A stretch of DNA of 64,000 nucleotides from Bacteroidales bacterium (GTDB lineage Bacteria; Bacteroidota; Bacteroidia; Bacteroidales; UBA932), in the NCBI GenBank assembly GCA_017619675.1, contig JAFZRX010000004.1, positions 124,001 through 188,000 on the forward strand. Direction: 5' to 3'. Positions within the stretch are counted from its first letter, which is position 1, and every line of letters starts with the position of its first letter. Of the stretch, positions 1 to 64,000 are shown piece after piece. A model generated the notes under the pieces. It saw only the letters and a program-made list of their open reading frames with translations. It searched no databases and was not told the origin of the DNA. A program made the translations under genes and the position numbers.

Positions 1-741
1 ATTCAGTTCTTCTATTGATTTCTTTTTGAAGAGTACCCGGCATAAATCTTCCACCATAGGCAGGATATCCTGATCCTTGAACGAGGGGATAAGGGAATCT
101 GAAGAGTTAATCACAGTTTTTGCCTTGGATGACTGGTTCAGGAAAACCAACATACGTTTTGGGGTACGATAAAGGGATTCAACGAACTTAGTCCGGACAT
201 AAGATTCCGGTAAAATGTATCCTTCTTCCCCTATGAGCAAACCGCCGGGTGGTGACATTTTGCTGTGCAAAAGGCGGAAACGAGCCCTTTCTGACAGGCT
301 TTCAAGTGGGATCCCCTTATGTGAGTTCACATTAAAGAAACAGTCTCCGGTACCCCAAGGATATCCGTTAGGATGAATGCAGATGTTAGCGGCAACGCTG
401 TTCATCTGGACATATGCGATCGCACGTTCCAGAGATTCCTCATAAAAGTCCAATTCCTGGATATCGACATGATTGTTCTTAAGGGTTTCCCTGATGTGAT
501 ACTTACGGCTCAGATAGTAAGAACAATGCCTTTTAAATTCGTTTATAAAAGCAAGTGCCTGTTCATACGTGCATTGAAGGACAAAGTGGACGTGATTGGA
601 CATCAAAATGAAAGCAAGGACAATCACTCCATGCGCATATGCGATGAGCGGTATGGCATTCATGGCGGCTTTGAAATCATCCTGGTTCCTAAACCAGATA
701 CTCGCCTCAAGATGATCCGTTGTTACAAGATAGAAAGTCAT
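1..741 (-). CDS. REP-associated tyrosine (Y1/IS200-like) transposase, partial
   Basis: The minus strand is open from an ATG at 741 to the window edge (247 codons seen), so the C-terminus is missing. The protein carries the HUH signature MSNHVHFVL around residues 60-68, the Y-x-x-x-N segment IAYVQMNS expected to hold the catalytic tyrosine, and the downstream motif YPWGTGDCF. These are hallmarks of the Transposase_17 (Y1) family called RAYT, which nicks single-stranded DNA next to palindromic REP sequences. It is probably a domesticated or single-copy transposase, not part of the neighbouring genes. A palindrome lies 27 bp upstream and REP-like hairpins occur near 33.9 kb. The family call is solid; activity is unknown. 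Confidence 0.9.
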   Translation of the reverse strand, partial: MTFYLVTTDHLEASIWFRNQDDFKAAMNAIPLIAYAHGVIVLAFILMSNHVHFVLQCTYEQALAFINEFKRHCSYYLSRKYHIRETLKNNHVDIQELDFYEESLERAIAYVQMNSVAANICIHPNGYPWGTGDCFFNVNSHKGIPLESLSERARFRLLHSKMSPPGGLLIGEEGYILPESYVRTKFVESLYRTPKRMLVFLNQSSKAKTVINSSDSLIPSFKDQDILPMVEDLCRVLFKKKSIEELN

Positions 742-767
742 AGTTTATAGAATAGGTTTTGTCACAA

Positions 768-787
768 ATATGGATATTAATCCATAT
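768..787. repeat. 8-bp perfect inverted repeat upstream of transposase
   Basis: ATATGGAT and ATCCATAT flank a 4-base ATTA loop, 27 bp upstream of the transposase start. Y1 transposases recognise hairpins close to their ends, so this may be a recognition structure or simply a regulatory palindrome. The rest of 742-891 shows nothing I can assign. Confidence 0.5.
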
Positions 788-891
788 GCGGAAAAGGCCT
801 AAAGGCAGAAGTGTCTTTATTTTTAGGTGAAAAAGATTAACAATTAATTCATATCTTTACGGAGAGAAGAGATTTTAATTTCCATAAAGAT

Positions 892-1962
892 ATGAGAACT
901 ACTAGATTACTTTCAGCGTTGGCGCTGACATCTCTCCTTTTGTGTGCCTGCAACGGCAAGAAACAGCAGAATATAATAGACCTGCCAAGGGCTGACACTC
1001 CGCCTACCATTCAGTCGGCGGTTGACGCTATCCTGGCCGGCGACGAGGCAGACCCCAGCGTCACCTTCGAGAGCCTCATGGTGCTCAAGCACGGCAACGT
1101 GATCTATGAGGGCTGGTACGGCGAGGCTGCACCGGATATCCCTCACGCTATGTATTCCGTGAGCAAGTCCTTCACCGCAACCGCAATAGGAATGCTGGTT
1201 GACCAGGGCAAGATTTCCGTGAACGACAAACTGGTCGACTTCTTCCCTGAGGACTGCCCTGAGGAGATGTCAGACAATCTCAAGGCCATAACCGTTCACA
1301 ACCTCCTTACAATGAACTGCGGCCACGAGACCGAGGTCAACCGCCGCGGCCAGGACAACTGGGTTAAGGCCTTCCTCGCCCACCCTGTCACCAAGACTCC
1401 CGGCACATGGTACTGCTACAACTCAATGGGGACATACATGCTTTCCGCCATCGCCCAGAAGGTCAGCGGCGAGAAGGTGCTTGACTTCCTGAAGACCCGC
1501 CTCTTCGACCCCCTGCACATTGAGACTCCCCAGTGGGAGGAGAGCCCCCAGGGCATCAACGCCGGCGGATGGGGCCTTTCCCTCAAGACAGAGGACATGG
1601 CCAAGTTCGGACAACTGTTCCTCCAGAAAGGAAAGTGGAACGGCGAGCAGCTGATAAGCGAGAAATGGGTGGCCGAAGCCTCCAAGTACCAGGTTCCTTC
1701 CGTTCCCTCAGGAACCCGCCCGGACAACGCTGCGGAGAGAGGCCTGACCCCTGAGAACAGCACCTTCATGCTGGGCTACGGCTACCAGATGTGGATGTGC
1801 CCGGAGGGCGCTTACCGCGCCGACGGAGCCCGCGGACAATATATCATCGTCTACCCTGACGCAGACGCTGTAATTGCGATCACCGCAAACTCCAACAACC
1901 TGCAGGCTGAGCAGGACCTGGTATACAAATACCTCTTCCCCGCCCTGAAGAATCTCAAGTAA
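892..1962 (+). CDS. Secreted serine hydrolase, class C beta-lactamase fold
   Basis: A 356-aa protein with a lipoprotein signal peptide (lipobox LLCAC, cysteine at about residue 20), so probably anchored to the periplasmic or outer membrane face. The nucleophile motif S-x-x-K is SVSK near residue 90 and the YxN motif is YNS near residue 179; GARG near residue 309 sits where the KTG-like third motif is expected. This fold covers beta-lactamases, D-Ala peptidases and esterases such as EstB. The next gene is a carbohydrate esterase 21 bp downstream, so an esterase role in glycan use is more likely than drug resistance; that is inference. Confidence 0.85.
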   Translation: MRTTRLLSALALTSLLLCACNGKKQQNIIDLPRADTPPTIQSAVDAILAGDEADPSVTFESLMVLKHGNVIYEGWYGEAAPDIPHAMYSVSKSFTATAIGMLVDQGKISVNDKLVDFFPEDCPEEMSDNLKAITVHNLLTMNCGHETEVNRRGQDNWVKAFLAHPVTKTPGTWYCYNSMGTYMLSAIAQKVSGEKVLDFLKTRLFDPLHIETPQWEESPQGINAGGWGLSLKTEDMAKFGQLFLQKGKWNGEQLISEKWVAEASKYQVPSVPSGTRPDNAAERGLTPENSTFMLGYGYQMWMCPEGAYRADGARGQYIIVYPDADAVIAITANSNNLQAEQDLVYKYLFPALKNLK

Positions 1963-1965
1963 TAA

Positions 1966-3117
<1,152 letters not shown>

Positions 3118-3136
3118 GATTTAATGCCGATAACGA

Positions 3137-3163
3137 AAAAGGCCGGAAGGATTCCGGCCTTTT
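3137..3163. terminator. Bidirectional intrinsic terminator
   Basis: A perfect 12-bp stem (AAAAGGCCGGAA / TTCCGGCCTTTT) with a 3-base loop lies between the convergent esterase and GH67 genes. The A and T runs at either end make it usable on both strands. Confidence 0.9.
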
Positions 3164-3171
3164 CTCATATC

Positions 3172-4938
3172 CTAATGCGACGAGTCCCCTGCGGGGTCCG
3201 GGGCCAGGATGGGCGGGTTGCCGCGACGGCGCTTCAGGGAATCCAGGGGGATTTCCGGGGCGGCGACGTCGGAAGGCACGGGCATTCCGGAGAAGGTCTG
3301 GAAGTACTGGACGCAGGCGTCACGCCACCAGCGTGCGTCTGCCTCCTGGATGACCAGACGCTCCTGGACCTTGTTCCAGGTGTCTTCGTCAACGAATTTC
3401 TTTACAGCAGCCCAGGTGTCCAGGTAGCCTCGAACGGTGTCTATTCCGCTCTGGTAGTGGAGGCATATCTCGTCCCAGAGAGTGCGGCCGCTGCGCATGC
3501 GGTAATCCCACGGAAGATGGTGGAACCACAGGAGGTACTTGTCCGGGCAGGTAGAGAGGTTGTCCACCATTGAGGCGAACGGTTCGTGATACTGGGCCGT
3601 GTTGCCGGAGCCGGTGGCAACGGTGCGGTCAAAGCCCACGCCGTCAGGGCCGGCCTTATGATAGTACAGCGGAGACCAGTCAGGACGGACGCTGCCCTGC
3701 CAGGGGCCCGGTCCGTAATGGCTGCCGTTGAATATATGGTGGAATCCCAGCGGCATGGTGTAGTTCACGCAGGCCTCGCGTGAGGAAAGCATCATATCTT
3801 TGACCGGAGTTACGAATTCCTTCTCCCAGCGCTTCTTGGAACACCACCAGGGCTTGACGAATGAGAGGTGGATCCACTCGTCCGCAATCTGCTCGCTGGT
3901 GAGGGTGGGGTCCCAGGCCAGGCGGCCGAAGGCATACCAGTTTGCCTGTGAGAACACATGTCCGCACCAGGTGTCCTCCTGGCCGGTGTTTGCTACGCCG
4001 GCGATGGCCTTGCGGTCAAGCCTTGCGTAACTCCTCACTTCGTTGAAGAATTCCTCCCACATCGGAGCCAGGAAAACCAGGTGGACACTCTGGCCCAGAT
4101 ACTCCTGGGTTACCTGGAGTTCAGGCATTGTGACGGTCTTGTCCATACGGCCGAAGAGCGGGCTGAAAGGCTCGCGGGCCTGGAAGTCCACCGGACCGTT
4201 CTTGATCTGGATAATTACGTTGTCGCGGAACTGTCCGTCAAGGTGCTGGAACTCCTCCACGGCCTGGTTGGCGCGGTCAGGACTGGTGGCGGCGTATACG
4301 AACGCCCTCCACATTACCATTCCGCCGTGGGGGCCTACGGCGTCGGCCAGCATGTTGGCGCCGTCCACGTGGGTGCGCCCGAAGTCCTGCGGACCGGGCT
4401 GCCCCTCTGACGAAGCCTTCACCAGGAAGCCTCCGAAGTCAGGTATGAGCGTGTAGATCTCATCGGCCTTTGCCTTCCACCACTGCACAACCGCCGGGTC
4501 AAGAGGGTCCGCCGTGGGCAGTTCTCCAAGGGCCATTGGGGTGGCGAAGTTGATGGCCAGGTATGTCCTGATGCCGTATTCGCGCAGGATATCGGCAATC
4601 TGGGCCACGCGCCTGATGTGTTCCGAGTCAAGGATCTTTGGATTGGCGTTCACGTTGTCAAGGACGGAACCGTTGATTCCCAGGGACTTGTTCAGGCGTC
4701 CGTAGGTGTGGATCCTCTCCGCCGGAATCTCCGGCGCGGTCCACTCCCAGATGGACTTTCCGGCGTATCCGCGTTCTACGGAATCGTCCAGGTTGTCCCA
4801 GTGGTCCAGGATCCTGTATTCATAATAAGGCTCTCCCTGGGGCTCTACCGGCCCGTTGGCCAGCCAGAGCACGTCCTTTGGCTTGTTAGCGCATCCCGCC
4901 GCAAGAATTGCGGCCAAAAAAATCATTATCCGTTTCAT
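3172..4938 (-). CDS. GH67 alpha-glucuronidase, lipoprotein, short N-terminus
   Basis: A 588-aa enzyme predicted to remove 4-O-methyl-glucuronic acid from xylo-oligosaccharides. The start at 4938 gives a lipobox signal (ILAAGC); an upstream in-frame ATG at 4980 would only add a signal-less extension. The catalytic domain starts directly after the signal peptide with ILDHWDNLDDSVERGYAG, a GH67 hallmark, and contains KASSEGQPGP, whose Glu178 matches the general acid (Glu292) of Cellvibrio GlcA67A. The roughly 110-residue N-terminal GH67 beta-domain of typical members is missing. Later motifs include WCGH and NWYAFGRLAWDP. GH67 enzymes are usually intracellular or periplasmic; the lipobox suggests membrane attachment. 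Confidence 0.92.
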   Translation of the reverse strand: MKRIMIFLAAILAAGCANKPKDVLWLANGPVEPQGEPYYEYRILDHWDNLDDSVERGYAGKSIWEWTAPEIPAERIHTYGRLNKSLGINGSVLDNVNANPKILDSEHIRRVAQIADILREYGIRTYLAINFATPMALGELPTADPLDPAVVQWWKAKADEIYTLIPDFGGFLVKASSEGQPGPQDFGRTHVDGANMLADAVGPHGGMVMWRAFVYAATSPDRANQAVEEFQHLDGQFRDNVIIQIKNGPVDFQAREPFSPLFGRMDKTVTMPELQVTQEYLGQSVHLVFLAPMWEEFFNEVRSYARLDRKAIAGVANTGQEDTWCGHVFSQANWYAFGRLAWDPTLTSEQIADEWIHLSFVKPWWCSKKRWEKEFVTPVKDMMLSSREACVNYTMPLGFHHIFNGSHYGPGPWQGSVRPDWSPLYYHKAGPDGVGFDRTVATGSGNTAQYHEPFASMVDNLSTCPDKYLLWFHHLPWDYRMRSGRTLWDEICLHYQSGIDTVRGYLDTWAAVKKFVDEDTWNKVQERLVIQEADARWWRDACVQYFQTFSGMPVPSDVAAPEIPLDSLKRRRGNPPILAPDPAGDSSH

Positions 4939-4965
4939 AGCAAGGTAAATATAAACAATAGTTGT

Positions 4966-4973
4966 TATATTTG
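4966..4973 (+). promoter_or_regulatory. -7 box of the 5001 hydrolase
   Basis: TATATTTG matches the Bacteroidota TAnnTTTG -7 consensus, 27 bp before the ATG at 5001 in the divergent intergenic region. No convincing -33 TTG is seen. Confidence 0.5.
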
Positions 4974-5000
4974 AATTCATTAACCTAAAATAATTGAGAG

Positions 5001-5894
5001 ATGAAATCCATTAAAGCTATCATCACACTGGCGCTTGCAGCGCTCTGCAGCTGCGCTTTTGCCCAGAATTACGTTAAACTTGAAGTTGTGGAAGACGGCG
5101 GAACCGGCCCCTACAAGGCTATCATGTTAGAGGAGCCTTCCCTGGAAGCGCACACTATACTGCGTCCCGCTGACCTGAAGCCTTTCAATGCCGACAACCC
5201 CCTGCCGGTACTTGTATGGGGCAACGGAGCCTGCACCAACTCACCCTGGGAGCACATCAACTTCCTCAGCGAGATCGCTTCCCACGGATTCATTGTTGTA
5301 GCCACTGGTTTCATTCCCCTCAACGGCGAGCGCTACCGCGGCCCTCAGTCAACCTCAGAACAGCAGATTGAGGGAATTGACTGGGTATTCAAGGTTAACG
5401 AGGACCCGTCCAGCCCGTATTACCAAAAGCTGGACACCAAGAACATAGCCCTTGCCGGAATGTCCTGCGGCGGACTCCAGACACTGGACAACTGCCAGGA
5501 CCCCAGGCTCAAGGCCATCATGATCTGCAACAGCGGCCTCTTCAGCGACCCTTCCACCGCTGTTCCCGGAATGCCTATGCCGGCAAAGGAGAAACTCCTC
5601 CAGATCCACACCCCTGTGATGTACCTTCTTGGAGGTCCCGAGGACATTGCCTATGCCAACGGAATGGATGACTTCAACCGTATCAACCACGTACCTGCAT
5701 TTGCCGCAAACTACCCCGTGGGCCACGGCGGAACATACGCCCAGCCTCACGGAGGAGAGTTCGCCGTTATAGCCACAGCATGGCTTGAGTGGCAGCTCAA
5801 GGGCGATCCCAAGGCAGGTGCGATGTTCCTTGGCAACCCCTGCGGAGTAGCCCAGAGAGAGGGCTGGACCGCAGACAAGAAAAACATAGATTAA
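5001..5894 (+). CDS. Secreted alpha/beta hydrolase (dienelactone hydrolase/chlorophyllase-like)
   Basis: A 297-aa protein with a signal peptide ending near CAFAQ (residue 22). The nucleophile elbow is GMSCGG (about residue 153), with a likely acid in GGPEDIA and the His in VGHGG near residue 245. Fold and motifs resemble the cutinase/PET-hydrolase-like and dienelactone hydrolase group, which act on esters; substrate unknown. Its stop codon overlaps the start of the next gene (TAATG), so it is translationally coupled to the threonine aldolase-like gene. The gene diverges from GH67, so it may belong to the same sugar-use locus. Confidence 0.75.
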   Translation: MKSIKAIITLALAALCSCAFAQNYVKLEVVEDGGTGPYKAIMLEEPSLEAHTILRPADLKPFNADNPLPVLVWGNGACTNSPWEHINFLSEIASHGFIVVATGFIPLNGERYRGPQSTSEQQIEGIDWVFKVNEDPSSPYYQKLDTKNIALAGMSCGGLQTLDNCQDPRLKAIMICNSGLFSDPSTAVPGMPMPAKEKLLQIHTPVMYLLGGPEDIAYANGMDDFNRINHVPAFAANYPVGHGGTYAQPHGGEFAVIATAWLEWQLKGDPKAGAMFLGNPCGVAQREGWTADKKNID

Positions 5895-6931
5895 TGAAAC
5901 CACTTTTCTACAGCGACTATCTTGAGGGAGCCCATCCCTACCTTCTCCAGGTCATTCAGGAGGCCAACCTTGAGCAGAACCCGGGCTACGGGGAGGACGA
6001 CTACTGCAAAGAGGCGGCGCGGCGCATAAAGGAAGCCTTTTGCGTCCCCGACGCCGACGTGCACTTCCTGGAAGGCGGCACCCAGACAAACGCCACCGTG
6101 ATCTCCTCCGTGCTGAAGCCCTACCAGGGCGTGCTCTGCCCTGACACGGCTCACATTGCCGTGCACGAGACGGGAGCCATTGAGCACATAGGCCACAAGA
6201 CCCTGACACTGAAGAACACTGACGGCAAGATCTCCGCAGCCCAGATACTGGATGCGGTGGTAGGCCACTACTCCGACGCCAACCACGAGCACGTTGTCCA
6301 GCCGGGAATGGTATACATATCCTTCCCCACCGAACTGGGAACCATCTATTCCAAGAAGGAACTGATTGAAATCAGCGCAGCCTGCAAGGAGTGCAAGATC
6401 CCCCTGTTCATTGACGGCGCGCGCCTGGGCTATGGCCTCATGTGCAACCAGTGCGACATAGAGCCGGAAGACCTTGGCAAGATAGCGGACATCTTCTACG
6501 TGGGAGGCACCAAGCAGGGAGCCCTGTTCGGGGAGGCCCTGGTAATATGCAACGACGCCTACAAGAAGGATTTCCGCTACAACATCAAGCAGAACGGCGG
6601 AATGATGGCAAAGGGCTGGCTGCTGGGACTGCAGTTCGCCGCACTTTTCACTGACAACCTGTATTTCAGCCTGTCAGAGCACGCGCTGGCGCAGGCCGCC
6701 AAGATCAGGGAAGCCATAAAGGAGAAAGGGCTGGAACTGTTCGGCAGCAGTCCCACAAACCAGGTTTTCGTGGTTCTTTCACTGGAGCAACAGGAACGTC
6801 TGGCACAGTTTGTGGGGTACGAATATTGGCAGAAAACCGATGAAACCCACGGCGCCGTGCGCCTTTGCACCAGCTGGGCTACCACGGATGAAGCTGTAGA
6901 AATACTGAATAACGCAATTAAATCTTTGTAA
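5894..6931 (+). CDS. Threonine aldolase / beta-eliminating lyase family PLP enzyme
   Basis: A 345-aa PLP enzyme beginning MKPLFYSDYLEGAHP at the ATG that overlaps the preceding stop by one base. Residues include the N-terminal NPGYGEDDYC segment, LEGGTQTNATV, DGARLGYGL (PLP-binding Asp/Arg region) and the Schiff-base lysine in YVGGTKQGALFG. This matches the low-specificity L-threonine aldolase group (PF01212), which splits L-threonine or allo-threonine to glycine and acetaldehyde in the cytoplasm. One base separates it from the barrel gene downstream. An aromatic lyase role is less likely but not excluded. Confidence 0.85.
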   Translation: MKPLFYSDYLEGAHPYLLQVIQEANLEQNPGYGEDDYCKEAARRIKEAFCVPDADVHFLEGGTQTNATVISSVLKPYQGVLCPDTAHIAVHETGAIEHIGHKTLTLKNTDGKISAAQILDAVVGHYSDANHEHVVQPGMVYISFPTELGTIYSKKELIEISAACKECKIPLFIDGARLGYGLMCNQCDIEPEDLGKIADIFYVGGTKQGALFGEALVICNDAYKKDFRYNIKQNGGMMAKGWLLGLQFAALFTDNLYFSLSEHALAQAAKIREAIKEKGLELFGSSPTNQVFVVLSLEQQERLAQFVGYEYWQKTDETHGAVRLCTSWATTDEAVEILNNAIKSL

Positions 6932-6932
6932 T

Positions 6933-7643
6933 ATGAAGAAAGCATTATCAATTGTACTGGCTGCAGGACTCCTGCTGGCAGGTACCAACGCCTTTGCCCA
7001 GATAAGCGTGGGCGCGGGCTATTCCAACGTAACCCAGAGGATCAAGGCCTCAGGAATCAACAAGGACATCACCATGCATGGCCTTTATGCCGGAATGGAT
7101 TACAGCATCCCTGTTTCAGAGAATATAAGCATCGTTCCGGGTCTCTACTATGAGTTCTCAAACGGCTCGGCCGACAAGCTTCTCAACATTGGCGTCGCCA
7201 GCGCGTTGCTCAAGGGCAGGCTGGAAGAGCACTACATTGACATTCCTTTCAAGTTCATGTTCAGCATACCTTACCAGGGCAACAAGTTCTTCGCATTTGC
7301 GGGACCTACCGCCAACATAGGTGTAAGTTCCAAGCTCAAGGGAGACATCAAGGTGCTTGGATTCGAACTCAAGGGAGACATCTTTGACCTGTATGACAAA
7401 GACATCTTCGAGAGCATGGACCTGATGCTGGGAGGAGGTGTCGGAGCAGACATAGGCAAGATGCTCCGCGTCACCCTGGGATACAACATTGGAATGTTCA
7501 ACCGTCTTAACCTGGACAACACAACCGCTCAGGACCAGTCTGACAGCAGCTCAAGTTCCAGCTTCAACGTAGGCAAGCTCATCCGCGACAACGCCACCAT
7601 CAACAGGCAGCAGTTCTACGTTGGAGTAGCAGTCCTGTTCTAG
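6933..7643 (+). CDS. Outer-membrane beta-barrel protein
   Basis: A 236-aa protein with signal peptide (cut after NAFAQ, residue 23) and alternating hydrophobic/aromatic strands ending in FYVGVAVLF, the terminal-Phe signature for BAM-dependent insertion. It resembles the small porin-like OMP_b-brl family common in Bacteroidota. A Ser-rich loop lies near residues 202-211. It starts one base after the aldolase stop, so it is cotranscribed. Function unknown. Confidence 0.75.
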   Translation: MKKALSIVLAAGLLLAGTNAFAQISVGAGYSNVTQRIKASGINKDITMHGLYAGMDYSIPVSENISIVPGLYYEFSNGSADKLLNIGVASALLKGRLEEHYIDIPFKFMFSIPYQGNKFFAFAGPTANIGVSSKLKGDIKVLGFELKGDIFDLYDKDIFESMDLMLGGGVGADIGKMLRVTLGYNIGMFNRLNLDNTTAQDQSDSSSSSSFNVGKLIRDNATINRQQFYVGVAVLF

Positions 7644-7655
7644 ACGGGATATACC

Positions 7656-9386
7656 CTACTGACCAATTTCAGAGAGCTCCAGCCAACGGAGCTCTTTTTC
7701 GTCTAATATGGAAATGATTTCGCCCACTCGGGCGGATGCGGCCTGGAGGGCCTCGTAGGCCAGGACGCCGCTTGAAAGCTGCCCCTCAAGGGCGGCTTTC
7801 TCCGCGTTCAGGGCCTCGATCTCCGCCTCCAGGGCCTCCAGTTCGCGCTGCTCCTTGTAGGAGAGCTTGCGCTTGGCCGGGGCGGCCTTGCGCTGCTCCG
7901 CGCGCGGAGCGGCGGGCTTGGCCGCGGCCCGTTTCGCTTCGGCCTCGTAATCCTTTATGAAAGCCCTGTATTCGCTGAAATTGCCTATGAAGTCCTTGAC
8001 AACGCCGTCCCCGCAGAATACCAGAAGGTGATCTACCAGCCTGTCCATGAAGTGACGGTCGTGGGACACTATCACCAGGGTGCCTGAGAAGTCAAGGAGA
8101 TACTCTTCCAGGACGTTCAGCGTCACAATGTCAAGGTCGTTGGTGGGCTCGTCCAGGATGAGCATGTTGGGCTGCTTCATCAGGATGGTGAGCAGGTAAA
8201 GGCGCCTTCGCTCCCCTCCGCTGAGGCGAGACACGCGCGTGGAGTACATATCGGGAGTGAAAAGGAAGCGGCCCAGCAGGTGCATGTCTGGGACAAGGTC
8301 AATGACGGTGTCGTCCTCCTTGAAGGACATTCCGTCCTGGCGGTAGTAGCCTATCTGCAGGGACGATCCCCTGTCTATGGTACCCCGCACTATGGCCTGC
8401 GGTGACACTATTCCCATCAGCAGGTTGATGAAGGTACTCTTGCCGATGCCGTTGCGCCCCACAATGCCCACTTTCTCCCCCCTGGCAAAGTTGTACGTGA
8501 AGTCACGCACTATGCACGGCCAGCCGGGATACTCGCAGTAAAGGTCCTTGCAGTTTATGACCTTTGTGCCCAGGCGTGCGTTGTAGCGTATCTCATCCAT
8601 ATTGACGTTGGTTTCCACGCGCGCCTGGGATGCCCGCTCCTGCAGTTCGCGGAAGGCGTCCTTGCGGTACTTGGCCTTGCCGCTGCGCGCACACGGAGTG
8701 GCATGGATCCACTCCTGTTCGCGCCGCAGCAGGTTGCGCACCTTGTCCGTCTGTGCGTTATAGTTTCTTATGCGCTCCTGCCGTTTCTGCAGGTAGTTCT
8801 GGTAATCGCCCCTGTAGGTATAGATGTCTCCCCCGTCCAGTTCCATCACAATGTTGCAGACGCGGTCAAGGAAGTAGCGGTCATGCGTCACCATCAGGAG
8901 GGTGCATCGGCTCCGACTCAGATAATTCTCCAAGAACTCGATGGCGTCCACGTCCAGGTGGTTGGTGGGCTCGTCCATTATGAAGAAGTCCGCCTCCGAG
9001 GCAAGCATCTGGGTGATTGCCACGCGCTTGACCTCTCCTCCGCTCAGTTCCCCCATCTTACGCCCGGAGGACCCCAGCCCAAGGCTGGTGAGTATCTCCC
9101 GCGTCTTGAGGCTGTCCCCTATCTGCTGGGCGATGGTATTTTCCGGGTCGAAGTCGTAGTCCTGCTCCAGGAAGGCGATGCGTATATCCTTGAGGAACAG
9201 CACCTTGCCCCCTGAATCGGAGCGGTCCTTGCCAGCCAGGATGCGCATCAGCGAAGTCTTGCCAGCGCCGTTAGGCGCGATGAGCGCTATCTTGTCACCT
9301 TCGTTCACGTTGAAGCTGATGCGGTCAAAAAGCACTTTCAATCCATAAGACTTGGATATGCTCTCTATTTGAAGGTAACTGGCCAT
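7656..9386 (-). CDS. ABC-F family ATPase, Uup-like
   Basis: A 576-aa soluble protein with two ABC domains. The first has Walker A APNGAGKTS, signature LSGGEVKR and Walker B FIMDEPTNHLD; the second has GRNGIGKST, LSGGERRR and LILDEPTNDLD. No membrane segments are present. A linker of about 80 residues joins the domains, and the C-terminus (about 500-576) is a charged coiled coil (KLSYKEQRELEALEAEIEAL), as in Uup, which binds branched DNA and the ribosome. It starts 6 bp after proA and is probably cotranscribed with proCBA. A ribosome-protection resistance role has no support here. Confidence 0.9.
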   Translation of the reverse strand: MASYLQIESISKSYGLKVLFDRISFNVNEGDKIALIAPNGAGKTSLMRILAGKDRSDSGGKVLFLKDIRIAFLEQDYDFDPENTIAQQIGDSLKTREILTSLGLGSSGRKMGELSGGEVKRVAITQMLASEADFFIMDEPTNHLDVDAIEFLENYLSRSRCTLLMVTHDRYFLDRVCNIVMELDGGDIYTYRGDYQNYLQKRQERIRNYNAQTDKVRNLLRREQEWIHATPCARSGKAKYRKDAFRELQERASQARVETNVNMDEIRYNARLGTKVINCKDLYCEYPGWPCIVRDFTYNFARGEKVGIVGRNGIGKSTFINLLMGIVSPQAIVRGTIDRGSSLQIGYYRQDGMSFKEDDTVIDLVPDMHLLGRFLFTPDMYSTRVSRLSGGERRRLYLLTILMKQPNMLILDEPTNDLDIVTLNVLEEYLLDFSGTLVIVSHDRHFMDRLVDHLLVFCGDGVVKDFIGNFSEYRAFIKDYEAEAKRAAAKPAAPRAEQRKAAPAKRKLSYKEQRELEALEAEIEALNAEKAALEGQLSSGVLAYEALQAASARVGEIISILDEKELRWLELSEIGQ

Positions 9387-9392
9387 CTAAGA

Positions 9393-10631
9393 TTACGGGC
9401 GCGTCTGCCCGTTGCCGTTTATTAGCCACTTGTACGTGGTGAGTTCCTCGAGGCCCATGGGGCCGCGGGCGCCCAGTTTCTGGGTGCTGATGCCAATCTC
9501 AGCGCCCAGGCCGAATTGGGCGCCGTCGGTGAAGGACGTGGGGGCGTTCACGTAGACGCAGGCGGCGTCCACCGCGGCCTGGAAGGCCTGCGCGGCCGCC
9601 GCATCGTCCGTGACGATGCTCTCGCTGTGGCCTGAACCGTACTTGGAGATATGGTCCAGGGCCTCCTGGAGGCTGTCTACGGTGCGGATCGCCATCTTGT
9701 AGTCCATGTATTCAGTGCCGAAACTGTCAGGGCCGGCGGCGTAGACCTCCGGGTAGACGTCCTTGAGTGCGGCGAGGGCGCGCTCATCGGCGTATATTGC
9801 CACGTTTTTGGCCGCCAGGGGCCCGCAAAGGGCTGGAAGGTCGCTGAGCCTGTCACTGTGTATTATGAGGCAGTCAAGGGCGTTGCAGACGCTTACGCGG
9901 CGTGTCTTGGCGTTGAATACTATCTTCTTTCCAATCTCAAGGTCACCGGCCTTGTCAAAATAGGTGTTGACCACACCTGCGCCGGTCTCTATGCACGGTA
10001 TGCGGGCGTTATCGCGGACAAAGTCAATTAGTTTGCGGCCGCCGCGCGGGATTACCAGGTCTACGTAGCCAACGGCGTTAAGGAGTTCCGCGGTGGCCTC
10101 GTGGGTGGCGGGCAGCAGGGTTGCCGCCTCCGGCGGGATCCCCTCTGCCGCCAGCACGCGCTGCACTATGGCAACCGCCGCCTGGTTGGAGAAGTCCGCA
10201 TCCTTGCCGCCCTTGAGCACGCAGGCGTTTCCGCTTTTGAAACAAAGCGAGAAAACGTCCAGCGTGACGTTGGGGCGCGCTTCATAAATGACGCCTATCA
10301 CGCCGAAAGGCACCGCCACCTTGCGAAGGCGGAGGCCGTTGGGCAGCGTGCGGTCAAGCAGGATTCGGCCGAGCGGCGAAGGCAGCGAGGCCACGTTGCG
10401 CATGTCCGCGGCGATGGCCTTGATGCGGGCCTCGGTGAGCATCAGGCGGTCGTAGAGCGGAGAGCGCCTGTCCATCCTGACAAGGTCCTGTTCATTGGCG
10501 CGGAGGAGTTCCGGCACGGAGGCCTCCAGCTCATCGGCAACAGCCAGCAATATGGCGTTGCGGGCGGCATCGTCCATGGCGGCGAGGCTCTTGCCCGCCT
10601 GCCTGGCATTTATGAAGTATTCTTCCAACAT
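9393..10631 (-). CDS. proA: Gamma-glutamyl phosphate reductase (ProA)
   Basis: A 412-aa cytoplasmic enzyme that reduces gamma-glutamyl phosphate to glutamate semialdehyde with NADPH, the second step of proline synthesis. The ATG at 10631 ([10 protein letters not shown]) is preferred; the upstream extension overlaps proB. Family motifs are [19 protein letters not shown], the catalytic cysteine in SVCNALDCL, and the C-terminal [21 protein letters not shown]. One base separates it from the proB stop. Confidence 0.96.
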
Positions 10632-10632
10632 T

Positions 10633-11709
10633 CTATAGCAAACTAAGATAATCGTAATGCACCAGCGGGCGGCAGTCATGCTGCCCTATCACTTCCCTGG
10701 CCTGTTCTGAGGAATATGAACTGCGTCCCACGGCAAAGAGTTCCCCTGCAGGGTCCAGGATGCCAATTATGTCGCCTTCCTCGAAGTCTCCCTGGACGGA
10801 CACCACGCCCACGGGAAGCAGGCTCACCGCGGATTCTCCGCACAGAGCCTTGCGCGCGTTGGCGTTCACCGTAACCGTACCCTTTGCGAACCCGCTGCTG
10901 TGCGCTATCCACTTCTTGACGCTGGATACGCCGCCTTCCGCCGGCACGAACTCCGTGCACACGGTATCGGGAACATTGTGATACAGGTCCTTGATTATGC
11001 CTTCGCGCTTGCCGTTGGCAATGATCACGCGTATGCCCTCTTCGGCCGCGCGGGCGGCTATGGCATACTTGGACAGCATTCCGCCGCGGCCGAAGCCGCT
11101 CTTCTGCGAACCTATGCTGCCGCTTATGTCATCGCCCGGGAAAACCTTTGGAATGACGTTCCCTGAAGCGGGGCCGTCGTATATTCCGTCCACGTTGGTG
11201 AGGATCAGGAGCGTGTCGGCGTCCATCATAGAAGCCACCAGGCCGGACAGTTCATCGTTATCCGTAAACATCAGCTCGGTGACGCTCACCGTATCGTTTT
11301 CATTTATGATAGGAACAACGTTGTTGGCCAGCATGACCTCCATGCAGGCCCTCTGGTTCAGATATTCCCTGCGGGTGGAGAAACTTTCCTTCATTGTGAG
11401 CACCTGGCCTATGGTGGTGCCCCAGTCCTTGAACAGGCGGCTGTAAAGCCCGATAAGCTGCACCTGACCCACCGCGGAGTACAGCTGGCGCTGCTCCACG
11501 GGGTCCAGTTTGCGGCCTCCCGCCTGCGCGTCGCGGCCCAGAAGGCTGCGTCCGCAGGCCACGGCCCCGCTGGATACAAGTATCACCTGCGCCCCTTCCC
11601 TACGCAGCGCCTCAACCTGATCCACTATGGACGATATCCTTGTGGTGTCAAGCGTGCCGTCCGCGCGTGTCAGGACGTTTGTGCCTATCTTTATTACCAG
11701 GCGTTTCAT
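10633..11709 (-). CDS. proB: Glutamate 5-kinase (ProB) with PUA domain
   Basis: A 358-aa enzyme that phosphorylates glutamate, the first and feedback-inhibited step of proline synthesis. The amino-acid kinase domain starts [10 protein letters not shown] and has [24 protein letters not shown] and SGFGRGGM. The C-terminal part from about residue 270 ([14 protein letters not shown]) is a PUA domain, as in E. coli ProB. Its ATG overlaps the proC stop (ATGA). Confidence 0.96.
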
Positions 11710-12497
11710 TTCTTGGAGGCTTTCAGACCGCGGATCACCGCGCTGGTGAATCCGGCGTGCTCCATTTCATTGAGGCCCTTGATTGTGATGCCTCCCGGCG
11801 TTGTGACCTTGTCGATCTCCGCCTCCGGATGCGCGCCCGGCTGGCTCAGAAGCCCGGCCGCGCCCTTCACTGTCTGGCATACGATCTTCACGGCATCATT
11901 AGGGTAGAATCCCATCTCCACGCCGCCCTGGGCGGAAGCGCGGATATAGCGCATTGCATACGCTATCCCGCACGACGCCAGCGCCGTGGCCGCCGGCATA
12001 TGGTCATAATCAATCACCAGCGAGGATCCCACAGCGTCAAACAGGCCCTTAACGGCCTCAACAGACTCCGTGCTCGCCACCACCGGCGTGATGAACGTCA
12101 TGCTCTGAAGTATCTCGATAGCGGTATTGGGTATTGCCAGCAGGCACTGCGCCTCGGTACCGTTCTCATCGCTCCCCAGCCAGTCCGCCAACTGCTCCGG
12201 CTTTATGCCCGCAGCGATGCAGACGACAATCTGCGATGAATAGTCCAGTTCCGGCTTAATCTCGCTGATCAGTTCCTCAACCAGCCATGGCTTTACCACC
12301 AGGAACACCACGTCAGCGCCCTTCACGGCCTGCGCGTTGTCCTTTGTAGTGTTGAATCCCAATGCAGAGAATGAAGCCAGTACCACCGGAGAAATGTCAC
12401 TTACGGTTACATCGGATGCGCTTACCGCACCGGCCTTGACCAGGCCCCTGGCTGTGGCGCCGCCCATATTGCCTGCGCCTATTACCGCTATTTTCAT
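11706..12497 (-). CDS. proC: Pyrroline-5-carboxylate reductase (ProC)
   Basis: A 263-aa enzyme that completes proline synthesis by reducing P5C. The ATG at 12497 (MKIAVIGAGNMGG) places the Rossmann nucleotide-binding loop at the N-terminus as usual. The C-terminal TTPGGITIKGLNEME motif is diagnostic. It is the first gene of proC-proB-proA, with the ABC-F gene last. A -7 box lies about 32 bp upstream and AAGAGG precedes the ATG. Confidence 0.95.
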   Translation of the reverse strand: MKIAVIGAGNMGGATARGLVKAGAVSASDVTVSDISPVVLASFSALGFNTTKDNAQAVKGADVVFLVVKPWLVEELISEIKPELDYSSQIVVCIAAGIKPEQLADWLGSDENGTEAQCLLAIPNTAIEILQSMTFITPVVASTESVEAVKGLFDAVGSSLVIDYDHMPAATALASCGIAYAMRYIRASAQGGVEMGFYPNDAVKIVCQTVKGAAGLLSQPGAHPEAEIDKVTTPGGITIKGLNEMEHAGFTSAVIRGLKASKK

Positions 12498-12528
12498 ATT
12501 TAACCTCTTTAATTGAACACTATTCGTA

Positions 12529-12536
12529 CAAATATA
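12529..12536 (-). promoter_or_regulatory. -7 box of the proCBA operon
   Basis: TATATTTG on the minus strand, predicting a start of transcription near 12523 and a leader of about 25 nt before proC. Confidence 0.55.
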
Positions 12537-12547
12537 CAAAAATTACC

Positions 12548-13099
12548 TTACTTTGTTGCATATCCTTGCGGATGTCGTGCAATAAGGTCCATGTCTTCGT
12601 ACATTTTCTGTATCCGGTCAGTATCCGCACGGGCATTGTCCGTCAGTTCCACCCTGGGCCCCAGGCCCACTCTCTTGTGTCCCCAGTCTATATATCCAAG
12701 GTACACCGGCATGTCCGCCGCCCACGCAATGGTATGGTATCCGGTCTTCCATTTATGGACCGCCTTCCGGGTCCCCTCCGGACACATCACCATATGGAAC
12801 TTCTTCCCGTCCTGCTCCGTCAGCCTGTGTATGGTCTCCCTGACCGTGGCCGCAGGATGCTCCCTGTCAATGGGGAACCCTCCCAACGCCCTCAGCAGCA
12901 GTCCCAGCGGGAACACAAAGAACTCCTTCTTGATCATTATATGGAGCCTTCCCCCCACCGACCGGTAATACCAGTACCCTATGAAGAAGTCCCACACGCT
13001 GGTATGCGGCGCCTCCAGGATAACGCACTTCCTGTCCGGCGCCACAGTCCCCTCCGTCTTCCATCCCAGCACCCTCAATATGAACCTGCTGAATCTCAT
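12548..13099 (-). CDS. PlsC-like 1-acyl-glycerophosphate acyltransferase family protein
   Basis: A 183-aa protein with the acyltransferase H-x4-D motif (PHTSVWD, about residues 31-37), GGFPIDR and the glycerol-phosphate binding motif CPEGTR near residue 107. It is short, like the PlsC-type acyltransferases often found singly in Bacteroidota, and hydrophobic stretches near residues 38-75 suggest inner-membrane association. The substrate (lysophospholipid or other acyl acceptor) is not defined by sequence. The ATG at 13099 is preferred to a GTG two codons upstream; the -7 box sits only 5 bases before it. Confidence 0.8.
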   Translation of the reverse strand: MRFSRFILRVLGWKTEGTVAPDRKCVILEAPHTSVWDFFIGYWYYRSVGGRLHIMIKKEFFVFPLGLLLRALGGFPIDREHPAATVRETIHRLTEQDGKKFHMVMCPEGTRKAVHKWKTGYHTIAWAADMPVYLGYIDWGHKRVGLGPRVELTDNARADTDRIQKMYEDMDLIARHPQGYATK

Positions 13100-13104
13100 A
13101 CACA

Positions 13105-13112
13105 CAAATATA
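13105..13112 (-). promoter_or_regulatory. -7 box suggesting a leaderless mRNA
   Basis: TATATTTG on the minus strand ends 5 bases before the acyltransferase ATG, so transcription would start at or next to the start codon. Confidence 0.5.
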
Positions 13113-13126
13113 GCACTTTTCTCCGA

Positions 13127-13495
13127 TCAATTTATTTCGTGGATGTAGATTGACCGGGGATGATCCCCCAGCACATCGTGGGTTACATTACAGATCCAGA
13201 GCTCGAACCCGGAGGCCCCATACTGCTCCGCCAGCGGACCGGTAAGGGTATAGGTGGCGCCCCACTGGTTGTGGGACTTCCTGATAAGCTTTGCCAGGAA
13301 CCCGTTGCTCGGATTGTTATCTGAAACGGTTATGGACACTTCCCCGTTTCCTCCTTTGAGGGTGTCCACCGCTTCCAGGAAAGCATCGCTTCCGGCTACC
13401 ATTTCATTTTCTGAAAGGGTGTGGTTTGGGACATCGGCATACCAGCCGCGTTCCGGGCCTTCTGCAATCTTGAAGAATCTGATAGTTTTCATCAT
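13127..13495 (-). CDS. Small conserved protein, DUF6717-like
   Basis: A 122-aa protein without signal peptide or membrane segment. The N-terminal MMKTIRFFK and the aromatic-rich WYADVP, NQWGATYT and FELWICNVTHDVLG segments resemble a small Bacteroidota family I recall as DUF6717; this name is tentative. The C-terminal WICNVTHDVLGDHP may form a compact beta structure. It lies 24 bp downstream of the vWA/macro-like gene on the same strand, so the two may be coexpressed. Function unknown. Confidence 0.6.
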   Translation of the reverse strand: MMKTIRFFKIAEGPERGWYADVPNHTLSENEMVAGSDAFLEAVDTLKGGNGEVSITVSDNNPSNGFLAKLIRKSHNQWGATYTLTGPLAEQYGASGFELWICNVTHDVLGDHPRSIYIHEIN

Positions 13496-13519
13496 AGGCG
13501 TTATTGGGTTTAAGTTGTT

Positions 13520-14563
13520 TTAGTATTTGAAGGACAGGATCTTCCAGAAGGAGGCGGGAAGGAAGACGTTGCGCAGGCTGAAGGCGTTGGCAAAGAGCGG
13601 AGCGATTTGCTCGTCCCTGAAGCCGGCGATGCCGCATCCGACCCGCGTCACCAGGAACGTCAGCTCCGGGTGCTGGTCCGCGAACCAGATGAACTCTTCA
13701 ACATATTTGGCAATCTCTTCCAGCGAAAGATCCATTGTCGGAAGGGCGTAGCTCTGCCCCTGCAGGCCTTCGCCCTGGCCCCATATCGCGCCAAAGCGCT
13801 CATATGCCAGCCGGGCCGCCCCGCCCATGTGCTGCCCCTGGAGGTTGCTTCCGAACACGAACACCTCATCGGGCCGCAGGCTCTCTATGTTGTTTGGCGT
13901 CACGCGCCTCAGCGCATCCTTCATGGAGAAGAAGTCCTCCTCGAAGTCCACCGGCAGGCCTGACAGCTTGGCGTCGCGCACCTTCTTGTAGTACGCCCTG
14001 CGGCTGGAGTTCATCTTGCCCCACATCATCTCTGCGCCTTCGGCCGATGCCATGAAGTCCATAGCGCTGCGTATTCCCAGGCCCTTGGCCGCCTGCTCGG
14101 AGTCCTGGTTCGCCCCTATGAAGGTGAACACCCACCCCTGCGCAGAGAGCGTGTCTATCATCTCCTTCACGGATGCTGCGTTGTACACGCGCGAGTCGTT
14201 CTCGTAGCCGTCGGTGATGATGGTGACCAGCACGTGGTCACCATCCTGCACCTTGGGCTGCAGGTCCTTCACGGAGAACCCTATCGCATCGTAAAGCGGA
14301 GTGCATCCGTGCGGGCGGTACTGCTCATAGGTCAGGTCCTGCACCTCCTCTATCTTCCGGCAGTCAATCAATTTGCGCACGTCCGGCCTGCTCCCGCCGG
14401 AATCAAAGGTCACGAATGTTATCATCTGGTTGTCTTCCGGGCTCTCCTGCTGGGCCACGCGGATAGACTGGAGTGTTTTGTTTGCTCCCACGAGCGCCTG
14501 CTCGCGGATCGGCTCCATAGAGCCGCTTTCATCAAGGATGATCAGGTTGAAAATTTTACTCAT
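13520..14563 (-). CDS. vWA domain fused to macro-like (A1S_2505-type) domain
   Basis: A 347-aa cytoplasmic protein. Residues about 5-180 form a von Willebrand A domain with a MIDAS motif DESGSM, a Thr in GCTPLYDAI and Asp in ITDGYE. After a linker, residues about 225-347 carry EVFVFGSNLQGQHMGGAARLA, GQGEGLQGQSYALPT and VTRVGCGIAGF, which resemble the A1S_2505 phage-type family related to macro domains that bind ADP-ribose-like ligands. The joining of the two is the notable point. Partners and ligand are unknown. It neighbours an NrtR-type regulator (divergent), which fits a nucleotide/NAD theme but does not prove it. Confidence 0.75.
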   Translation of the reverse strand: MSKIFNLIILDESGSMEPIREQALVGANKTLQSIRVAQQESPEDNQMITFVTFDSGGSRPDVRKLIDCRKIEEVQDLTYEQYRPHGCTPLYDAIGFSVKDLQPKVQDGDHVLVTIITDGYENDSRVYNAASVKEMIDTLSAQGWVFTFIGANQDSEQAAKGLGIRSAMDFMASAEGAEMMWGKMNSSRRAYYKKVRDAKLSGLPVDFEEDFFSMKDALRRVTPNNIESLRPDEVFVFGSNLQGQHMGGAARLAYERFGAIWGQGEGLQGQSYALPTMDLSLEEIAKYVEEFIWFADQHPELTFLVTRVGCGIAGFRDEQIAPLFANAFSLRNVFLPASFWKILSFKY

Positions 14564-14620
14564 TCTTTCAAGTGGTTAGAAATGTTCTGTGTAAATTATA
14601 CGCAAAGATAATACCAAAAG

Positions 14621-14657
14621 TTTCATTATTCCAAATTTTGTGTTATTTTTGCACAAA
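14621..14657 (+). promoter_or_regulatory. Promoter and possible autoregulatory operator of the NrtR-like gene
   Basis: A TTTC -33-like element (14621-14624), 19 bp spacer and perfect -7 box TATTTTTG (14644-14651) precede the ATG at 14690. An inverted repeat TTTGTG (14637-14642) / CACAAA (14652-14657) straddles the -7 box, placed as expected for a repressor site. Confidence 0.55.
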
Positions 14658-14689
14658 GTCTGACAAACTGGCAAAATAAAACGGCAAAA

Positions 14690-15418
14690 ATGGCACGTAA
14701 AGGACAATATACTTACGAGTACCCGCACCCGGCTGTCACTGCTGACTGCGTGGTCTTTGGTTACGATGGAAAGGAACTCAAGGTGCTCCTCATCAAGCGC
14801 GGAAAGGAAAAGGAAGCCAGCACCACGGCCTACGTTGGCCAGTGGGCCCTCCCCGGCGGATTCCTAGATGCCAACTCCGATAAAAACGTTGCATTCACCG
14901 CCTCACGCGAGCTCAGAGAGGAAACCGGCCTCCAGATAGCCCCCCAGAACCTGGTAGAATTCAGCACCTACAGCGACATCGACCGCGACCCCCGCGAGCG
15001 CGTCATCACCGTCGCCCACTACGCCCTTGTCAAACTGGAAAAGGTACAGGCCGACACCGATGCTGAAAAAGCCGAATGGTTCTCCCTTGCCGATGTCCCC
15101 GCCCTGGCCTTCGACCATGACGCCATCCTCTCCGACGCCCTCGCCCGCATCAAGGAAGACATCCACTTCCGCCCCGTGGGGTTCGACCTCCTTCCGGACG
15201 TCTTCACCCTCCCCCAGCTCCAGAACCTCTACGAAGCCATCCTTCAGGTCAAGTTTGACCGACGCAACTTCGCCAACAAGATGAAGCACTACCACATCCT
15301 TGACCAGATTGACGACGGCACCCCCCGCCACGGCACAAGGACCCCCATCCAATACAGCTTCAACAAACAAGGCTACGACACCCTCAAAGAAGAAAAGGAC
15401 TTCATGCTGGAATTCTGA
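14690..15418 (+). CDS. NrtR-family Nudix-domain transcriptional regulator
   Basis: A 242-aa protein with an N-terminal Nudix domain (about 12-150) and a C-terminal winged-helix region (about 155-235; FTLPQLQNLYEAIL, FDRRNFANKM). The Nudix box keeps RELREETG, but its first conserved Glu is replaced (GGFLDANSDKN), as in NrtR proteins that bind rather than cleave ligands. Members of this family repress NAD-synthesis or sugar-use genes and sense ADP-ribose or phosphorylated sugars. Here the regulated genes are not evident apart from itself. It marks the left edge of the AT-rich island. Confidence 0.85.
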   Translation: MARKGQYTYEYPHPAVTADCVVFGYDGKELKVLLIKRGKEKEASTTAYVGQWALPGGFLDANSDKNVAFTASRELREETGLQIAPQNLVEFSTYSDIDRDPRERVITVAHYALVKLEKVQADTDAEKAEWFSLADVPALAFDHDAILSDALARIKEDIHFRPVGFDLLPDVFTLPQLQNLYEAILQVKFDRRNFANKMKHYHILDQIDDGTPRHGTRTPIQYSFNKQGYDTLKEEKDFMLEF

Positions 15419-15543
15419 TAATTAGTTTTAGTTATTTATAGTATGGCATTCCCCCCATTCATCGCTCTCCCTATATGGTCTCCTTTTAGGATGGGGATAA
15501 TAACATAGAATCTGAAACGAGCAATTGAATAATATATTCTTGT

Positions 15544-17742
15544 CTAGTACCTCTTTTCTACAGTTATTAAACAGCTTCTATATATATAACCTTTTGCCCA
15601 TATTCTTGTTTGTCCTGCACTAATAGCCGTTACTTTACCATTTGAATCTACCGTTGCTATTTTTGGATTGTCTGATTCCCATTTCAAGGAAGGACCATAA
15701 TTAGTCACTATAAGAGTAATACTCTCCCCTATTCTCAGAGTCGCTCGTTCAGTAGAAATAGTCATACTATCGGATCGCTCCACATTAGTTTTGTTTGTCG
15801 TTGTGGCTTTTGTTGTCTGAACGCTAGCAGATCCCGATTCTACAGTTACAAGACATCTTTTTAACTCTTTTCCTTTTGCCCAAATATTAGTCTTGCCAGG
15901 ACCTATCGCTATAACCTTTCCTGTTGATGATACGGTTGCCACTTTAGTATTATCTGATTCCCATGAAAGAGATGCACCATAATTGGTTGCAGAAAGAGTA
16001 AATGATTGTCCTACTCTTAATGATAAACTTGTAGGAGAAAGGGTCATTTCATTGTTAGAAGGAGATGAGGGGTTAGTTGTGCTTCTTACGGAAACTGTTA
16101 CAACACAACGTTTCTCAGAACTGCCTTTGGCTGTAATTACAGTGCGACCTGGGCGAAGAGCTGTTATTTTCCCAGTTGATGACACTGATGCTACTGTAGG
16201 ATACTCAGATTCCCAGGATATAGATGGCCCATAATTAGTTGCAGAAAGGGTGAATGATTGTCCGACAAACATCGATAATTCAGCGTGAGAAAGGGTCATT
16301 TCTCTTTGAACTATAGTATCTGTATTAGAACTATTTGATTGGCTTTTCGTTTCTTTAGCTGCTGCTTGTGTGACAACTATTGAAGCTAAACCAGTAGCCT
16401 CTCCTTTCTTTTTGAAAATGATTTCTGCAATGCGTTCTTGATTTGTAGTATTCTTTTGGCAAACTATGGTTAACAAAGACGATCCCGTATATAATGTACA
16501 CCAATCTGGTTTTTGGTAATATTCCCAACCTTCTTCAAAATTACGACTAATACTACACTGTTTGGTTCCACCATCTGCTTCTACATAATAATGAAAAGAC
16601 TTTACTCCCTCAATTGTTATGATGTCCTCATGCGACGGAGTCAACAATGCATTATTGTGTTTAGTTGAAGAAACCAAATCCTTCCAAGGAATAATGATAC
16701 TTGCAATTAGTATTGCTAACACAGGGACGATCCACTTGAGCAGACGAATTATATTGCCTTTATTCTTTATTTCGATGTCATGCTTTATTTTAAAACTACC
16801 CCTGCTAGGGCTCTGACTGGGATTGAGTTTCCTAATAATGGTTCTTTCCTCGTCTTGATTATTTATCCTTTGCTTATCCAATGATGTGTTATCGTTCAAG
16901 TATGATAAAAAAGCATCAACACTTTGTGGCCGTTCCTTACGACGAGGTTTCATTGCAATTTCAATTGCATCCCATATTCTATCCGAAACCTCTTTAGGGC
17001 GTTTAAGTCCATCTTCATTTACAATTGTTGCCTCAGGAGGGGTCAAGCCTGTTATCAGATAATAAAAAGTAGCACCTAAAGAGTAGATATCAGTAGAAGG
17101 TTTAAACTGTGACACATCCCCATCTAGGCTTTGTTCTAAAGGAGCATAGCCTTTACTTTGCCCCACAGGAGTACTGCTTGTCTGTTCGCCAGAATCGTCA
17201 TAGTGCTTGGAGATTCCAAAGTCAATGAGAACCGCATCGCCTTCTGAATTAAGCAGAATATTCGAAGGCTTTATGTCAAGATGAACCGTGTTACGGGAAT
17301 GTATATACGCTAAAGCAGCTGAAACTTGACGAATGTACTTTTCTGCTTTTGCTTCTGAGAAAGGCCCTTCTTTCTTCACTTTATCAGCAAGAGAGCCTCC
17401 GGTAAGGTTTTCCATAACGTAATATGCAGTACCATTCTCCTCGAAGACATCTGTCACTCTTACTATGTGAGGATGCTCCATACCAGCAATCACTTGCGCT
17501 TCTCGTATAAACTTACCACGAAATTTCTCAGCCAGATCTTTCTGATTACCAGTACCTATAGTTACTTTACTAGTAGCGCTGTCTCTATCGCAACAGTCTT
17601 TCATGAAGAATTCCTTGATTGCGACTATCCTACGCAATAAGGGTTGTTCCGCTTCATATGTAATACCAAAACCGCCCTGGCCAAGGACTCTTTTTATCCT
17701 ATATCTACCTCCTTGCAAAAAGGAGCCTTCTCTTAAAGTCAT
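15544..17742 (-). CDS. Ser/Thr protein kinase with extracytoplasmic BACON and three Ig-like (BIG_2) domains
   Basis: A 732-aa single-pass membrane kinase. Residues 1-285 form a Hanks-type kinase: glycine loop GQGGFG, Lys43, catalytic HLDIKPSN (154-161; HLD instead of HRD) and DFG at 174-176. A transmembrane segment is at about 335-353. The outside part has a BACON-like domain (378-461; PDWCTLY, VTQAAA) and three bacterial Ig-like domains (about 481-553, 566-640, 655-732), each with a GxSxTLSATNYG-like start and W-E-S-D core. The layout parallels PASTA kinases, with Ig-like domains replacing PASTA, and suggests sensing of an envelope ligand. Most similar in the window to the kinase at 26149. 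Confidence 0.88.
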   Translation of the reverse strand: MTLREGSFLQGGRYRIKRVLGQGGFGITYEAEQPLLRRIVAIKEFFMKDCCDRDSATSKVTIGTGNQKDLAEKFRGKFIREAQVIAGMEHPHIVRVTDVFEENGTAYYVMENLTGGSLADKVKKEGPFSEAKAEKYIRQVSAALAYIHSRNTVHLDIKPSNILLNSEGDAVLIDFGISKHYDDSGEQTSSTPVGQSKGYAPLEQSLDGDVSQFKPSTDIYSLGATFYYLITGLTPPEATIVNEDGLKRPKEVSDRIWDAIEIAMKPRRKERPQSVDAFLSYLNDNTSLDKQRINNQDEERTIIRKLNPSQSPSRGSFKIKHDIEIKNKGNIIRLLKWIVPVLAILIASIIIPWKDLVSSTKHNNALLTPSHEDIITIEGVKSFHYYVEADGGTKQCSISRNFEEGWEYYQKPDWCTLYTGSSLLTIVCQKNTTNQERIAEIIFKKKGEATGLASIVVTQAAAKETKSQSNSSNTDTIVQREMTLSHAELSMFVGQSFTLSATNYGPSISWESEYPTVASVSSTGKITALRPGRTVITAKGSSEKRCVVTVSVRSTTNPSSPSNNEMTLSPTSLSLRVGQSFTLSATNYGASLSWESDNTKVATVSSTGKVIAIGPGKTNIWAKGKELKRCLVTVESGSASVQTTKATTTNKTNVERSDSMTISTERATLRIGESITLIVTNYGPSLKWESDNPKIATVDSNGKVTAISAGQTRIWAKGYIYRSCLITVEKRY

Positions 17743-17775
17743 AAAAATCAGAAATCAAAAAACAATTGGAGATAA

Positions 17776-18594
17776 TTAGAGCGTAATAGATTCATAACGT
17801 ACTCGATTGGTCTCACAATCAACATATCCATGCTGATATGCCACTGCTCTAACCGATTTTTCGCCATCTAAATATAACTTATACTTTGATGTAGCTACTA
17901 GTTCCAGTCCTCCAGAATCGACAAAAGAGGGTCTAATTGCTATACATGTACCAAATTGACTAGTACGAACACTTGGGTAAATGATTGCGTCAATCGAGGA
18001 AAAACTAAAAAGAAAATTAGAGTAAGAAGCCGATATCCTATAATCACTATTATTTTTTACTTCATGGGAAAACGCTTCAATTATTGCGGGATCACCAAAT
18101 GTTTCATCCAAATGTTGCGCTATATACTGTTGTGGCAAATAATCTGCTTCTTTGAAAAAGGAATTCTTGGCTATTGAAGATGAATCGTAAATGAGGATCG
18201 TAACCAAATCTTTTTTTACAATCCACTCTCCACTCACATAATACTCCTCCTGATAGGTGGTATAATGACAAAGATCTGATACCTCAATAATCGATGTCAT
18301 AAGGGCTTCTATTATTTCATCGCCATCTCTCCCATATATAGTACCATAGAACATTTCTTGTTTAGGAAAACTACAACGATTAAAAACCCCTTCTGAAAGT
18401 CTTTTTGAAGGGCAATACGATAAGCGAGAGATGTTCGATACATTTTCGTCAGCATTAATAAGTTTCGTACATCTTACAATGCGTTCCAACTTTCTTGCTG
18501 GGATAGTGCATTTAACCCATCTGGTTGGATTGGCCCGGTAATAATCAAGCAATTGAGAATCTGTCAGTTTCTGAAGTTCGCTCAAAGTCTTCAT
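17776..18594 (-). CDS. RES-domain-like protein, unassigned
   Basis: A 272-aa cytoplasmic protein with no signal peptide. RCSFPKQEMFYGTIYG followed by an EIIEALMTS helix, and later IDAIIYPSVRTSQFG, resemble the order of motifs in RES-family proteins (Arg/Glu/Ser), whose toxin members break down NAD+. The match is made by eye and is weak; it could be an unrelated conserved protein. It lies 33 bp upstream of, and on the same strand as, the BACON/BIG_2 kinase, so coexpression is likely. No antitoxin-like partner (Xre type) is adjacent. Confidence 0.5.
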   Translation of the reverse strand: MKTLSELQKLTDSQLLDYYRANPTRWVKCTIPARKLERIVRCTKLINADENVSNISRLSYCPSKRLSEGVFNRCSFPKQEMFYGTIYGRDGDEIIEALMTSIIEVSDLCHYTTYQEEYYVSGEWIVKKDLVTILIYDSSSIAKNSFFKEADYLPQQYIAQHLDETFGDPAIIEAFSHEVKNNSDYRISASYSNFLFSFSSIDAIIYPSVRTSQFGTCIAIRPSFVDSGGLELVATSKYKLYLDGEKSVRAVAYQHGYVDCETNRVRYESITL

Positions 18595-18736
18595 GGGGTT
18601 GTTTTTGCAACTTAATGGTTAAATGTGAAAAAACTCTTCACTGACCTTTTCATAAAGAAACCATTGTTATATATTTAATTGTTAATTGGTCCTTTTTTCT
18701 TTATATCCAAAACAAACGATCTCCTAACAATCATCT

Positions 18737-21700
18737 CTAATAATCCTTTACTGGACGTATAGGGAAACCCTCACAACGATCAGCAGAAAAGAAATGAGCA
18801 TACCCATAGAAAGCATCATCGCTATTAAACCCAAATAATGGAGAATAACTGCTATTATCTCCTAGAGATGATGTCCAATAATATGCTCTTGGAGAATTGC
18901 CCACTACTTTGTACGCTATAAAGATTCTATTACCTGTTATTTTACTTTCAACCCAATATCCGGGTACGGAATAATAACCAGAAACAGGTTCATGATATGT
19001 AAAAGTCCATGTACAATTATCTCTATCCAATAGTTCTTGCCATTCCTGCTTTGAAGGAGTTCTCCATTTACTGCCCCATGCAGCGTTGGCGGCATCATCT
19101 TCTAACATCAGCGAAACATAAGAATCTGTATATCCCATATATCCATAGTTAGGGTCATTGGAATACTTAGTTATAGTATACTTTGAGCCTTTGGCCCATT
19201 TATAATTCTCCCAAGAATAACTTGTTTTAGTTTCTATCTCGCCCCACGCATATAGGCCACCTTGCTCTGTCGGCGACTCTGCACCTAAATTACACAAAGA
19301 CCATAACACAGATAGCCCCATATCAACAGCTATATTACTTGCAGATATTACTGTAACATTACATGTAGCTGTCTTTAAACCATTATTAGTAGTAACTGTT
19401 ATTGTCGCTGTTCCTGTTGCCTTTGCTTTAACAACACCACTGGATGAAACTGTTGCTACTGTTGTATTACTCGAAGACCAGGTCACAGATTTATTTATCG
19501 CGTCTGACGGAATAATCGTTGCTGTCAAGGTATAAGTATCTCCAGATATTAAAGTCATTGATGTTTGATCTAAGCTAACACCTGTAACCGCCCCTGATGA
19601 AGCATTAACAGTCACTGCACAAATCGCTGTCTTTCCTCCATCATTAGTTCGTACTGTAATAGTTGCTGCCCCCGCTGCTTTTGCTGTAACTACTCCGATA
19701 GAAGAAACTGTTGCAATGGATGTATTACTAGAACTCCATGTCACTGATTTATCGGTAGCGTTAGATGGTGCTATAGTAGCAGTTAGTGTCTGTGTGTCTC
19801 CAACTATCATTGACATTGATGACTTATTAAGGCTGACACTGTTGACAGATACAATAGGCGTGGCATAAACAGGTCTAATTGAAAAGCCATAACACCTATC
19901 GTAACTCCAAGATTCTAAACCATCATTAACTAAGAAGGCACGACAATATGCATTGTACGGTTTACTATCAACTGAATTGTTTGATGACCAATAAGCGCCA
20001 ACATTCCCCTGCCCTACATATCCACCTCCTCCGTAGTAACTATGAGAAGGAAGATCATAATAGCCCGAAAATGGGAAGAAAACCCAATTATTTGTATACC
20101 CGCCTTTTTTGCTGGTAATCTTGTAGCCTTCTACCCCATTGAGAGTAGCTTTTTCCCAAGTACAGTTTTCTGGATTCAACAATTCTGCCCATTCGGAATA
20201 CGTTGGCATTCTCCAGTTGCCACCAAGAATAGAATTCGCAGCATCATCTTCTGGATCCAACATGCTTTTTGAATCAGTGTATCCATTATACCCATATGAT
20301 GTAATCCCACAATACTTTGTAAGAGTATTACTCTCCCCCTTACACCATTTATATGTACTCCAATCATATACAGTTTTTGGCGATATCTCACCCCAGGCAA
20401 AGAATTCACCATAATCCTCAGGCATTGAGGCTCCAAGATTAAATGATGCCCACTTTACAGAGAGACCCAGATCAACAGCTTCTGGAATAGTCCAAGAGTA
20501 TGACTCAGACGATACTTTTACATAACAAGTTGCTTTCTTTCCACCATCATTAGTCGTTACCGTGATAGTAGCTGAACCTGCAGCTTTGGCAGTCACTACA
20601 CCAGAAGATGATACCGACGCGACTGATGTGTCACTTGAAGACCAAGTAACTGACTTATTCGTAGCATTAGAAGGTGCTATTGTTGCTGTTAGTGTCTGTG
20701 AGTCTCCAACAGTCATTGACATTGATGACCTATTTAGGCTGACTCCTGTTACTGATATGGTTGAAGTACTCACGTTTACTTTACAAGTAGCAGTAAACCC
20801 ACCATCATTAGTCGTTACAGTAATAGTTGCAGAACCTGCTGCCTTGGCTGTGACAACTCCACCGGAAGAAACAGTCGCTACTGAGGAGTTGTTTGATGAC
20901 CAGGTAACGGCTTTATTCGTAGCATTAGAAGGTGCTATTGTTGCTGTTAGTGTCTGTGAGTCTCCAACAGTCATTGACATTGATGACCTATTCAGGCTGA
21001 CTCCTGTTACTGATATAGTTGAAGTACTCACGTTTACTTTACAAGTAGCTGTAACCCCCCCATCATTAGTCGTTACCGTGATAGTTGCTGAGCCTGCAGC
21101 CTTGGCAGTCACTACACCACAGGAAGATACCGTTGCGACGGATGTGTTGCTGGAAGACCATGTAACGGACTTATCTGTAGCATTTGATGGGGTTATTGTA
21201 GCTGTAAGGGTCTGAGTATCTCCAACAGTCATGGACATAGAAGACGTATTCAAGCTGACACCTGCAACTGAAATGGTTGAAGCACTCACGTTTACTATAC
21301 AAGTAGATGTAAATCCTCCATCATTAGTCGTTACAGTGATAGCTGCTGAACCTGCTGCCTTGGCAGTCACTACACCTCCGGCAGAAACTGTCGCTATTAA
21401 TGAATTGCTTGACGACCATGTAACGGTTTGGTCCGTTGCATTAGAAGGAACAACTATTGCAGTCAATGACTGGGTATCACCTGCCGTCATTGAAAGAGTC
21501 GTTTTATCAAGACTTACTCCGGTTACTGGCACTTCAGTAGCACTGACAGTAATAGAACAAGTCGCCGCAAAACTTCCATCACTTGTTTTTACTGTTATTA
21601 TTGCCGTTCCGACAGACTTTGCAGTAACTACGCCTGAAGAAGAAACAGTAGCTATTGAGGTGTTGCTAGATGTCCAGTTGACTGAATATTCCGAAGCATT

Positions 21701-22150
21701 TCTTGGAACGGGTATTGCATATATAGTTGCTTGTTCCCCCTCTGTCAGGCTTAATACAGTCTTGTTTATCTGAATTCCAGTCATAGCTATATATTCACCT
21801 TTATCCCCATATTGAAACAAAGTGAGAGCCATACTTTGACTCTTGGTCTGAATGACCATTTCACCAGAGCGATTATAGCCAGTATTCTTATTTCCGGATA
21901 ATAATACATCCCATTCGTAAGAGGAACTCTTAGACCGATCAATTGAAGAAATACTTACCCAATTCGGGAGAGCTGTAATATCCCACTTCTCTCCGCTACG
22001 AACAGTCAAAACAGTAATATCTGATTCTATCGTTATTGTATCCGATGGATTGACAGATAAACCATTAGGTACATCCTCGGCTATATAATTTGTACAGGAC
22101 AGAATCTGGCAAAAAGATAAAAGAATTAGTATTCTATATAAAATCTTCAT
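18737..22150 (-). CDS. Large surface lipoprotein: BACON, seven Ig-like repeats, two FISUMP-like domains
   Basis: A 1137-aa protein starting at 22150 (MKILYRIL) with lipobox ILSC. A BACON domain follows (SGEKWDITALPNWVSI), then five tandem BIG_2 Ig-like repeats, a first FISUMP-like domain (VDLGLSVKWASFNLGA, FAWGE, NWRMPTYSEW, GAYWSSN, FSIRPV), two more BIG_2 repeats and a second FISUMP-like domain ending in PIRPVKDY. Such proteins are exported to the cell surface, where Ig repeats act as stalks. The BIG_2 repeats closely resemble those of the kinase at 15544. It starts 5 bp after the BspA-like lipoprotein gene, in one operon. Confidence 0.85.
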   Translation of the reverse strand: MKILYRILILLSFCQILSCTNYIAEDVPNGLSVNPSDTITIESDITVLTVRSGEKWDITALPNWVSISSIDRSKSSSYEWDVLLSGNKNTGYNRSGEMVIQTKSQSMALTLFQYGDKGEYIAMTGIQINKTVLSLTEGEQATIYAIPVPRNASEYSVNWTSSNTSIATVSSSGVVTAKSVGTAIITVKTSDGSFAATCSITVSATEVPVTGVSLDKTTLSMTAGDTQSLTAIVVPSNATDQTVTWSSSNSLIATVSAGGVVTAKAAGSAAITVTTNDGGFTSTCIVNVSASTISVAGVSLNTSSMSMTVGDTQTLTATITPSNATDKSVTWSSSNTSVATVSSCGVVTAKAAGSATITVTTNDGGVTATCKVNVSTSTISVTGVSLNRSSMSMTVGDSQTLTATIAPSNATNKAVTWSSNNSSVATVSSGGVVTAKAAGSATITVTTNDGGFTATCKVNVSTSTISVTGVSLNRSSMSMTVGDSQTLTATIAPSNATNKSVTWSSSDTSVASVSSSGVVTAKAAGSATITVTTNDGGKKATCYVKVSSESYSWTIPEAVDLGLSVKWASFNLGASMPEDYGEFFAWGEISPKTVYDWSTYKWCKGESNTLTKYCGITSYGYNGYTDSKSMLDPEDDAANSILGGNWRMPTYSEWAELLNPENCTWEKATLNGVEGYKITSKKGGYTNNWVFFPFSGYYDLPSHSYYGGGGYVGQGNVGAYWSSNNSVDSKPYNAYCRAFLVNDGLESWSYDRCYGFSIRPVYATPIVSVNSVSLNKSSMSMIVGDTQTLTATIAPSNATDKSVTWSSSNTSIATVSSIGVVTAKAAGAATITVRTNDGGKTAICAVTVNASSGAVTGVSLDQTSMTLISGDTYTLTATIIPSDAINKSVTWSSSNTTVATVSSSGVVKAKATGTATITVTTNNGLKTATCNVTVISASNIAVDMGLSVLWSLCNLGAESPTEQGGLYAWGEIETKTSYSWENYKWAKGSKYTITKYSNDPNYGYMGYTDSYVSLMLEDDAANAAWGSKWRTPSKQEWQELLDRDNCTWTFTYHEPVSGYYSVPGYWVESKITGNRIFIAYKVVGNSPRAYYWTSSLGDNSSYSPLFGFNSDDAFYGYAHFFSADRCEGFPIRPVKDY
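19340..19850 (-). repeat. Two BIG_2-coding repeats (second block)
   Basis: Two tandem 86-codon-type Ig-like repeats between the two FISUMP-like domains, more diverged than the first block. Confidence 0.75.
20512..21785 (-). repeat. Five tandem BIG_2-coding repeats, about 258 bp each
   Basis: Five consecutive 86-codon units; units 3-5 are nearly identical at the nucleotide level (recurring GTGTCTGTGAGTCTCCAACA-type segments), pointing to recent expansion or homogenisation. Confidence 0.85.
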
Positions 22151-22155
22151 AATTG

Positions 22156-23976
22156 CTAAAGATTTATTATGTCTATTACTGTCCAATTTGTAGGAATCCC
22201 ACTTTCACCAGCGACCCAATTATTCATATTAGGATTCTTCTCAAATATACCCGAGGATGAAACTCCTTCTGTCCATTTATATGTACATGCCTCAGCCATG
22301 ATGTCATTTGCATAGCAAACGATATGATGAATATTTACACAGCCATTAAACATTTTATAATAGCACCTCTGAGCCAAAGTCGTCGCAAGTAAAATGGGCG
22401 CACTTTGTAACGAAGTGCAGCCTATAAACATAGAACTATAGCAACTTTCTGCAAGAATTGTTGCATTCAAATCAGGAGCAACAATTAAAGACTTACATCC
22501 CCAAAACATTCCTGCATAGCAACTGTTACTTAATGTGGTTGCCGATAATTCAGGTGCCGTTCTTAAAGACCAACAATTACTAAACATCCAGTAATAACAA
22601 CCCTCAGACAGGGATAAAGCAGGTAACTTTGGCGCAACTATAAGAGAGTAGCAATAACTAAACATCTCTCGATAACAACAATAAGCCAAAGTTGTAGCAG
22701 GAAGTTCAGGGGCAATTCTTAACCCAGAATACTCAAACATATTTGCATAGCAATGATCTGCTAACGACATTGCCGGAAGACTAGGCGCTGTTTCCAAAGA
22801 CGAACAATTACAAAACATTCCTTCATAACAACTGGCACTTAACGTTGTAGCAGGTAGTTCTGGAGCCTTGGTTAATGCTCGACAACCTCCAAACATTTCA
22901 AAATAGCAAGATGCCGCCATAGTTGTTGCTGGTAATTCGGGCGTGACCTTTAAAGACGAACAATCATAAAACATTCTCTCATAGCATCCTACGCTTAATG
23001 TCGTCGCTGGCAATTCTGGTGCCTTGGTTAAGGCCCCGCACCACCTAAACATAGCTCGATAACAATGTTCAGCCAGATTTGTTGAAGGCAGGTCTGGTGC
23101 TTCTATTAAAGACGAACAATCCTCAAACATCGACTCATAACATCTCTTTGCTAAAGAGGCAGCTGGCAACTTTGGGGCAGTTACTAAACTAATACATCCC
23201 AAAAACATATTTGAATAACAAGCCTCAGTTAATAATGTTGGAGTTAGAGTTGGGGCTTTTTTTAATAATACATCCTTATAAAAAAGCCTGTAATAACAAT
23301 AGTCGACTAGTTTTATATCCGGAGTTTCTTTGTAATCAATTAAAGACATAATATCACCGGAACAGCTATATAATGAACCTTCACTACAAAAATGACTATA
23401 ACTTTGGGATTTGTTAAAACCATTTTTATTGTCCCCACATAAAAATAGAGGCATGTCAGTTGTTATCGGCAATCCTTGATAATTCCATCGATACCAGTTC
23501 TCCTTGTCAAATGAATAATATAAGATTGGATTATTCCCGTTAAGATTATTAAGGGATAGTATTGTTAATCCATCAGAAGTAAGAGTTAAATACCTTGTTG
23601 GATTAATATCTTCTCCTCTTGCTTTGTCTTGATTTATTGTAAGAATAGTCTTCTCATACTTAGTTGATGAGAAAACAATTTCTCCACTACGAACATATCC
23701 GAGGTTTTCTTTAACTGATAGAGATACTTCCCATTCATAATGAGAGCCGCTAGTTAGTTCTACGTTTGATACGCTAATCCAATCAGGCGTATTGACTATA
23801 TCCCACTTTTCGCCGCATCTAACATTAATAAAAAACTCTGACGCTTGGCTAGATAGGGATATGGTATTTGAAGGATTAATGTAAAACGCATCAGGAATCT
23901 CATCAGCCACAAAATTCGTACATGAAGGAACTATGCTTATGGCTAAAACTGATAAGATATGTAATAAATGCTTCAT
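22156..23976 (-). CDS. Surface lipoprotein: BACON plus BspA/DUF285-like leucine-rich repeats
   Basis: A 606-aa lipoprotein (lipobox IVPSC). Its N-terminus (CTNFVADEIPDAFYINPS) is paralogous to that of the next gene and leads into a BACON domain (RCGEKWDIVNTPDWISVS). From about residue 250 there are twelve 26-residue repeats of the form APELPATTLxxxCYxxMFxxCSSL, typical of BspA-like and mycoplasma-type DUF285 surface repeats, which often mediate adhesion. The C-terminus ends in a non-repeat cap with WTEGVSSSGIF. It lies 11 bp after a barrel gene in the same operon. Ligand unknown. Confidence 0.82.
   Translation of the reverse strand: MKHLLHILSVLAISIVPSCTNFVADEIPDAFYINPSNTISLSSQASEFFINVRCGEKWDIVNTPDWISVSNVELTSGSHYEWEVSLSVKENLGYVRSGEIVFSSTKYEKTILTINQDKARGEDINPTRYLTLTSDGLTILSLNNLNGNNPILYYSFDKENWYRWNYQGLPITTDMPLFLCGDNKNGFNKSQSYSHFCSEGSLYSCSGDIMSLIDYKETPDIKLVDYCYYRLFYKDVLLKKAPTLTPTLLTEACYSNMFLGCISLVTAPKLPAASLAKRCYESMFEDCSSLIEAPDLPSTNLAEHCYRAMFRWCGALTKAPELPATTLSVGCYERMFYDCSSLKVTPELPATTMAASCYFEMFGGCRALTKAPELPATTLSASCYEGMFCNCSSLETAPSLPAMSLADHCYANMFEYSGLRIAPELPATTLAYCCYREMFSYCYSLIVAPKLPALSLSEGCYYWMFSNCWSLRTAPELSATTLSNSCYAGMFWGCKSLIVAPDLNATILAESCYSSMFIGCTSLQSAPILLATTLAQRCYYKMFNGCVNIHHIVCYANDIMAEACTYKWTEGVSSSGIFEKNPNMNNWVAGESGIPTNWTVIDIINL
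22330..23225 (-). repeat. Twelve 78-bp leucine-rich repeat units
   Basis: Period of 26 codons; each unit codes for a CY-x-x-MF-x-x-C core. DNA identity is lower than in the BIG_2 repeats, so this array is older. Confidence 0.75.
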
Positions 23977-23987
23977 CGTCTTGTTAC

Positions 23988-25040
23988 TTAAAAAACGAGG
24001 CCAATACTAACATAAGGAATAATCCCTTCTGAGAGAACAAGTGAAGAAGAGGAAAAAACGGTTTCAATACCTGCTATGTATTCGGTTTCAGAGCTATGAA
24101 CGTAAATGATAGGATTGTACTTAATTCCAAAATCAATACAATAATGTCTAGAAACTATAGAAAGACCCACACCTGCGTTCATTCCTGTTGTCGAAGAATT
24201 ACCAGAACTGTTTTTACAATTAAAGAACCCTGCAATGATTTTTGGATAGAGATTATCAACTACTCTTAATAAAACAGACATCTCATATTCGTAAAAAGAT
24301 GACGAATTTGGCAACGATGAACTGTATATCACTCCAAATTCTCCCCCGAAACGGCTTCCAACTATATCATATGCAACAATACTACCTCCATATGCAAGAG
24401 GTATTGCCTTGTTTTTCAAATCAATCGTTGAAAGACTAGCTTTGATGCCAATTCTGGTTTTATGTTTAGCATCGATACTCATGGTAGACTGGACAGGGAC
24501 TAGTGGGACAGGCTGTGGAGTTTCTATAATTTCAGAAGGGAGTTGTTCTGGTTTCAAATCGAGCTCCGGATCCGAAACAACATTAGGGTCGACATATACA
24601 AGTGTATCTTCTATTGTAACATACTCTGGTGTTATTATAGTCTCTTCTTCAATAGGCTCAGTTAAAGAGGATTTAGTAGCCAATAGTAACTCTTTCGCAA
24701 TTGCATCTTCAGGATTGAGAGCAAGTAGTTCCATTGCTTTTTCTATAGCGGCTTCATTATCTCCCTCAAGATACAACCTGTTCATTTCTTCCAATAAAGT
24801 TTGGCATTTTTCTGCTTTGTCCCGCAAAGAACTAGCTGCATCATCTCCCACCATTACATAATGCCACTGGCACAACAAGACAGCTCGTTGATAATTACCT
24901 TTAGTGAATTCTGTTTGAGCATCAGGAAGGATTTCTCTCTCATGTTGAGCATAATAAGCTTGTGTTTTATCTTGAGCGCATACTACTACGGATAAAAAAG
25001 AGAGCAGAATAGTTATAACTATGAAGATTGTTTTTTTCAT
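23988..25040 (-). CDS. Periplasmic TPR-like plus outer-membrane beta-barrel protein (copy 2)
   Basis: A 350-aa protein with signal peptide (VVVCAQ). Residues about 20-125 hold alpha-helical TPR-like repeats (DAQTEFTKGNYQRAVLLCQW; NEAAIEKAMELLALNPEDA), then an acidic Pro/Glu-rich linker (about 130-180), then a beta-barrel-like half ending in VSIGLVF with terminal Phe. It is a paralogue of the adjacent gene at 25067 with the same domain order. An ATG two codons upstream (25046) is possible. Placed between kinase and lipoproteins, it may link the outer membrane with the periplasmic side of the signalling system; that is inference. Confidence 0.7.
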   Translation of the reverse strand: MKKTIFIVITILLSFLSVVVCAQDKTQAYYAQHEREILPDAQTEFTKGNYQRAVLLCQWHYVMVGDDAASSLRDKAEKCQTLLEEMNRLYLEGDNEAAIEKAMELLALNPEDAIAKELLLATKSSLTEPIEEETIITPEYVTIEDTLVYVDPNVVSDPELDLKPEQLPSEIIETPQPVPLVPVQSTMSIDAKHKTRIGIKASLSTIDLKNKAIPLAYGGSIVAYDIVGSRFGGEFGVIYSSSLPNSSSFYEYEMSVLLRVVDNLYPKIIAGFFNCKNSSGNSSTTGMNAGVGLSIVSRHYCIDFGIKYNPIIYVHSSETEYIAGIETVFSSSSLVLSEGIIPYVSIGLVF

Positions 25041-25066
25041 TGTCATTACGCACTTTAATAAACCTA

Positions 25067-26149
25067 TTAGAAAAAGAGTCCTATACTCAAATATGGTGAT
25101 AATCCGTTAGGCAGGAGTGATAACACTGCCGATGGATTATATTGGATTTCGTTGGCATTGACAGCATCATTACGAGAATCTTGAGTGGACGAATAAAACT
25201 TACATCCTATCTCAAGGCAAAAATGCTCATCCAGAAAAGAAGTCACCCCAATTCCCATATTCATTCCTTTCGTATCTAGAGAATCATTTGTTTTATGATT
25301 ATAAGAGTAGAGGCCTCCTAATCCTTTTAGAAAGATAAAATCTGAGACTCTAAAAGCGACAGAAGCATCAATCTCCATAAAAGAAGCATTATCTGAAACA
25401 GCTGGAACGAACTGAGTTCCAACTTCTATTCCGAAACGACTTTTACCAATATTATACACGCAAAGACTTCCCAAATATGCGAGATACCGCCCCATATCAC
25501 CTGGATCAGATTGTATAAAATTGCTCAAATTAGTGATAGAAACTCCGGCTTTAATGCCATATAAGGTTCGATGGTCATACAGTTTATTAGTAAGAACTAC
25601 ATATGGTTCTTCAGCTATTATCTGAAGCGAGTCTGAAACATCCACAAAGGCTGAATCTGATTGGTCTGTATCAGGTACCATTTCAGGCTCACTATCATAA
25701 ACTGGTGACTCCTCAATTGAAAGAGAATCAGGAACTGCTACAATCTCTTCTTCGTCAGTGACTTCATTATTTGCAGTTTCAGCAGCTAACAAAAGATTCT
25801 TTGCCTCAATATCTTCCGGATTGAGAGCAAGTAATGCAAGAGCTTTATCCAAGGCCTCCTCAATTTTCCCTTCTTTAACAAGTTGGCGCATCTCTTCTAA
25901 TATGGCCCTACACTTATCTGCTTTATCACGCAAAGAATCAGCGGTTCGATCTCCTACTATGATATAATGCCACCGGCACAATAGCGCCGTTTGTTCATAA
26001 TCGCCCTCGCTAAACGCGGTTTGCGCATCGGGAAGAATCTCACTTTCATGCTGACTGTAATACGCTTGTGTTTTATCCTGAGCATACATAGCAAAGGACA
26101 AAAAAGAAAGTGCTATAGATACGAGTATGATAATGAAAGACCGTTTCAT
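25067..26149 (-). CDS. Periplasmic TPR-like plus outer-membrane beta-barrel protein (copy 1)
   Basis: A 360-aa paralogue of the next gene downstream. Signal peptide (AMYAQ), helical repeats (DAQTAFSEGDYEQTALLCRW, EEALDKALALLALNPED), acidic linker (about 125-180) and a C-terminal barrel ending LSIGLFF. The start codon overlaps the kinase stop by one base (TGATG), so kinase and barrel are translated in a coupled fashion. Shared WHYxxVGD and SLRDKA motifs define a small family. Function unknown. Confidence 0.7.
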   Translation of the reverse strand: MKRSFIIILVSIALSFLSFAMYAQDKTQAYYSQHESEILPDAQTAFSEGDYEQTALLCRWHYIIVGDRTADSLRDKADKCRAILEEMRQLVKEGKIEEALDKALALLALNPEDIEAKNLLLAAETANNEVTDEEEIVAVPDSLSIEESPVYDSEPEMVPDTDQSDSAFVDVSDSLQIIAEEPYVVLTNKLYDHRTLYGIKAGVSITNLSNFIQSDPGDMGRYLAYLGSLCVYNIGKSRFGIEVGTQFVPAVSDNASFMEIDASVAFRVSDFIFLKGLGGLYSYNHKTNDSLDTKGMNMGIGVTSFLDEHFCLEIGCKFYSSTQDSRNDAVNANEIQYNPSAVLSLLPNGLSPYLSIGLFF

Positions 26150-27423
26150 CAGTTATTAAGCTCTAATTGGCGCCTCCATCTTTCTGCGTCAGGTTTATAT
26201 GAATTAACTTGATTTTGGAGGGTTGTATTATTCTTTCTCAAAGTGCTATTTTCCGTTGACAATGTATTATTCTGTGTTTTTAATTCTTCGAGTTGTCTTT
26301 GCAAACTAGTGTTTGTTCGGGTTAAGGTCTGAACCTGATTGTTTAAAGCATCTATCTGCGAGGTATCTACTATAGGCTGTGGATTCTCGACCTTCTTATT
26401 ATTTAGGATGGTTGCGCCAAACAAAATCAAAGAGCTAATCAGTAAAGCCGAAGATATTATCAAAGCATATTTACCATTACGGGTTCGGGAATTTGTGGTC
26501 TGAGGTTTAGGAGCAATTACGATTGTCGCTTCATCTTCTGCAGGCTCCGGAGATTCCTTTGGAAGAAGTTCCACGAATGCTTCGACATTCTGAGGCCGAT
26601 CCTTGCGCCTGGGCTGCATAGCCTTTAAAATTGTCTGCTTAACTTCTTCACTTATGGTTGCTGGCATCTCAGGAAAGCCAGAATCCATTATCAATGAAGC
26701 TTCTGGAGGGGTAATACCCATTACCAAATTATACAAGGTTGCCCCCAATGCATACAAATCAGTTGCAGGAGTTAACGAAGAAGCTGTTGCGTTCACTTGT
26801 TCAAGTGGAGCAAACCCTCTACTGAAGCCTACCAGGGTAGATGTTGTTGTGGTATCTTGCTGAGAATCAACATATTTTGAAACGCCAAAGTCTATTAATA
26901 CCGCCCGACCTCTTTCATCAAAAAGAATGTTGGCCGGTTTGATATCAAGATGCAGCAATCCATGAGAATGTACTGATCTCAAAGCATCAGCGATCTCTTT
27001 TATGATCTTGACAGCTTCGTCTTCAGAGATAGCTTTGTTCTTTATTCTGTCTGCTAAACAACCTCCGTCAAGGTGCTTCATAACATAGTATGAAGTTCCG
27101 TTCTCATCAAAAATGTCAATGATGTTAACGATATGGTCATTGTTTAAAGACGCTATCTTCCTGGCTTCAGACTTGAATTTCTTCAAACACTTTGAAACCA
27201 GTTCCTCGTTATCAGAAACTGGTATACTGACATTTGACGTTGTCGAATCTCTTTGGCAAGAGCCCTTCAGGAAGAACTCTTTAATGGCCACTTTCATACC
27301 GAGCCCTGTCTGCTCGGCAAGGTAGGTTATACCAAACCCACCTTGCCCTAGGACTTTAATTATCTTGTATTTACCATTTTGCAGGCTTTTTCCTGCAGGA
27401 AGATTCGACAAATCGTTGTTCAT
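26149..27423 (-). CDS. Ser/Thr protein kinase with TM segment and periplasmic coiled coil
   Basis: A 424-aa membrane kinase. The kinase domain has glycine loop GQGGFG, Lys48, catalytic HLDIKPAN (158-165) and DFG (178-180), with the same HLD variant and the insert SCQRDSTTS seen in the kinase at 15544. A juxtamembrane Pro/Glu-rich stretch is followed by a transmembrane segment at about 323-344 and a coiled coil (about 355-415; VQTLTRTNTSLQRQLEELK). The outside part is thus a short coiled-coil stalk, not a ligand domain, perhaps for dimerisation or contact with the barrel protein encoded next to it. Confidence 0.9.
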   Translation of the reverse strand: MNNDLSNLPAGKSLQNGKYKIIKVLGQGGFGITYLAEQTGLGMKVAIKEFFLKGSCQRDSTTSNVSIPVSDNEELVSKCLKKFKSEARKIASLNNDHIVNIIDIFDENGTSYYVMKHLDGGCLADRIKNKAISEDEAVKIIKEIADALRSVHSHGLLHLDIKPANILFDERGRAVLIDFGVSKYVDSQQDTTTTSTLVGFSRGFAPLEQVNATASSLTPATDLYALGATLYNLVMGITPPEASLIMDSGFPEMPATISEEVKQTILKAMQPRRKDRPQNVEAFVELLPKESPEPAEDEATIVIAPKPQTTNSRTRNGKYALIISSALLISSLILFGATILNNKKVENPQPIVDTSQIDALNNQVQTLTRTNTSLQRQLEELKTQNNTLSTENSTLRKNNTTLQNQVNSYKPDAERWRRQLELNN

Positions 27424-27439
27424 AGGTTAAATTACCTTG

Positions 27440-28270
27440 TTATACCGGGATATTCATATCATTGTCAGTGAACTCCTGAACATCGGGATTGAGGATCTCA
27501 TCAGGAGAGACTCCGTTATTGATAGCGGCTTCTTCGACCATATCATCTACAGTAATACCTGCGCCTTCTGCATCATAAATCTCATCAGGTTCCAGATGCC
27601 TATTATCATTGGCATCTATAAGAACAGTATCAACCTCACCATCTCCGTCAGAATCAATAAACTCTGAATAGTGACCGTCAACTCCGCCATATCCAACGAC
27701 TACAGAAGCACCCGACTCTAGTTCAATCTGTTCAACGCCTACAATGTGAACATCAATGTCAACATCATCTGCTCTTGCTTCATCCATAGCTACAATCTCC
27801 GGTTCATTCTCGGTCGGGGCATAAGGTGGACACGGAACCTGACTGATAACCTGCTGACCAAACTCAGAGCGTGCCTCGTCTGTCATCTCCTGCCATTCAG
27901 CATCATCTGCGCGGAAGGTAGTGTAAACATTGCCATGCCAAACGAAAGCTCCTCCTGGACCAATCTCTGCACGTGCAGCAGCAAAGGCCTGGTCAAATGA
28001 CATGTCATTAGTTACATTATGGGCAACTTGAACCTCTGAAACCTCTTCTGTAGGAGCAACACTTACCTTATCAGTAGCGGTTTCACCTGAGGACACAATT
28101 GCTTCAACTGCTTTTGTTCCGGTGGAACCTATAAGGATTCCAGGAATTCCTCCTACTAATACGGCCTGCCAGAAACGAGGAGCGTTATCCTTTGTTTCTT
28201 CTTTTTCAATCTCGAGCATAGGTCTTGTTGACTCGGTATACAACGTTGCGGTGGCGGTTTGTGCTTTCAT
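27440..28270 (-). CDS. Acidic TM protein with FAAARAEIGPGGAF-type motif and EF-hand-like loop
   Basis: A 276-aa protein of a type often found beside Bacteroidota kinase/phosphatase loci; I know no assigned function. A hydrophobic stretch at about 33-60 (AVLVGGIPGILIG) is a likely membrane anchor. Residues about 92-125 hold FDQAFAAARAEIGPGGAFVW and HGNVYTTF. The C-terminal half is strongly acidic, with DSDGDGEVD and DANDNRHLEPDEI resembling calcium-binding loops. It is 16 bp upstream of the kinase gene and has its own promoter-like box. Confidence 0.6.
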   Translation of the reverse strand: MKAQTATATLYTESTRPMLEIEKEETKDNAPRFWQAVLVGGIPGILIGSTGTKAVEAIVSSGETATDKVSVAPTEEVSEVQVAHNVTNDMSFDQAFAAARAEIGPGGAFVWHGNVYTTFRADDAEWQEMTDEARSEFGQQVISQVPCPPYAPTENEPEIVAMDEARADDVDIDVHIVGVEQIELESGASVVVGYGGVDGHYSEFIDSDGDGEVDTVLIDANDNRHLEPDEIYDAEGAGITVDDMVEEAAINNGVSPDEILNPDVQEFTDNDMNIPV

Positions 28271-28322
28271 AATTCTTAATCTTTTTATATTGTTTGTTAT
28301 TAGTAATTGTTCTTTCTGAGGA

Positions 28323-28330
28323 CAAAACTA
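28323..28330 (-). promoter_or_regulatory. -7 box of the acidic-protein/kinase/lipoprotein operon
   Basis: TAGTTTTG on the minus strand, with a TTTTTTG stretch about 16 bp further upstream, in the 117-bp gap after the phosphatase gene. Predicted leader about 45 nt. Confidence 0.5.
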
Positions 28331-28387
28331 ATAGCTGAGATTCATTCAAAAAACTGTTATTTTAGTTACTACACGAAATGGGTGGTT

Positions 28388-29260
28388 TTATGTATGTAAT
28401 ATCATTTTGAGATAATACAAGGCAGCTAGAGCAACTATTAATGCCAAAAGGAGAAAGAAAAACAAATAATGATGACGTTTCCCTGTAGTCTGACGCTCCA
28501 GGCTCTTCCCGTTCACTGCCTCAACTCGGACTAACAATGCAGAATGATTATCTTGATTGTTCTTGGTAAGGTTCTTTAGTATCTCTATTTTCTTTTTGTC
28601 TGTAGCACGCAAGGCGAGAATGTTTACCAATTCTTTATCCTCTATTTTTTCTAGCATTCCATCACTACAAAGGAATAGATAATCGCCAACCTCAATGTCG
28701 GTGAGATTAAGGCAATCGGCTTTTGTGCGGGTTTCCTGATGTGGTTGGATGGCACGGGTTATAACATTCTTCTGTCTTGAAGTCTTAGCTTCCTCTTTTG
28801 TCATCTCGCCTAATGAGATCAATTCATTTACCAACGAATGATCCCTTGTAAGGTGAAGGATCTCTTTTTTAGAAGGACGAATATGATACAGACGGCTATC
28901 ACCAATATGTGCTGTAAAACAACCTCCGGAATGGAATTTGGCAAAGACTAAGGTCGTTCCCATTTTCTTTTCTTCCTCGTTGTCCAAGGCATCTAATGAA
29001 TCATATGCCGCATTTAAGGCTTTATAAAACACATTTTCACTAAAGGTTTCGCTATCTGGATACTCAGATAACATACGAGACATGGTCTCACAAACCGCCT
29101 TAGACGCTACTTCTCCGGCTGCATGACCACCCATTCCATCGCAAAGGATATATAGACTGCCATTGGAAGGCATATCTTCCTGTAAAGGATAGATGTAATC
29201 TTCCTGGTTGCTACGCTGTCCTAATTCGTAGATTGAGTGGGTTATCAATTTATACGTCAT
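28388..29260 (-). CDS. PP2C-family protein phosphatase, membrane anchored
   Basis: A 290-aa enzyme with the PP2C metal-binding motifs CDGMGGHAAGE (about 37-47), AHIGDSRLY and CSDGMLEKI. A single C-terminal transmembrane helix (about 264-285, YLFFFLLLALIVALAALYYL) tethers it to the inner membrane with the catalytic domain in the cytoplasm. It is expected to reverse phosphorylation by the two kinases encoded downstream. It follows the FHA/zinc-ribbon gene by 11 bp. Confidence 0.92.
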   Translation of the reverse strand: MTYKLITHSIYELGQRSNQEDYIYPLQEDMPSNGSLYILCDGMGGHAAGEVASKAVCETMSRMLSEYPDSETFSENVFYKALNAAYDSLDALDNEEEKKMGTTLVFAKFHSGGCFTAHIGDSRLYHIRPSKKEILHLTRDHSLVNELISLGEMTKEEAKTSRQKNVITRAIQPHQETRTKADCLNLTDIEVGDYLFLCSDGMLEKIEDKELVNILALRATDKKKIEILKNLTKNNQDNHSALLVRVEAVNGKSLERQTTGKRHHYLFFFLLLALIVALAALYYLKMILHT

Positions 29261-29271
29261 AGGAATTCCTT

Positions 29272-29820
29272 TTAGATAACAGTCGAATCATTAATGGGAG
29301 TTCCTACATATTGGAGAGGGGTCTCACAAAGTCTGACTATATCTCCGTGTTTCAAGCCTACCTTATCATTATCCTCCAATACTTTTCCATTGATTGTAGT
29401 TGGGTTTTGATTCTTTGCATTGGAGGCGTAAACGTGATACTGAGCATCATTGCCTAATACTACTTCTATGCATAAATGCTCTCTGCTCATTCCCTGGTCT
29501 GTAGTCTTAATAGGTATATCAGCTTTAGAAGGCGTTTTAGTTGTTTTGCGCCCGACAATTTGTTTGCCTTCTTTTAAAGGATATAAAAGGCCCGTGATTT
29601 TGTCCAGCAGATAGCCAATAGAACCTTTCTTTGAAAGACTGACAATTGTTTCATCGTCTACAGGTTCGATTGGAGTACCGGTTTTGATTTGCAGAAAACT
29701 AGTAAACTTGCCCTTATGTTTACAATTAGGACAGGTCACGTTCTTAGTATAATTGGCAGGGTTGTCAAATGCTTCTAATATGGCACCACATACTGGGCAT
29801 TTGATATGAATCTTTTCCAT
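29272..29820 (-). CDS. Zinc-ribbon plus FHA-domain protein
   Basis: A 182-aa cytoplasmic protein. The N-terminus has a zinc ribbon (CPVCGAI ... CPNCKHKG, about residues 9-35). Residues about 75-175 form an FHA domain with MSREHL (phosphothreonine-binding Ser/Arg/His) and PTTINGK. FHA domains bind phosphothreonine peptides, so it is a likely reader of the kinases in this cluster. It has its own promoter (29842-29871). Confidence 0.88.
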   Translation of the reverse strand: MEKIHIKCPVCGAILEAFDNPANYTKNVTCPNCKHKGKFTSFLQIKTGTPIEPVDDETIVSLSKKGSIGYLLDKITGLLYPLKEGKQIVGRKTTKTPSKADIPIKTTDQGMSREHLCIEVVLGNDAQYHVYASNAKNQNPTTINGKVLEDNDKVGLKHGDIVRLCETPLQYVGTPINDSTVI

Positions 29821-29841
29821 ATATCGGTTATTTGTTCAGGG

Positions 29842-29871
29842 CAAAAATATAACCCCTCACTTCAAATCAAA
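29842..29871 (-). promoter_or_regulatory. -33/-7 promoter of the FHA-PP2C genes
   Basis: On the minus strand TTTG (29868-29871), 18 bp spacer and TATTTTTG (29842-29849) fit the Bacteroidota consensus well; the ATG is at 29820. Confidence 0.65.
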
Positions 29872-29928
29872 AGTATTTCTCCTTTTAATACACGAAACTA
29901 TAGAGTTTACTGATGAAATGTGTTTTAG

Positions 29929-30624
29929 CTACTCAGAAAACTTAGATCTACAGTACGGGCAAGACCGGTTTTTCATCAACTCATTATACGGGGTAAACCC
30001 TAAAAAATGCTTACACGCAGGATTAGGGCAAACATACTTCTCACGGAATGATTCTTCTATCTCCCTTGACTTTAAAGGCACCTTGCTAGCATTAATGTAG
30101 CGTATTAGGGCAAATGCAAGAGCAAAAAGCGCCGCTACAATAATCATAATAAATCTGGCATTAGGGAGAAAGACCGCAATTCCTATTGAGGTCATAGAAA
30201 GAACGCCAGGCAACGCACTAAGAGCATTCAGTTTACCTTGCTTTACTTGCATGTCAAACTTTGCTTGCTGATAGTTGTCATATACAGCTTTTAGATGCTT
30301 GATGGAATAAGCTTGCTTGGATGTTGCGGCCTTAATGATAGTCTCCAGATCAAGGTGATACCTGGATGGACCAAGTTCGACATTATCTTGTATACGTATG
30401 TCGCTTTTCTTCTTGCAGTCTGAACCATTGACATAAGTAAAGTTGTTGTTTGTAAGGTCCTCAATGCTAATTTTATCATTGTCAATAGTTATCTTGCAAT
30501 GCTTCCTACTAACATCTTTAGATACGCTGCCAGGGGGACCAACAAAAACAGTCTGTCCGTTAAAGGTGACAGACAATCTAGGATTCTCAACACCGCTTTC
30601 TCGGCCTATTATAAGTTCAGTCAT
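29929..30624 (-). CDS. FHA domain, two TM segments and C-terminal zinc ribbon
   Basis: A 231-aa protein. Residues 1-90 are an FHA domain (LIIGRESG, VSRKHCKI, NFTYVNGS). Two adjacent hydrophobic segments (about 140-155 and 158-180, FIMIIVAALFALAFALI) place it in the inner membrane, and the C-terminus is a zinc ribbon (CPNPACKHF ... CPYCRSKF). Its start overlaps the LytTR stop by one base. It probably recruits phosphorylated partners to the membrane near the kinases. Confidence 0.85.
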   Translation of the reverse strand: MTELIIGRESGVENPRLSVTFNGQTVFVGPPGSVSKDVSRKHCKITIDNDKISIEDLTNNNFTYVNGSDCKKKSDIRIQDNVELGPSRYHLDLETIIKAATSKQAYSIKHLKAVYDNYQQAKFDMQVKQGKLNALSALPGVLSMTSIGIAVFLPNARFIMIIVAALFALAFALIRYINASKVPLKSREIEESFREKYVCPNPACKHFLGFTPYNELMKNRSCPYCRSKFSE

Positions 30625-31025
30625 TAGTCTTGCTCCGGTTTATGATATGGTGAAATCAACTCCTTGAGTCCCTTCAATGCCACTTTTGATATAGGGAGAT
30701 TGAAGGAAAAACTTTTCTGATCACTTAAAGACAGTTCTTGTTTTAGGGTATTGATCCTATATATGTAACTGAGATTAATTATGAATCGTTTCCCTATCCT
30801 TGCAAATGTCCCGGGGGCATCTTTAAAACGGAGCGCTAAAAGTTCTTCCATTCGCCCTAAATTCATCAACAGCATATCGGCCTCCCCATTTACAGAAACA
30901 AATTTCGTATAGTTACCATCAGCTTCGAAATACACAACTGATGATAAATCAACTCTCAAAAGTTCATCTCTTGAGTTGAAGTATATTATTCTTGGTTTCA
31001 TGCTCACTGCTAGGAAGTCATTCAT
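30624..31025 (-). CDS. LytTR DNA-binding domain protein
   Basis: A 133-aa protein made almost wholly of a LytTR domain: VYFEADGNYTKFVSV (about 31-45), FARIGKRFIINLSYI and ISKVALKGL. LytTR proteins bind direct repeats and act as transcription factors, usually as response-regulator outputs; here no receiver domain is present, so activity could be set by phosphorylation by the linked kinases or by an FHA protein. This is inference. A second ATG at 31001 (MKPRIIYF) is an equally good start. It is the first gene of the cluster. Confidence 0.88.
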   Translation of the reverse strand: MNDFLAVSMKPRIIYFNSRDELLRVDLSSVVYFEADGNYTKFVSVNGEADMLLMNLGRMEELLALRFKDAPGTFARIGKRFIINLSYIYRINTLKQELSLSDQKSFSFNLPISKVALKGLKELISPYHKPEQD

Positions 31026-31038
31026 TAAGTGGTAAGTA

Positions 31039-31046
31039 CAAATATA
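31039..31046 (-). promoter_or_regulatory. -7 box of the LytTR gene
   Basis: TATATTTG on the minus strand, 13 bp before the ATG at 31025 and 37 before that at 31001. Confidence 0.5.
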
Positions 31047-31125
31047 ATAAATAATTAATGCCGTTGCATACAGGGATTTGTTAATTATTCATTTACTTAT
31101 TTTTTGACTTGTTTCCTTCTTTCTA

Positions 31126-32190
31126 TTAATCGCTTTCGACACTCATCCCATATATTTTGTCCAAACCTTTTACTATGCAGTTAGTGAAATGTTCTTTTGT
31201 CGTTCTATTACCATCCTTGATATCTTCTGAGTATAACTCTGATAGCACATACTCTATGAATTCATCGCATGGGTATTTGGTTTTAGGAATACGAGGGTCC
31301 TTCTTTGATATAGATTGCCAAATATGAATTATCTTTTCCTTATCATCTGCAAGTCTCCTCTTTACAATTATATCTATAAATGGCTGCTTTATTGAGTCAA
31401 TGATGTCATCTTCCGAGACAACCATAACCCTTTCTTCTGAATGACCATCATTTTCTGGTGCAGAAGCAAACAAAGAATCTAAGCCATATGGAACTGATGT
31501 ACGACTAAAGCCGTGTTTTGAAAAAGAAGCACAAAAAATAACATCTCCCAAGATAAATAGAGCTATCTTGTTTCTCAAAAAATACTCAAGATGTATAATT
31601 CCAGACCCACGTTTTGAATAATCCTTATCATAGAGCACTTTATAAGTAAAAGGTAGCTTACTCATAAGAAAAGAGAGATCCTCTCCTCCTTCTTTTTTTC
31701 TAATGTAGTTAGTTAGCCTTTTACCAAGACTATTAACAAGTGCTTTTGGCATATCAAGACTCTGAGAATCAAACTTAGCTGTTCGCCATATTATTGAAAT
31801 CCAATAATAATATGCGACATCTATTGGGATATGACGACCCTCAAGAATGTGAGCGTGGTAGGGTGACTCTAAAAACTCGCCAAGTTTCTTCTCGCAGTGA
31901 GTACAAAAAATATAGTCTTTGGCGACATCGCTTTTCCTCATCTGATTCAGACGTTCCTCAGTTAGCTCATCAAAACTATCTGCTAGCTGCTCTGGAAGGA
32001 CCTCTCTTCCTATATATGTAGAAGTGCTACGCTCATTAATAGTAAATAACAACTCTTTGCCTCTCTTGTAACTGTTATCTACGCTAGAGACCATACTTAT
32101 AAAGAAACTAGGAATTATATGAGAATTAGTTTTGTCTGCAGGACGTGTTAGACAGATAGAACATAATGGTGAAGGATTCCGAGATTCCAT
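31126..32190 (-). CDS. Zinc-finger HNH-like protein of unknown function
   Basis: A 354-aa protein. The N-terminal CSICLTRPADKTNSHIIPSFF and later FCTHCEKKLGEFLESPYH give a C-x2-C ... SHIIP ... C-x2-C-E pattern like the zinc-binding core of HNH-endonuclease-related proteins. The middle (about 100-260) is rich in hydrophobic helices but has no clear transmembrane segment. Proteins of this pattern are sometimes found beside mobile or defence genes; here it sits at the right edge of the AT-rich island. Nuclease activity is not shown: the third HNH residue is not obvious. Confidence 0.55.
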   Translation of the reverse strand: MESRNPSPLCSICLTRPADKTNSHIIPSFFISMVSSVDNSYKRGKELLFTINERSTSTYIGREVLPEQLADSFDELTEERLNQMRKSDVAKDYIFCTHCEKKLGEFLESPYHAHILEGRHIPIDVAYYYWISIIWRTAKFDSQSLDMPKALVNSLGKRLTNYIRKKEGGEDLSFLMSKLPFTYKVLYDKDYSKRGSGIIHLEYFLRNKIALFILGDVIFCASFSKHGFSRTSVPYGLDSLFASAPENDGHSEERVMVVSEDDIIDSIKQPFIDIIVKRRLADDKEKIIHIWQSISKKDPRIPKTKYPCDEFIEYVLSELYSEDIKDGNRTTKEHFTNCIVKGLDKIYGMSVESD

Positions 32191-32402
32191 ATGCTATAGT
32201 TTATACATAATAGAATGAAAAATGATTATCCCTTTAGATTCGCCCCAAGAATACGCTACGGTTGTTTTCTTTTTGGTGAGACTAAGGGCGAGGTCTTAGA
32301 AAAAACAGAGAATGCTGCATCTAGCTTGGTTCGTGGCGGATCACCCTCATCTCCGCAATCTCAAGGAATTATTCAAAGGTACGATGAATTCATTAATATC
32401 CA
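32191..32402. other. Probably noncoding spacer
   Basis: No convincing gene on either strand. A plus-strand reading frame from 32215 runs on through the 51-bp repeat, which argues against coding. Confidence 0.5.
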
Positions 32403-32453
32403 AACAACAAAGGGGCCCCCAGTGGTGGGCGGCCCTTTGACCGGATGGATTGG
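32403..32453. repeat. 51-bp repeat, copy A (GC-rich hairpin)
   Basis: Identical over 51 bp to 33987-34037. It contains AAAGGGGCC ... GGCCCTTT arms, which on the minus strand form a strong hairpin followed by TTTGTTGTTT, so it may terminate the small-ORF transcript. Confidence 0.9.
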
Positions 32454-32467
32454 TTTTGAGATAGAAA

Positions 32468-32515
32468 AGAAGGCGACTATTGGTCGCCTTCTCCGGAGCC
32501 AAGGCTCCTTCGGAG
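32468..32515. other. Two consecutive RNA/DNA hairpins
   Basis: A perfect 10-bp stem (AGAAGGCGAC / GTCGCCTTCT) is directly followed by a bulged CTCC-GGAGCC / GGCTCC-GGAG stem. They lie between the 44-aa ORF and the 51-bp repeat. Confidence 0.65.
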
Positions 32516-32561
32516 ATGTAGGTGCAGCACCGGTCAAAGACCGATTAAGCCGTGACTCAAA

Positions 32562-32696
32562 CTAATGTTTTCGCCAGTGGGCCTTCACGTGGATTCTTTT
32601 TCCGTTTTGTACTCTCCAGTAGGAATGCACATAAACGGGCCTGGCACATGTACCTTGTACAGTGAGGTGAATGATGATGACACTAGTATTAGACAT
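32562..32696 (-). CDS. 44-aa basic small protein of cassette A
   Basis: An ORF of 44 codons, from ATG at 32696 to TAG at 32562. The first 15 residues are hydrophobic/neutral (MSNTSVIIIHLTVQG), the rest basic and aromatic (YVHSYWRVQNGKRIHVKAHW). No family recognised. Support for it being real is its place in a cassette duplicated at 34.0-34.4 kb, with a promoter, a terminated leader RNA complementary to its start codon region, and trailing hairpins. It could be a small toxin-like or regulatory peptide, or a non-functional reading frame. Confidence 0.5.
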   Translation of the reverse strand: MSNTSVIIIHLTVQGTCARPVYVHSYWRVQNGKRIHVKAHWRKH

Positions 32697-32756
32697 TATT
32701 TAAGATTATTAGTTTTGGAGGTCTCTCATTGACAACCCTGATCATCTCCGTCATTC

Positions 32757-32838
32757 AAAAAAAAGAGCACCGCTCCCTCTCGGGTGGCAATGCTCTTATG
32801 TCTAATACTGGTCGATCCCTCGACCCTAATAATCTTGC
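32757..32838 (-). ncRNA. Predicted small RNA/leader of cassette A
   Basis: Starts about 6 bp after a TATATTTG box and ends in an intrinsic terminator: stem AAGAGCA / TGCTCTT with inner CACC/GGTG pairs and eight U (32757-32797). A 6-bp hairpin GGTCGAGGGATCGACC sits near the 5' end. Two flanking segments, 11 and 12 nt, are exactly complementary to 32702-32712 and 32685-32696, the leader and first four codons of the 44-aa ORF. Read-through would give the ORF mRNA; the terminated form could act on it. Confidence 0.6.
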
Positions 32839-32842
32839 TACT

Positions 32843-32892
32843 GCAAATATAAACAATTCTTCATAGTTTACAAGTGTTTTCAATGATCTTTC
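32843..32892 (-). promoter_or_regulatory. Conserved promoter repeat, copy A
   Basis: A 50-bp segment 88% identical (44/50) to 34373-34422. It contains TTG, 19 bp, TATATTTG, the expected -33/-7 spacing. Its upstream end includes the stop codon of the ADP-ribosylglycohydrolase gene. Confidence 0.7.
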
Positions 32893-33734
32893 TGGTAGGC
32901 GGAGAACTGGGTTAGGGTGTCCTTCAGGTCTTTGGGGAGGAGCGGGAGCACCCTGTCCTGAAGGTAAGGGTGCAGCGGGCCGTAGAAGGCTTCGGCGATG
33001 CCGCCTGTGATGCAGGCGAGGGTGTCGCTGTCGCCGCCCAGGGAGACGGCTTTGCGGATGGCGTCGACGTAGTCCTTGGAGTCAAGGAAGCAGATGATGG
33101 CCTGGGGCACGGTGCCCTGGCAGCTGCTTTCCCATTTGTAGATGGAGTGCCAATAGTCGTACGTCTTGTGCAGGTCGTAGTGGTATTTCTTTTCGATGTA
33201 GTCGCGGATCTCCTCCTTGCTCTTCCCTGTCCGGGCAAGGTATATGGCCGCTGCCGTGGCCTGGGCGCCCTTTATCCCTTCCGGATGATTGTGAGTGATT
33301 GCTGCCGATATCGCAGCCACTCTCTCCGTCTCCTCGAGGGTATCAAAGAACCAACCCACAGCGCTGACCCTCATTGCCGAACCGTTGCCGAAACTGCCAT
33401 ATGGGTGTCGCCCTGTGGAAGAACTGTACGGAGAGGCACCGTATTTCTCATCGAAAGGATTAAGCCTGTCCGGATGAAACAGCCAGTGATAGAAACCTGT
33501 CCCATACCCGCCCATAGGGCAGCGGAAGCGCCTGGCGAACATTACCATGGTATCCTCCAGTTTCTGATAACTGTGTGTTGGGTCTGAAAGCAGCCACTGT
33601 GCAACTGCTATTGTCATTATGCTGTCGTCCGTGAAATTGCTGTCATCGCAGAACAGCTGGAACTCGTACTCCTTTGTGTTATTGAATTCATAATGGGATC
33701 CGATAACGTCCCCTGTAATTGCTCCTAGCATCAT
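32880..33734 (-). CDS. ADP-ribosylglycohydrolase (DraG/ARH) family protein
   Basis: A 284-aa cytoplasmic protein starting MMLGAITGDVIGS at 33734, preceded by AAGGA; an upstream TTG is less likely. The paired-Asp motif FTDDSIM (about residues 38-44) and the C-terminal SLGGDSDTLACITGGIAEA are the metal-binding hallmarks of the ARH/DraG fold. Such enzymes remove ADP-ribose from proteins or small molecules. It is GC-richer than the signalling island and lies between two small-RNA cassettes, whose promoter overlaps its stop codon. Confidence 0.9.
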   Translation of the reverse strand: MMLGAITGDVIGSHYEFNNTKEYEFQLFCDDSNFTDDSIMTIAVAQWLLSDPTHSYQKLEDTMVMFARRFRCPMGGYGTGFYHWLFHPDRLNPFDEKYGASPYSSSTGRHPYGSFGNGSAMRVSAVGWFFDTLEETERVAAISAAITHNHPEGIKGAQATAAAIYLARTGKSKEEIRDYIEKKYHYDLHKTYDYWHSIYKWESSCQGTVPQAIICFLDSKDYVDAIRKAVSLGGDSDTLACITGGIAEAFYGPLHPYLQDRVLPLLPKDLKDTLTQFSAYQKDH

Positions 33735-33773
33735 TCCTTGCGTTTTGTTATTTGTTTTTGCGTTATTTTTACG

Positions 33774-33781
33774 CAAATGTA
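33774..33781 (-). promoter_or_regulatory. -7 box of the ADP-ribosylglycohydrolase gene
   Basis: TACATTTG on the minus strand, predicting a leader of about 34 nt. Confidence 0.5.
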
Positions 33782-33874
33782 AATCAATTCTTTTATAATT
33801 GCAAATAAAAAGTGCATTATGAAATTCTGAGGGATGGTTGGGAGGGCGTGAGGATAGCCAGGAGGCATGTCAGT

Positions 33875-33956
33875 CGTCCCTCCGAGCCCAAATTGCGGCG
33901 GAGGGATGATGGATGTGCCCTGCAGGGCTGCCGGAGGGTATACTATCGTCCCTCCG
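33875..33956. repeat. Two REP-like hairpins with CGTCCCTCCG arms
   Basis: CGTCCCTCCG (33875-33884) pairs with CGGAGGGATG (33899-33908), and CGGAGGG (33932) pairs with CCCTCCG (33950-33956). The same arm appears in alternating orientation, like a bacterial interspersed palindromic element. No gene is seen in 33782-34064. Confidence 0.6.
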
Positions 33957-33986
33957 ATTTTCATAACGGGTTCCGCAAGGCTGTGG

Positions 33987-34037
33987 AACAACAAAGGGGC
34001 CCCCAGTGGTGGGCGGCCCTTTGACCGGATGGATTGG
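33987..34037. repeat. 51-bp repeat, copy B (GC-rich hairpin)
   Basis: Identical to 32403-32453. Directly followed (34038-34058) by a 7-bp hairpin AATCAGT / ACTGATT that lies just after the small-ORF stop. Confidence 0.9.
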
Positions 34038-34064
34038 CAATCAGTCCGGGGAACTGATTAAACA

Positions 34065-34208
34065 TCAACTTCTCAGAAGACGTTTCCGAATGACCTCCTG
34101 AACAACCACGAAGAACTTTGAGATGCTCTTCGTTTTCCTTGTGACATATTCTTGGGGACTGCGCTCTAAGGATACGTCAAAAGCGAATTTGGTTTTTAGT
34201 TTGACCAT
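34065..34208 (-). CDS. 47-aa basic small protein of cassette B
   Basis: An ORF of 47 codons, ATG at 34208, TGA at 34065. Lys/Arg-rich throughout (MVKLKTKFAFDVSLERSPQ, EVIRKRLLRS) with a central hydrophobic patch SKFFVVVQEV; no family recognised and no sequence similarity to the 44-aa protein of cassette A apart from size and charge. As there, a terminated RNA with matching complementarity precedes it and the 51-bp hairpin follows it. Confidence 0.55.
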   Translation of the reverse strand: MVKLKTKFAFDVSLERSPQEYVTRKTKSISKFFVVVQEVIRKRLLRS

Positions 34209-34297
34209 AGTTTGTATTATTAATTGTTAAGTAATTACAAATAACCACTGGATTAGAATGAAAGAGTACCTCATCCGGTTTTAATAGATATGATAAT

Positions 34298-34368
34298 ACA
34301 AAAGTGCCGCTCCCAAGAGCAGCACTCTAATAACTTAACAGCCCTTTCTCAAGGGGCATTAATAATAC
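34298..34368 (-). ncRNA. Predicted small RNA/leader of cassette B
   Basis: Starts just after a TATATTTG box and ends in a 10-bp stem (AGTGCTGCTC / GAGCGGCACT) followed by four U (34299-34326). Between two antisense segments lies a hairpin (GCCCCTT / AAAGGGC). The segments, 13 of 13 and 12 of 13 nt, together complement the unbroken 26 nt at 34212-34237, ending 3 nt before the start codon of the 47-aa ORF. Confidence 0.62.
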
Positions 34369-34372
34369 AATA

Positions 34373-34422
34373 GCAAATATACGCATTTCTTCATAGTTTA
34401 CAACACTTTTCAATGATCTTTC
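34373..34422 (-). promoter_or_regulatory. Conserved promoter repeat, copy B
   Basis: TTG, 19 bp, TATATTTG, with the same flanks as copy A. Differences from copy A fall between the boxes or beside them, leaving both boxes unchanged. Confidence 0.7.
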
Positions 34423-34605
34423 AGCCGGCAAGTTACGGAGTCTTATCCGTGTTCCCTAAAAGTACACGAAAAAGATTTTCAATCTATTGATTGTTAGTGA
34501 AATACCTTGAATAAATGTGGAAATTATTACGAATAATCAACTATTGAATGACAGAAACAATCGCATGGTTTCATAATGGCTCAGCGGGGCGGGGAAAGGG
34601 GTGGG

Positions 34606-35217
34606 TTAGAGGCCGAGCTGGGAGAGGAAGTGGTAGAGGATGGCGGGGCGGCAGACCAGGGGGAAGGCCAGGCCGTATATGGCACCCCAGAAGTGGGCGG
34701 TGTGGCCTATGTTATCCATGTTGCGCTTGGCCATGTACCAGCAGTAGAGGAGGTAGAGAGGGGCGAAGATGTAGCCGGGGATGGGGATGGGAATCAGGTA
34801 GATGTAGATGCCCATCTTGGGTTCGAAGAGGATGGAGGCGAAGAGGACCGCAGATACCGCTCCGGAGGCTCCTACGGCGTTGTAGCCGGGGGTGTCCTTG
34901 TACTTTATGAGGTCACCAATGCTGGATACTGCAATGGCGCTGACGTAAAGGAATACATACAGGATAATGCCCGATGTGCTGCCGAATGCCACTTGGAAAT
35001 ACTGCTCCACCACGGTTCCAAAGAAGTACAGCGTGAGCATGTTGAAGAACAGGTGTCCCCAGCCGCTGTGGACCAGGCCGTAGGTGAGCATGCGGTACCA
35101 TTGTTTCCTGTGCCAGACATCGTAGGCGTTGAATTTCAACGCGTTGAAATTCAGCCTACCGTACAGGCACAGGAGACTTACCGCGGCAGTTATCAGTATG
35201 ATTATTATCGTTACCAA
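34606..35217 (-). CDS. Rhomboid-family intramembrane serine protease
   Basis: A 203-aa protein with about six transmembrane segments. The catalytic serine lies in GASGAVSAVLFA (GxSG motif), the histidine in IGHTAHFWGAIYG, and the conserved HSGWGHLFFNML in the second helix. It cleaves membrane proteins within the bilayer; targets unknown. Its start overlaps the end of the SGNH hydrolase gene by 7 bp, so both are cotranscribed. Confidence 0.93.
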   Translation of the reverse strand: MVTIIIILITAAVSLLCLYGRLNFNALKFNAYDVWHRKQWYRMLTYGLVHSGWGHLFFNMLTLYFFGTVVEQYFQVAFGSTSGIILYVFLYVSAIAVSSIGDLIKYKDTPGYNAVGASGAVSAVLFASILFEPKMGIYIYLIPIPIPGYIFAPLYLLYCWYMAKRNMDNIGHTAHFWGAIYGLAFPLVCRPAILYHFLSQLGL

Positions 35218-35792
35218 TTGATTGCGGAATGGATGGCATCGGCGAGCATCTGCGCGCCGATGCGCTGCGGATGTACGCCGTCGCGGCAGTAGGTGTTGTC
35301 TGTGAAAAGATTCTGCAGGTCTACCAACTGGAGGCCGGTGTCTTGGGAGATTTCACGGATGGTGGGTCGGACGCCTTCTTCCATGTTGTCGGGGCGGACG
35401 CCAAGGATTGGACGCCCCAGGATCAGGAATATGCGGATGGGGGCTATGAGGATTACACGGGGATGGGACGGCAGAGCCAGGTAGGAATCCACAATCTTCC
35501 TATAGTCGCGTCTGAAGACCTCAGGATCCCAGTTACGGGTCTTGGTGTCGTTGGTGCCAAGCATCAGCAGGACCATGTCAGGGTTCCATTCAAGGCTGTC
35601 CCTATAAACACGCTTGGTCACATACGGGGTATCAGCGTCGAAGCGGGCGGAGGCATCGTTGTATCCGAAATTGCGGACTTGGTAATCCGGGCCAAGTTTC
35701 TCCTGGAGCAGTGCGGGATAACTCTGCTTCCAGGGATTCAGCAGAGTGAATCCCCAGGTAATGCTGTCTCCTATGCAAGCTACACGTATCAT
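35211..35792 (-). CDS. SGNH/GDSL-type hydrolase, cytoplasmic
   Basis: A 193-aa protein without signal peptide. SGNH blocks: GDSITWGF (block I), GTNDT (block III) and DGVHPQRIG (block V). Probably a deacetylase or esterase acting on imported oligosaccharides or lipids. A -7 box lies 8 bp upstream of the ATG, suggesting a very short leader. Confidence 0.88.
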   Translation of the reverse strand: MIRVACIGDSITWGFTLLNPWKQSYPALLQEKLGPDYQVRNFGYNDASARFDADTPYVTKRVYRDSLEWNPDMVLLMLGTNDTKTRNWDPEVFRRDYRKIVDSYLALPSHPRVILIAPIRIFLILGRPILGVRPDNMEEGVRPTIREISQDTGLQLVDLQNLFTDNTYCRDGVHPQRIGAQMLADAIHSAINW

Positions 35793-35800
35793 GGTTGTTA

Positions 35801-35808
35801 CAAAGATA
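35801..35808 (-). promoter_or_regulatory. -7 box of the SGNH hydrolase-rhomboid pair
   Basis: TATCTTTG on the minus strand, 8 bp before the ATG. Confidence 0.5.
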
Positions 35809-35843
35809 CGGGTTTATTTCATGAGATTATTGGAAAGTGTGGC

Positions 35844-35851
35844 TATATTTA
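35844..35851 (+). promoter_or_regulatory. Possible -7 box of the GNAT gene
   Basis: TATATTTA, one base off consensus, 20 bp before the ATG at 35872; it supports that start over upstream ones. Confidence 0.4.
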
Positions 35852-35871
35852 CGGAGTCTATCCAAAAAGAA

Positions 35872-36402
35872 ATGCAGGAAAAGGGACAGATTTACCGTAA
35901 CGCAGCGCGCGTGAGGGCGGGAGCGGAAGCCGATGTGCCCCGCCTGATGGAGGTGTTCCGTCAGGCGCGCGAAATAATGCGCGCCGACGGGAACGCCACC
36001 CAATGGGCGGGCGAATACCCTTCCCGCGAGGTTGTCCTGGAGGACATCCGCCTTGGCCGATGCTTCGTTGTCGAGGACGAAGCGGGCGCCACGGTGGGCA
36101 CCTTCGCCTTCGTCGAAGGCGTAGAGCCCACCTACGCCCGCATCTACGACGGCGCGTGGCTCGAGGACACCCTGCCCTATGCCACCATCCATCGCCTGGC
36201 CAGCACGCTTGACAGCCGCGGTGTTGCCGCGGCCTGCTTCGCGTGGGCCTGGCAGCACTGCAAGAACCTCCGCGTTGACACCCACGCCGACAACCACATC
36301 ATGCAACACTGCATAGAGAAGGCGGGGTTCACCTACTGCGGCATTATCTATCTTGCCGATGGTGCACCCCGCCTCGCTTACCAGAAACTCCGATCTATTT
36401 GA
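35872..36402 (+). CDS. GNAT-family N-acetyltransferase
   Basis: A 176-aa cytoplasmic protein starting MQEKGQIYRNAARVRAG; upstream in-frame ATGs at 35746 and 35821 would overlap the promoter region. Features include REVVLEDIRLGRCFVVED and VGTFAFVEGVEPTY (beta4), the acetyl-CoA loop region around RGVAAACFAWAWQHC, and LRVDTHADNHIMQHCIEKAGFTYCG, a GNAT hallmark. Substrate unknown. Its 3' end overlaps the convergent esterase by 8 bp. Confidence 0.85.
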   Translation: MQEKGQIYRNAARVRAGAEADVPRLMEVFRQAREIMRADGNATQWAGEYPSREVVLEDIRLGRCFVVEDEAGATVGTFAFVEGVEPTYARIYDGAWLEDTLPYATIHRLASTLDSRGVAAACFAWAWQHCKNLRVDTHADNHIMQHCIEKAGFTYCGIIYLADGAPRLAYQKLRSI

Positions 36403-37546
36403 AGAGCATCTTTGCGGTCAGTTCAAGCCAGTCACGGCAGTTCATCCAGGTATGGGCTCCCTGGCAGAAGTATGCCTGGTGGCGGATCTTCTTGTCATTG
36501 AGGGCGGTGTCAAGTCCGCGGGAAGCGGTGACGAGGCCGTCGTCAATACCGCAGCTAACCCACAACAGTTTCAGGTTGGAGTTGATGCTGTCCGGGTCTG
36601 AATAGGTACCGTTGTCAAAGTTGGTAACCCACTCGTTGCTGAAGATAGCCGGGGCGAAGGCGCAGACATAGTGGAACTTGTCCGGGTTGCCGAGTCCCGT
36701 TGCCAGGGTCTGGCGTCCTCCAAGGGAGAAGCCTGCCACTGCGCGGTGGTCCGCATCGGCCTGAACATTATAGTTGGCCTCGATGTAAGGCATAACCTCG
36801 TCTACGATCTCGCGTACCACGATCTCAGTGTTCATGGCGTCATAAGCCTGTGCAAGGCCGCGGAGGATCATCTCCGGGTAAGGGTTGGCGTAAGGCATAA
36901 CCACTATCATAGGCTCTGCCTGACCCTGGGCGATAAGGTTGTCCAGGATGTTGTTCATCTTGCCCACCTTGAACCAGGTCTCATAAGTATCGGTCATACC
37001 GTGGATGAGGTAGAGAACCGGGTACTTGGTAGCCTCTGCAGGGTTGTATCCCGGAGGTGTGTACACGCACATGGGGCGGTCAAAGCCGAGCCTCTTTGAG
37101 GTGTAGTACCTGTATGAAACCTTTCCGTGGGGAACGTCCTGGATGTCCTGCATTGAAGGAACGGATCCGCGTACGTCAACGAGGCTGTTCTTGAAGCCCT
37201 CGTTAGGGAAGATGTCAGGGTTGTTGGGGTCCGCTATCTGGGTTCCGTCAATGACGAAGCAGTACGGATAGATATCCGGGCTCTTTGGCTTGACGGTGAT
37301 TGACCATACACCGGCCTCGTCCTTCTCCATGGGAGCGTTGCGGTCCAGCATCTGGCAACTGAGCATCACCTGGGTGGCATTGGGGGCCTGGCAACGGAAA
37401 GTCACGCTTCCGTCCGCATTGATCTGAGGGGAAACTACTCCGGCAGGGAACATCCTGGCCATTGTCTCCCTGGGAATCGTATACTGCTGAGCGCTTGCGC
37501 AGACGCATGCAAGGGCTACAAGTATTGCTGCAAATATCTTTTTCAT
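36395..37546 (-). CDS. CE1-like carbohydrate esterase with E-set domain (paralogue 2)
   Basis: A 383-aa secreted protein (signal cut near CASAQ, residue 20). An N-terminal Ig/E-set domain (about 35-125; GSVTFRCQAPNATQV, YPYCFVIDG) precedes the alpha/beta hydrolase part with YLIHGMTD, nucleophile elbow GFSLGGR and C-terminal His in GAHTWMNC. Expected to cleave feruloyl or acetyl esters from xylan. It forms a tandem pair with 37562, 15 bp apart. Confidence 0.85.
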   Translation of the reverse strand: MKKIFAAILVALACVCASAQQYTIPRETMARMFPAGVVSPQINADGSVTFRCQAPNATQVMLSCQMLDRNAPMEKDEAGVWSITVKPKSPDIYPYCFVIDGTQIADPNNPDIFPNEGFKNSLVDVRGSVPSMQDIQDVPHGKVSYRYYTSKRLGFDRPMCVYTPPGYNPAEATKYPVLYLIHGMTDTYETWFKVGKMNNILDNLIAQGQAEPMIVVMPYANPYPEMILRGLAQAYDAMNTEIVVREIVDEVMPYIEANYNVQADADHRAVAGFSLGGRQTLATGLGNPDKFHYVCAFAPAIFSNEWVTNFDNGTYSDPDSINSNLKLLWVSCGIDDGLVTASRGLDTALNDKKIRHQAYFCQGAHTWMNCRDWLELTAKMLFK

Positions 37547-37561
37547 ATTCCTTTCCTCCTA

Positions 37562-38665
37562 TTATTTGAACAACAGCGGCACTGACTGGTCAAGGAAGCA
37601 CTTGGCGTTCATCCAGGTGTGGCCGAACTTGTCGTTTGTGAAGAATTTGATGTTCTTGATCTTCTTGCTGTCAAGGAAGTCCATGTACTGCTTGGCTCCT
37701 TCATAGAGGAAGTCATCTGTACCTACGCCAAGCCAGAACAGATGGATCTGGTCGTTGATGTCAGGCTGGTCGTAAGCGGGAAGGTCCATGGAAGTATATG
37801 AGCTGTAGCAGCAGAAGTAGGAGAACATGCTCAGATGGCGCAGGCCGTGTGAGAGAGCCTGGTTGCCTCCGCGGGAGAAGCCTCCCACAGCGCGGTGGTC
37901 CCTGTCGGCAATAGTGCGGTAGTTGGCGTCAACGTAAGGCACTATGTCGTGGATGAAGTCGTGGGTGGTCATGTCGCCCTTGCCCCTGAGGTCGGTTCCG
38001 GCGGGGAAATACTTGGAAGGATTTCCGTAAGGCATCACCACGATCATGGGCACTGCCTTGCCCTCTGCGATGAGGTTGTCAAGGATGAAGTTTGTGCGGC
38101 CTACCTTGTGGTATGTCTCCTCAGTGTCGGTTGTACCGCTGATGAGGTAGAATACGGGATAGCGCTCGCTCTGGTTCTGATCATAGAAAGGAGGGGTGTA
38201 GATCACCAGCCTTCCCCAGGTCTCCAGGGTCTCGGACCAGTAGTTTACATAGTCTACGCTTCCGTGAGGGACGCTCTGTACGGAGTGTACCAGAGGCTTG
38301 TCTCCCCTGATGTCCACCAGGGAGTTCTTGAAGGTCTCGTTGGGGAACCAGTCAGGGTTGAGGGGGTCCATGACATTGACTCCGTCAACGATGAAGCAGT
38401 AAGGATAGATGTCCGGAGCGGCGGGGCCCAGGGTGATGGTCCACACGCCGTTCTCGTTCTTTGTCATGTCGTGCGTACCGGCGAACTGCACGTTTACCTT
38501 CACGCTCTTGGCGTTGTTGTTACGGTAGTTGAACGTGACTGTGTTGTCCGGATTCACAACAGGAGAGTTGACCTGTACGCCCATTCCCCTGTTCTGCGCA
38601 CCCAAAGGCAGTACCATTCCTGCGGCGAGGAGCAGTACGGCCAGTCTTTTAACAGTGTTTAACAT
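37562..38665 (-). CDS. CE1-like carbohydrate esterase with E-set domain (paralogue 3)
   Basis: A 367-aa secreted protein (signal ending PLGAQ). Same architecture as the downstream paralogue: E-set (VTFNYRNNNAKSVKV, YPYCFIVDGVNV), YLISGTTD, nucleophile elbow GFSRGG (Arg replaces Ser/Met of the others) and GHTWMNAK with the His. First gene of the pair. The altered oxyanion-side residues (SGTTD) may shift substrate choice. Confidence 0.85.
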   Translation of the reverse strand: MLNTVKRLAVLLLAAGMVLPLGAQNRGMGVQVNSPVVNPDNTVTFNYRNNNAKSVKVNVQFAGTHDMTKNENGVWTITLGPAAPDIYPYCFIVDGVNVMDPLNPDWFPNETFKNSLVDIRGDKPLVHSVQSVPHGSVDYVNYWSETLETWGRLVIYTPPFYDQNQSERYPVFYLISGTTDTEETYHKVGRTNFILDNLIAEGKAVPMIVVMPYGNPSKYFPAGTDLRGKGDMTTHDFIHDIVPYVDANYRTIADRDHRAVGGFSRGGNQALSHGLRHLSMFSYFCCYSSYTSMDLPAYDQPDINDQIHLFWLGVGTDDFLYEGAKQYMDFLDSKKIKNIKFFTNDKFGHTWMNAKCFLDQSVPLLFK

Positions 38666-38733
38666 ATTGTTGTGGTTTAGAAGTATTCTAACGGCAAGAT
38701 ACTAATTTTTTTATTGATTTATTGTAATTGTAT

Positions 38734-38741
38734 TACCTTTG
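38734..38741 (+). promoter_or_regulatory. -7 box of the DMT transporter gene
   Basis: TACCTTTG with a TTG 17 bp upstream, 8 bp before the ATG at 38750; very short leader predicted. Confidence 0.5.
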
Positions 38742-38749
38742 ATGCCGAT

Positions 38750-39679
38750 ATGCCTGCCAAGAAGTTACTGTACTTTATCCTGGCCCTGCTGGTGGTTGCC
38801 GTGTGGGGAGTCACTTTCATCTCCACCAAGGTTTTGATAAACAACGGATTGCAGCCGGCCCAGATCTTTGTCATCCGCTTTGTGATGGCATACGCCGGAA
38901 TTTGGCTGATGGAACTGATTGAGAAGGGGAAGCCGAGGCTCTGGAGCCGGAGCCTGCGCGACGAAGCAGTCCTGCTGCTTCTTGGCGTCAGCGGCGGCTC
39001 CCTCTACTTTATGGCGGAGAACTCCGCGCTGGCGTACACCCAGGCCAGCAACGTGTCCTTCATAGTGTGCACGGCGCCGCTGCTCACCGCCGTCTTCACC
39101 CTCATCTACAGAAGATTCTCCAAGGGCGATTTCGCCGCCTCGATGGAGCCGATACGCCTCAACTGGGCGCTGGTGCTGGGAACGGTGCTGGCGCTGACCG
39201 GAGTGGCGCTGCTCTCCTTCGGGGGCAAGGGCGTGGAAATGAACGCCCGGGGCGACCTGCTGGCCTTGGCGGCCGCGGTCTGCTGGGGCGTCTACAGCCT
39301 GTACGTGAGCAAGATGACTGCGGACTACGGCGAGGTGTTCGTCACCCGCAAAGTGTTCTTCTACGGGCTTCTGACAATCATTCCCTTTGTCATTGGCGGG
39401 GAGTTCCCCACCGAGGGCCTCACCCGGCCTGTGGTTATCTGGAACCTGCTGTTCCTTGGAATAATGGCGTCCCTGGTATGCTTCATCGTCTGGAACAGGG
39501 TTCTCAAGGAACTGGGCAACGTGACGGCCACCAACTTCGTCTACCTCAACCCGTTCTTCACGCTGGCAACCGCGATATTAGTGCTGGGAGAGAGGCTCAC
39601 TCCCCTCTCCGCACTGGGCTCGCTGGCCATCATAACGGGCGTATTCATAGCAGGAAAGTTTAAACGATACGAACAATGA
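38750..39679 (+). CDS. EamA/DMT-family transporter
   Basis: A 309-aa inner-membrane protein with about ten transmembrane helices in two EamA repeats (VAVWGVTFISTKVL in the first; WGVYSLYVSKM and NFVYLNPFFTLATAILVLGE in the second). Typical of drug/metabolite exporters such as RhaT/YdcZ relatives; substrate unknown. The ATG at 38750 (MPAKKLLYF) fits the promoter; an upstream ATG at 38714 lies on top of it. Its stop overlaps the deacylase start by 4 bp. Confidence 0.9.
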   Translation: MPAKKLLYFILALLVVAVWGVTFISTKVLINNGLQPAQIFVIRFVMAYAGIWLMELIEKGKPRLWSRSLRDEAVLLLLGVSGGSLYFMAENSALAYTQASNVSFIVCTAPLLTAVFTLIYRRFSKGDFAASMEPIRLNWALVLGTVLALTGVALLSFGGKGVEMNARGDLLALAAAVCWGVYSLYVSKMTADYGEVFVTRKVFFYGLLTIIPFVIGGEFPTEGLTRPVVIWNLLFLGIMASLVCFIVWNRVLKELGNVTATNFVYLNPFFTLATAILVLGERLTPLSALGSLAIITGVFIAGKFKRYEQ

Positions 39680-40128
39680 GACTGGTCATCCAAAGGTGCC
39701 TGGAGGCATCCGTAACAATAGAAGGCAAGGTCCACGCGGCCATAGGCCCCGGCCTGATGATACTTGTGGGCGTGGAGAACGGCGACGGCCCCGAGGACGC
39801 CGCCTGGCTCGCTTCCAAGACGGCGGGGCTGCGCATCTTCAATGACGATGCGGGGGTGATGAACCGCAGCGTGGTGGAAACAGGCGGCGCGCTCATGGCG
39901 GTGTCGCAGTTCACCCTCACCGCCTCCACAAAGAAGGGCAACCGCCCTTCATATATCAGGGCGGCGGGGCACGAGACCGCCGTGCCGCTTTACGAGCTGT
40001 ACTGCAGCCTTCTGGAGAAGGCCGCAGGCACAGAAGTAAAGCGCGGCGTCTTTGGCGCCGACATGAAGGTAGCCCTGGTGAACGACGGCCCCGTGACCAT
40101 CATAATCGACTCAAGGATAAAGGAATAG
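39676..40128 (+). CDS. dtd: D-aminoacyl-tRNA deacylase (Dtd)
   Basis: A 150-aa protein that frees tRNA from D-amino acids and glycine mischarged on tRNA-Ala. Hallmarks: MRLVIQRCLEASV, SQFTLTAST (the SQFTL motif), GVFGADMKV and NDGPVTI (the NxGPxT motif). Overlaps the transporter gene and is followed 3 bp later by the phosphatase gene. Confidence 0.96.
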   Translation: MRLVIQRCLEASVTIEGKVHAAIGPGLMILVGVENGDGPEDAAWLASKTAGLRIFNDDAGVMNRSVVETGGALMAVSQFTLTASTKKGNRPSYIRAAGHETAVPLYELYCSLLEKAAGTEVKRGVFGADMKVALVNDGPVTIIIDSRIKE

Positions 40129-40131
40129 TCT

Positions 40132-40596
40132 ATGCGCAGGATACTTTTCGTGTGCCACGGCAACATATGCCGCTCCCCAATGGCGGAGTTCATCCTCAAG
40201 GCCCTGGTCAAGTCCTACGGCCTGGAAGACCTGTACTACATTGAGTCCGCCGGAGTCTCCGACGAGGAATACGGCAACCCCATCTATCCGCCGGCAAAGC
40301 GCTGCCTGAACCAGCACGGAGTCTGGTTCGACCCGCGCAAGACGGCGCGCGAGGTCACGCGCGCGGACTACGCCCGCTTCGACCGCATAATCTACATGGA
40401 CCACAGCAACCGCCGGTGGCTGGAGCACATAGTGGGCGGAGACCCTGAGGGCAAGATCCACTCCATGATGTCCTACGCCGGCAAGAGCCGCGACGTGGCC
40501 GATCCCTGGTACACCGGGGACTTCGAGAGGACCTTCCAGGACATTCTGGAAGGCTGCGAGGCCATGCTCAAGATGGAAACTGTCTCAAGGGGCTAG
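40132..40596 (+). CDS. Low-molecular-weight protein tyrosine phosphatase
   Basis: A 154-aa enzyme with the P-loop CHGNICRS at residues 8-15 and the general acid in DPWYTGDF near residue 123. Housekeeping-type LMW-PTP, not linked to an exopolysaccharide locus here. It ends 4 bp into the convergent ProXp-like gene. Confidence 0.94.
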   Translation: MRRILFVCHGNICRSPMAEFILKALVKSYGLEDLYYIESAGVSDEEYGNPIYPPAKRCLNQHGVWFDPRKTAREVTRADYARFDRIIYMDHSNRRWLEHIVGGDPEGKIHSMMSYAGKSRDVADPWYTGDFERTFQDILEGCEAMLKMETVSRG

Positions 40597-41126
40597 ATAT
40601 CCAGCCACTCCACTTCCCCTCCCCAGATGGAGAGGAATTTCAGGAACATTTCGTTGGTGAGAACCACGCTTGCGGTATTGTCGCAAGGGTGGAAACTTAC
40701 GCGCGGAGCCGTCTGCAACTCCCTGTCGATGAAATACTTGACCCGATGGCCGTTCTCGAACAGCTCCCGCGGGTCTGCCGTATCTGCAATGTCAATGTCG
40801 TGGATCAGCCCAAAGGCGCACACGGAGCCAGGGCTCACGCCCAGGCACCGGTCCATCCTTTCCGGACTGGCAAAACTGAGTTTGCCCTGGTGCAGCATGT
40901 GCTCCAGGGAATGGATGTCAAGGTCTTTGTGGCATTCGAAACTCACCAGATAGTGGCGGTTCCCCTTGTGGTTGCGGAAGAACAGGTTCTTGCAGTGGAC
41001 GGAATCTATGTTCTTCCAGTACGCGAGCGCTTCTTGTATCGTGGGAAGCGGCGGATGATAATAAACCTGATAGGAAATCCCGTGGGAATCCAGCCAGTCC
41101 AGCGTAGCGGCTATCTTGGGGCTCAT
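40593..41126 (-). CDS. YbaK/ProXp-type aminoacyl-tRNA deacylase (PrdX-like)
   Basis: A 177-aa protein with the YbaK fold: HGISYQVYYHPPL, HCKNLFFRNHKG (the KxLFLRxxKG-like motif), LSFASPERMDRCLGVSPGSVCAFGL. Members of this branch (PrdX/ProXp-ala) hydrolyse Ala-tRNA(Pro). Last gene of rubredoxin-YccF-ProXp, overlapping YccF by 4 bp. Confidence 0.9.
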   Translation of the reverse strand: MSPKIAATLDWLDSHGISYQVYYHPPLPTIQEALAYWKNIDSVHCKNLFFRNHKGNRHYLVSFECHKDLDIHSLEHMLHQGKLSFASPERMDRCLGVSPGSVCAFGLIHDIDIADTADPRELFENGHRVKYFIDRELQTAPRVSFHPCDNTASVVLTNEMFLKFLSIWGGEVEWLDI

Positions 41127-41500
41127 TTGCGCTTGTCAACGGTTGCCGAGCCAAAAGGCATCATGGACAGCTTCATAAGCCTCCAGTGCGCCTTGGCGAA
41201 CGGTATGCCCACAATGGTACAGGCAAAGATGGCGGCCAGTATAAAGTGTATCAATGCCACGCTCCACCATCCGAATGCCATCCAGAGGATATTGAAGAGG
41301 GTGTTCAGGCAACCTGCGTCCTTCATCATGTCAACATCCCTCCCGAACGGGCATACGGCAAGGCCGGCTATCTTGATCAACTGTACGCCGAACGGAATGC
41401 CTATTATGGTGACACAAAGCAGCAGTCCGCCCAGGAAATACAGTATGGCCACCAGGAAACCTCCCAGCACAAACCACAGTATGTTTCCTATCAGGTTCAT
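41123..41500 (-). CDS. YccF-domain membrane protein
   Basis: A 125-aa inner-membrane protein with two YccF repeats (NILWFVLGGF and NILWMAFGWW), each followed by a GIPFGVQ / GIPFAKAH loop and FG turn. Four hydrophobic segments. Function not established. Confidence 0.88.
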   Translation of the reverse strand: MNLIGNILWFVLGGFLVAILYFLGGLLLCVTIIGIPFGVQLIKIAGLAVCPFGRDVDMMKDAGCLNTLFNILWMAFGWWSVALIHFILAAIFACTIVGIPFAKAHWRLMKLSMMPFGSATVDKRK

Positions 41501-41512
41501 TATTCCAAGGTT

Positions 41513-41671
41513 TTATGCCTCAGCGAAATCTTCTTTGCCTACTCCGCAAACAGGGCAGACAAAATCTGCAGGCACGTCCTCCCAGGCTGTTCCGGGAGCG
41601 ATTCCTGCCTCTGGGCATCCTGCTTCAGGGTCATACTCCCATCCGCAAACTTCGCATACGTATTTCTTCAT
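41513..41671 (-). CDS. Rubredoxin (52 aa)
   Basis: A 52-codon gene starting [15 protein letters not shown] and ending [15 protein letters not shown]. The two CxxCG knuckles bind one iron. Rubredoxin passes electrons to flavodiiron proteins, and such a protein is encoded divergently 91 bp away. It leads the minus-strand operon with YccF and the ProXp-like deacylase. Confidence 0.96.
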
Positions 41672-41705
41672 AATTGTAATTATTAATAAGCATTGTTGCT
41701 TTCAT

Positions 41706-41733
41706 CAAATATAAATACAATTTCGTATATTTG
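41706..41733. promoter_or_regulatory. Back-to-back promoters of rubredoxin and flavodiiron genes
   Basis: TATATTTG on the minus strand (41706-41713) faces rubredoxin; TATATTTG on the plus strand (41726-41733) faces the flavodiiron gene. They are 12 bp apart, giving room for shared control by oxygen or peroxide stress. Confidence 0.6.
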
Positions 41734-41762
41734 TATAATACCTTACAAAATTCTAATACAAG

Positions 41763-42947
41763 ATGACAAGGCAGCTAAACGACAAAGTTCTCTACATAGG
41801 CACTGACGACAACGACCTTGACCTTTTCGAGGGCCAGTACATAGTCCCGGAAGGCATGTCCTACAACTCATATATCATCCTTGACGGCAAGGTTGCCATC
41901 CTTGACACCGCCGACGCCCGCATGGCCGACCAATGGAAAGCCAACCTCAAGGAGGCACTTGCAGGCCGCCAGCCGGATTACCTGGTGGTACATCACCTTG
42001 AGCCGGACCATTCCGGCCTCATCGCGTGGGCAATGGAGGAATACCCTTCCCTGCTGCTCACCGCCGGCGCCAAGGCCCTGCAGATGCTCCCGCAGTTCTT
42101 CCCTGACAAGGACTTCGGTGGAAGGACACTCTGCGTGAAGGAAGGCGACGTGCTGGACCTGGGAGAGCACTCCCTGCAGTTCATATCGGCACCAATGGTG
42201 CATTGGCCGGAAGTTATGGTTTCCTTTGACAAGGCGGACGGCGCGCTTTACAGCGCCGATGCCTTCGGCAAGTTCGGCACCCTGGGCAAATGCGGCTTCT
42301 ACGGACGCGACGACGATGACTGGAGCTGCGAGGCCCGCCGCTACTATTTCAACATAGTTGGAAAATACGGCGGCCCCGTGCAGACGCTCCTGGGCAAGGT
42401 TGCCAAACTGCCCGTAAAGGCCATCCGCCCTCTCCACGGCCCTCTCCTGGAGGACAACCTCGATGACTACGTGAGCCTGTACAACACCTGGAGCCGCTAC
42501 GAGCCGGAGACGGACGGCATCTTCATTGCCTGCGCCTCCATCCACGGCGGAACCCTGGCCGCGGCTGAAAGGCTGGCAGACCTTCTGCGCGCCAAAGGCG
42601 CCCCAAAGGTCGTTCTCAGCGACCTCAGCCGCTCCGACATCGCGGAGAACGTGGAAGACGCCTTCCGCTATCCCAGGATGGTGGTGGCATCGGCTTCCTA
42701 TGACTTCGGGCTTTTCACCCCCATGTATGACTTCCTGCACCGCCTCCAGATAAAGGGCTATTGCAACCGCAAGGTGGCCATCATGGAGAACGGATCCTGG
42801 GCTCCCAGCGCCGGTAAGGTCATGACGGAAATGATTTCCTCAATGAAGAACGTGGAAATAGCAGGACCGCTCGTAACAATCAAGAGCCGCCTGAAAGACA
42901 GCGACATACCTAACCTTGAACTCCTGGCTGACGCCATCTTGCAGTAG
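41763..42947 (+). CDS. Flavodiiron protein (FprA-type)
   Basis: A 394-aa cytoplasmic enzyme that reduces O2 or NO to water or N2O in anaerobes. The metallo-beta-lactamase half carries the diiron ligands in HHLEPDHSG and later PMVHWPEVM, DAFGKFG and LHGPLLEDN; the C-terminal flavodoxin half (about 252-394) starts GIFIACASIHGGT and has APSAGKVMTEM. No fused rubredoxin domain, matching the separate rubredoxin gene next door. Confidence 0.95.
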   Translation: MTRQLNDKVLYIGTDDNDLDLFEGQYIVPEGMSYNSYIILDGKVAILDTADARMADQWKANLKEALAGRQPDYLVVHHLEPDHSGLIAWAMEEYPSLLLTAGAKALQMLPQFFPDKDFGGRTLCVKEGDVLDLGEHSLQFISAPMVHWPEVMVSFDKADGALYSADAFGKFGTLGKCGFYGRDDDDWSCEARRYYFNIVGKYGGPVQTLLGKVAKLPVKAIRPLHGPLLEDNLDDYVSLYNTWSRYEPETDGIFIACASIHGGTLAAAERLADLLRAKGAPKVVLSDLSRSDIAENVEDAFRYPRMVVASASYDFGLFTPMYDFLHRLQIKGYCNRKVAIMENGSWAPSAGKVMTEMISSMKNVEIAGPLVTIKSRLKDSDIPNLELLADAILQ

Positions 42948-42974
42948 TGAAATAACCTCATTAACCAACCTGAT

Positions 42975-45506
42975 ATGTTTAAAAAACTGAACAAATTCAT
43001 TCCTTTAGCGGCAGCATCCCTCTTTGTGTTCGCCGCCTGCAACTCCGCAGAGAACAAGGATCTCAAGATCAACGACCTGGAGTATTTCGCCAACCGCGGC
43101 GTGAACGTGCTGGTTTACAGCAACACCTTCAGCGGCGGTTTCAATGACGAGAAAGACTCCGGTATTGAGATCATACACCACGGGGTGCGCACCGTACAGG
43201 GTGGAGCCATAAGGCTCTCCAACACCCCGGAGCAGTGGGACCTCGTTCCCGCCACCACTTCAAGGGAAGTCAACCTTGAAGACAATTCAATTGAAGTAGG
43301 ACTCCGTTATGACGATTTCGACTTCGATTCACGCGTAGTCGTTACCGGAAAGGGTGACGCATTTGAAATCGCAGTCTACCTTGACAAGCCTGTTCCCGCG
43401 GAACTCGTGGGAGACGCCGGCTTCAACCTGGAGTTCCTCCCTTCCCAGTACTGGCTCAAGACCTACGTAATAGACGGAAAGCCTGACCGCTTCCCGCGCT
43501 ATGCCGTAAGCAGCACCGTTGCAAGGCCCAACTCAGAGAAGATCAAGCAGTACAAGGGCTACAAGACCTATGACGACAGGGGCACCGACCAGTTCGTGGA
43601 TCCGCTCCCTCTCGCCACCGGACATGAGATCCTCATGGCCCCCGACGCTCCTGAAAGGACCATCAAGATCACCAGCGACGGCGCAGACCTCAACCTCTAT
43701 GACGGCCGCATGCTGGCCCAGAACGGATGGTTCGTACTCCGCAGCCTCCTGCCCGCAGGCAAGACCGGCAAGGTCCTCTCCTGGACAATCGAGCCCAACT
43801 CCATCGACGGATGGGTACGCGAACCCAACATCGGCTTCTCACAGGTAGGTTATATGCCTGACCAGCCTAAGGTCGCAGTAATCGAGCTTGACAAGAACGA
43901 CAAGATCCTGGGCAAGGCCTCCATCTGCAAGGTGAACGACGACGGCAGCGTAAAGACCGTCTACACCGGCCCTACTGACAACTGGGGACCTTACTTCAAG
44001 TACAATTACGTGAAGTTCGACTTCTCAAAGGTTCAGGAGCCGGGTGTATACTTCATCCGCTACGGCAACTTTGACACCGGCAACTTCATCATCAACGACG
44101 ACGTTTACGACCATATCACGGACGCAACCAGCGACGTATGGATCCCTATCCACATGAACCACGTGACCGTAAACGAGGGTTACCGCATCTGGCACGGCGA
44201 GCCGTTCAGGGAGGGCTACCTCCAGGCTCCCGTCAACACGGACCACTTTGACCTCCACGGCCAGGGACCTACCACTGACACCAAGTACAAGGACCTGGAG
44301 CTTATCCCGGGCCTCAACGTGGGCGGATACTTCGACGCCGGAGACTTCGACATCGAGACCGGATCCAACATTGGCGTTATCCAGAACCTGACATCCATCT
44401 GGGAGAGGTTCCATCCTATGCGTGACTACACCTTCGTTGACGAAGACCAGCGCTACGTCGACCTCCACCGTCCGGACGGAAAGCCTGATATCATCGAGTA
44501 CCTGGAGCACGGCGTGCTCAATATTGTAGCCCAGGCGGAGAACATCGGACACATGTCCCAGACCCTCTCCAACTCAGTGCTTGACAACTATCATCACCTT
44601 GGAGACGCCGCCTCCATCACCGACGGCCTCCACTATGATCCCAGGCTCAAGCCTTACCAGAAGTCTGCAGACGGCAAGTCCAGCGGCACCCCTGACGACA
44701 TGTGGGCCTTCACAAGCCGCAATCCTTCATCCGACTTCCGCGCCGCCACAGCGCTGGCTGCCGCAAGCCGCGCCCTGAAGGGTTACAACGACGACCTTGC
44801 GGCCCGCGCCCTCAAGGAGTCCAAGAGACTCCTCAAGGAGGCTACCGAACTCATGCAGAGCTCCGGCCGCGGCGCAGGCAACGACATGGCCGCCAACCTG
44901 CAGCTCTACATCTCTACCGGAGAGCAGCAGTACATTGACAGGTTCAAGGAGCAGATCACCCGCACCCTTAGCCGCAGCGCCATCAACTCCCTCACCACCG
45001 CCCTTGACGCCATCCCTTATATGGATGACTCTTACAAGGAGAGCCTCAGGCCTTATGTAGAGCAGTACAAGCACTACATTGACAGCCTTGAGAACGACAA
45101 TCCTTACGGAGTTCCTATCGGACTTGGCAACTGGGCCGGCAGCGGAAGCGTAGTAAGCTTCGGCTCCACAATCTGCCAGGCCAGCAGCTACTTCCCTGAC
45201 ATCATCAGCAAGGACGAGGCCTTCAAGGCCACATCATTCCTGTTCGGATGCCATCCTTACCACAACTACTCGCTGGTTGCCGCAGTGGGCGCCGCAAGGC
45301 CAAAACAGGTATTCTACGGAAACAACAGGGCTGACCTCTCGTTCATCCCTGGAAACGTAGCTCCGGGACTCCTGTTCCGCAAGCCTGACCACTTTGAGAA
45401 CTATGACGACTGGCCGTTCCTGTGGGGACAGAATGAGGGTACCATCGGAGGAAACGTATCATACCTCACCTTCGGACTCGCATTCAAGGACCTGATGGGA
45501 CGATGA
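42975..45506 (+). CDS. GH9 glycoside hydrolase with long N-terminal region, lipoprotein
   Basis: An 843-aa protein with a lipobox (FVFAAC). After about 270 residues of uncharacterised beta-rich sequence comes the CelD_N-type Ig domain (NIGFSQVGYMPDQPKVAVIE, about 285-375) and the GH9 catalytic domain: GGYFDAGDFD (catalytic base region), DGKPDIIEYLEHG, DMWAFTSRN, HPYHNYS and WGQNEGTIGGN with the general-acid Glu. It should cleave beta-1,4-glucan or related hemicellulose at the cell surface. Overlaps the next gene by 4 bp. Confidence 0.88.
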   Translation: MFKKLNKFIPLAAASLFVFAACNSAENKDLKINDLEYFANRGVNVLVYSNTFSGGFNDEKDSGIEIIHHGVRTVQGGAIRLSNTPEQWDLVPATTSREVNLEDNSIEVGLRYDDFDFDSRVVVTGKGDAFEIAVYLDKPVPAELVGDAGFNLEFLPSQYWLKTYVIDGKPDRFPRYAVSSTVARPNSEKIKQYKGYKTYDDRGTDQFVDPLPLATGHEILMAPDAPERTIKITSDGADLNLYDGRMLAQNGWFVLRSLLPAGKTGKVLSWTIEPNSIDGWVREPNIGFSQVGYMPDQPKVAVIELDKNDKILGKASICKVNDDGSVKTVYTGPTDNWGPYFKYNYVKFDFSKVQEPGVYFIRYGNFDTGNFIINDDVYDHITDATSDVWIPIHMNHVTVNEGYRIWHGEPFREGYLQAPVNTDHFDLHGQGPTTDTKYKDLELIPGLNVGGYFDAGDFDIETGSNIGVIQNLTSIWERFHPMRDYTFVDEDQRYVDLHRPDGKPDIIEYLEHGVLNIVAQAENIGHMSQTLSNSVLDNYHHLGDAASITDGLHYDPRLKPYQKSADGKSSGTPDDMWAFTSRNPSSDFRAATALAAASRALKGYNDDLAARALKESKRLLKEATELMQSSGRGAGNDMAANLQLYISTGEQQYIDRFKEQITRTLSRSAINSLTTALDAIPYMDDSYKESLRPYVEQYKHYIDSLENDNPYGVPIGLGNWAGSGSVVSFGSTICQASSYFPDIISKDEAFKATSFLFGCHPYHNYSLVAAVGAARPKQVFYGNNRADLSFIPGNVAPGLLFRKPDHFENYDDWPFLWGQNEGTIGGNVSYLTFGLAFKDLMGR

Positions 45507-46039
45507 GAAAGTTGTCCGCAATCCTGCTGTTTGTCTCTCTGGCCATCTGCGCCAGAGGGCAGGTCAGCGGGACAATCGCAGACATAACAAGAGACTACCC
45601 TTCCCCTGCGCCTTCAGCGACGCTGGGGAAGTGGTCTTTTAAAGGCGTGGGAATGGTCTTCATGGACAAGGCGGGGGAAGCCCCTTCCGTGGCTGAGGCC
45701 ACGGCCTTGATGGCCGCGATGGGCGCAGACAGGCAGGGTTGCTCCGTGACCTTCCACGACCTCAAGAAATGCACCTTTGCCGTAGGCAAGAAGACATTCA
45801 ACATAAACTGGGAGGTCAACTCCCAGAGCCGTGAATTCAGGGTTTCCCTGGGCCCGCTGGGCCTTACCGGCTATCTGGTGGACACCGGGGAAGGAATAGA
45901 GATGATATTCTCCCGCAGGGACCTGTTCATCATGCTCTACTTCCTCTGCACGGGAGCCGAGCGTAAAAACATAAAGCCCCTGGGAGAGCTTTTAGACTGC
46001 ACCCAGGGACTTACTTTGGGTATCCTGTTTACTCGATAA
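45503..46039 (+). CDS. Secreted DUF4923-like protein
   Basis: A 178-aa protein with signal peptide (ICARGQ). LGKWSFKGVGMVF and CTFAVGKKTFNINWEV suggest a small lipocalin-like beta-barrel related to DUF4923 proteins of Bacteroidota; the name is tentative. Translationally coupled to the GH9 gene. Its 3' end overlaps the convergent GH97 gene by 11 bp. Function unknown. Confidence 0.6.
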   Translation: MRKLSAILLFVSLAICARGQVSGTIADITRDYPSPAPSATLGKWSFKGVGMVFMDKAGEAPSVAEATALMAAMGADRQGCSVTFHDLKKCTFAVGKKTFNINWEVNSQSREFRVSLGPLGLTGYLVDTGEGIEMIFSRRDLFIMLYFLCTGAERKNIKPLGELLDCTQGLTLGILFTR

Positions 46040-47870
46040 CGGCCAGGAATCCGCCCCTTGCGCGGCAAGGAACAGATACGGTCTTCCCCTGTGGGAAGGC
46101 CGCTATTTTTATTTCCCTGTCCTCGTCTCCGTCACAGAAGAGGATGGACTTGGAACCAGTATCGCCAAGCCTGTCAAGCGAGAACTGCAGGGTTGCGGGC
46201 GTGTCAAGGCCGTTCACTCCGGCAATGTACCACTTGCTTCCGCTGCGGCGCGCAAGCACGGCCTTCACTCCGGGATAGCCGTCCAGCAGGACGGTCTCAT
46301 CCCATACTGAAGGCAGGGTCTTGAGGGTTGCCTTAATCTCATCCGCCAGTTCATAGTAGGAAGAAGGGATGTCCGGCATGTGCTGGAGGCCCGATTCAAA
46401 GAGGACCGGCAGGGCAAGCTCGTGCGCGTTGGTAGTGATGTGCGCGAATCGGCTGTCGGAGAACGTTCCGGGCGTATAGTCCATGGGTCCTATAGCATTG
46501 CGGGTGAAAGGAAGCGTGGCGTTATGCGCGGCGGCTCCCGGTGAAAGGAACGGTCCGTTGTTGTACTGCTCGGAGCCGAATACGCCTTCCATGGTCATCA
46601 GGTTGGGCCAGGTGCGCTGCCAGCCGTTGGGCATGGTACAGCCGTGGAAATCCACCAGGAGATGATGCTTGGCGGCATCCTTCAACAGATCCAGGTAATA
46701 GTTGACCATTGAGGCGCTGTCCGGCAGGAAGAAGTCAATCTTGACTCCGGTTATCCCAAGGTCTTCCAGCCTCTGGAATTCCTTCTCGCGGCCTTCAGGA
46801 TCGCTTATGGTCTTGAGGCGCGTGGGGATGGATGTCTCGGAATTGTACCATACGTTCATCTTTACGCCCTTCTCCTTTGCATAGGCCACCAGTTCCTCAA
46901 TGGTACCGCCTCTCATTCCGGGCCATCCGCCGTCGGCAAGGCTGTAGGGCCAGCCCATCTCCGCGGCAAGGTCCACGTACTCTACAAGGAGGTTGTAATC
47001 CCTGGAACCGCCGTTGTATCCCCAGTAAATCCAGGAGGATACGCCGGGCTTGATCCAGGAGGGATCCGCAATCTGGTTAGGGGTGCAGACATCGGTCACC
47101 AGGGTCGATTCCGCAATCGTCTCAATGCCTCCGATTATCGCGAGTCTCCAAGGAGACAGTCCGTCAGGCAGTACTGAATCGCTGAAACCGTTCACGGTAT
47201 AATGGTCTTCAGCCGCGTTGTTATCCAAATAAGAGCCGCTGTTTTGATAACGGAGCTCTGCCTCGGTAATCAGAGCGAAGACACCCTTTGAAGGCTCCAG
47301 AAGGGCCGGAAAGGCCCATTTGCCGTCCTTGTCCTGTTCAGGTCCACGCATGGTGTCCACGCGCTTTCCGTTGGTGGTGAGCGGATAGTTGTTCTCCCAG
47401 TCAATCACCTGGGGAGCAATCCAGCGGTTCACGCCGTCCTTGATAATGTAGGAGGTCTTCTCCTCCACAATCTTGGTACCCTCAGGAAGTATATAGCGGA
47501 AGGCAAGTCCGTCATTGTACAGGCGGACCAGGACCTTGAACTTGTCGCCCTTGGGGGTCTTGTAGCTCAGGGTCACTTCATTAGCCTCGTTGCTGCAATG
47601 GCTGCGCTTTCCGGTAAGCATGTCGTAGGATTCGGACACTTTCTTAGCCCCGGACACGGATTTCAGCTTTAGGCCATCGTCATAATTGGCATTCTCCGCA
47701 ATGAGACCCAGATGGATCTCGGAGAACACCTCCGCACCCTTATAGGAAACTGCAAGGGTTTGGGAATCAACATTAAGCGACAGGGATCCGTCAGGTGAGG
47801 ACAGTCCCTTCTTACAGGCCACCGCCCCCACGATCAGCAGGGACAGGGCAATGAGGGTTCTGATTTTCAT
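46029..47870 (-). CDS. GH97 glycoside hydrolase, lipoprotein (copy 1)
   Basis: A 613-aa protein with lipobox IVGAVAC. The N-terminal GH97 beta-sandwich (LSSPDGSLSLNVDSQTLAVSY to about residue 265) precedes a TIM barrel: WIKPGVSSWIYWGYNGG, LADGGWPG, GVKIDFFLPDS and LLVDFHGCTMPNGWQRTWPN, TMEGVFGSEQ. The Asp of VKIDFF appears to be the nucleophile of the retaining (alpha-galactosidase-type) branch; this assignment is from memory. It is downstream of an O-acetylesterase gene, and the pair is duplicated. Confidence 0.92.
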   Translation of the reverse strand: MKIRTLIALSLLIVGAVACKKGLSSPDGSLSLNVDSQTLAVSYKGAEVFSEIHLGLIAENANYDDGLKLKSVSGAKKVSESYDMLTGKRSHCSNEANEVTLSYKTPKGDKFKVLVRLYNDGLAFRYILPEGTKIVEEKTSYIIKDGVNRWIAPQVIDWENNYPLTTNGKRVDTMRGPEQDKDGKWAFPALLEPSKGVFALITEAELRYQNSGSYLDNNAAEDHYTVNGFSDSVLPDGLSPWRLAIIGGIETIAESTLVTDVCTPNQIADPSWIKPGVSSWIYWGYNGGSRDYNLLVEYVDLAAEMGWPYSLADGGWPGMRGGTIEELVAYAKEKGVKMNVWYNSETSIPTRLKTISDPEGREKEFQRLEDLGITGVKIDFFLPDSASMVNYYLDLLKDAAKHHLLVDFHGCTMPNGWQRTWPNLMTMEGVFGSEQYNNGPFLSPGAAAHNATLPFTRNAIGPMDYTPGTFSDSRFAHITTNAHELALPVLFESGLQHMPDIPSSYYELADEIKATLKTLPSVWDETVLLDGYPGVKAVLARRSGSKWYIAGVNGLDTPATLQFSLDRLGDTGSKSILFCDGDEDREIKIAAFPQGKTVSVPCRARGGFLAVIE

Positions 47871-47879
47871 ATCTAATCG

Positions 47880-49385
47880 TTAGTTGTTTGCTGGTCTCTG
47901 AGGAGGGCCGGCCGGGCGCGCAGGCTGCTCCGGCATAGGCTCGACTTCCGCGCGGAACGGGATGATGGGAAGTCCGTTGGCAGCCTTAAGGGTGCCAACC
48001 TGGAAGTCCCTGAAGCAGTAGCGCACGTACTTGGGCTCCGGTACTTCCTTGGAAGTCAGTTCAACATAGGCACCGTCCCTGAAGGCGAAGCCGGTCACGG
48101 CATCGGCCTTGTGGAAATATCCGCCGCCGCCCGCCAGTTCGAAGCCTTCGATCACGTTGCCGCCCAGCCAGCCGCTGGTGGCGTTGTCAAAGTAGACGCG
48201 CACCTTTGCGCCGTCTACGTACGCCACGCGGGCGCTGGGGTTCAGGGCGGGAAGGTTCTCGTAGCCATAGGCCATCTTCATGGCAAGGTAGCAGAGCCTC
48301 TCGCCAACAGGGCGTTTGTTGGAGGGGTGAACCTGGTTGAGCTCGTAGTCGAAGGTCAGGTCGTTAGTTCCCACTATTCCGCTGTTGGGGATGGTCTTGG
48401 TGGCCATGAACTGCTGCTCGCGGAGGAGCGGTCCCTGCTCGTCCTGGAAGCCGTAGTTGCCGTCGTAATAATCATATGGCGGGAGTTCCACTATGAGGAA
48501 CGGGATGTCTCCCCTGCCGATGTCATTGCGCCAGGTCTCCACCATGGTGGTCATCAGGGCGGCGTAGTCCTTCCAGCGGATGCTCACGTTGGACTCTCCC
48601 TGGTACCATACTATTCCGTTTACTGCGTACTTGCTTACCGGCACGAACATTCCGTTGTACATCACGGTAGGCTTGTACATCACGTTTACGGAATCGTCGG
48701 TGATGTCAGCCATGTTGACTATTGAAGAATACTGCTGGAGGGATTCCTTGCTCATCCAGGGGGTGATCTCGGCGCCGCCCCAGCTGGCGTTGATCACGCC
48801 CACGGGTACGTCCAGGGCCTTTGAAAGCCTGCTGGCAAAGAAATATGCAACCGCACTGAAACGGGGTGCGGTGTTGGGGTTGGAAACCTGCCATCCCCCT
48901 CCTTCCACGTCAAATGCGGGCTCCTGGGCCTGGACATTCCTGACGGATATGTGCCTTACTCCCTTGTACTGGCCGGAAAGGGCTATTTCCTCAAGGGCGC
49001 CCTCTACGGGTGTTCCCATGCCGCCGCCAAGGGTCATGGCCATGTTGCTCTGGCCAGAGCAGAGCCATACTTCTCCAATGAGGACGTTGGAGGCGGTGAC
49101 GGTCTCTGAGCCGCTGCGAGCCCTTACTGTCTGTGGATTGAAGGTTGCGGCCGGTGTCTTTACCGTTGCCACCCACTCTCCCTTGGAATTGGCCTTTGCG
49201 GAGGCGGAAGCGCCCCAGGAGGTGCTTACGCTGACACTGGCATTAGGGGAAGCGTATCCCCATATCTTGACGGAAGTATTCTGCTGGAGGACCATGTTGT
49301 CCCCTATCATGCCAGAAAACTTGAGGTTGGCCGCAGTTAGTGTCATGGCAAGACACATAAGGGCCAGTGTAAAGAACTTTTTCAT
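47880..49385 (-). CDS. Sialate O-acetylesterase-type SGNH esterase (copy 1)
   Basis: A 501-aa secreted enzyme (signal ending LTAAN). SGNH blocks: SGQSNMAM (catalytic Ser), SWGGAEITPWMS, IVWYQGESNV and VHPSNKRPVGERL with the catalytic His. This family (related to CE20) removes acetyl groups from sialic acids or from xylan and other hemicelluloses. The C-terminal 55 residues, including the Pro-rich PARPAGPPQRPANN tail, are nearly identical to copy 2. Ends 9 bp before GH97 copy 1 begins. Confidence 0.9.
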   Translation of the reverse strand: MKKFFTLALMCLAMTLTAANLKFSGMIGDNMVLQQNTSVKIWGYASPNASVSVSTSWGASASAKANSKGEWVATVKTPAATFNPQTVRARSGSETVTASNVLIGEVWLCSGQSNMAMTLGGGMGTPVEGALEEIALSGQYKGVRHISVRNVQAQEPAFDVEGGGWQVSNPNTAPRFSAVAYFFASRLSKALDVPVGVINASWGGAEITPWMSKESLQQYSSIVNMADITDDSVNVMYKPTVMYNGMFVPVSKYAVNGIVWYQGESNVSIRWKDYAALMTTMVETWRNDIGRGDIPFLIVELPPYDYYDGNYGFQDEQGPLLREQQFMATKTIPNSGIVGTNDLTFDYELNQVHPSNKRPVGERLCYLAMKMAYGYENLPALNPSARVAYVDGAKVRVYFDNATSGWLGGNVIEGFELAGGGGYFHKADAVTGFAFRDGAYVELTSKEVPEPKYVRYCFRDFQVGTLKAANGLPIIPFRAEVEPMPEQPARPAGPPQRPANN

Positions 49386-49413
49386 ATATACAGTTAATTT
49401 GGGTTATTCACAG

Positions 49414-51267
49414 TTACTCTATTACGGCAAGGAAGCCTCCCCTGGCGCGGCAGGGAACGGATACGGTCTTTCCCTGAGGGAGGGTCGACGTCTTGATCAC
49501 GCGGTCCTCGTCGCCGTCGCAGAAGAGGATGGAGTCATCGCCGGTCTTGCCCAGTTTGTCAAGGGAGAACTGCAGCGTGGCAGGCGTGTCAAGGCCGTTT
49601 ATTCCGGCTATGTACCACTTGTCGCCGCTGCGGCGGGCGATCACCGCCTTTTCTCCGGGATAGCCGTCCAGGAGCGCTATGTCGTCCCATGCGGACGGCA
49701 TCTCGCCAAGCACTTCGCGAACTTCCTCCGGAAGGTCGTAGAAGCCTGACGGCCTGTCAGCCATGTGCTGGATGCCGGATTCGAAGAGCACGGAAAGTGC
49801 AAGTTCGTGGGCGTTGGTGGTGATATGCGGGTGCTGGCTGTCCGTGAAGGTCACAGGGGTGTAGTCCATAGGACCCACCACGTTGCGGGTGAACGTCAGG
49901 GTTGCGTTGTGCGATGGAGCAAGGGTGGTCATCAAAGGCCCGTTATTGTACATTTCAGCGCCGTATACGGCTTCCATGGACATCATGTTGGGCCAGGTGC
50001 GCTGCCAGCCGCGAGGAATGGTACAGCCGTGGAAATCCACCAGCAGGTGATGCTTGGCGGCATCCTCCAGGATATCCAGGTAGTAGTCTACCATATCGGC
50101 GTTGTCCGGAAGGAAGAAGTCCACCTTGACGCCTGTAACGCCAAGGCTCTCCAGCCAGGAGAATTCCTTCTCCCTGTTCTCTGGAGTGTTGAGCCTGTCC
50201 TGTGGCTGCGGGGCGCCGCGACCTACCCAGGAAGTGCCCGAGTTATACCAGAGATTTATCTTTATTCCCTTCTCCTTTGCGTAGTCCACCAGTTCCTCTA
50301 TGCTGCCGTCCTCCATGTCAGGCCACTCCCAGTCTATGAGGCAGTAAGGCCAGCCCATGTCGGCTGCAAGGTCTATGAATTCCACGTCAAGGTCAAAGAA
50401 CTTGGAGCCGTGGTTGTTGGACCAGTAAACCCAGGAAGAAAGGCCCGGCTTGATCCAGGAAGGGTCTGCGATCTGGCTTGGGGTACTGAGGTCCGTAACC
50501 AGGGTCGACTCCGTGATGGTGTCAAGCCCGCCTATCATTGCCATCCTCCACGGCGAAAGGCCGTCGTGGAAGGCTGTGGGGCCCGTCAGTTTAACTGCGT
50601 AATACTCCTCTGCGGTGCCATTGTCCAATGACGATGCGCTGTCCCCGTGACGTACGTCAGCCTCCGAGATGAGGGCGAAGACGCCCGGCGCGGGCTCCAG
50701 CAGGGCGGGATACGCCCACTGGGTGGAGCCCCTTCCGCCCGGGCGCCTTGAAGGCGTCGGCTTGCCGTCCTTGGCCAGCGGGAAACTGTTCTCGTAGTCC
50801 GTATGAAGTGAGGAGAACCATCTGTTGACCCCGTCCTTGACCATATAGGAGGTCCTGTCCTCCGTAACCTTTGTCCCTGCCGGGACAACATAGCGGAAGG
50901 CCAGTCCGTCGTTGTAAAGGCGGACTATCACTTTGAGTTCCTCTCCCTTGGGAGTGACATAGGTCAGCGTCTTCTCGTTTGCCTGGTTGGTGCAATGGCT
51001 GCGCTTTCCGGTAAGCATTTCATAAGATTCGGAAATCTTTTCCGCGCCTGAAACCTTCTTCAGGGTGAGGCCGGTATCGTAGTCAGCATTCTCCGCAATG
51101 AGACCCAGATGGATCTCGGGGAACACGTCAGTCCCTTTATAGGTCACGGTAAGCGTCTGGGAATCAACGCTGAGGTTCAGGGATCCGTCAGGAGAAGACA
51201 GCCCTTTCTTACAGGCCACAGCCCCCGCGAGCAGCAGGGACAGGGCAAGGATGGTTCTTAATTTCAT
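49414..51267 (-). CDS. GH97 glycoside hydrolase, lipoprotein (copy 2)
   Basis: A 617-aa paralogue of 46029-47870 with the same signal and first 30 residues (LLLAGAVACKKGLSSPDGS). Catalytic segments: PSWIKPGLSSWVYWSNN, CLIDWEWPD, GVKVDFFLPDN, LLVDFHGCTIPRGWQRTWPN. The region around residues 165-260 is the most different from copy 1, as are the loop WEWPDMEDG and WVGRGAPQPQDRL, so the two may prefer different linkages. The ATG at 51267 is used; the TTG two codons upstream is unlikely. Confidence 0.92.
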   Translation of the reverse strand: MKLRTILALSLLLAGAVACKKGLSSPDGSLNLSVDSQTLTVTYKGTDVFPEIHLGLIAENADYDTGLTLKKVSGAEKISESYEMLTGKRSHCTNQANEKTLTYVTPKGEELKVIVRLYNDGLAFRYVVPAGTKVTEDRTSYMVKDGVNRWFSSLHTDYENSFPLAKDGKPTPSRRPGGRGSTQWAYPALLEPAPGVFALISEADVRHGDSASSLDNGTAEEYYAVKLTGPTAFHDGLSPWRMAMIGGLDTITESTLVTDLSTPSQIADPSWIKPGLSSWVYWSNNHGSKFFDLDVEFIDLAADMGWPYCLIDWEWPDMEDGSIEELVDYAKEKGIKINLWYNSGTSWVGRGAPQPQDRLNTPENREKEFSWLESLGVTGVKVDFFLPDNADMVDYYLDILEDAAKHHLLVDFHGCTIPRGWQRTWPNMMSMEAVYGAEMYNNGPLMTTLAPSHNATLTFTRNVVGPMDYTPVTFTDSQHPHITTNAHELALSVLFESGIQHMADRPSGFYDLPEEVREVLGEMPSAWDDIALLDGYPGEKAVIARRSGDKWYIAGINGLDTPATLQFSLDKLGKTGDDSILFCDGDEDRVIKTSTLPQGKTVSVPCRARGGFLAVIE

Positions 51268-51276
51268 ATCCAATCG

Positions 51277-52776
51277 TTAATTGTTTGCTGGTCTCTGTGG
51301 AGGGCCTGCCGGGCGCGCAGGCTGCTCCGGCATAGGCTCGACTTCCGCGCGGAACGGGATGATGGGAAGACCGCTGGCAGCCTTGAGGGTGCCAACCTGG
51401 AAATCCCTGAAGCAGTAGCGCACGTACTTGGGCTCCGGTACTTCCTTGGAAGTCAGTTCAACATAGGCGCCGTCCCTGAAGGCGAAGCCGGTCACGGCAT
51501 CGGCCTTGTGGAAATGTCCGCCGCCGCCAGCCAGTTCGAAGCCTTCGATCACGTTGCCGCCCAGCCAGCCGCTGGTGGCGTTGTCAAAGTAGACGCGCAC
51601 CTTTGCGCCGTCTACGTATGCCACCCTCATGCTGGGGTTGACGGCGGGGAGGTTGTCGTAGCCGTAGGCCATCTTCATGGCAAGGTAGCAGAGCCTCTCG
51701 CCCACCGGGCGCTTGTTGGAAGGGTGAACCTGGTTGAGTTCGTAGTCGTAGGCCAGGTCATTGGTTCCCACTATGCCGCTGTTGGGGATGGTCTTGGTGG
51801 CCATGAACTGCTGTTCGCGGAGGATGGGGCCCTGTTCGTCCTGTAGGCCGTAATTGCCGTCGTAATAGTCATATGGCGGGAGTTCCACGATAAGGAACGG
51901 GATGTCTCCGCGGCCGAAGTCCTTGCGCCAGGTCTCAGCCATGGTGGTCATGAGGGATGCATACTCGTCAAAACGGGTGCTCACGTTGGATTCTCCCTGG
52001 TACCAGATCATTCCGTTTACCGCGAATTTGCTTACAGGATAGAACATTCCGTTGTACATCACGGAAGGCTTGAACATATTGTTTACGGAGTCGTCAGTAG
52101 CGTCCGCCATGTTGACGGAAGGGTATGCCTTGAGGGATTCCGCGCTCATCCACGGGGAGATCATGCAGCCTCCCCAGCTGGCGTTGATCACGCCCACTGG
52201 CACGTCCAGGGCCTTTGAGAGCCTGCTGGCAAAGAAATATGCCACTGCGCTGAAGCGTGGGGAATTCTGCGGGTTGGAAACCTGCCACTCCCCTTCAGCG
52301 TCAAACTGAGGCTCCAGGGATGTGGCCCTCTTTATGGTCACGTGCCTTACGCCCTTGTACTGGCCGGACATGGCAACTTCCTCAAGTGAGCCCTGCACCG
52401 GGGTGCCCATTCCGCCGCCAAGGGTCATTTCCATGTTGCTCTGGCCGGAGCAGAACCATACTTCTCCAATGAGGACGTTTGACGCGGTAACCGTTTCGGA
52501 GCCGCTGCGGGCCCTTACCGTCTGGGGATTGAAGGTTGCGGCCGGGGTCTTGACCGTTGCCACCCATTCTCCCTTTGCGTTGGCCCTTGCTGAGCCGGAC
52601 GCGCCCCAGGAGGTGCTTACGCTGACGCTTGCACCGGGGGATGCGTATCCCCATATCTTTACCGAAGTGTTCTGCTGGAGGACCATGTTGTCCCCTATCA
52701 TGCCGGAAAACTTGAGACTGGCCGCATTCAGTGTCACGCAAAGGCACAATACCGCCAGGGTTAAGAGTTTTTTCAT
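51277..52776 (-). CDS. Sialate O-acetylesterase-type SGNH esterase (copy 2)
   Basis: A 499-aa paralogue of copy 1 starting MKKLLTLAVLCLC at 52776. SGQSNMEM keeps the Glu after NM (copy 1 has Ala), SWGGCMISPWMS has Cys in place of Ala-Glu, MIWYQGESNV and HPSNKRPVGERL are the same. First gene of the four-gene minus-strand block 52776-46029. Confidence 0.9.
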   Translation of the reverse strand: MKKLLTLAVLCLCVTLNAASLKFSGMIGDNMVLQQNTSVKIWGYASPGASVSVSTSWGASGSARANAKGEWVATVKTPAATFNPQTVRARSGSETVTASNVLIGEVWFCSGQSNMEMTLGGGMGTPVQGSLEEVAMSGQYKGVRHVTIKRATSLEPQFDAEGEWQVSNPQNSPRFSAVAYFFASRLSKALDVPVGVINASWGGCMISPWMSAESLKAYPSVNMADATDDSVNNMFKPSVMYNGMFYPVSKFAVNGMIWYQGESNVSTRFDEYASLMTTMAETWRKDFGRGDIPFLIVELPPYDYYDGNYGLQDEQGPILREQQFMATKTIPNSGIVGTNDLAYDYELNQVHPSNKRPVGERLCYLAMKMAYGYDNLPAVNPSMRVAYVDGAKVRVYFDNATSGWLGGNVIEGFELAGGGGHFHKADAVTGFAFRDGAYVELTSKEVPEPKYVRYCFRDFQVGTLKAASGLPIIPFRAEVEPMPEQPARPAGPPQRPANN

Positions 52777-52864
52777 ATTGAATGTCAAATTGGTTATATC
52801 AGTGTTATATCCTCAAAATTAAAGAAAATTCTTAAATTAGCGACAACGAATCAAGCTGTTTTTT

Positions 52865-53749
52865 ATGATTATAATTGACGCGCACAGCCACTTGTGGCTG
52901 AGACAGGAAACCGTGGTTGACGGCCAGCCAATATTCCCGCTTCCAGGAGGAAGGGCAATGTTCTTTGGAGAGATAAGGCAGATGCTCCCTCCTTTCATGG
53001 CAGACGGGGCCAACACGGCGGAGATCTTCCTCTCCAACATGAACTACGCCCAGGTGGGCGCCGCAGTAGTGGTCCAGGAGGTCATTGACGGCAACCAGGA
53101 CGCATATCTTAAGGAGGTGCAGGAAAAGTACCCTTCACGCTTCTTCTGCTGCAGCCTGCTGGACATAGACAAGGGCCCGCTTGAAATCCCGGAGGGATTC
53201 AGGGCGGCCGCCGTCCCCGGCCACAGGATGAAACGCAACCTCACGGACCCGGAACTGGTGGCATTCTTCAAGAAGATGGAGGAGCAAGGCCAGATCCTTT
53301 CAATGTGCCTGGACGACAACGCCACCCAGATAGCCCAGTTCAAGGAAGTGATCCAGGAATGCCCTGGCCTGAAGGTGGCCATAGGCCACTTTGGAATGGT
53401 CACTGGCAAATGCTGGGAGCAGCAGGTAAAACTGGCGCAGGCGCCCAACGTCTATGTCGAGACCGGCGGCATGACCTGGCTCTTCAATTCCGAGTTCTAC
53501 CCCTACCCTTCCGCCGTCCGCTCAATCCGCGAGGCGGCTGACATGGTGGGCATGGACAAACTGATGTGGGGCAGCGACTATCCCCGCACGATATGCGCCA
53601 TTACCTATAAGATGAGCTATGATTTCGTACTGAAATCCAAGGAGTTGAGCCAGGAGGACAAGGAAGCCTTCCTGGGGCTCAACGCAAAGAGGTTCTACGG
53701 CTTCGGGGATATCCCTGAACTGCCATATATTAAAAACATGTCAGAATGA
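52865..53749 (+). CDS. Amidohydrolase-2 family metal-dependent hydrolase
   Basis: A 294-aa TIM-barrel enzyme: metal ligands DAHSHLW (residues 5-11), GHFG near residue 177 and WGSDYPRT with the catalytic Asp. This family (PF04909) includes lactonases, such as L-fucono- and L-rhamnono-lactonase, and decarboxylases. The overlap with the dehydrogenase gene (4 bp) suggests an oxidative sugar pathway: dehydrogenase makes the lactone or keto acid, this enzyme opens it. Inference only. Confidence 0.85.
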   Translation: MIIIDAHSHLWLRQETVVDGQPIFPLPGGRAMFFGEIRQMLPPFMADGANTAEIFLSNMNYAQVGAAVVVQEVIDGNQDAYLKEVQEKYPSRFFCCSLLDIDKGPLEIPEGFRAAAVPGHRMKRNLTDPELVAFFKKMEEQGQILSMCLDDNATQIAQFKEVIQECPGLKVAIGHFGMVTGKCWEQQVKLAQAPNVYVETGGMTWLFNSEFYPYPSAVRSIREAADMVGMDKLMWGSDYPRTICAITYKMSYDFVLKSKELSQEDKEAFLGLNAKRFYGFGDIPELPYIKNMSE

Positions 53750-54744
53750 AAACTCTTCAGATTGTCCAGCCGGGCACGATATGCCTGACACAGACCCCGG
53801 AACCCGTTCCAGGACCGGGCGAGATTAAGGTAAAGATACATTACGCAGGATTCTGCGGATCGGACCTGAATACGTTCAGGGGCGCCAACGCCATGGTGAC
53901 ATTCCCCCGCATCCCGGGGCATGAGATAGGCGCCAGCATAGAGGCGCTGGGCAGCGATGTGCCTGACACCTTCAAACCGGGACAGATCGTCACGCTCAAC
54001 CCCTACACCAGCTGCGGCAAATGCGCCTCCTGCAGGCGCGGCAGGCCCAACGCGTGCGAGAACAACGAAACGCTGGGCGTCCAGCGCGACGGCGCCATGA
54101 AGGAGTTCATCTGCGTGCCGTGGCAGAAGGTCATCCCCTGCGGTGAGGTGCCAATGAAGTACACCGCCCTCATTGAGCCCATGAGCGTGGGCTTCCACGC
54201 CGCCAACCGCGGACGCGTCACAAAGGACGACGTGGTGATGGTGATTGGCTGCGGAATGGTGGGCCTGGGGGCGCTGGTAAGCGCGGTACAGCGCGGCGCC
54301 ACCGTCATTGCGGCTGACATTGACGAAGTCAAACTCCAGCTCGCAAAGAAACTTGGCGCCGCATACGCGTACAACAGCGCCACGGAATGGACAGGCGACC
54401 TCCCGGAGCCCGATGTCGTCATCGAGGCCGTGGGCAGCGTTCTCACTTACAGGATGGCTGTGGAAAGGGTTGCCTTCACTGGCCGCATAGTCTGCATAGG
54501 CTACGCCAAGACGGACGTATCCCTGCCTACAAGCCTCTTCGTAAAGAAGGAACTGGATATCATGGGGTCCAGAAACGCAACTCCCGAAGACTTCTCGGAT
54601 GTAATATCCTACCTGTCTTCAGGAGTCGATGCCGATGCCTTCATCTCAGACATCATAGATCCCAAGGACGCCCAGGACGCCATGGAAAGATGGAACGCCA
54701 ACCCGGGCAAAGTGTTCAGGATCCTGACCAAATGGTCTATTTAG
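53746..54744 (+). CDS. Zinc-dependent medium-chain (polyol/sugar-acid) dehydrogenase
   Basis: A 332-aa MDR-family enzyme. Catalytic zinc ligands lie in FCGSDLN and GHEIGA; the structural zinc motif is CGKCASCRRGRPNAC; the nucleotide fold has VIGCGMVGLGA followed by AADID (NAD preference). Close in type to sorbitol, threonine and L-galactonate/L-fuco dehydrogenases. Coupled to the amidohydrolase; 3' end overlaps the convergent plug-protein gene by 8 bp. Confidence 0.88.
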   Translation: MKTLQIVQPGTICLTQTPEPVPGPGEIKVKIHYAGFCGSDLNTFRGANAMVTFPRIPGHEIGASIEALGSDVPDTFKPGQIVTLNPYTSCGKCASCRRGRPNACENNETLGVQRDGAMKEFICVPWQKVIPCGEVPMKYTALIEPMSVGFHAANRGRVTKDDVVMVIGCGMVGLGALVSAVQRGATVIAADIDEVKLQLAKKLGAAYAYNSATEWTGDLPEPDVVIEAVGSVLTYRMAVERVAFTGRIVCIGYAKTDVSLPTSLFVKKELDIMGSRNATPEDFSDVISYLSSGVDADAFISDIIDPKDAQDAMERWNANPGKVFRILTKWSI

Positions 54745-55276
54745 CCTTCTTGGCAGCTTTTTCAGCCTCCTTCGCAGCCTTGGCGGCGGCTTTCTCCGCG
54801 GCCTTGGCCTCCTTGGCGGCCTGACGCTCAAGCTTCTTGCTCTCGCGTGCAAGGCTCTTGGCCTCCCTGGCCTGCTTGGCCGCCTTTTCCGCAGCCTCGC
54901 GGGCGGTCTTGGTGGTTATCTCAATAACGCCGTTCGCTCCCTGCATTCCATAGATGGAGGCCGTTCCGTCCTTGATCACCTCAATGGAGTATACGTCATT
55001 GGGGAGGATGTATGTGATGTTGTCGGTAATCACACCGTCAACCACGAACAGAGGCTGGGTCTGGTCCGTATTGGTGCCTATTCCGCGTATAAGGATACGG
55101 GGCATGACGCCCGCGTCGGCCATGCCTACCTGGAGGCCCGGCTGCCTGCGGAGCATGTCAATGATACTTGTGTACTGAACCTTGGATTCCTCTTTCTGTT
55201 CCTGGTCCTGCGCTGAGGCCGCCGCTGAAAACGCCAGCAGCCCGATAATTGTCAAAAATATAAGTCTTGTCTTCAT
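54737..55276 (-). CDS. Stand-alone TonB-receptor plug protein with Lys/Ala coiled-coil tail
   Basis: A 179-aa secreted protein (signal ending AASAQ). Residues about 30-122 match a TonB-dependent receptor plug: VQYTSIIDMLRRQPGLQVG, PRILIRGIGTNTD, PLFVVDGVITDN, YSIEVIKDGTASIYGMQGANGVI. No 22-strand barrel follows; instead residues 127-179 are an Ala/Lys/Glu-rich helix (EAEKAAKKAK). No frameshift is seen, so this is a designed short product, not an obvious break. It could be a periplasmic linker or decoy. It lies downstream of the GH43 gene on the same strand. Confidence 0.82.
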   Translation of the reverse strand: MKTRLIFLTIIGLLAFSAAASAQDQEQKEESKVQYTSIIDMLRRQPGLQVGMADAGVMPRILIRGIGTNTDQTQPLFVVDGVITDNITYILPNDVYSIEVIKDGTASIYGMQGANGVIEITTKTAREAAEKAAKQAREAKSLARESKKLERQAAKEAKAAEKAAAKAAKEAEKAAKKAK

Positions 55277-55310
55277 AATTCAATTTTATCTGTCCCGTAC
55301 AAACATTGTA

Positions 55311-57194
55311 CTACAACGTAGGCTTTACGGGGATAATGGTCCCGTCCGGGTTGAAATACATCCTGTCTATGCACACTTCCCTGTTGTAACCTCCTGAGAG
55401 GCCCATCTTTACGCCTTCCGGGCGGGTGAAACGATGGTAGACTATATACCAGTCGTCAGTTCCGGGGATGTTCAGGATGGCGTGATGTCCCGTTCCGAAT
55501 ATCTGCTTGGAAGGATCCTGCTGGATCACTATGGTCTCCTCCACCTTGGCGGGCTTGCCGTCACGGATGAACTCCGTAGGAGAATCGGAGATCAGGTAGC
55601 GGACGCGGTAGTAGGAGGAACGGGTGATGTTCTCTGACCACATGAAGTAGTAGAGGCCGTTGCGCTCGAACACATATGTGCCCTCCAGATAATGGAACTC
55701 TCCGGTCTGGCGGCGGGAGATGAGTTCGTGCATGGTGCCCGGCACCAGGGATGTCATATCGTCCGCGAGTTCAGCCATCCACAGGTAGGAATTGCCCCAG
55801 TAGAGGTAATACTTGCCTGTCTTGGGATCCTGGAACACGTCGGGATCGATGACCTGGTTGGGGGTCTTCAGTTCCTCCTGGCTGAGCATCGCCTTGCCAA
55901 GCGCGTCCGTGTAGGGGCCTTCCGGCTTGTCAGCCACGGCCACTCCCACGGCCTTGTTGGCCACGAAGTAATAATAGTACTTGTACCCGTTGCCCTCCTT
56001 CCTTTCAATGATACAGGGGGCCCAGGCATACTCCTTACCCCAGGAGAGGTTCCTCAGGTCAAGAATCACGCCTTCGTCCTTCCAGTTCTTGAGGTCTGTG
56101 GAAGAGAAGCAGTGGAAGTCATAGTTGTGCCACTGGTACGCGCCGTCCGTAGTGGGGAAGATATAGTATTTGCCGGTCTGCTGGCTGTAGAGGACCTCAG
56201 GGTCCGCATACAGGCCGGGGAATACCGGATTGTTCACGTCAGGGGCCAGGTGCTGGGGCTCGCGCTCGTCGCTCCAGGCCTGCAGGGCGTTGTATTCCGC
56301 CTCTGTAAGAGTGAGGAAAGATCCCTGCTGCGGGCCGTAGATTCCCTCTATGTTCTGCGGGGAGAAGAAGCGGCCCATTGCCGGGTCAGCCTTGCAAAGG
56401 CGGTAGTTGAACGGCTCGCTGGAGTAGTTCACATACCCTATCTGCCACTGCTCCTGCCCTGCCACGTGGAATACGGAAACGCCGGTGCAGACGTTCTCAC
56501 CTTCAAAGGCTACATACTGGGGGTCCGTCCAGGGGCCTGTCAGGGAAGCGGACTTGGCGGTATAGAAACCGGGACGGCCGCCGTCCTTCTTGGCTATCAT
56601 GAAATACTGGGATTCCGCGGACAGCCAGGTGATGTCCGGGTCTATGGTGGAACCGGTCCAGTCCGCGAGGAGCACCGGAGCCGTTATCTTGCTGAATGCC
56701 GAGTCCACATAGCATCCGTAGATGCGGTAATAGCGGCACTGGGATGCGTCCAGAAGGGAGAAATACAGCAGGTATCCTCCCCTGGCACCGTTGTCCCAGC
56801 GGTAATTGGCGTCCCAGATGATCTGGGGCCCCCTTACCGCCGCACCGCGCGGCAGCGACGGCCTCACGGCGGCGTTTTTCCAGTCCAGGAGATTGGAGGA
56901 AGTCTTGATCTCTATGCCTCCGTTCGCTCCGGCAACGGTCATGATGAAGCCCTTGCCATCCTGGGTGCGGCATACATACGGGGCGTTCACGTTGTCCACT
57001 ATGGCATCGCCGCAGAGGAGGGAGTGGAAGTGGATGGCGTCGGGCGACATGGCGTACGCAGTCCATCCGCCGTGGGCGGACTGGTGGACGAAGAGGTATC
57101 CGAAGGTGTCTTCGTCAGAGATCTGATAGTTTCCCTGGGCAAAGGCGGCTGTGCACAGCAGCGCCAAGGCTATGGCTATGAAAGGTCTTTTCAT
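55311..57194 (-). CDS. Tandem GH43-type glycoside hydrolase
   Basis: A 627-aa secreted protein (signal ending AAFAQ) made of two five-bladed-propeller halves. The C-terminal half (about 315-627) has GH43 residues: GLYADPEV (base), VIDPDVFQDP (modulator) and LEGTYVFERNG (acid Glu). The N-terminal half (about 20-285) has propeller-type repeats (YFMIAKKDGGRPGFY) and DPDITWL but lacks a clear acid, so may be non-catalytic. Expected activity: arabinofuranosidase or xylosidase. 12 bp downstream of the CE1-like esterase gene. Confidence 0.85.
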   Translation of the reverse strand: MKRPFIAIALALLCTAAFAQGNYQISDEDTFGYLFVHQSAHGGWTAYAMSPDAIHFHSLLCGDAIVDNVNAPYVCRTQDGKGFIMTVAGANGGIEIKTSSNLLDWKNAAVRPSLPRGAAVRGPQIIWDANYRWDNGARGGYLLYFSLLDASQCRYYRIYGCYVDSAFSKITAPVLLADWTGSTIDPDITWLSAESQYFMIAKKDGGRPGFYTAKSASLTGPWTDPQYVAFEGENVCTGVSVFHVAGQEQWQIGYVNYSSEPFNYRLCKADPAMGRFFSPQNIEGIYGPQQGSFLTLTEAEYNALQAWSDEREPQHLAPDVNNPVFPGLYADPEVLYSQQTGKYYIFPTTDGAYQWHNYDFHCFSSTDLKNWKDEGVILDLRNLSWGKEYAWAPCIIERKEGNGYKYYYYFVANKAVGVAVADKPEGPYTDALGKAMLSQEELKTPNQVIDPDVFQDPKTGKYYLYWGNSYLWMAELADDMTSLVPGTMHELISRRQTGEFHYLEGTYVFERNGLYYFMWSENITRSSYYRVRYLISDSPTEFIRDGKPAKVEETIVIQQDPSKQIFGTGHHAILNIPGTDDWYIVYHRFTRPEGVKMGLSGGYNREVCIDRMYFNPDGTIIPVKPTL

Positions 57195-57206
57195 TCTGGC
57201 CTGGCT

Positions 57207-58334
57207 TTATTTGAACAGAAGCGGTGCGAAGTTGTTGAGGTAGATCCTCCAGTTGGACCATGTGTGGCCTCCAGAAGACTGAAAGAAGATATGGTCGAGG
57301 CCGTTCTTGGTGAGGGTGGCGTCCAGGGTCTGGGAGCCTTCGTACAGGAAGTCTGAGGTTCCGCAGGCAAGGAAGTAGAGTTTCACGCCCGCCTTCTTGA
57401 GGGCCTGGATCTGCTCGTCATTGGCTGAACCGGCAGCCGAGAGAGGGCAGATGTAGTCGAACAGTTCGGGATAAAGTGTAGAAGCGGTGATGGTGTGTCC
57501 GCCGCCCATTGAGAGGCCTGCGATAGCGCGTGAAGCGGGCTTCGCGATTACCCTGTATTCCTTCTCGATGAAAGGTACTATCTCCTCGCAAAGGCTTCTT
57601 ACATAGGCATTTGCGTTAGCGGGGTCGCGGAAGTTGCGGCCTGACTCGGGAAGGCCCAGGGTTACCGCGGCCTGCTGGCCGGGATTGCCGTTGGGCATTA
57701 CCACGATCATTGGCACTGCCTTGCCCTGCTGGATGAGGTTGTCCAGGATCTGGGCGGTGCGGCCCATGCTGGTCCAGGCCTCCTCGTCTCCACCGGCTCC
57801 ATGGAGCAGATACAGAACGGGATATTTCTGCTTTGTGTTCTTCTCGTATCCGTAAGGTGTGTAGACGGTAAGGCGCCTGTTTATTCCAAGGATCTTGCTG
57901 TCATACCACTTGTAGCTTACGGTTCCTCTCTGGTCGGCCTCAAAGTAGTTTGCGGTGAGGTCTCCCGGAACCATGAGCATGTTCAGGTAACGGGTTCCGT
58001 CCCTCTGTACCATGTAGTTCTGGGGGTCGTTCACGGAAACGCCGTCAACCACAAAGTTGTAGGTGTAGATATCCGGAGTGGGAAGGTCGATGGTCACGGA
58101 CCATACGCCGTTCTCCTTGGTCATGGGGATTCCTCCCCTTTCGGTGATCCAGTTTCCGGAAAGGGTCACTACGGTGGCGTAATCCGCGGCAAGGCGGAAG
58201 GTTACCTGTCCGTCAGCGATTTCGGGAGAGACAATTCTCTGGCGTCCGCCGTTCTGGAAATTCTGGAGTTCCTGGGCGTGAGCGGCTCCTGCACACAGAA
58301 GGACCGCTGCGACTATTGCAAATATCTTTTTCAT
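57207..58334 (-). CDS. CE1-like carbohydrate esterase with E-set domain (paralogue 4)
   Basis: A 375-aa secreted protein (signal ending AAHAQ). E-set domain (about 30-120; GQVTFRLAADYATVV, YTYNFVVDGVSV), hydrolase domain with YLLHGAGGDEEAW, nucleophile elbow GLSMGGG, acid region LACGTSD and His in GGHTWSNWR. The context with GH43 fits an arabinoxylan feruloyl or acetyl esterase. It leads the minus-strand operon esterase-GH43-plug. Confidence 0.87.
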   Translation of the reverse strand: MKKIFAIVAAVLLCAGAAHAQELQNFQNGGRQRIVSPEIADGQVTFRLAADYATVVTLSGNWITERGGIPMTKENGVWSVTIDLPTPDIYTYNFVVDGVSVNDPQNYMVQRDGTRYLNMLMVPGDLTANYFEADQRGTVSYKWYDSKILGINRRLTVYTPYGYEKNTKQKYPVLYLLHGAGGDEEAWTSMGRTAQILDNLIQQGKAVPMIVVMPNGNPGQQAAVTLGLPESGRNFRDPANANAYVRSLCEEIVPFIEKEYRVIAKPASRAIAGLSMGGGHTITASTLYPELFDYICPLSAAGSANDEQIQALKKAGVKLYFLACGTSDFLYEGSQTLDATLTKNGLDHIFFQSSGGHTWSNWRIYLNNFAPLLFK

Positions 58335-58426
58335 AATACGTGGAGTTATCTTTAATGTTGCAATTTACAAATTTTAAGAGCATTTCCGTATATTAGCGAA
58401 GACAATTTTAAACAATATCCCAGTCT

Positions 58427-58633
58427 ATGAAACGTTTTTTTATTCTGTTGCTCGCCCTCCTGCCGGAACTGGTGGCCTGGATCAGGCGCACCGCCCCTCA
58501 GGCACAGGTTATATTCCACCAGACCTGGGCATATTCCCAGACTTCCACGCACCAGGAGTTCCCCAACTACGATTCGGACCAGATCACAATGTACTATGCC
58601 ATCCAGGACGGCGAACATCACGCAAAGGCATAA
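58427..58633 (+). pseudogene. Remnant of a DUF4886 SGNH-type gene
   Basis: A 68-codon frame joins a signal-peptide start (MKRFFILLLALLPEL) directly to an internal segment IFHQTWAYSQTSTHQEFPNY, which matches the middle of DUF4886 proteins (about 300 aa). The GDSL/GNSFS start, the region before it and the C-terminal His block are absent, so this is an internally deleted, non-functional copy. Confidence 0.6.
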
Positions 58634-58678
58634 CTTGCCGTGGCCGCAGCCGTCCACGGGCCGCTTCCCTTCGCGATA

Positions 58679-58710
58679 TTTCAATAATCGCCGGGGGAAT
58701 AGTATATTTG
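58679..58710 (+). promoter_or_regulatory. Promoter of a probably leaderless thioesterase mRNA
   Basis: TTTC (58679-58682), 20 bp spacer, perfect -7 box TATATTTG (58703-58710), then only 4 bp before the ATG at 58715. Confidence 0.6.
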
Positions 58711-58714
58711 CAGT

Positions 58715-59455
58715 ATGATTGAACCTAAATTATCCTATAAGTTGAGCATACCCTGCTATATGTTCGACAACCGCTCGCTGCTCAGGGCGGCGGCCTTCAT
58801 GGACATAGCGCAGGAACTTGCAGTGCAGGGCTCATACCAACTGGGCTTCGCGGACAGGCAGTTGGCCAAATACAATGTGGTATGGATCCTGGCACGTATG
58901 TGCGTGAAATTCAACACCCTTCCTCCAATGTACAGCACCGCCACGGCGGAAACCTGGAGCCGCGGCCAGCAGGGCCTGTGCCATATAAGGGACTACAGGC
59001 TTGTGGGAGAAAACGGTGAATCCCTCATAGACGCCACAAGTTCCTGGGTCCTGATGGAGAAAACCAAGAGGGCAATAGTAAGGCCCAACAGCCTTGGCGA
59101 AGCGGTAGACGGCAGCCCCCAGAACACGGCTTTCGCCATTGAGGAACCCGCGGAGCGCATCCTCCTCCCCAAGGACTTCCCCCTTGAGGCCGTGGCTGAG
59201 CACCGCGTCATCTATTCTGACCTGGACTGCAACGGACACACAAACAACGCCAAGTATACCGTTTGGGCAATGGATTGCCTCCCGGGAGACCTGGTCAGGA
59301 ATCACGACATAAAAGAGATCACCATCAATTTCAACCACGAGGCCCTATACGGGGAGACCGTAACCCTGTACCATGCCGTCAAGGACGGCGCGCACATTGT
59401 CGAAGGCCGATGCGGAGACACCCAGATTTTCATCAGCAAACTCCTTTTCAAGTAA
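58715..59455 (+). CDS. Acyl-ACP thioesterase
   Basis: A 246-aa cytoplasmic protein with two hotdog folds. NRSLLRAAAFMDIAQELA and the C-terminal DLDCNGHTNNAKYTVWAMD (the FatA/B-type D-x-N-x-H-x-N active-site motif) are diagnostic. It frees fatty acids from acyl carrier protein; in Bacteroidales this may set lipid chain lengths. Start supported by the adjoining promoter. Confidence 0.93.
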   Translation: MIEPKLSYKLSIPCYMFDNRSLLRAAAFMDIAQELAVQGSYQLGFADRQLAKYNVVWILARMCVKFNTLPPMYSTATAETWSRGQQGLCHIRDYRLVGENGESLIDATSSWVLMEKTKRAIVRPNSLGEAVDGSPQNTAFAIEEPAERILLPKDFPLEAVAEHRVIYSDLDCNGHTNNAKYTVWAMDCLPGDLVRNHDIKEITINFNHEALYGETVTLYHAVKDGAHIVEGRCGDTQIFISKLLFK

Positions 59456-59459
59456 ACAT

Positions 59460-60638
59460 ATGAAAGCTCTCAGGATCCTCAGGACAGCGGCCGTCGCAGC
59501 CGCGCTGGCTCTAATCTTCACAGGCAGCGCTTCCGCAAGGAAGTGGGTCACCACCTGGGCCACCGCCCAGCAGATAGCGGAACCTCACAACAATCCTCCC
59601 ATCCCCCTGGCCGGGGAAACCCTCAGGCAGATAGTGCAGGTATCCATAGGAGGGAACGAAATAAGGCTGCGTTTCTCCAACCGCTTCAGCCAGGAAGACC
59701 TGGAGATGCTCCACGTGGAGATTGCCCAGGCCAAGACCGAAGGCGCCAGCCCTGACGTCTTCCCCGGCACCGAAAGGACTTTGTCCTTTGGCGGGAAGGA
59801 ATCCGTCACCATCAAGGCGGGAGAGGAAGTCTACAGCGACCCCATACGCTTCAAGCTGAAGGAAAGGATGAACGTGGCCATTACCATCACGTACGGCAAG
59901 GCCCCGGCCAATACCATCACCAGCCATCCTGGATCAAGGACAACGTCCTATTTCCTTGACAAGGACGCCAAGACGGACCATTGGTATACAATTGAGAGCA
60001 TAGACGTCAAGGCTGCCAACAAGGCCGCCTCAATAGCCGTCCTGGGAGACTCCATCACGGACGGCCGCGGAACCACCACCAACGGCCAGAACCGCTGGAC
60101 GGACAACCTGTCCAAGAGGCTCCTCCAAAACAGGCGCACCCGCAAGCTGGCCGTGCTGAACTTTGGCCTGGGCGGCAACTGCGTGCTGCGGGGAGGAAAC
60201 GGTCCAACCGTGACAAACCGCTACGAGCATGACCTCCTGGGATTCCCGTCAGTCAAATATATCATCATCTTTGAGGGAGTAAATGACCTGGGCACCACAC
60301 GCAACGGTCCTGAAACCGCCGCAAACGTCATCGAAGTCTACAAGAACATCATCGCGCAGGCGCACGCAAAGGGAATAAAGGTCATAGGCGCCACCGTAAT
60401 GCCGTTCAAGCACAACGGGTATTACAATGAGTCACGCGAGGAAGGCCGCCAGATCCTGAACAACTGGATCAGGACGGGCGGAGAGTTTGACGGGCTCATC
60501 GACTTTGACGCCGAGATGAGCGGAAAAGAAGAGCCAGACGCCCTCAATCCAATTTATCTGTTCGAGAACGACTGGCTCCATCCAAATGCCCAGGGCTACA
60601 AGGCCATGGGCGACTGCATAGACCTCAACCTCTTCTAG
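59460..60638 (+). CDS. Secreted two-domain SGNH/GDSL hydrolase
   Basis: A 392-aa protein (signal ending GSASA). The first 150 residues form a beta-sandwich (VTTWATAQQ, VQVSIGGNEIRLRFSNRF) typical of this family, followed by the SGNH domain: LGDSITDG (block I), GLGGN (II), GVNDLG (III) and WLHPNAQG (V). Likely an esterase or lipase-like enzyme acting on acetylated polysaccharides. The ATG at 59460, 4 bp after the thioesterase stop, gives the signal peptide; upstream in-frame sequence belongs to that gene. Confidence 0.88.
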   Translation: MKALRILRTAAVAAALALIFTGSASARKWVTTWATAQQIAEPHNNPPIPLAGETLRQIVQVSIGGNEIRLRFSNRFSQEDLEMLHVEIAQAKTEGASPDVFPGTERTLSFGGKESVTIKAGEEVYSDPIRFKLKERMNVAITITYGKAPANTITSHPGSRTTSYFLDKDAKTDHWYTIESIDVKAANKAASIAVLGDSITDGRGTTTNGQNRWTDNLSKRLLQNRRTRKLAVLNFGLGGNCVLRGGNGPTVTNRYEHDLLGFPSVKYIIIFEGVNDLGTTRNGPETAANVIEVYKNIIAQAHAKGIKVIGATVMPFKHNGYYNESREEGRQILNNWIRTGGEFDGLIDFDAEMSGKEEPDALNPIYLFENDWLHPNAQGYKAMGDCIDLNLF

Positions 60639-63088
60639 AGGTTCTTGGGACTGTATACGGCATCCCACCAGGAAGAATCATCCTGAAGCCATTTGGCGAA
60701 CCATGCCCAGATGGTTTCCTGCCACTCCAGACGCTTCTGATAGTCCAGGATGTGGTGGTTCTGGTCCTTTACCGCAACGAAAGCAACCTCCTTGCCCAAC
60801 AGTTTGAGCGCGGTGAACAGCTGCACGCTCTCGTTGAAAGGAACGTTGGTGTCAGCGTCTCCGTGCACGAGAAGGAGCGGTGTGTTTATCTTGTCAGCGC
60901 GGTACAGAGGGCTCTGCTTTACATAAAGGTCCTGATCCGACCATGGATAGCTGTTGGCCATGGAAACCTCGCTGTAAGAATATCCCCAGTAGCCGAAGCC
61001 CCAGTAACTTGTGTGGTCGCTGATTCCCGCGTGGGAAACAGCGCAGGCAAAGAAGTCCGTGAGGGTTGGGATGTACTCCGACATGAATCCTCCGTACGAG
61101 GCGCCGATGCATCCAACCTTGGAGGCGTCCACGAAAGGATGCTCCTGGCAGAACTTCTGGGTTCCCTCTATGATGTCCTGGGCGGGGCCGTCACCCGCGG
61201 TGTTCACGTGGCGCGCTGACCATTCCTGGCCGAAGCCGGTTGCGCCGCTGGGACCCGCGACTACGTAGACCACGTATCCGAGGGACGCGTAAGCGTGCTG
61301 GGGATAGCGGCTCTCGAAGTTGCGGCTGGTAGGGCTGCATCCACCGTAGTAATTCACTATCACAGGGTATTTCTTGGCGGGGTCGAAGTCCGGCGGCAGG
61401 TAGAAGCGGCCGTATACGGTTTCGCCCTTGGAGTTCTTGAAGTTCCACTCGCGGCACTCGCCAAGGGCCACGTCCTTGAGGATCTCCGCGCTGAGGTCGT
61501 CCTTGAGCACGGTTTTCTTGGACTTGGTGTCATAGGTGTAGAGCCTGTCGGAATTGGACGCTCCCTGGCCGTAGTATGCCATCATGGGGGATTTTTCCGC
61601 AAGGGCCATTCCGTTCACGAGGTCCTCCTTGGTCTCTATCTGGGTGATCCTGCCGTTGGAAGGATTCATCTGATAGAGGCTTATGTAATCCCTGTTCTCG
61701 GCAGTGAAATAGATCATTCCGTCATACCTGCTCCAGCGGGCGGAGGCCACGTTGGGATCGAAGTTCTTGGTCATTGGGGTGACCTTTCCGGACGCAAGGT
61801 CCATGATGTACAGCTGCATGTCCTCCATGTTGGGGGTCTGGCCTTTCTTGACGTTCATTCCAATGCCATTGAGTGCCTCCGGAGAGCCCTGGAGAAGGAT
61901 TTTCTTTCCATCCGGGGAGAACTGTCCGCCGCCCAGGAATCCGTCCTTGTCAACCAACATCTTTGCCTCGAGGGTCTCGAGGTTCAGGAGGTAGAGGGTG
62001 GATACGGAGGTGGGACGCTGGGTGAGCACGTCCTCATGGACTGACAGGAGGGCGTACTTTCCGTCAGGGGAAATGTCTCCGATACGGGAGTTGCGGTATC
62101 CGTATGTGAGCTGCTGCATCATTCCGGTTGCGATGTCGTACTTGGAAGAGTACGAACGGGTGCGCCAGCCGGGCTGACGGTCGTCCGGAGTGAGGATCTG
62201 GTAGATCTCCGGCCTTTCCGCCGGGCCTTGCTCGCTGAACATATAGATGAGGAAATCCTCGGTGGGAGCCATCCTGAAATTGCCCTGCGGCAGGTCCTCG
62301 ACAATGACCTCCTCTTCTCCGGTAGCGGGATCCACCACTATCAGCTGGGTCTTCTCCGCTCCCCTGCGGGTCTTGTAGTACTTGGGGGTCTTGGGCATCC
62401 AGGTGAGCCTGTCGGCGGTCTCGAAAAGTACGCGTCCGCTGTCAGTCTCTATCATCTTTGAAGTGGAAGTTGACCTTCCGCCATCCTGGGTAGTGGTATA
62501 GTTCACAATCATGTATTTGCCGTCGGAGCTGAGGGAGACGCCGCCAAGGCGGGTTCCCAGGAGCACGTCGGACATGCTGTAAAGGTGCTTTCCGTCCGTC
62601 CTGAAGGAGATCTTGGCCTCATCGGGGGTGTCTATGGATACCGTGGGGACGGCGGCTTCGCCGGCAGGGGTGAAGTATTTGACGCGCACCCTGTGCGTGA
62701 AGGGCTGGAGCTTGAGGTTTGCCCCGCCGTCCTTTCCGTCCACGTTTATCTTGTAGTTCTTAACGCCTTCCACCTTGATTGTGGCGGTGGTGTATCCGCT
62801 GTTCTGGAAATCGAACTCCAGGAGATGGATGGCGTCGGACGCGGCAGTGGCCGGAAGGTCCGCCGCGGTGCTCACCCCGGCGCCCTTCAGGGCGTCCGTG
62901 GATATCGCGGCGTCCAGCAGGCCCGCTATGTCAAAGGCCTTGGACTTGACGTTGACGCTGTCTACTATGAAAGGAGTCTTTACCGGGAAAGGTCCGGCGT
63001 AACGGAACTCGCGCACGGGGATGCTGTCCGCCATCGCGGCCGCTGCAAACGCCGCGGCGCAGAGAATAGTCAGGAAAAGCTTTTTCAT
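60635..63088 (-). CDS. S9 family (prolyl oligopeptidase/DPP-type) peptidase
   Basis: An 817-aa secreted protein (signal ending AAMAD). About 560 residues of beta-propeller-type sequence precede the alpha/beta hydrolase domain with nucleophile GASYGGF, acid Asp in HGDADTNVP and His in QNHHILDY. Expected to cleave peptides after proline or alanine in the periplasm. Convergent overlap of 4 bp with the SGNH gene; divergent to the susC-like gene. Confidence 0.9.
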   Translation of the reverse strand: MKKLFLTILCAAAFAAAAMADSIPVREFRYAGPFPVKTPFIVDSVNVKSKAFDIAGLLDAAISTDALKGAGVSTAADLPATAASDAIHLLEFDFQNSGYTTATIKVEGVKNYKINVDGKDGGANLKLQPFTHRVRVKYFTPAGEAAVPTVSIDTPDEAKISFRTDGKHLYSMSDVLLGTRLGGVSLSSDGKYMIVNYTTTQDGGRSTSTSKMIETDSGRVLFETADRLTWMPKTPKYYKTRRGAEKTQLIVVDPATGEEEVIVEDLPQGNFRMAPTEDFLIYMFSEQGPAERPEIYQILTPDDRQPGWRTRSYSSKYDIATGMMQQLTYGYRNSRIGDISPDGKYALLSVHEDVLTQRPTSVSTLYLLNLETLEAKMLVDKDGFLGGGQFSPDGKKILLQGSPEALNGIGMNVKKGQTPNMEDMQLYIMDLASGKVTPMTKNFDPNVASARWSRYDGMIYFTAENRDYISLYQMNPSNGRITQIETKEDLVNGMALAEKSPMMAYYGQGASNSDRLYTYDTKSKKTVLKDDLSAEILKDVALGECREWNFKNSKGETVYGRFYLPPDFDPAKKYPVIVNYYGGCSPTSRNFESRYPQHAYASLGYVVYVVAGPSGATGFGQEWSARHVNTAGDGPAQDIIEGTQKFCQEHPFVDASKVGCIGASYGGFMSEYIPTLTDFFACAVSHAGISDHTSYWGFGYWGYSYSEVSMANSYPWSDQDLYVKQSPLYRADKINTPLLLVHGDADTNVPFNESVQLFTALKLLGKEVAFVAVKDQNHHILDYQKRLEWQETIWAWFAKWLQDDSSWWDAVYSPKNL

Positions 63089-63360
63089 AAATCAATCTAT
63101 TTCAGATTATCAAAGGTAATAAAAATCCCGGATTATTGTGTAGAAGAGTTGATTATGCTATAAACTTGACAAAGACATAGAAATAATGGGCACGATTGTC
63201 ATTATTTAATAAAAAATACATATATTTAAGACACTTTATCATTTATATTGACATTCCCCATACTGATACCTACCTATGATTGACGGATACGCTAAGTAAT
63301 TTGGCATACTACATATATTGCACTCACTATTCTAACCGTTTAATTTTATAACCATCAGGT
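63089..63360. other. Divergent intergenic region before susC-like gene
   Basis: 272 bp between the S9 peptidase and the susC-like gene, AT-rich. Besides the -7 box below no clear operator, riboswitch or repeat is visible; TATATTGC at about 63323 is only a partial promoter match. Confidence 0.6.
63111..63118 (-). promoter_or_regulatory. -7 box of the S9 peptidase gene
   Basis: TACCTTTG on the minus strand, about 22 bp before the ATG at 63088. Confidence 0.5.
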
Positions 63361-64000
63361 ATGAGTAAAAACATTTTTAAAATGCTGGCAGTGACATTGA
63401 TGTCATTCTGCCTGCTGGCTTCCCAGACAGCGTTTGCTCAGTCCAAGGTCAGGGTTTCCGGAACGGTCCTCGACCCCAACGCTGAGCCGCTTATCGGAGT
63501 CAATGTGATGGAGCAGGGTACCACCAACGGTACAATGACCGACATTGACGGACACTGGGAGCTGGACGTTACCCCCGGCGCCACGATCGTGGCTTCCTGC
63601 ATCGGTTTCTATACCCAGGAAATCGTTACAGTCGCCGGCCGCACCTCCTACCCTATCACCCTCGCGGAGGACACCACTGTCCTTGAAGAGGTAGTGGTAG
63701 TGGGATTTGGATCCCAGAAAAAGGTCAACCTCACCGGTTCCGTGGCAGTAGCCACATCGGATGAACTCGAGGCAAGGCCTGTAAACGACGTCCCAAGCGC
63801 ACTGCAGGGACTTCTCCCTGGTCTCCAGCTCACTCACGCCGCCGGAGACATCAACACCACCATGAGCATCAAGGTCCGCGGTACAGGTACAATCGGCAGC
63901 GGATCTTCTGACTCTCCGCTCATCCTCATTGACGGAATGGTGGGAGACATCAACACCCTCAACCCTCAGGACGTGGAGAGCATCTCAGTGCTCAAGGACG
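63361..64000 (+). CDS. SusC/RagA-type TonB-linked outer-membrane receptor, partial
   Basis: The reading frame is open from ATG at 63361 to the window end (213 codons). After the signal peptide (LASQTAFAQ) comes the carboxypeptidase-regulatory-like domain (VSGTVLDPNAEPLIGVNV to about residue 95), then the linker EEVVVVGFGSQKKVNLTGSV and the plug (ALQGLLPGLQLT, IKVRGTGTIG, PLILIDGMVGDI). SusC proteins import oligosaccharides with a SusD partner, expected downstream beyond the window. It probably starts a polysaccharide utilisation locus. Confidence 0.95.
   Translation, partial: MSKNIFKMLAVTLMSFCLLASQTAFAQSKVRVSGTVLDPNAEPLIGVNVMEQGTTNGTMTDIDGHWELDVTPGATIVASCIGFYTQEIVTVAGRTSYPITLAEDTTVLEEVVVVGFGSQKKVNLTGSVAVATSDELEARPVNDVPSALQGLLPGLQLTHAAGDINTTMSIKVRGTGTIGSGSSDSPLILIDGMVGDINTLNPQDVESISVLKD

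Follow-up and report, generated by a model that had tools for sequence, protein, structure and literature searches.

On the minus strand of the 64,000-nt stretch of Bacteroidales DNA analysed here (the window; contig JAFZRX010000004.1, positions 124,001 to 188,000) lie two compact cassettes, A and B, in which a promoter-like box, the elements of a short RNA and a small open reading frame (ORF) for a basic peptide follow one another. We consider it probable that these are silenced small-peptide cassettes resembling type I toxin-antitoxin systems, in which a leader RNA would cover the start of the ORF. The principal evidence is a complementarity between the 5' end of the RNA and the start region of the ORF that is conserved among relatives, even though the sequence of both partners changes from cassette to cassette.

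The elements of cassette B are arranged along the minus strand in the order promoter, guide 1, hairpin, guide 2, terminator, leader and ORF. A putative promoter of the Bacteroidales type consists of a -33 TTG (34401..34403) and a -7 box, TATATTTG, at 34374..34381, the sole promoter-like box there. All of the 25 B cassettes compared carry a box of the form TAnnTTTG, and 23 of the 25 have a TTG 17-25 nt upstream of it. From this anatomy and from a covariance model (R1), a short RNA is predicted at 34300..34373. It would contain guide 1 (P1, 34358..34370), complementary to the leader; the conserved hairpin GCCCCTTGAGAAAGGGC (CCCTT-GAGA-AAGGG, 34341..34357); guide 2 (P2, 34328..34340), likewise complementary to the leader; and an intrinsic terminator stem-loop found by a terminator scan (34301..34328). 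The leader targeted by both guides occupies 34212..34237. The ORF (34065..34208, ATG at 34208-34206) encodes a 47-aa basic peptide of net charge +8, designated family B, and ends upstream of a terminator-like hairpin with the loop CCACTGG (33992..34022). Two further motifs precede the leader, each with a proposed partner in the 3' untranslated region (UTR): CCGGATG (34272..34278) with CATCCGG (34025..34031), and CCAGTGG (34245..34251) with the CCACTGG loop of the 3' hairpin.

The first-pass annotation had described the target leader at 34212-34237 as one unbroken 26-nt block situated 3 nt before the ATG, with its complement split into two pieces that flank a hairpin in antiparallel order. The coordinates and the exact sequence bear this out. 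Minus-strand positions 34358-34370 read TTGTATTATTAAT and positions 34328-34340 read TGTTAAGTTATTA, and the reverse complement of 34212-34237 is TTGTATTATTAAT followed by TGTTAAGTAATTA, so that the two pieces match at 13 of 13 and 12 of 13 positions. Calculation of the interaction energy, which the annotation had suggested as a check, likewise supports the duplex. With the hairpin omitted, the energy is -26.7 kcal/mol versus a shuffle mean of -9.2, a value that none of 5000 shuffles reached, whereas with the hairpin kept it is -19.3, a value reached by 74 of 2000 shuffles. In the predicted fold of the read-through transcript, the bases of guide 1 are paired with the leader at 0.63-1.0 each. 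For the window, the fold prediction retains both the guide pairing and the terminator, and guide 2 stops where the terminator stem starts (34328). The CCGGATG/CATCCGG helix does not appear when the window transcript is folded as a single sequence. Taken alone, the window sequence thus makes a good but not closed case for pairing.

Is the complementarity kept in related cassettes? We scored 26 distinct B cassettes, the window's own among them, obtained from the hairpin search, the ORF profile search and loci in metagenome-assembled genomes (MAGs). The guide 1 test omitted L003 (the window copy), L055, L070 and the second L069 fragment; L068 was additionally omitted from the UTR motif comparison and from the 25-cassette guide 2 test. 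The profile of the cassette B ORF (A1) matched 22 of 400 genomes, one of which, G371 (L070), is not a relative; four additional named B loci are MAG contigs from ruminant gut. The B relatives keep the promoter box, the hairpin and the terminator. Guide sequences are unrelated between cassettes, and the leader changes along with the guide. Guide 1 scored a mean of 10.9 against its own leader versus 6.5 against other leaders (n=26), and the cognate sum of 283.7 compares with 214.2 as the top of 100,000 permutations (278.3 versus at most 211.1 when L068 is dropped). The own leader was ranked first in 20 of the 26 cassettes, and in 24 of the 26 the matched stretch ends at -5 to +12 of the A of the ATG. 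According to the first-pass annotation, the idea would fall if homologous cassettes lost the complementarity as their sequence changed. Guide 1 keeps its own-leader match in 24 of 26 despite the unrelated guides. The two cassettes without a cognate match are L038, of which one genome holds two identical copies, and L068, in which leader and start are deleted; four others (L043, L061, L080 and L069) do not rank their own leader first. At the G330 ortholog of the cassette B locus (L099, 3900-4760), the promoter, the RNA and most of the ORF are kept, and the leader and start codon are lost.

Divergence of the guides is conspicuous even between cassettes that are otherwise nearly the same. L043 and L061 represent one orthologous locus (flanks 91%) and share 99% of the ORF, but only 76% of the middle part, 60% of guide 1 and 53% of the leader. 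Comparable values were obtained for L052/L056 (ORF 96%, middle 96%, guide 1 46%), L028/L041 (ORF 95%, guide 1 44%) and L058/L060 (ORF 94%, guide 1 68%). For four pairs of cassettes that reside in the same genome, cognate scores range from 8.6 to 12.8, as opposed to cross scores of 4.6-6.9. Guide 2 behaves differently from guide 1. Used alone in the B family, it ranked the own leader first in 5 of 25 cassettes, and 2078 of 100,000 permutations reached the observed sum; added to guide 1, it brought a gain of at least 3 for 7 of the 25 (L001, which is the window's cassette, L027, L034, L043, L061, L064 and L075). Guide 2 pairing is therefore weak in the B family overall. The continuous two-piece duplex of the first-pass annotation is present in the window, yet it is a minority form among B relatives, in which guide 1 is the general element.

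Judged by its sequence, cassette A is the same kind of cassette as B, equipped with an unrelated ORF. Also on the minus strand, it comprises a -7 box, again TATATTTG (32844..32851), guide 1 (AAGATTATTAG, 32826..32836), the hairpin GGTCGAGGGATCGACC (32810..32825), guide 2 (AGTATTAGACAT, 32798..32809), and a hairpin with a T run that we read as a terminator (32757..32796) and that is absent from the listing of the terminator scan. The target of guide 1 is at 32702..32712. Guide 2 is the complement of the ATG and the next codons, its target being the first 12 nt of the ORF (32685-32696). The ORF itself (32562..32696) encodes a 44-aa basic peptide with a net charge of +7. In 34 of 300 genomes it has 42 match places, one of which (L121) is an additional copy in the genome that contains the window, and the best 25 of these 42 matches were used for the comparative tests. 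Among these best 25 of 42, guide 1 against the stretch preceding the ATG gave a sum of 269.4-270.8, compared with at most 200.1 in 100,000 permutations, and 17 of 25 ranked their own target first. For guide 2 against the ATG and first codons the sum was 267.6-275.3, compared with at most 204.1 in 100,000 permutations, and 16-17 of the best 25 of 42 ranked first. Within the same best 25 of 42, L118, L119 and L120 fail the ranking with either guide. Unlike those of cassette B, the A-type pairings are in crossing order, which in cis would amount to a pseudoknot. Family A varies in its N-terminal residues, as an RNA match to the first codons demands. Both A-type copies of the window genome (the window's and L121) have a common guide 1, and cross-talk would be expected there.

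Several observations connect the two families. A stretch of 51 nt that includes the 3' terminator is identical in cassettes B (33987-34037) and A (32403-32453), the ORFs of which are unrelated, and the promoter stretches at 34360-34422 (B) and 32830-32892 (A) are 81% alike. An ADP-ribosylglycohydrolase gene (PF03747, 32880-33776) is located between the cassettes, and its stop codon falls within cassette A's copy of the shared promoter repeat. Directly upstream of a B cassette, L087 (G182:C38, about 15520-15794) encodes a hybrid peptide whose N-terminal half resembles B and whose C-terminal half resembles A; by eye, this hybrid cassette has A-type pairing.

The permutation tests for B guide 1 and for both A guides rule out chance complementarity, and we hold it to be very probable, on comparative grounds, that pairing between guide and start region is functional. 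The basis of this estimate is guide 1 together with the A family, and the weakness of guide 2 in the B family does not alter it.

From which promoter would the short RNA arise? Between the interior of the terminator and the ATG, a TAnnTTTG box is present in none of 25 B cassettes and in one of 25 A cassettes (24 of 25 are without one); 5% of shuffled B terminator-ATG regions contain such a box. Since no promoter-like box separates the terminator from the ORF, the mRNA with which the short RNA would pair is probably also its source, the short RNA being the terminated leader. The UTRs of such an mRNA show matches of their own. Across relatives, the motif pairs are CCGGATG/CATCCGG and CCAATGG/CCATTGG, the latter co-changed to CCAGTGG/CCACTGG in L001, L064, L065 and L067, to CCAGCGG/CCGCTGG in L036, L043 and L061, and to CCAATAG/CTATTGG in L037; in L056 the match is not kept. 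The sum of UTR-UTR matches was reached by 3 of 50,000 permutations for B and by 35 of 50,000 for A, evidence that is only modestly significant. By eye, the terminator arm AGAGCATTT, or a sequence near it, is the reverse complement of AAATGCTCTA, which overlaps the -7 box, in L027, L040, L045, L056 and L098 (in L098 the match is partial only).

The B ORF evolves as a coding sequence, as judged by its substitution pattern: over 50 non-independent pairs, codon positions 1, 2 and 3 have 474, 366 and 775 differences, and 463 of the 805 codons with a single difference are synonymous. Compared with B, the coding signal of the A ORF is weaker (221, 197 and 301 differences over 23 pairs, with 159 of the single changes synonymous and 178 non-synonymous). 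All 51 peptide rows counted, B and A together, have a net charge between +6 and +12. The largest 17-aa hydropathy mean is 0.85 for B and 1.11 for A, so that neither peptide is membrane-spanning by hydropathy. Single-sequence structure models of moderate confidence (mean pLDDT 68 for B and 70 for A) predict that B has a long C-terminal helix and A has three strands. Pfam gave weak matches only for B (TFIIB in 2 of 11 rows, best E 0.0081; HTH_AsnC in one row, E 0.0096), which we do not accept as an identity. The family A alignment had no match in Pfam and nothing convincing in NCBIfam (one urease row, E 0.091). It does match PHROG 21154, a group without assigned function: E<=0.01 was reached by 17 of 20 A2 rows, the best at 6.8e-8.

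The RNA is also found without its ORF. In 200 genomes of the genus, the hairpin pattern has 21 matches at no more than one mismatch (16 exact), distributed over 14 of the 200 genomes, and a backwards-read control has 20 matches in the same 200. With 21 matches versus 20, the evidence is the sequence context and not the number. By context, all 16 exact matches and one of the five with one mismatch are RNA cassettes or remnants; matches in G034, G162, G178 and G200 were discarded as chance, and 10 of the 14 genomes stand. The covariance model R1 has 38 matches with E<1e-9 in 400 genomes, of which 25 are followed by an intact ORF (one of them the hybrid), two by a broken ORF (frameshifted in G270, without a start in G330) and 11 by none. 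An unfiltered profile search of the 700 nt downstream of these 11 RNAs gave a best E of 0.36. At E<=0.01, R1 has some match in 100 of the 400 genomes; its E-values are rough, and the matches beyond the 38 strong ones are weaker. Conversely, the hairpin is missing in just two of 30 distinct ORF entries, L055, which is cut by the end of the locus, and L070, which is not a relative; no ORF without the RNA was seen among relatives with readable upstream sequence. Loss of the ORF with retention of the RNA would be expected if the ORF is harmful alone, and a plain 3' truncation would look the same. The guide of one orphan RNA, L025, matches the leader of L075, a cassette of another genome (score 10.0, next best 7.1). 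Some RNA-only remnants, in L086 and L085 (two in G057, one in G054), adjoin genes that by reading of their translations are HipA/HipB-like. At the gathering score, Rfam returned no match for the whole window, for 20 A loci or for 20 B loci, which argues against a known RNA family; at E<=1, the window region 32500-34650 has two sub-threshold matches, E 0.93 and 0.32.

The distribution of the cassettes is consistent with small units that move. G027 contains a 530-bp cassette twice (L081, 5998-6527 and 7421-7950) at 99.4% identity with one gene between the copies, and G137 carries a cassette that is absent at the same place in G445. Each L081 copy abuts the stop codon of a neighbouring convergent gene, with no obvious target-site duplication. 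The G137 insertion, L036, is located between genes that by reading are SOD-like and UDP-glucose dehydrogenase-like (L083 in G137 compared with L093 in G445), and its boundaries are unlike those of the G027 copies. Most of 20 neighbourhoods contain nucleotide-sugar or exopolysaccharide genes, as seen by eye in translations. Within the order, the profile of ORF A (A2) had two matches in 247 genomes, both in the window's genus, and the A1 profile matched only the window's own among 149 genomes. Cassette B DNA compared with 120 relatives gave only short matches beyond its own genome. No clear carrier emerged from plasmids or phages, tried with ORF A only, or from viral contigs. The window's ORF A had no match in phages, and one A relative matched a Flavobacterium phage weakly (E 1); plasmid matches of ORF A were weak only (E 0.9 and above). 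In viral contigs, the ORF profiles gave no match for A1 and one for A2 (L158), the promoter repeat pattern was not found, and the hairpin pattern occurred at three sites that by eye are no cassettes.

How might such a cassette work? We propose that it would be a self-contained, RNA-silenced small-peptide gene with one firing promoter. The intrinsic terminator would end most transcripts and thereby yield an RNA of ~75 nt, whose 5' end, guide 1, would pair with the start region of the downstream ORF, which belongs to the same transcription unit. Behind the hairpin, guide 2 would provide a second complementary stretch in many A-type and some B-type members. Read-through transcripts would carry the ORF, and their start region could be covered in trans by the short RNA, in cis by their own 5' end, or by both; once covered, it would be blocked for translation. 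The read-through mRNA may moreover have its two UTRs, 5' and 3', tied together by a long-range helix. Both routes of guide-leader pairing, cis and trans, had been put forward in the first-pass annotation and may apply; the different guides of same-genome copies as well as the RNA-only remnants favour trans action as well. We think it rather probable that the peptide is a toxin of its own cell, in which case the cassette would be an addiction module, and the guides may diversify so that copies do not silence each other.

Could the leader instead be a simple lock that acts in cis only? The 5' end would then hide the start codon until a signal arrives, the short RNA would be a by-product, and the peptide would be the product of an ordinary regulated gene. 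That guides and target belong to a single transcription unit containing one promoter-like box agrees with such an arrangement, as does the predicted read-through fold with guide 1 on the leader (0.63-1.0 per base). However, it leaves unexplained the divergence of guides between similar cassettes and the non-matching of copies within a genome, 11 of the 38 strong RNA matches persist without an ORF, and the crossing A-type pairings would have to be pseudoknots. We consider the cis-only lock unlikely. The absence of any self-toxin, with a basic peptide that acts extracellularly or as a nucleic-acid-binding regulator and is kept off by the RNA until needed, would suit the uniformly positive charge (+6 to +12 in 51 of 51 rows), the two different folds predicted by the moderate-confidence single-sequence models, and the nucleotide-sugar and exopolysaccharide genes seen by eye in most of the 20 neighbourhoods. 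Yet an antitoxin role of the RNA fits the RNA-only remnants better, and we judge such an effector to be decidedly improbable.

The cassettes might also specify a structured RNA or an RNA-peptide particle of a small mobile element, with the peptide as RNA-binding partner and the guide matches serving the fold. The co-changing of two UTR motif pairs (the sum is attained in 3 of 50,000 B permutations and in 35 of 50,000 A permutations) and the 530-bp duplication at 99.4% identity point in this direction, but folding alone does not require hypervariable guides that are centred on a start codon, and the B ORF shows coding-type evolution; we find a particle very improbable. Bacteroidales are known to have invertible switches in the form of inverted repeats spaced by 100-150 nt close to promoters, and the complementary stretches might accordingly be the inverted repeats of such a DNA inversion switch or the ends of a transposon, with no pairing of RNA at all. 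The repeat sequences differ from locus to locus, however, and so offer no shared recombinase site, each ORF entry besides L055 and L070 is preceded by the RNA on its own strand, and the second match of A-type cassettes covers the first codons, with the order crossed. Inversion can practically be dismissed. A silenced toxin-antitoxin-like cassette stays our preferred reading.

How does this reading relate to known systems? Toxins of type I systems are typically small and hydrophobic and usually span the membrane, although this is not universal. As in type I systems, an RNA would here base-pair with a small-protein mRNA, as far as can be told at the sequence level. The peptides are not hydrophobic (charge +8 for B and +7 for A; hydropathy 0.85 and 1.11), and by sequence the RNA has no antisense or divergent promoter of its own, being encoded on the same strand with one promoter-like box. 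We do not claim type I membership, given a non-hydrophobic peptide and the lack of a separate promoter-like box for the RNA. In TisB/IstR-1 and hok/Sok, an adjacent RNA represses a small toxin, and hok mRNA is also held inactive through pairing of its 5' and 3' ends. These two systems have separate or antisense RNA promoters and hydrophobic toxins, and we know of no hypervariable guide family in either. The cassettes also resemble transcription attenuators and leader RNAs, where a leader RNA that has been terminated lies ahead of the gene within one transcription unit. Unlike in attenuators, the guides cover the start codon region, and in the window the leader pairing does not compete with the terminator stem, with which it has one base in common.

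None of the titles and abstract openings found in an open-access collection for type I toxin-antitoxin systems in Bacteroides, Bacteroidetes or Bacteroidota describes such a system. We see an even chance that the cassettes form a new class of RNA-silenced toxin cassettes, with one scaffold, hypervariable guides and at least two unrelated basic peptides. The antitoxin would be the prematurely terminated leader of the toxin mRNA, guide and target would co-diversify until orthologous copies mismatch, and the guides of the A branch would cross over the start codon. If this is right, gut Bacteroidales would possess a toxin-antitoxin-like family that provides a natural library of dozens of guide/target pairs. 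It would also pose an evolutionary question, namely how two distant stretches of 12-15 nt can change fully and still remain complementary when the sequence that lies between them is conserved.

Among described cases, ZorO-OrzO comes nearest; with ZorP-OrzP it constitutes a type I toxin-antitoxin pair of loci in Escherichia coli O157:H7 (PMC3919570). According to this study, such loci consist of two genes and encode a small hydrophobic protein, with whose mRNA a short RNA pairs. The 5' end of OrzO alone can repress, 18 nt of complementarity are given, continuous and discontinuous pairing are compared, and a variable region gives specificity to the duplicated loci (PMC3919570). The likeness thus lies in the pairing of an RNA with a small-protein mRNA and in a variable region that determines specificity (PMC3919570). 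Unlike in ZorO-OrzO as described there, the RNA of the cassettes lies on the strand of the ORF, upstream of it and with a single promoter-like box; the guides are hypervariable over dozens of loci and sometimes divided into two pieces around a hairpin; and the peptides are basic.
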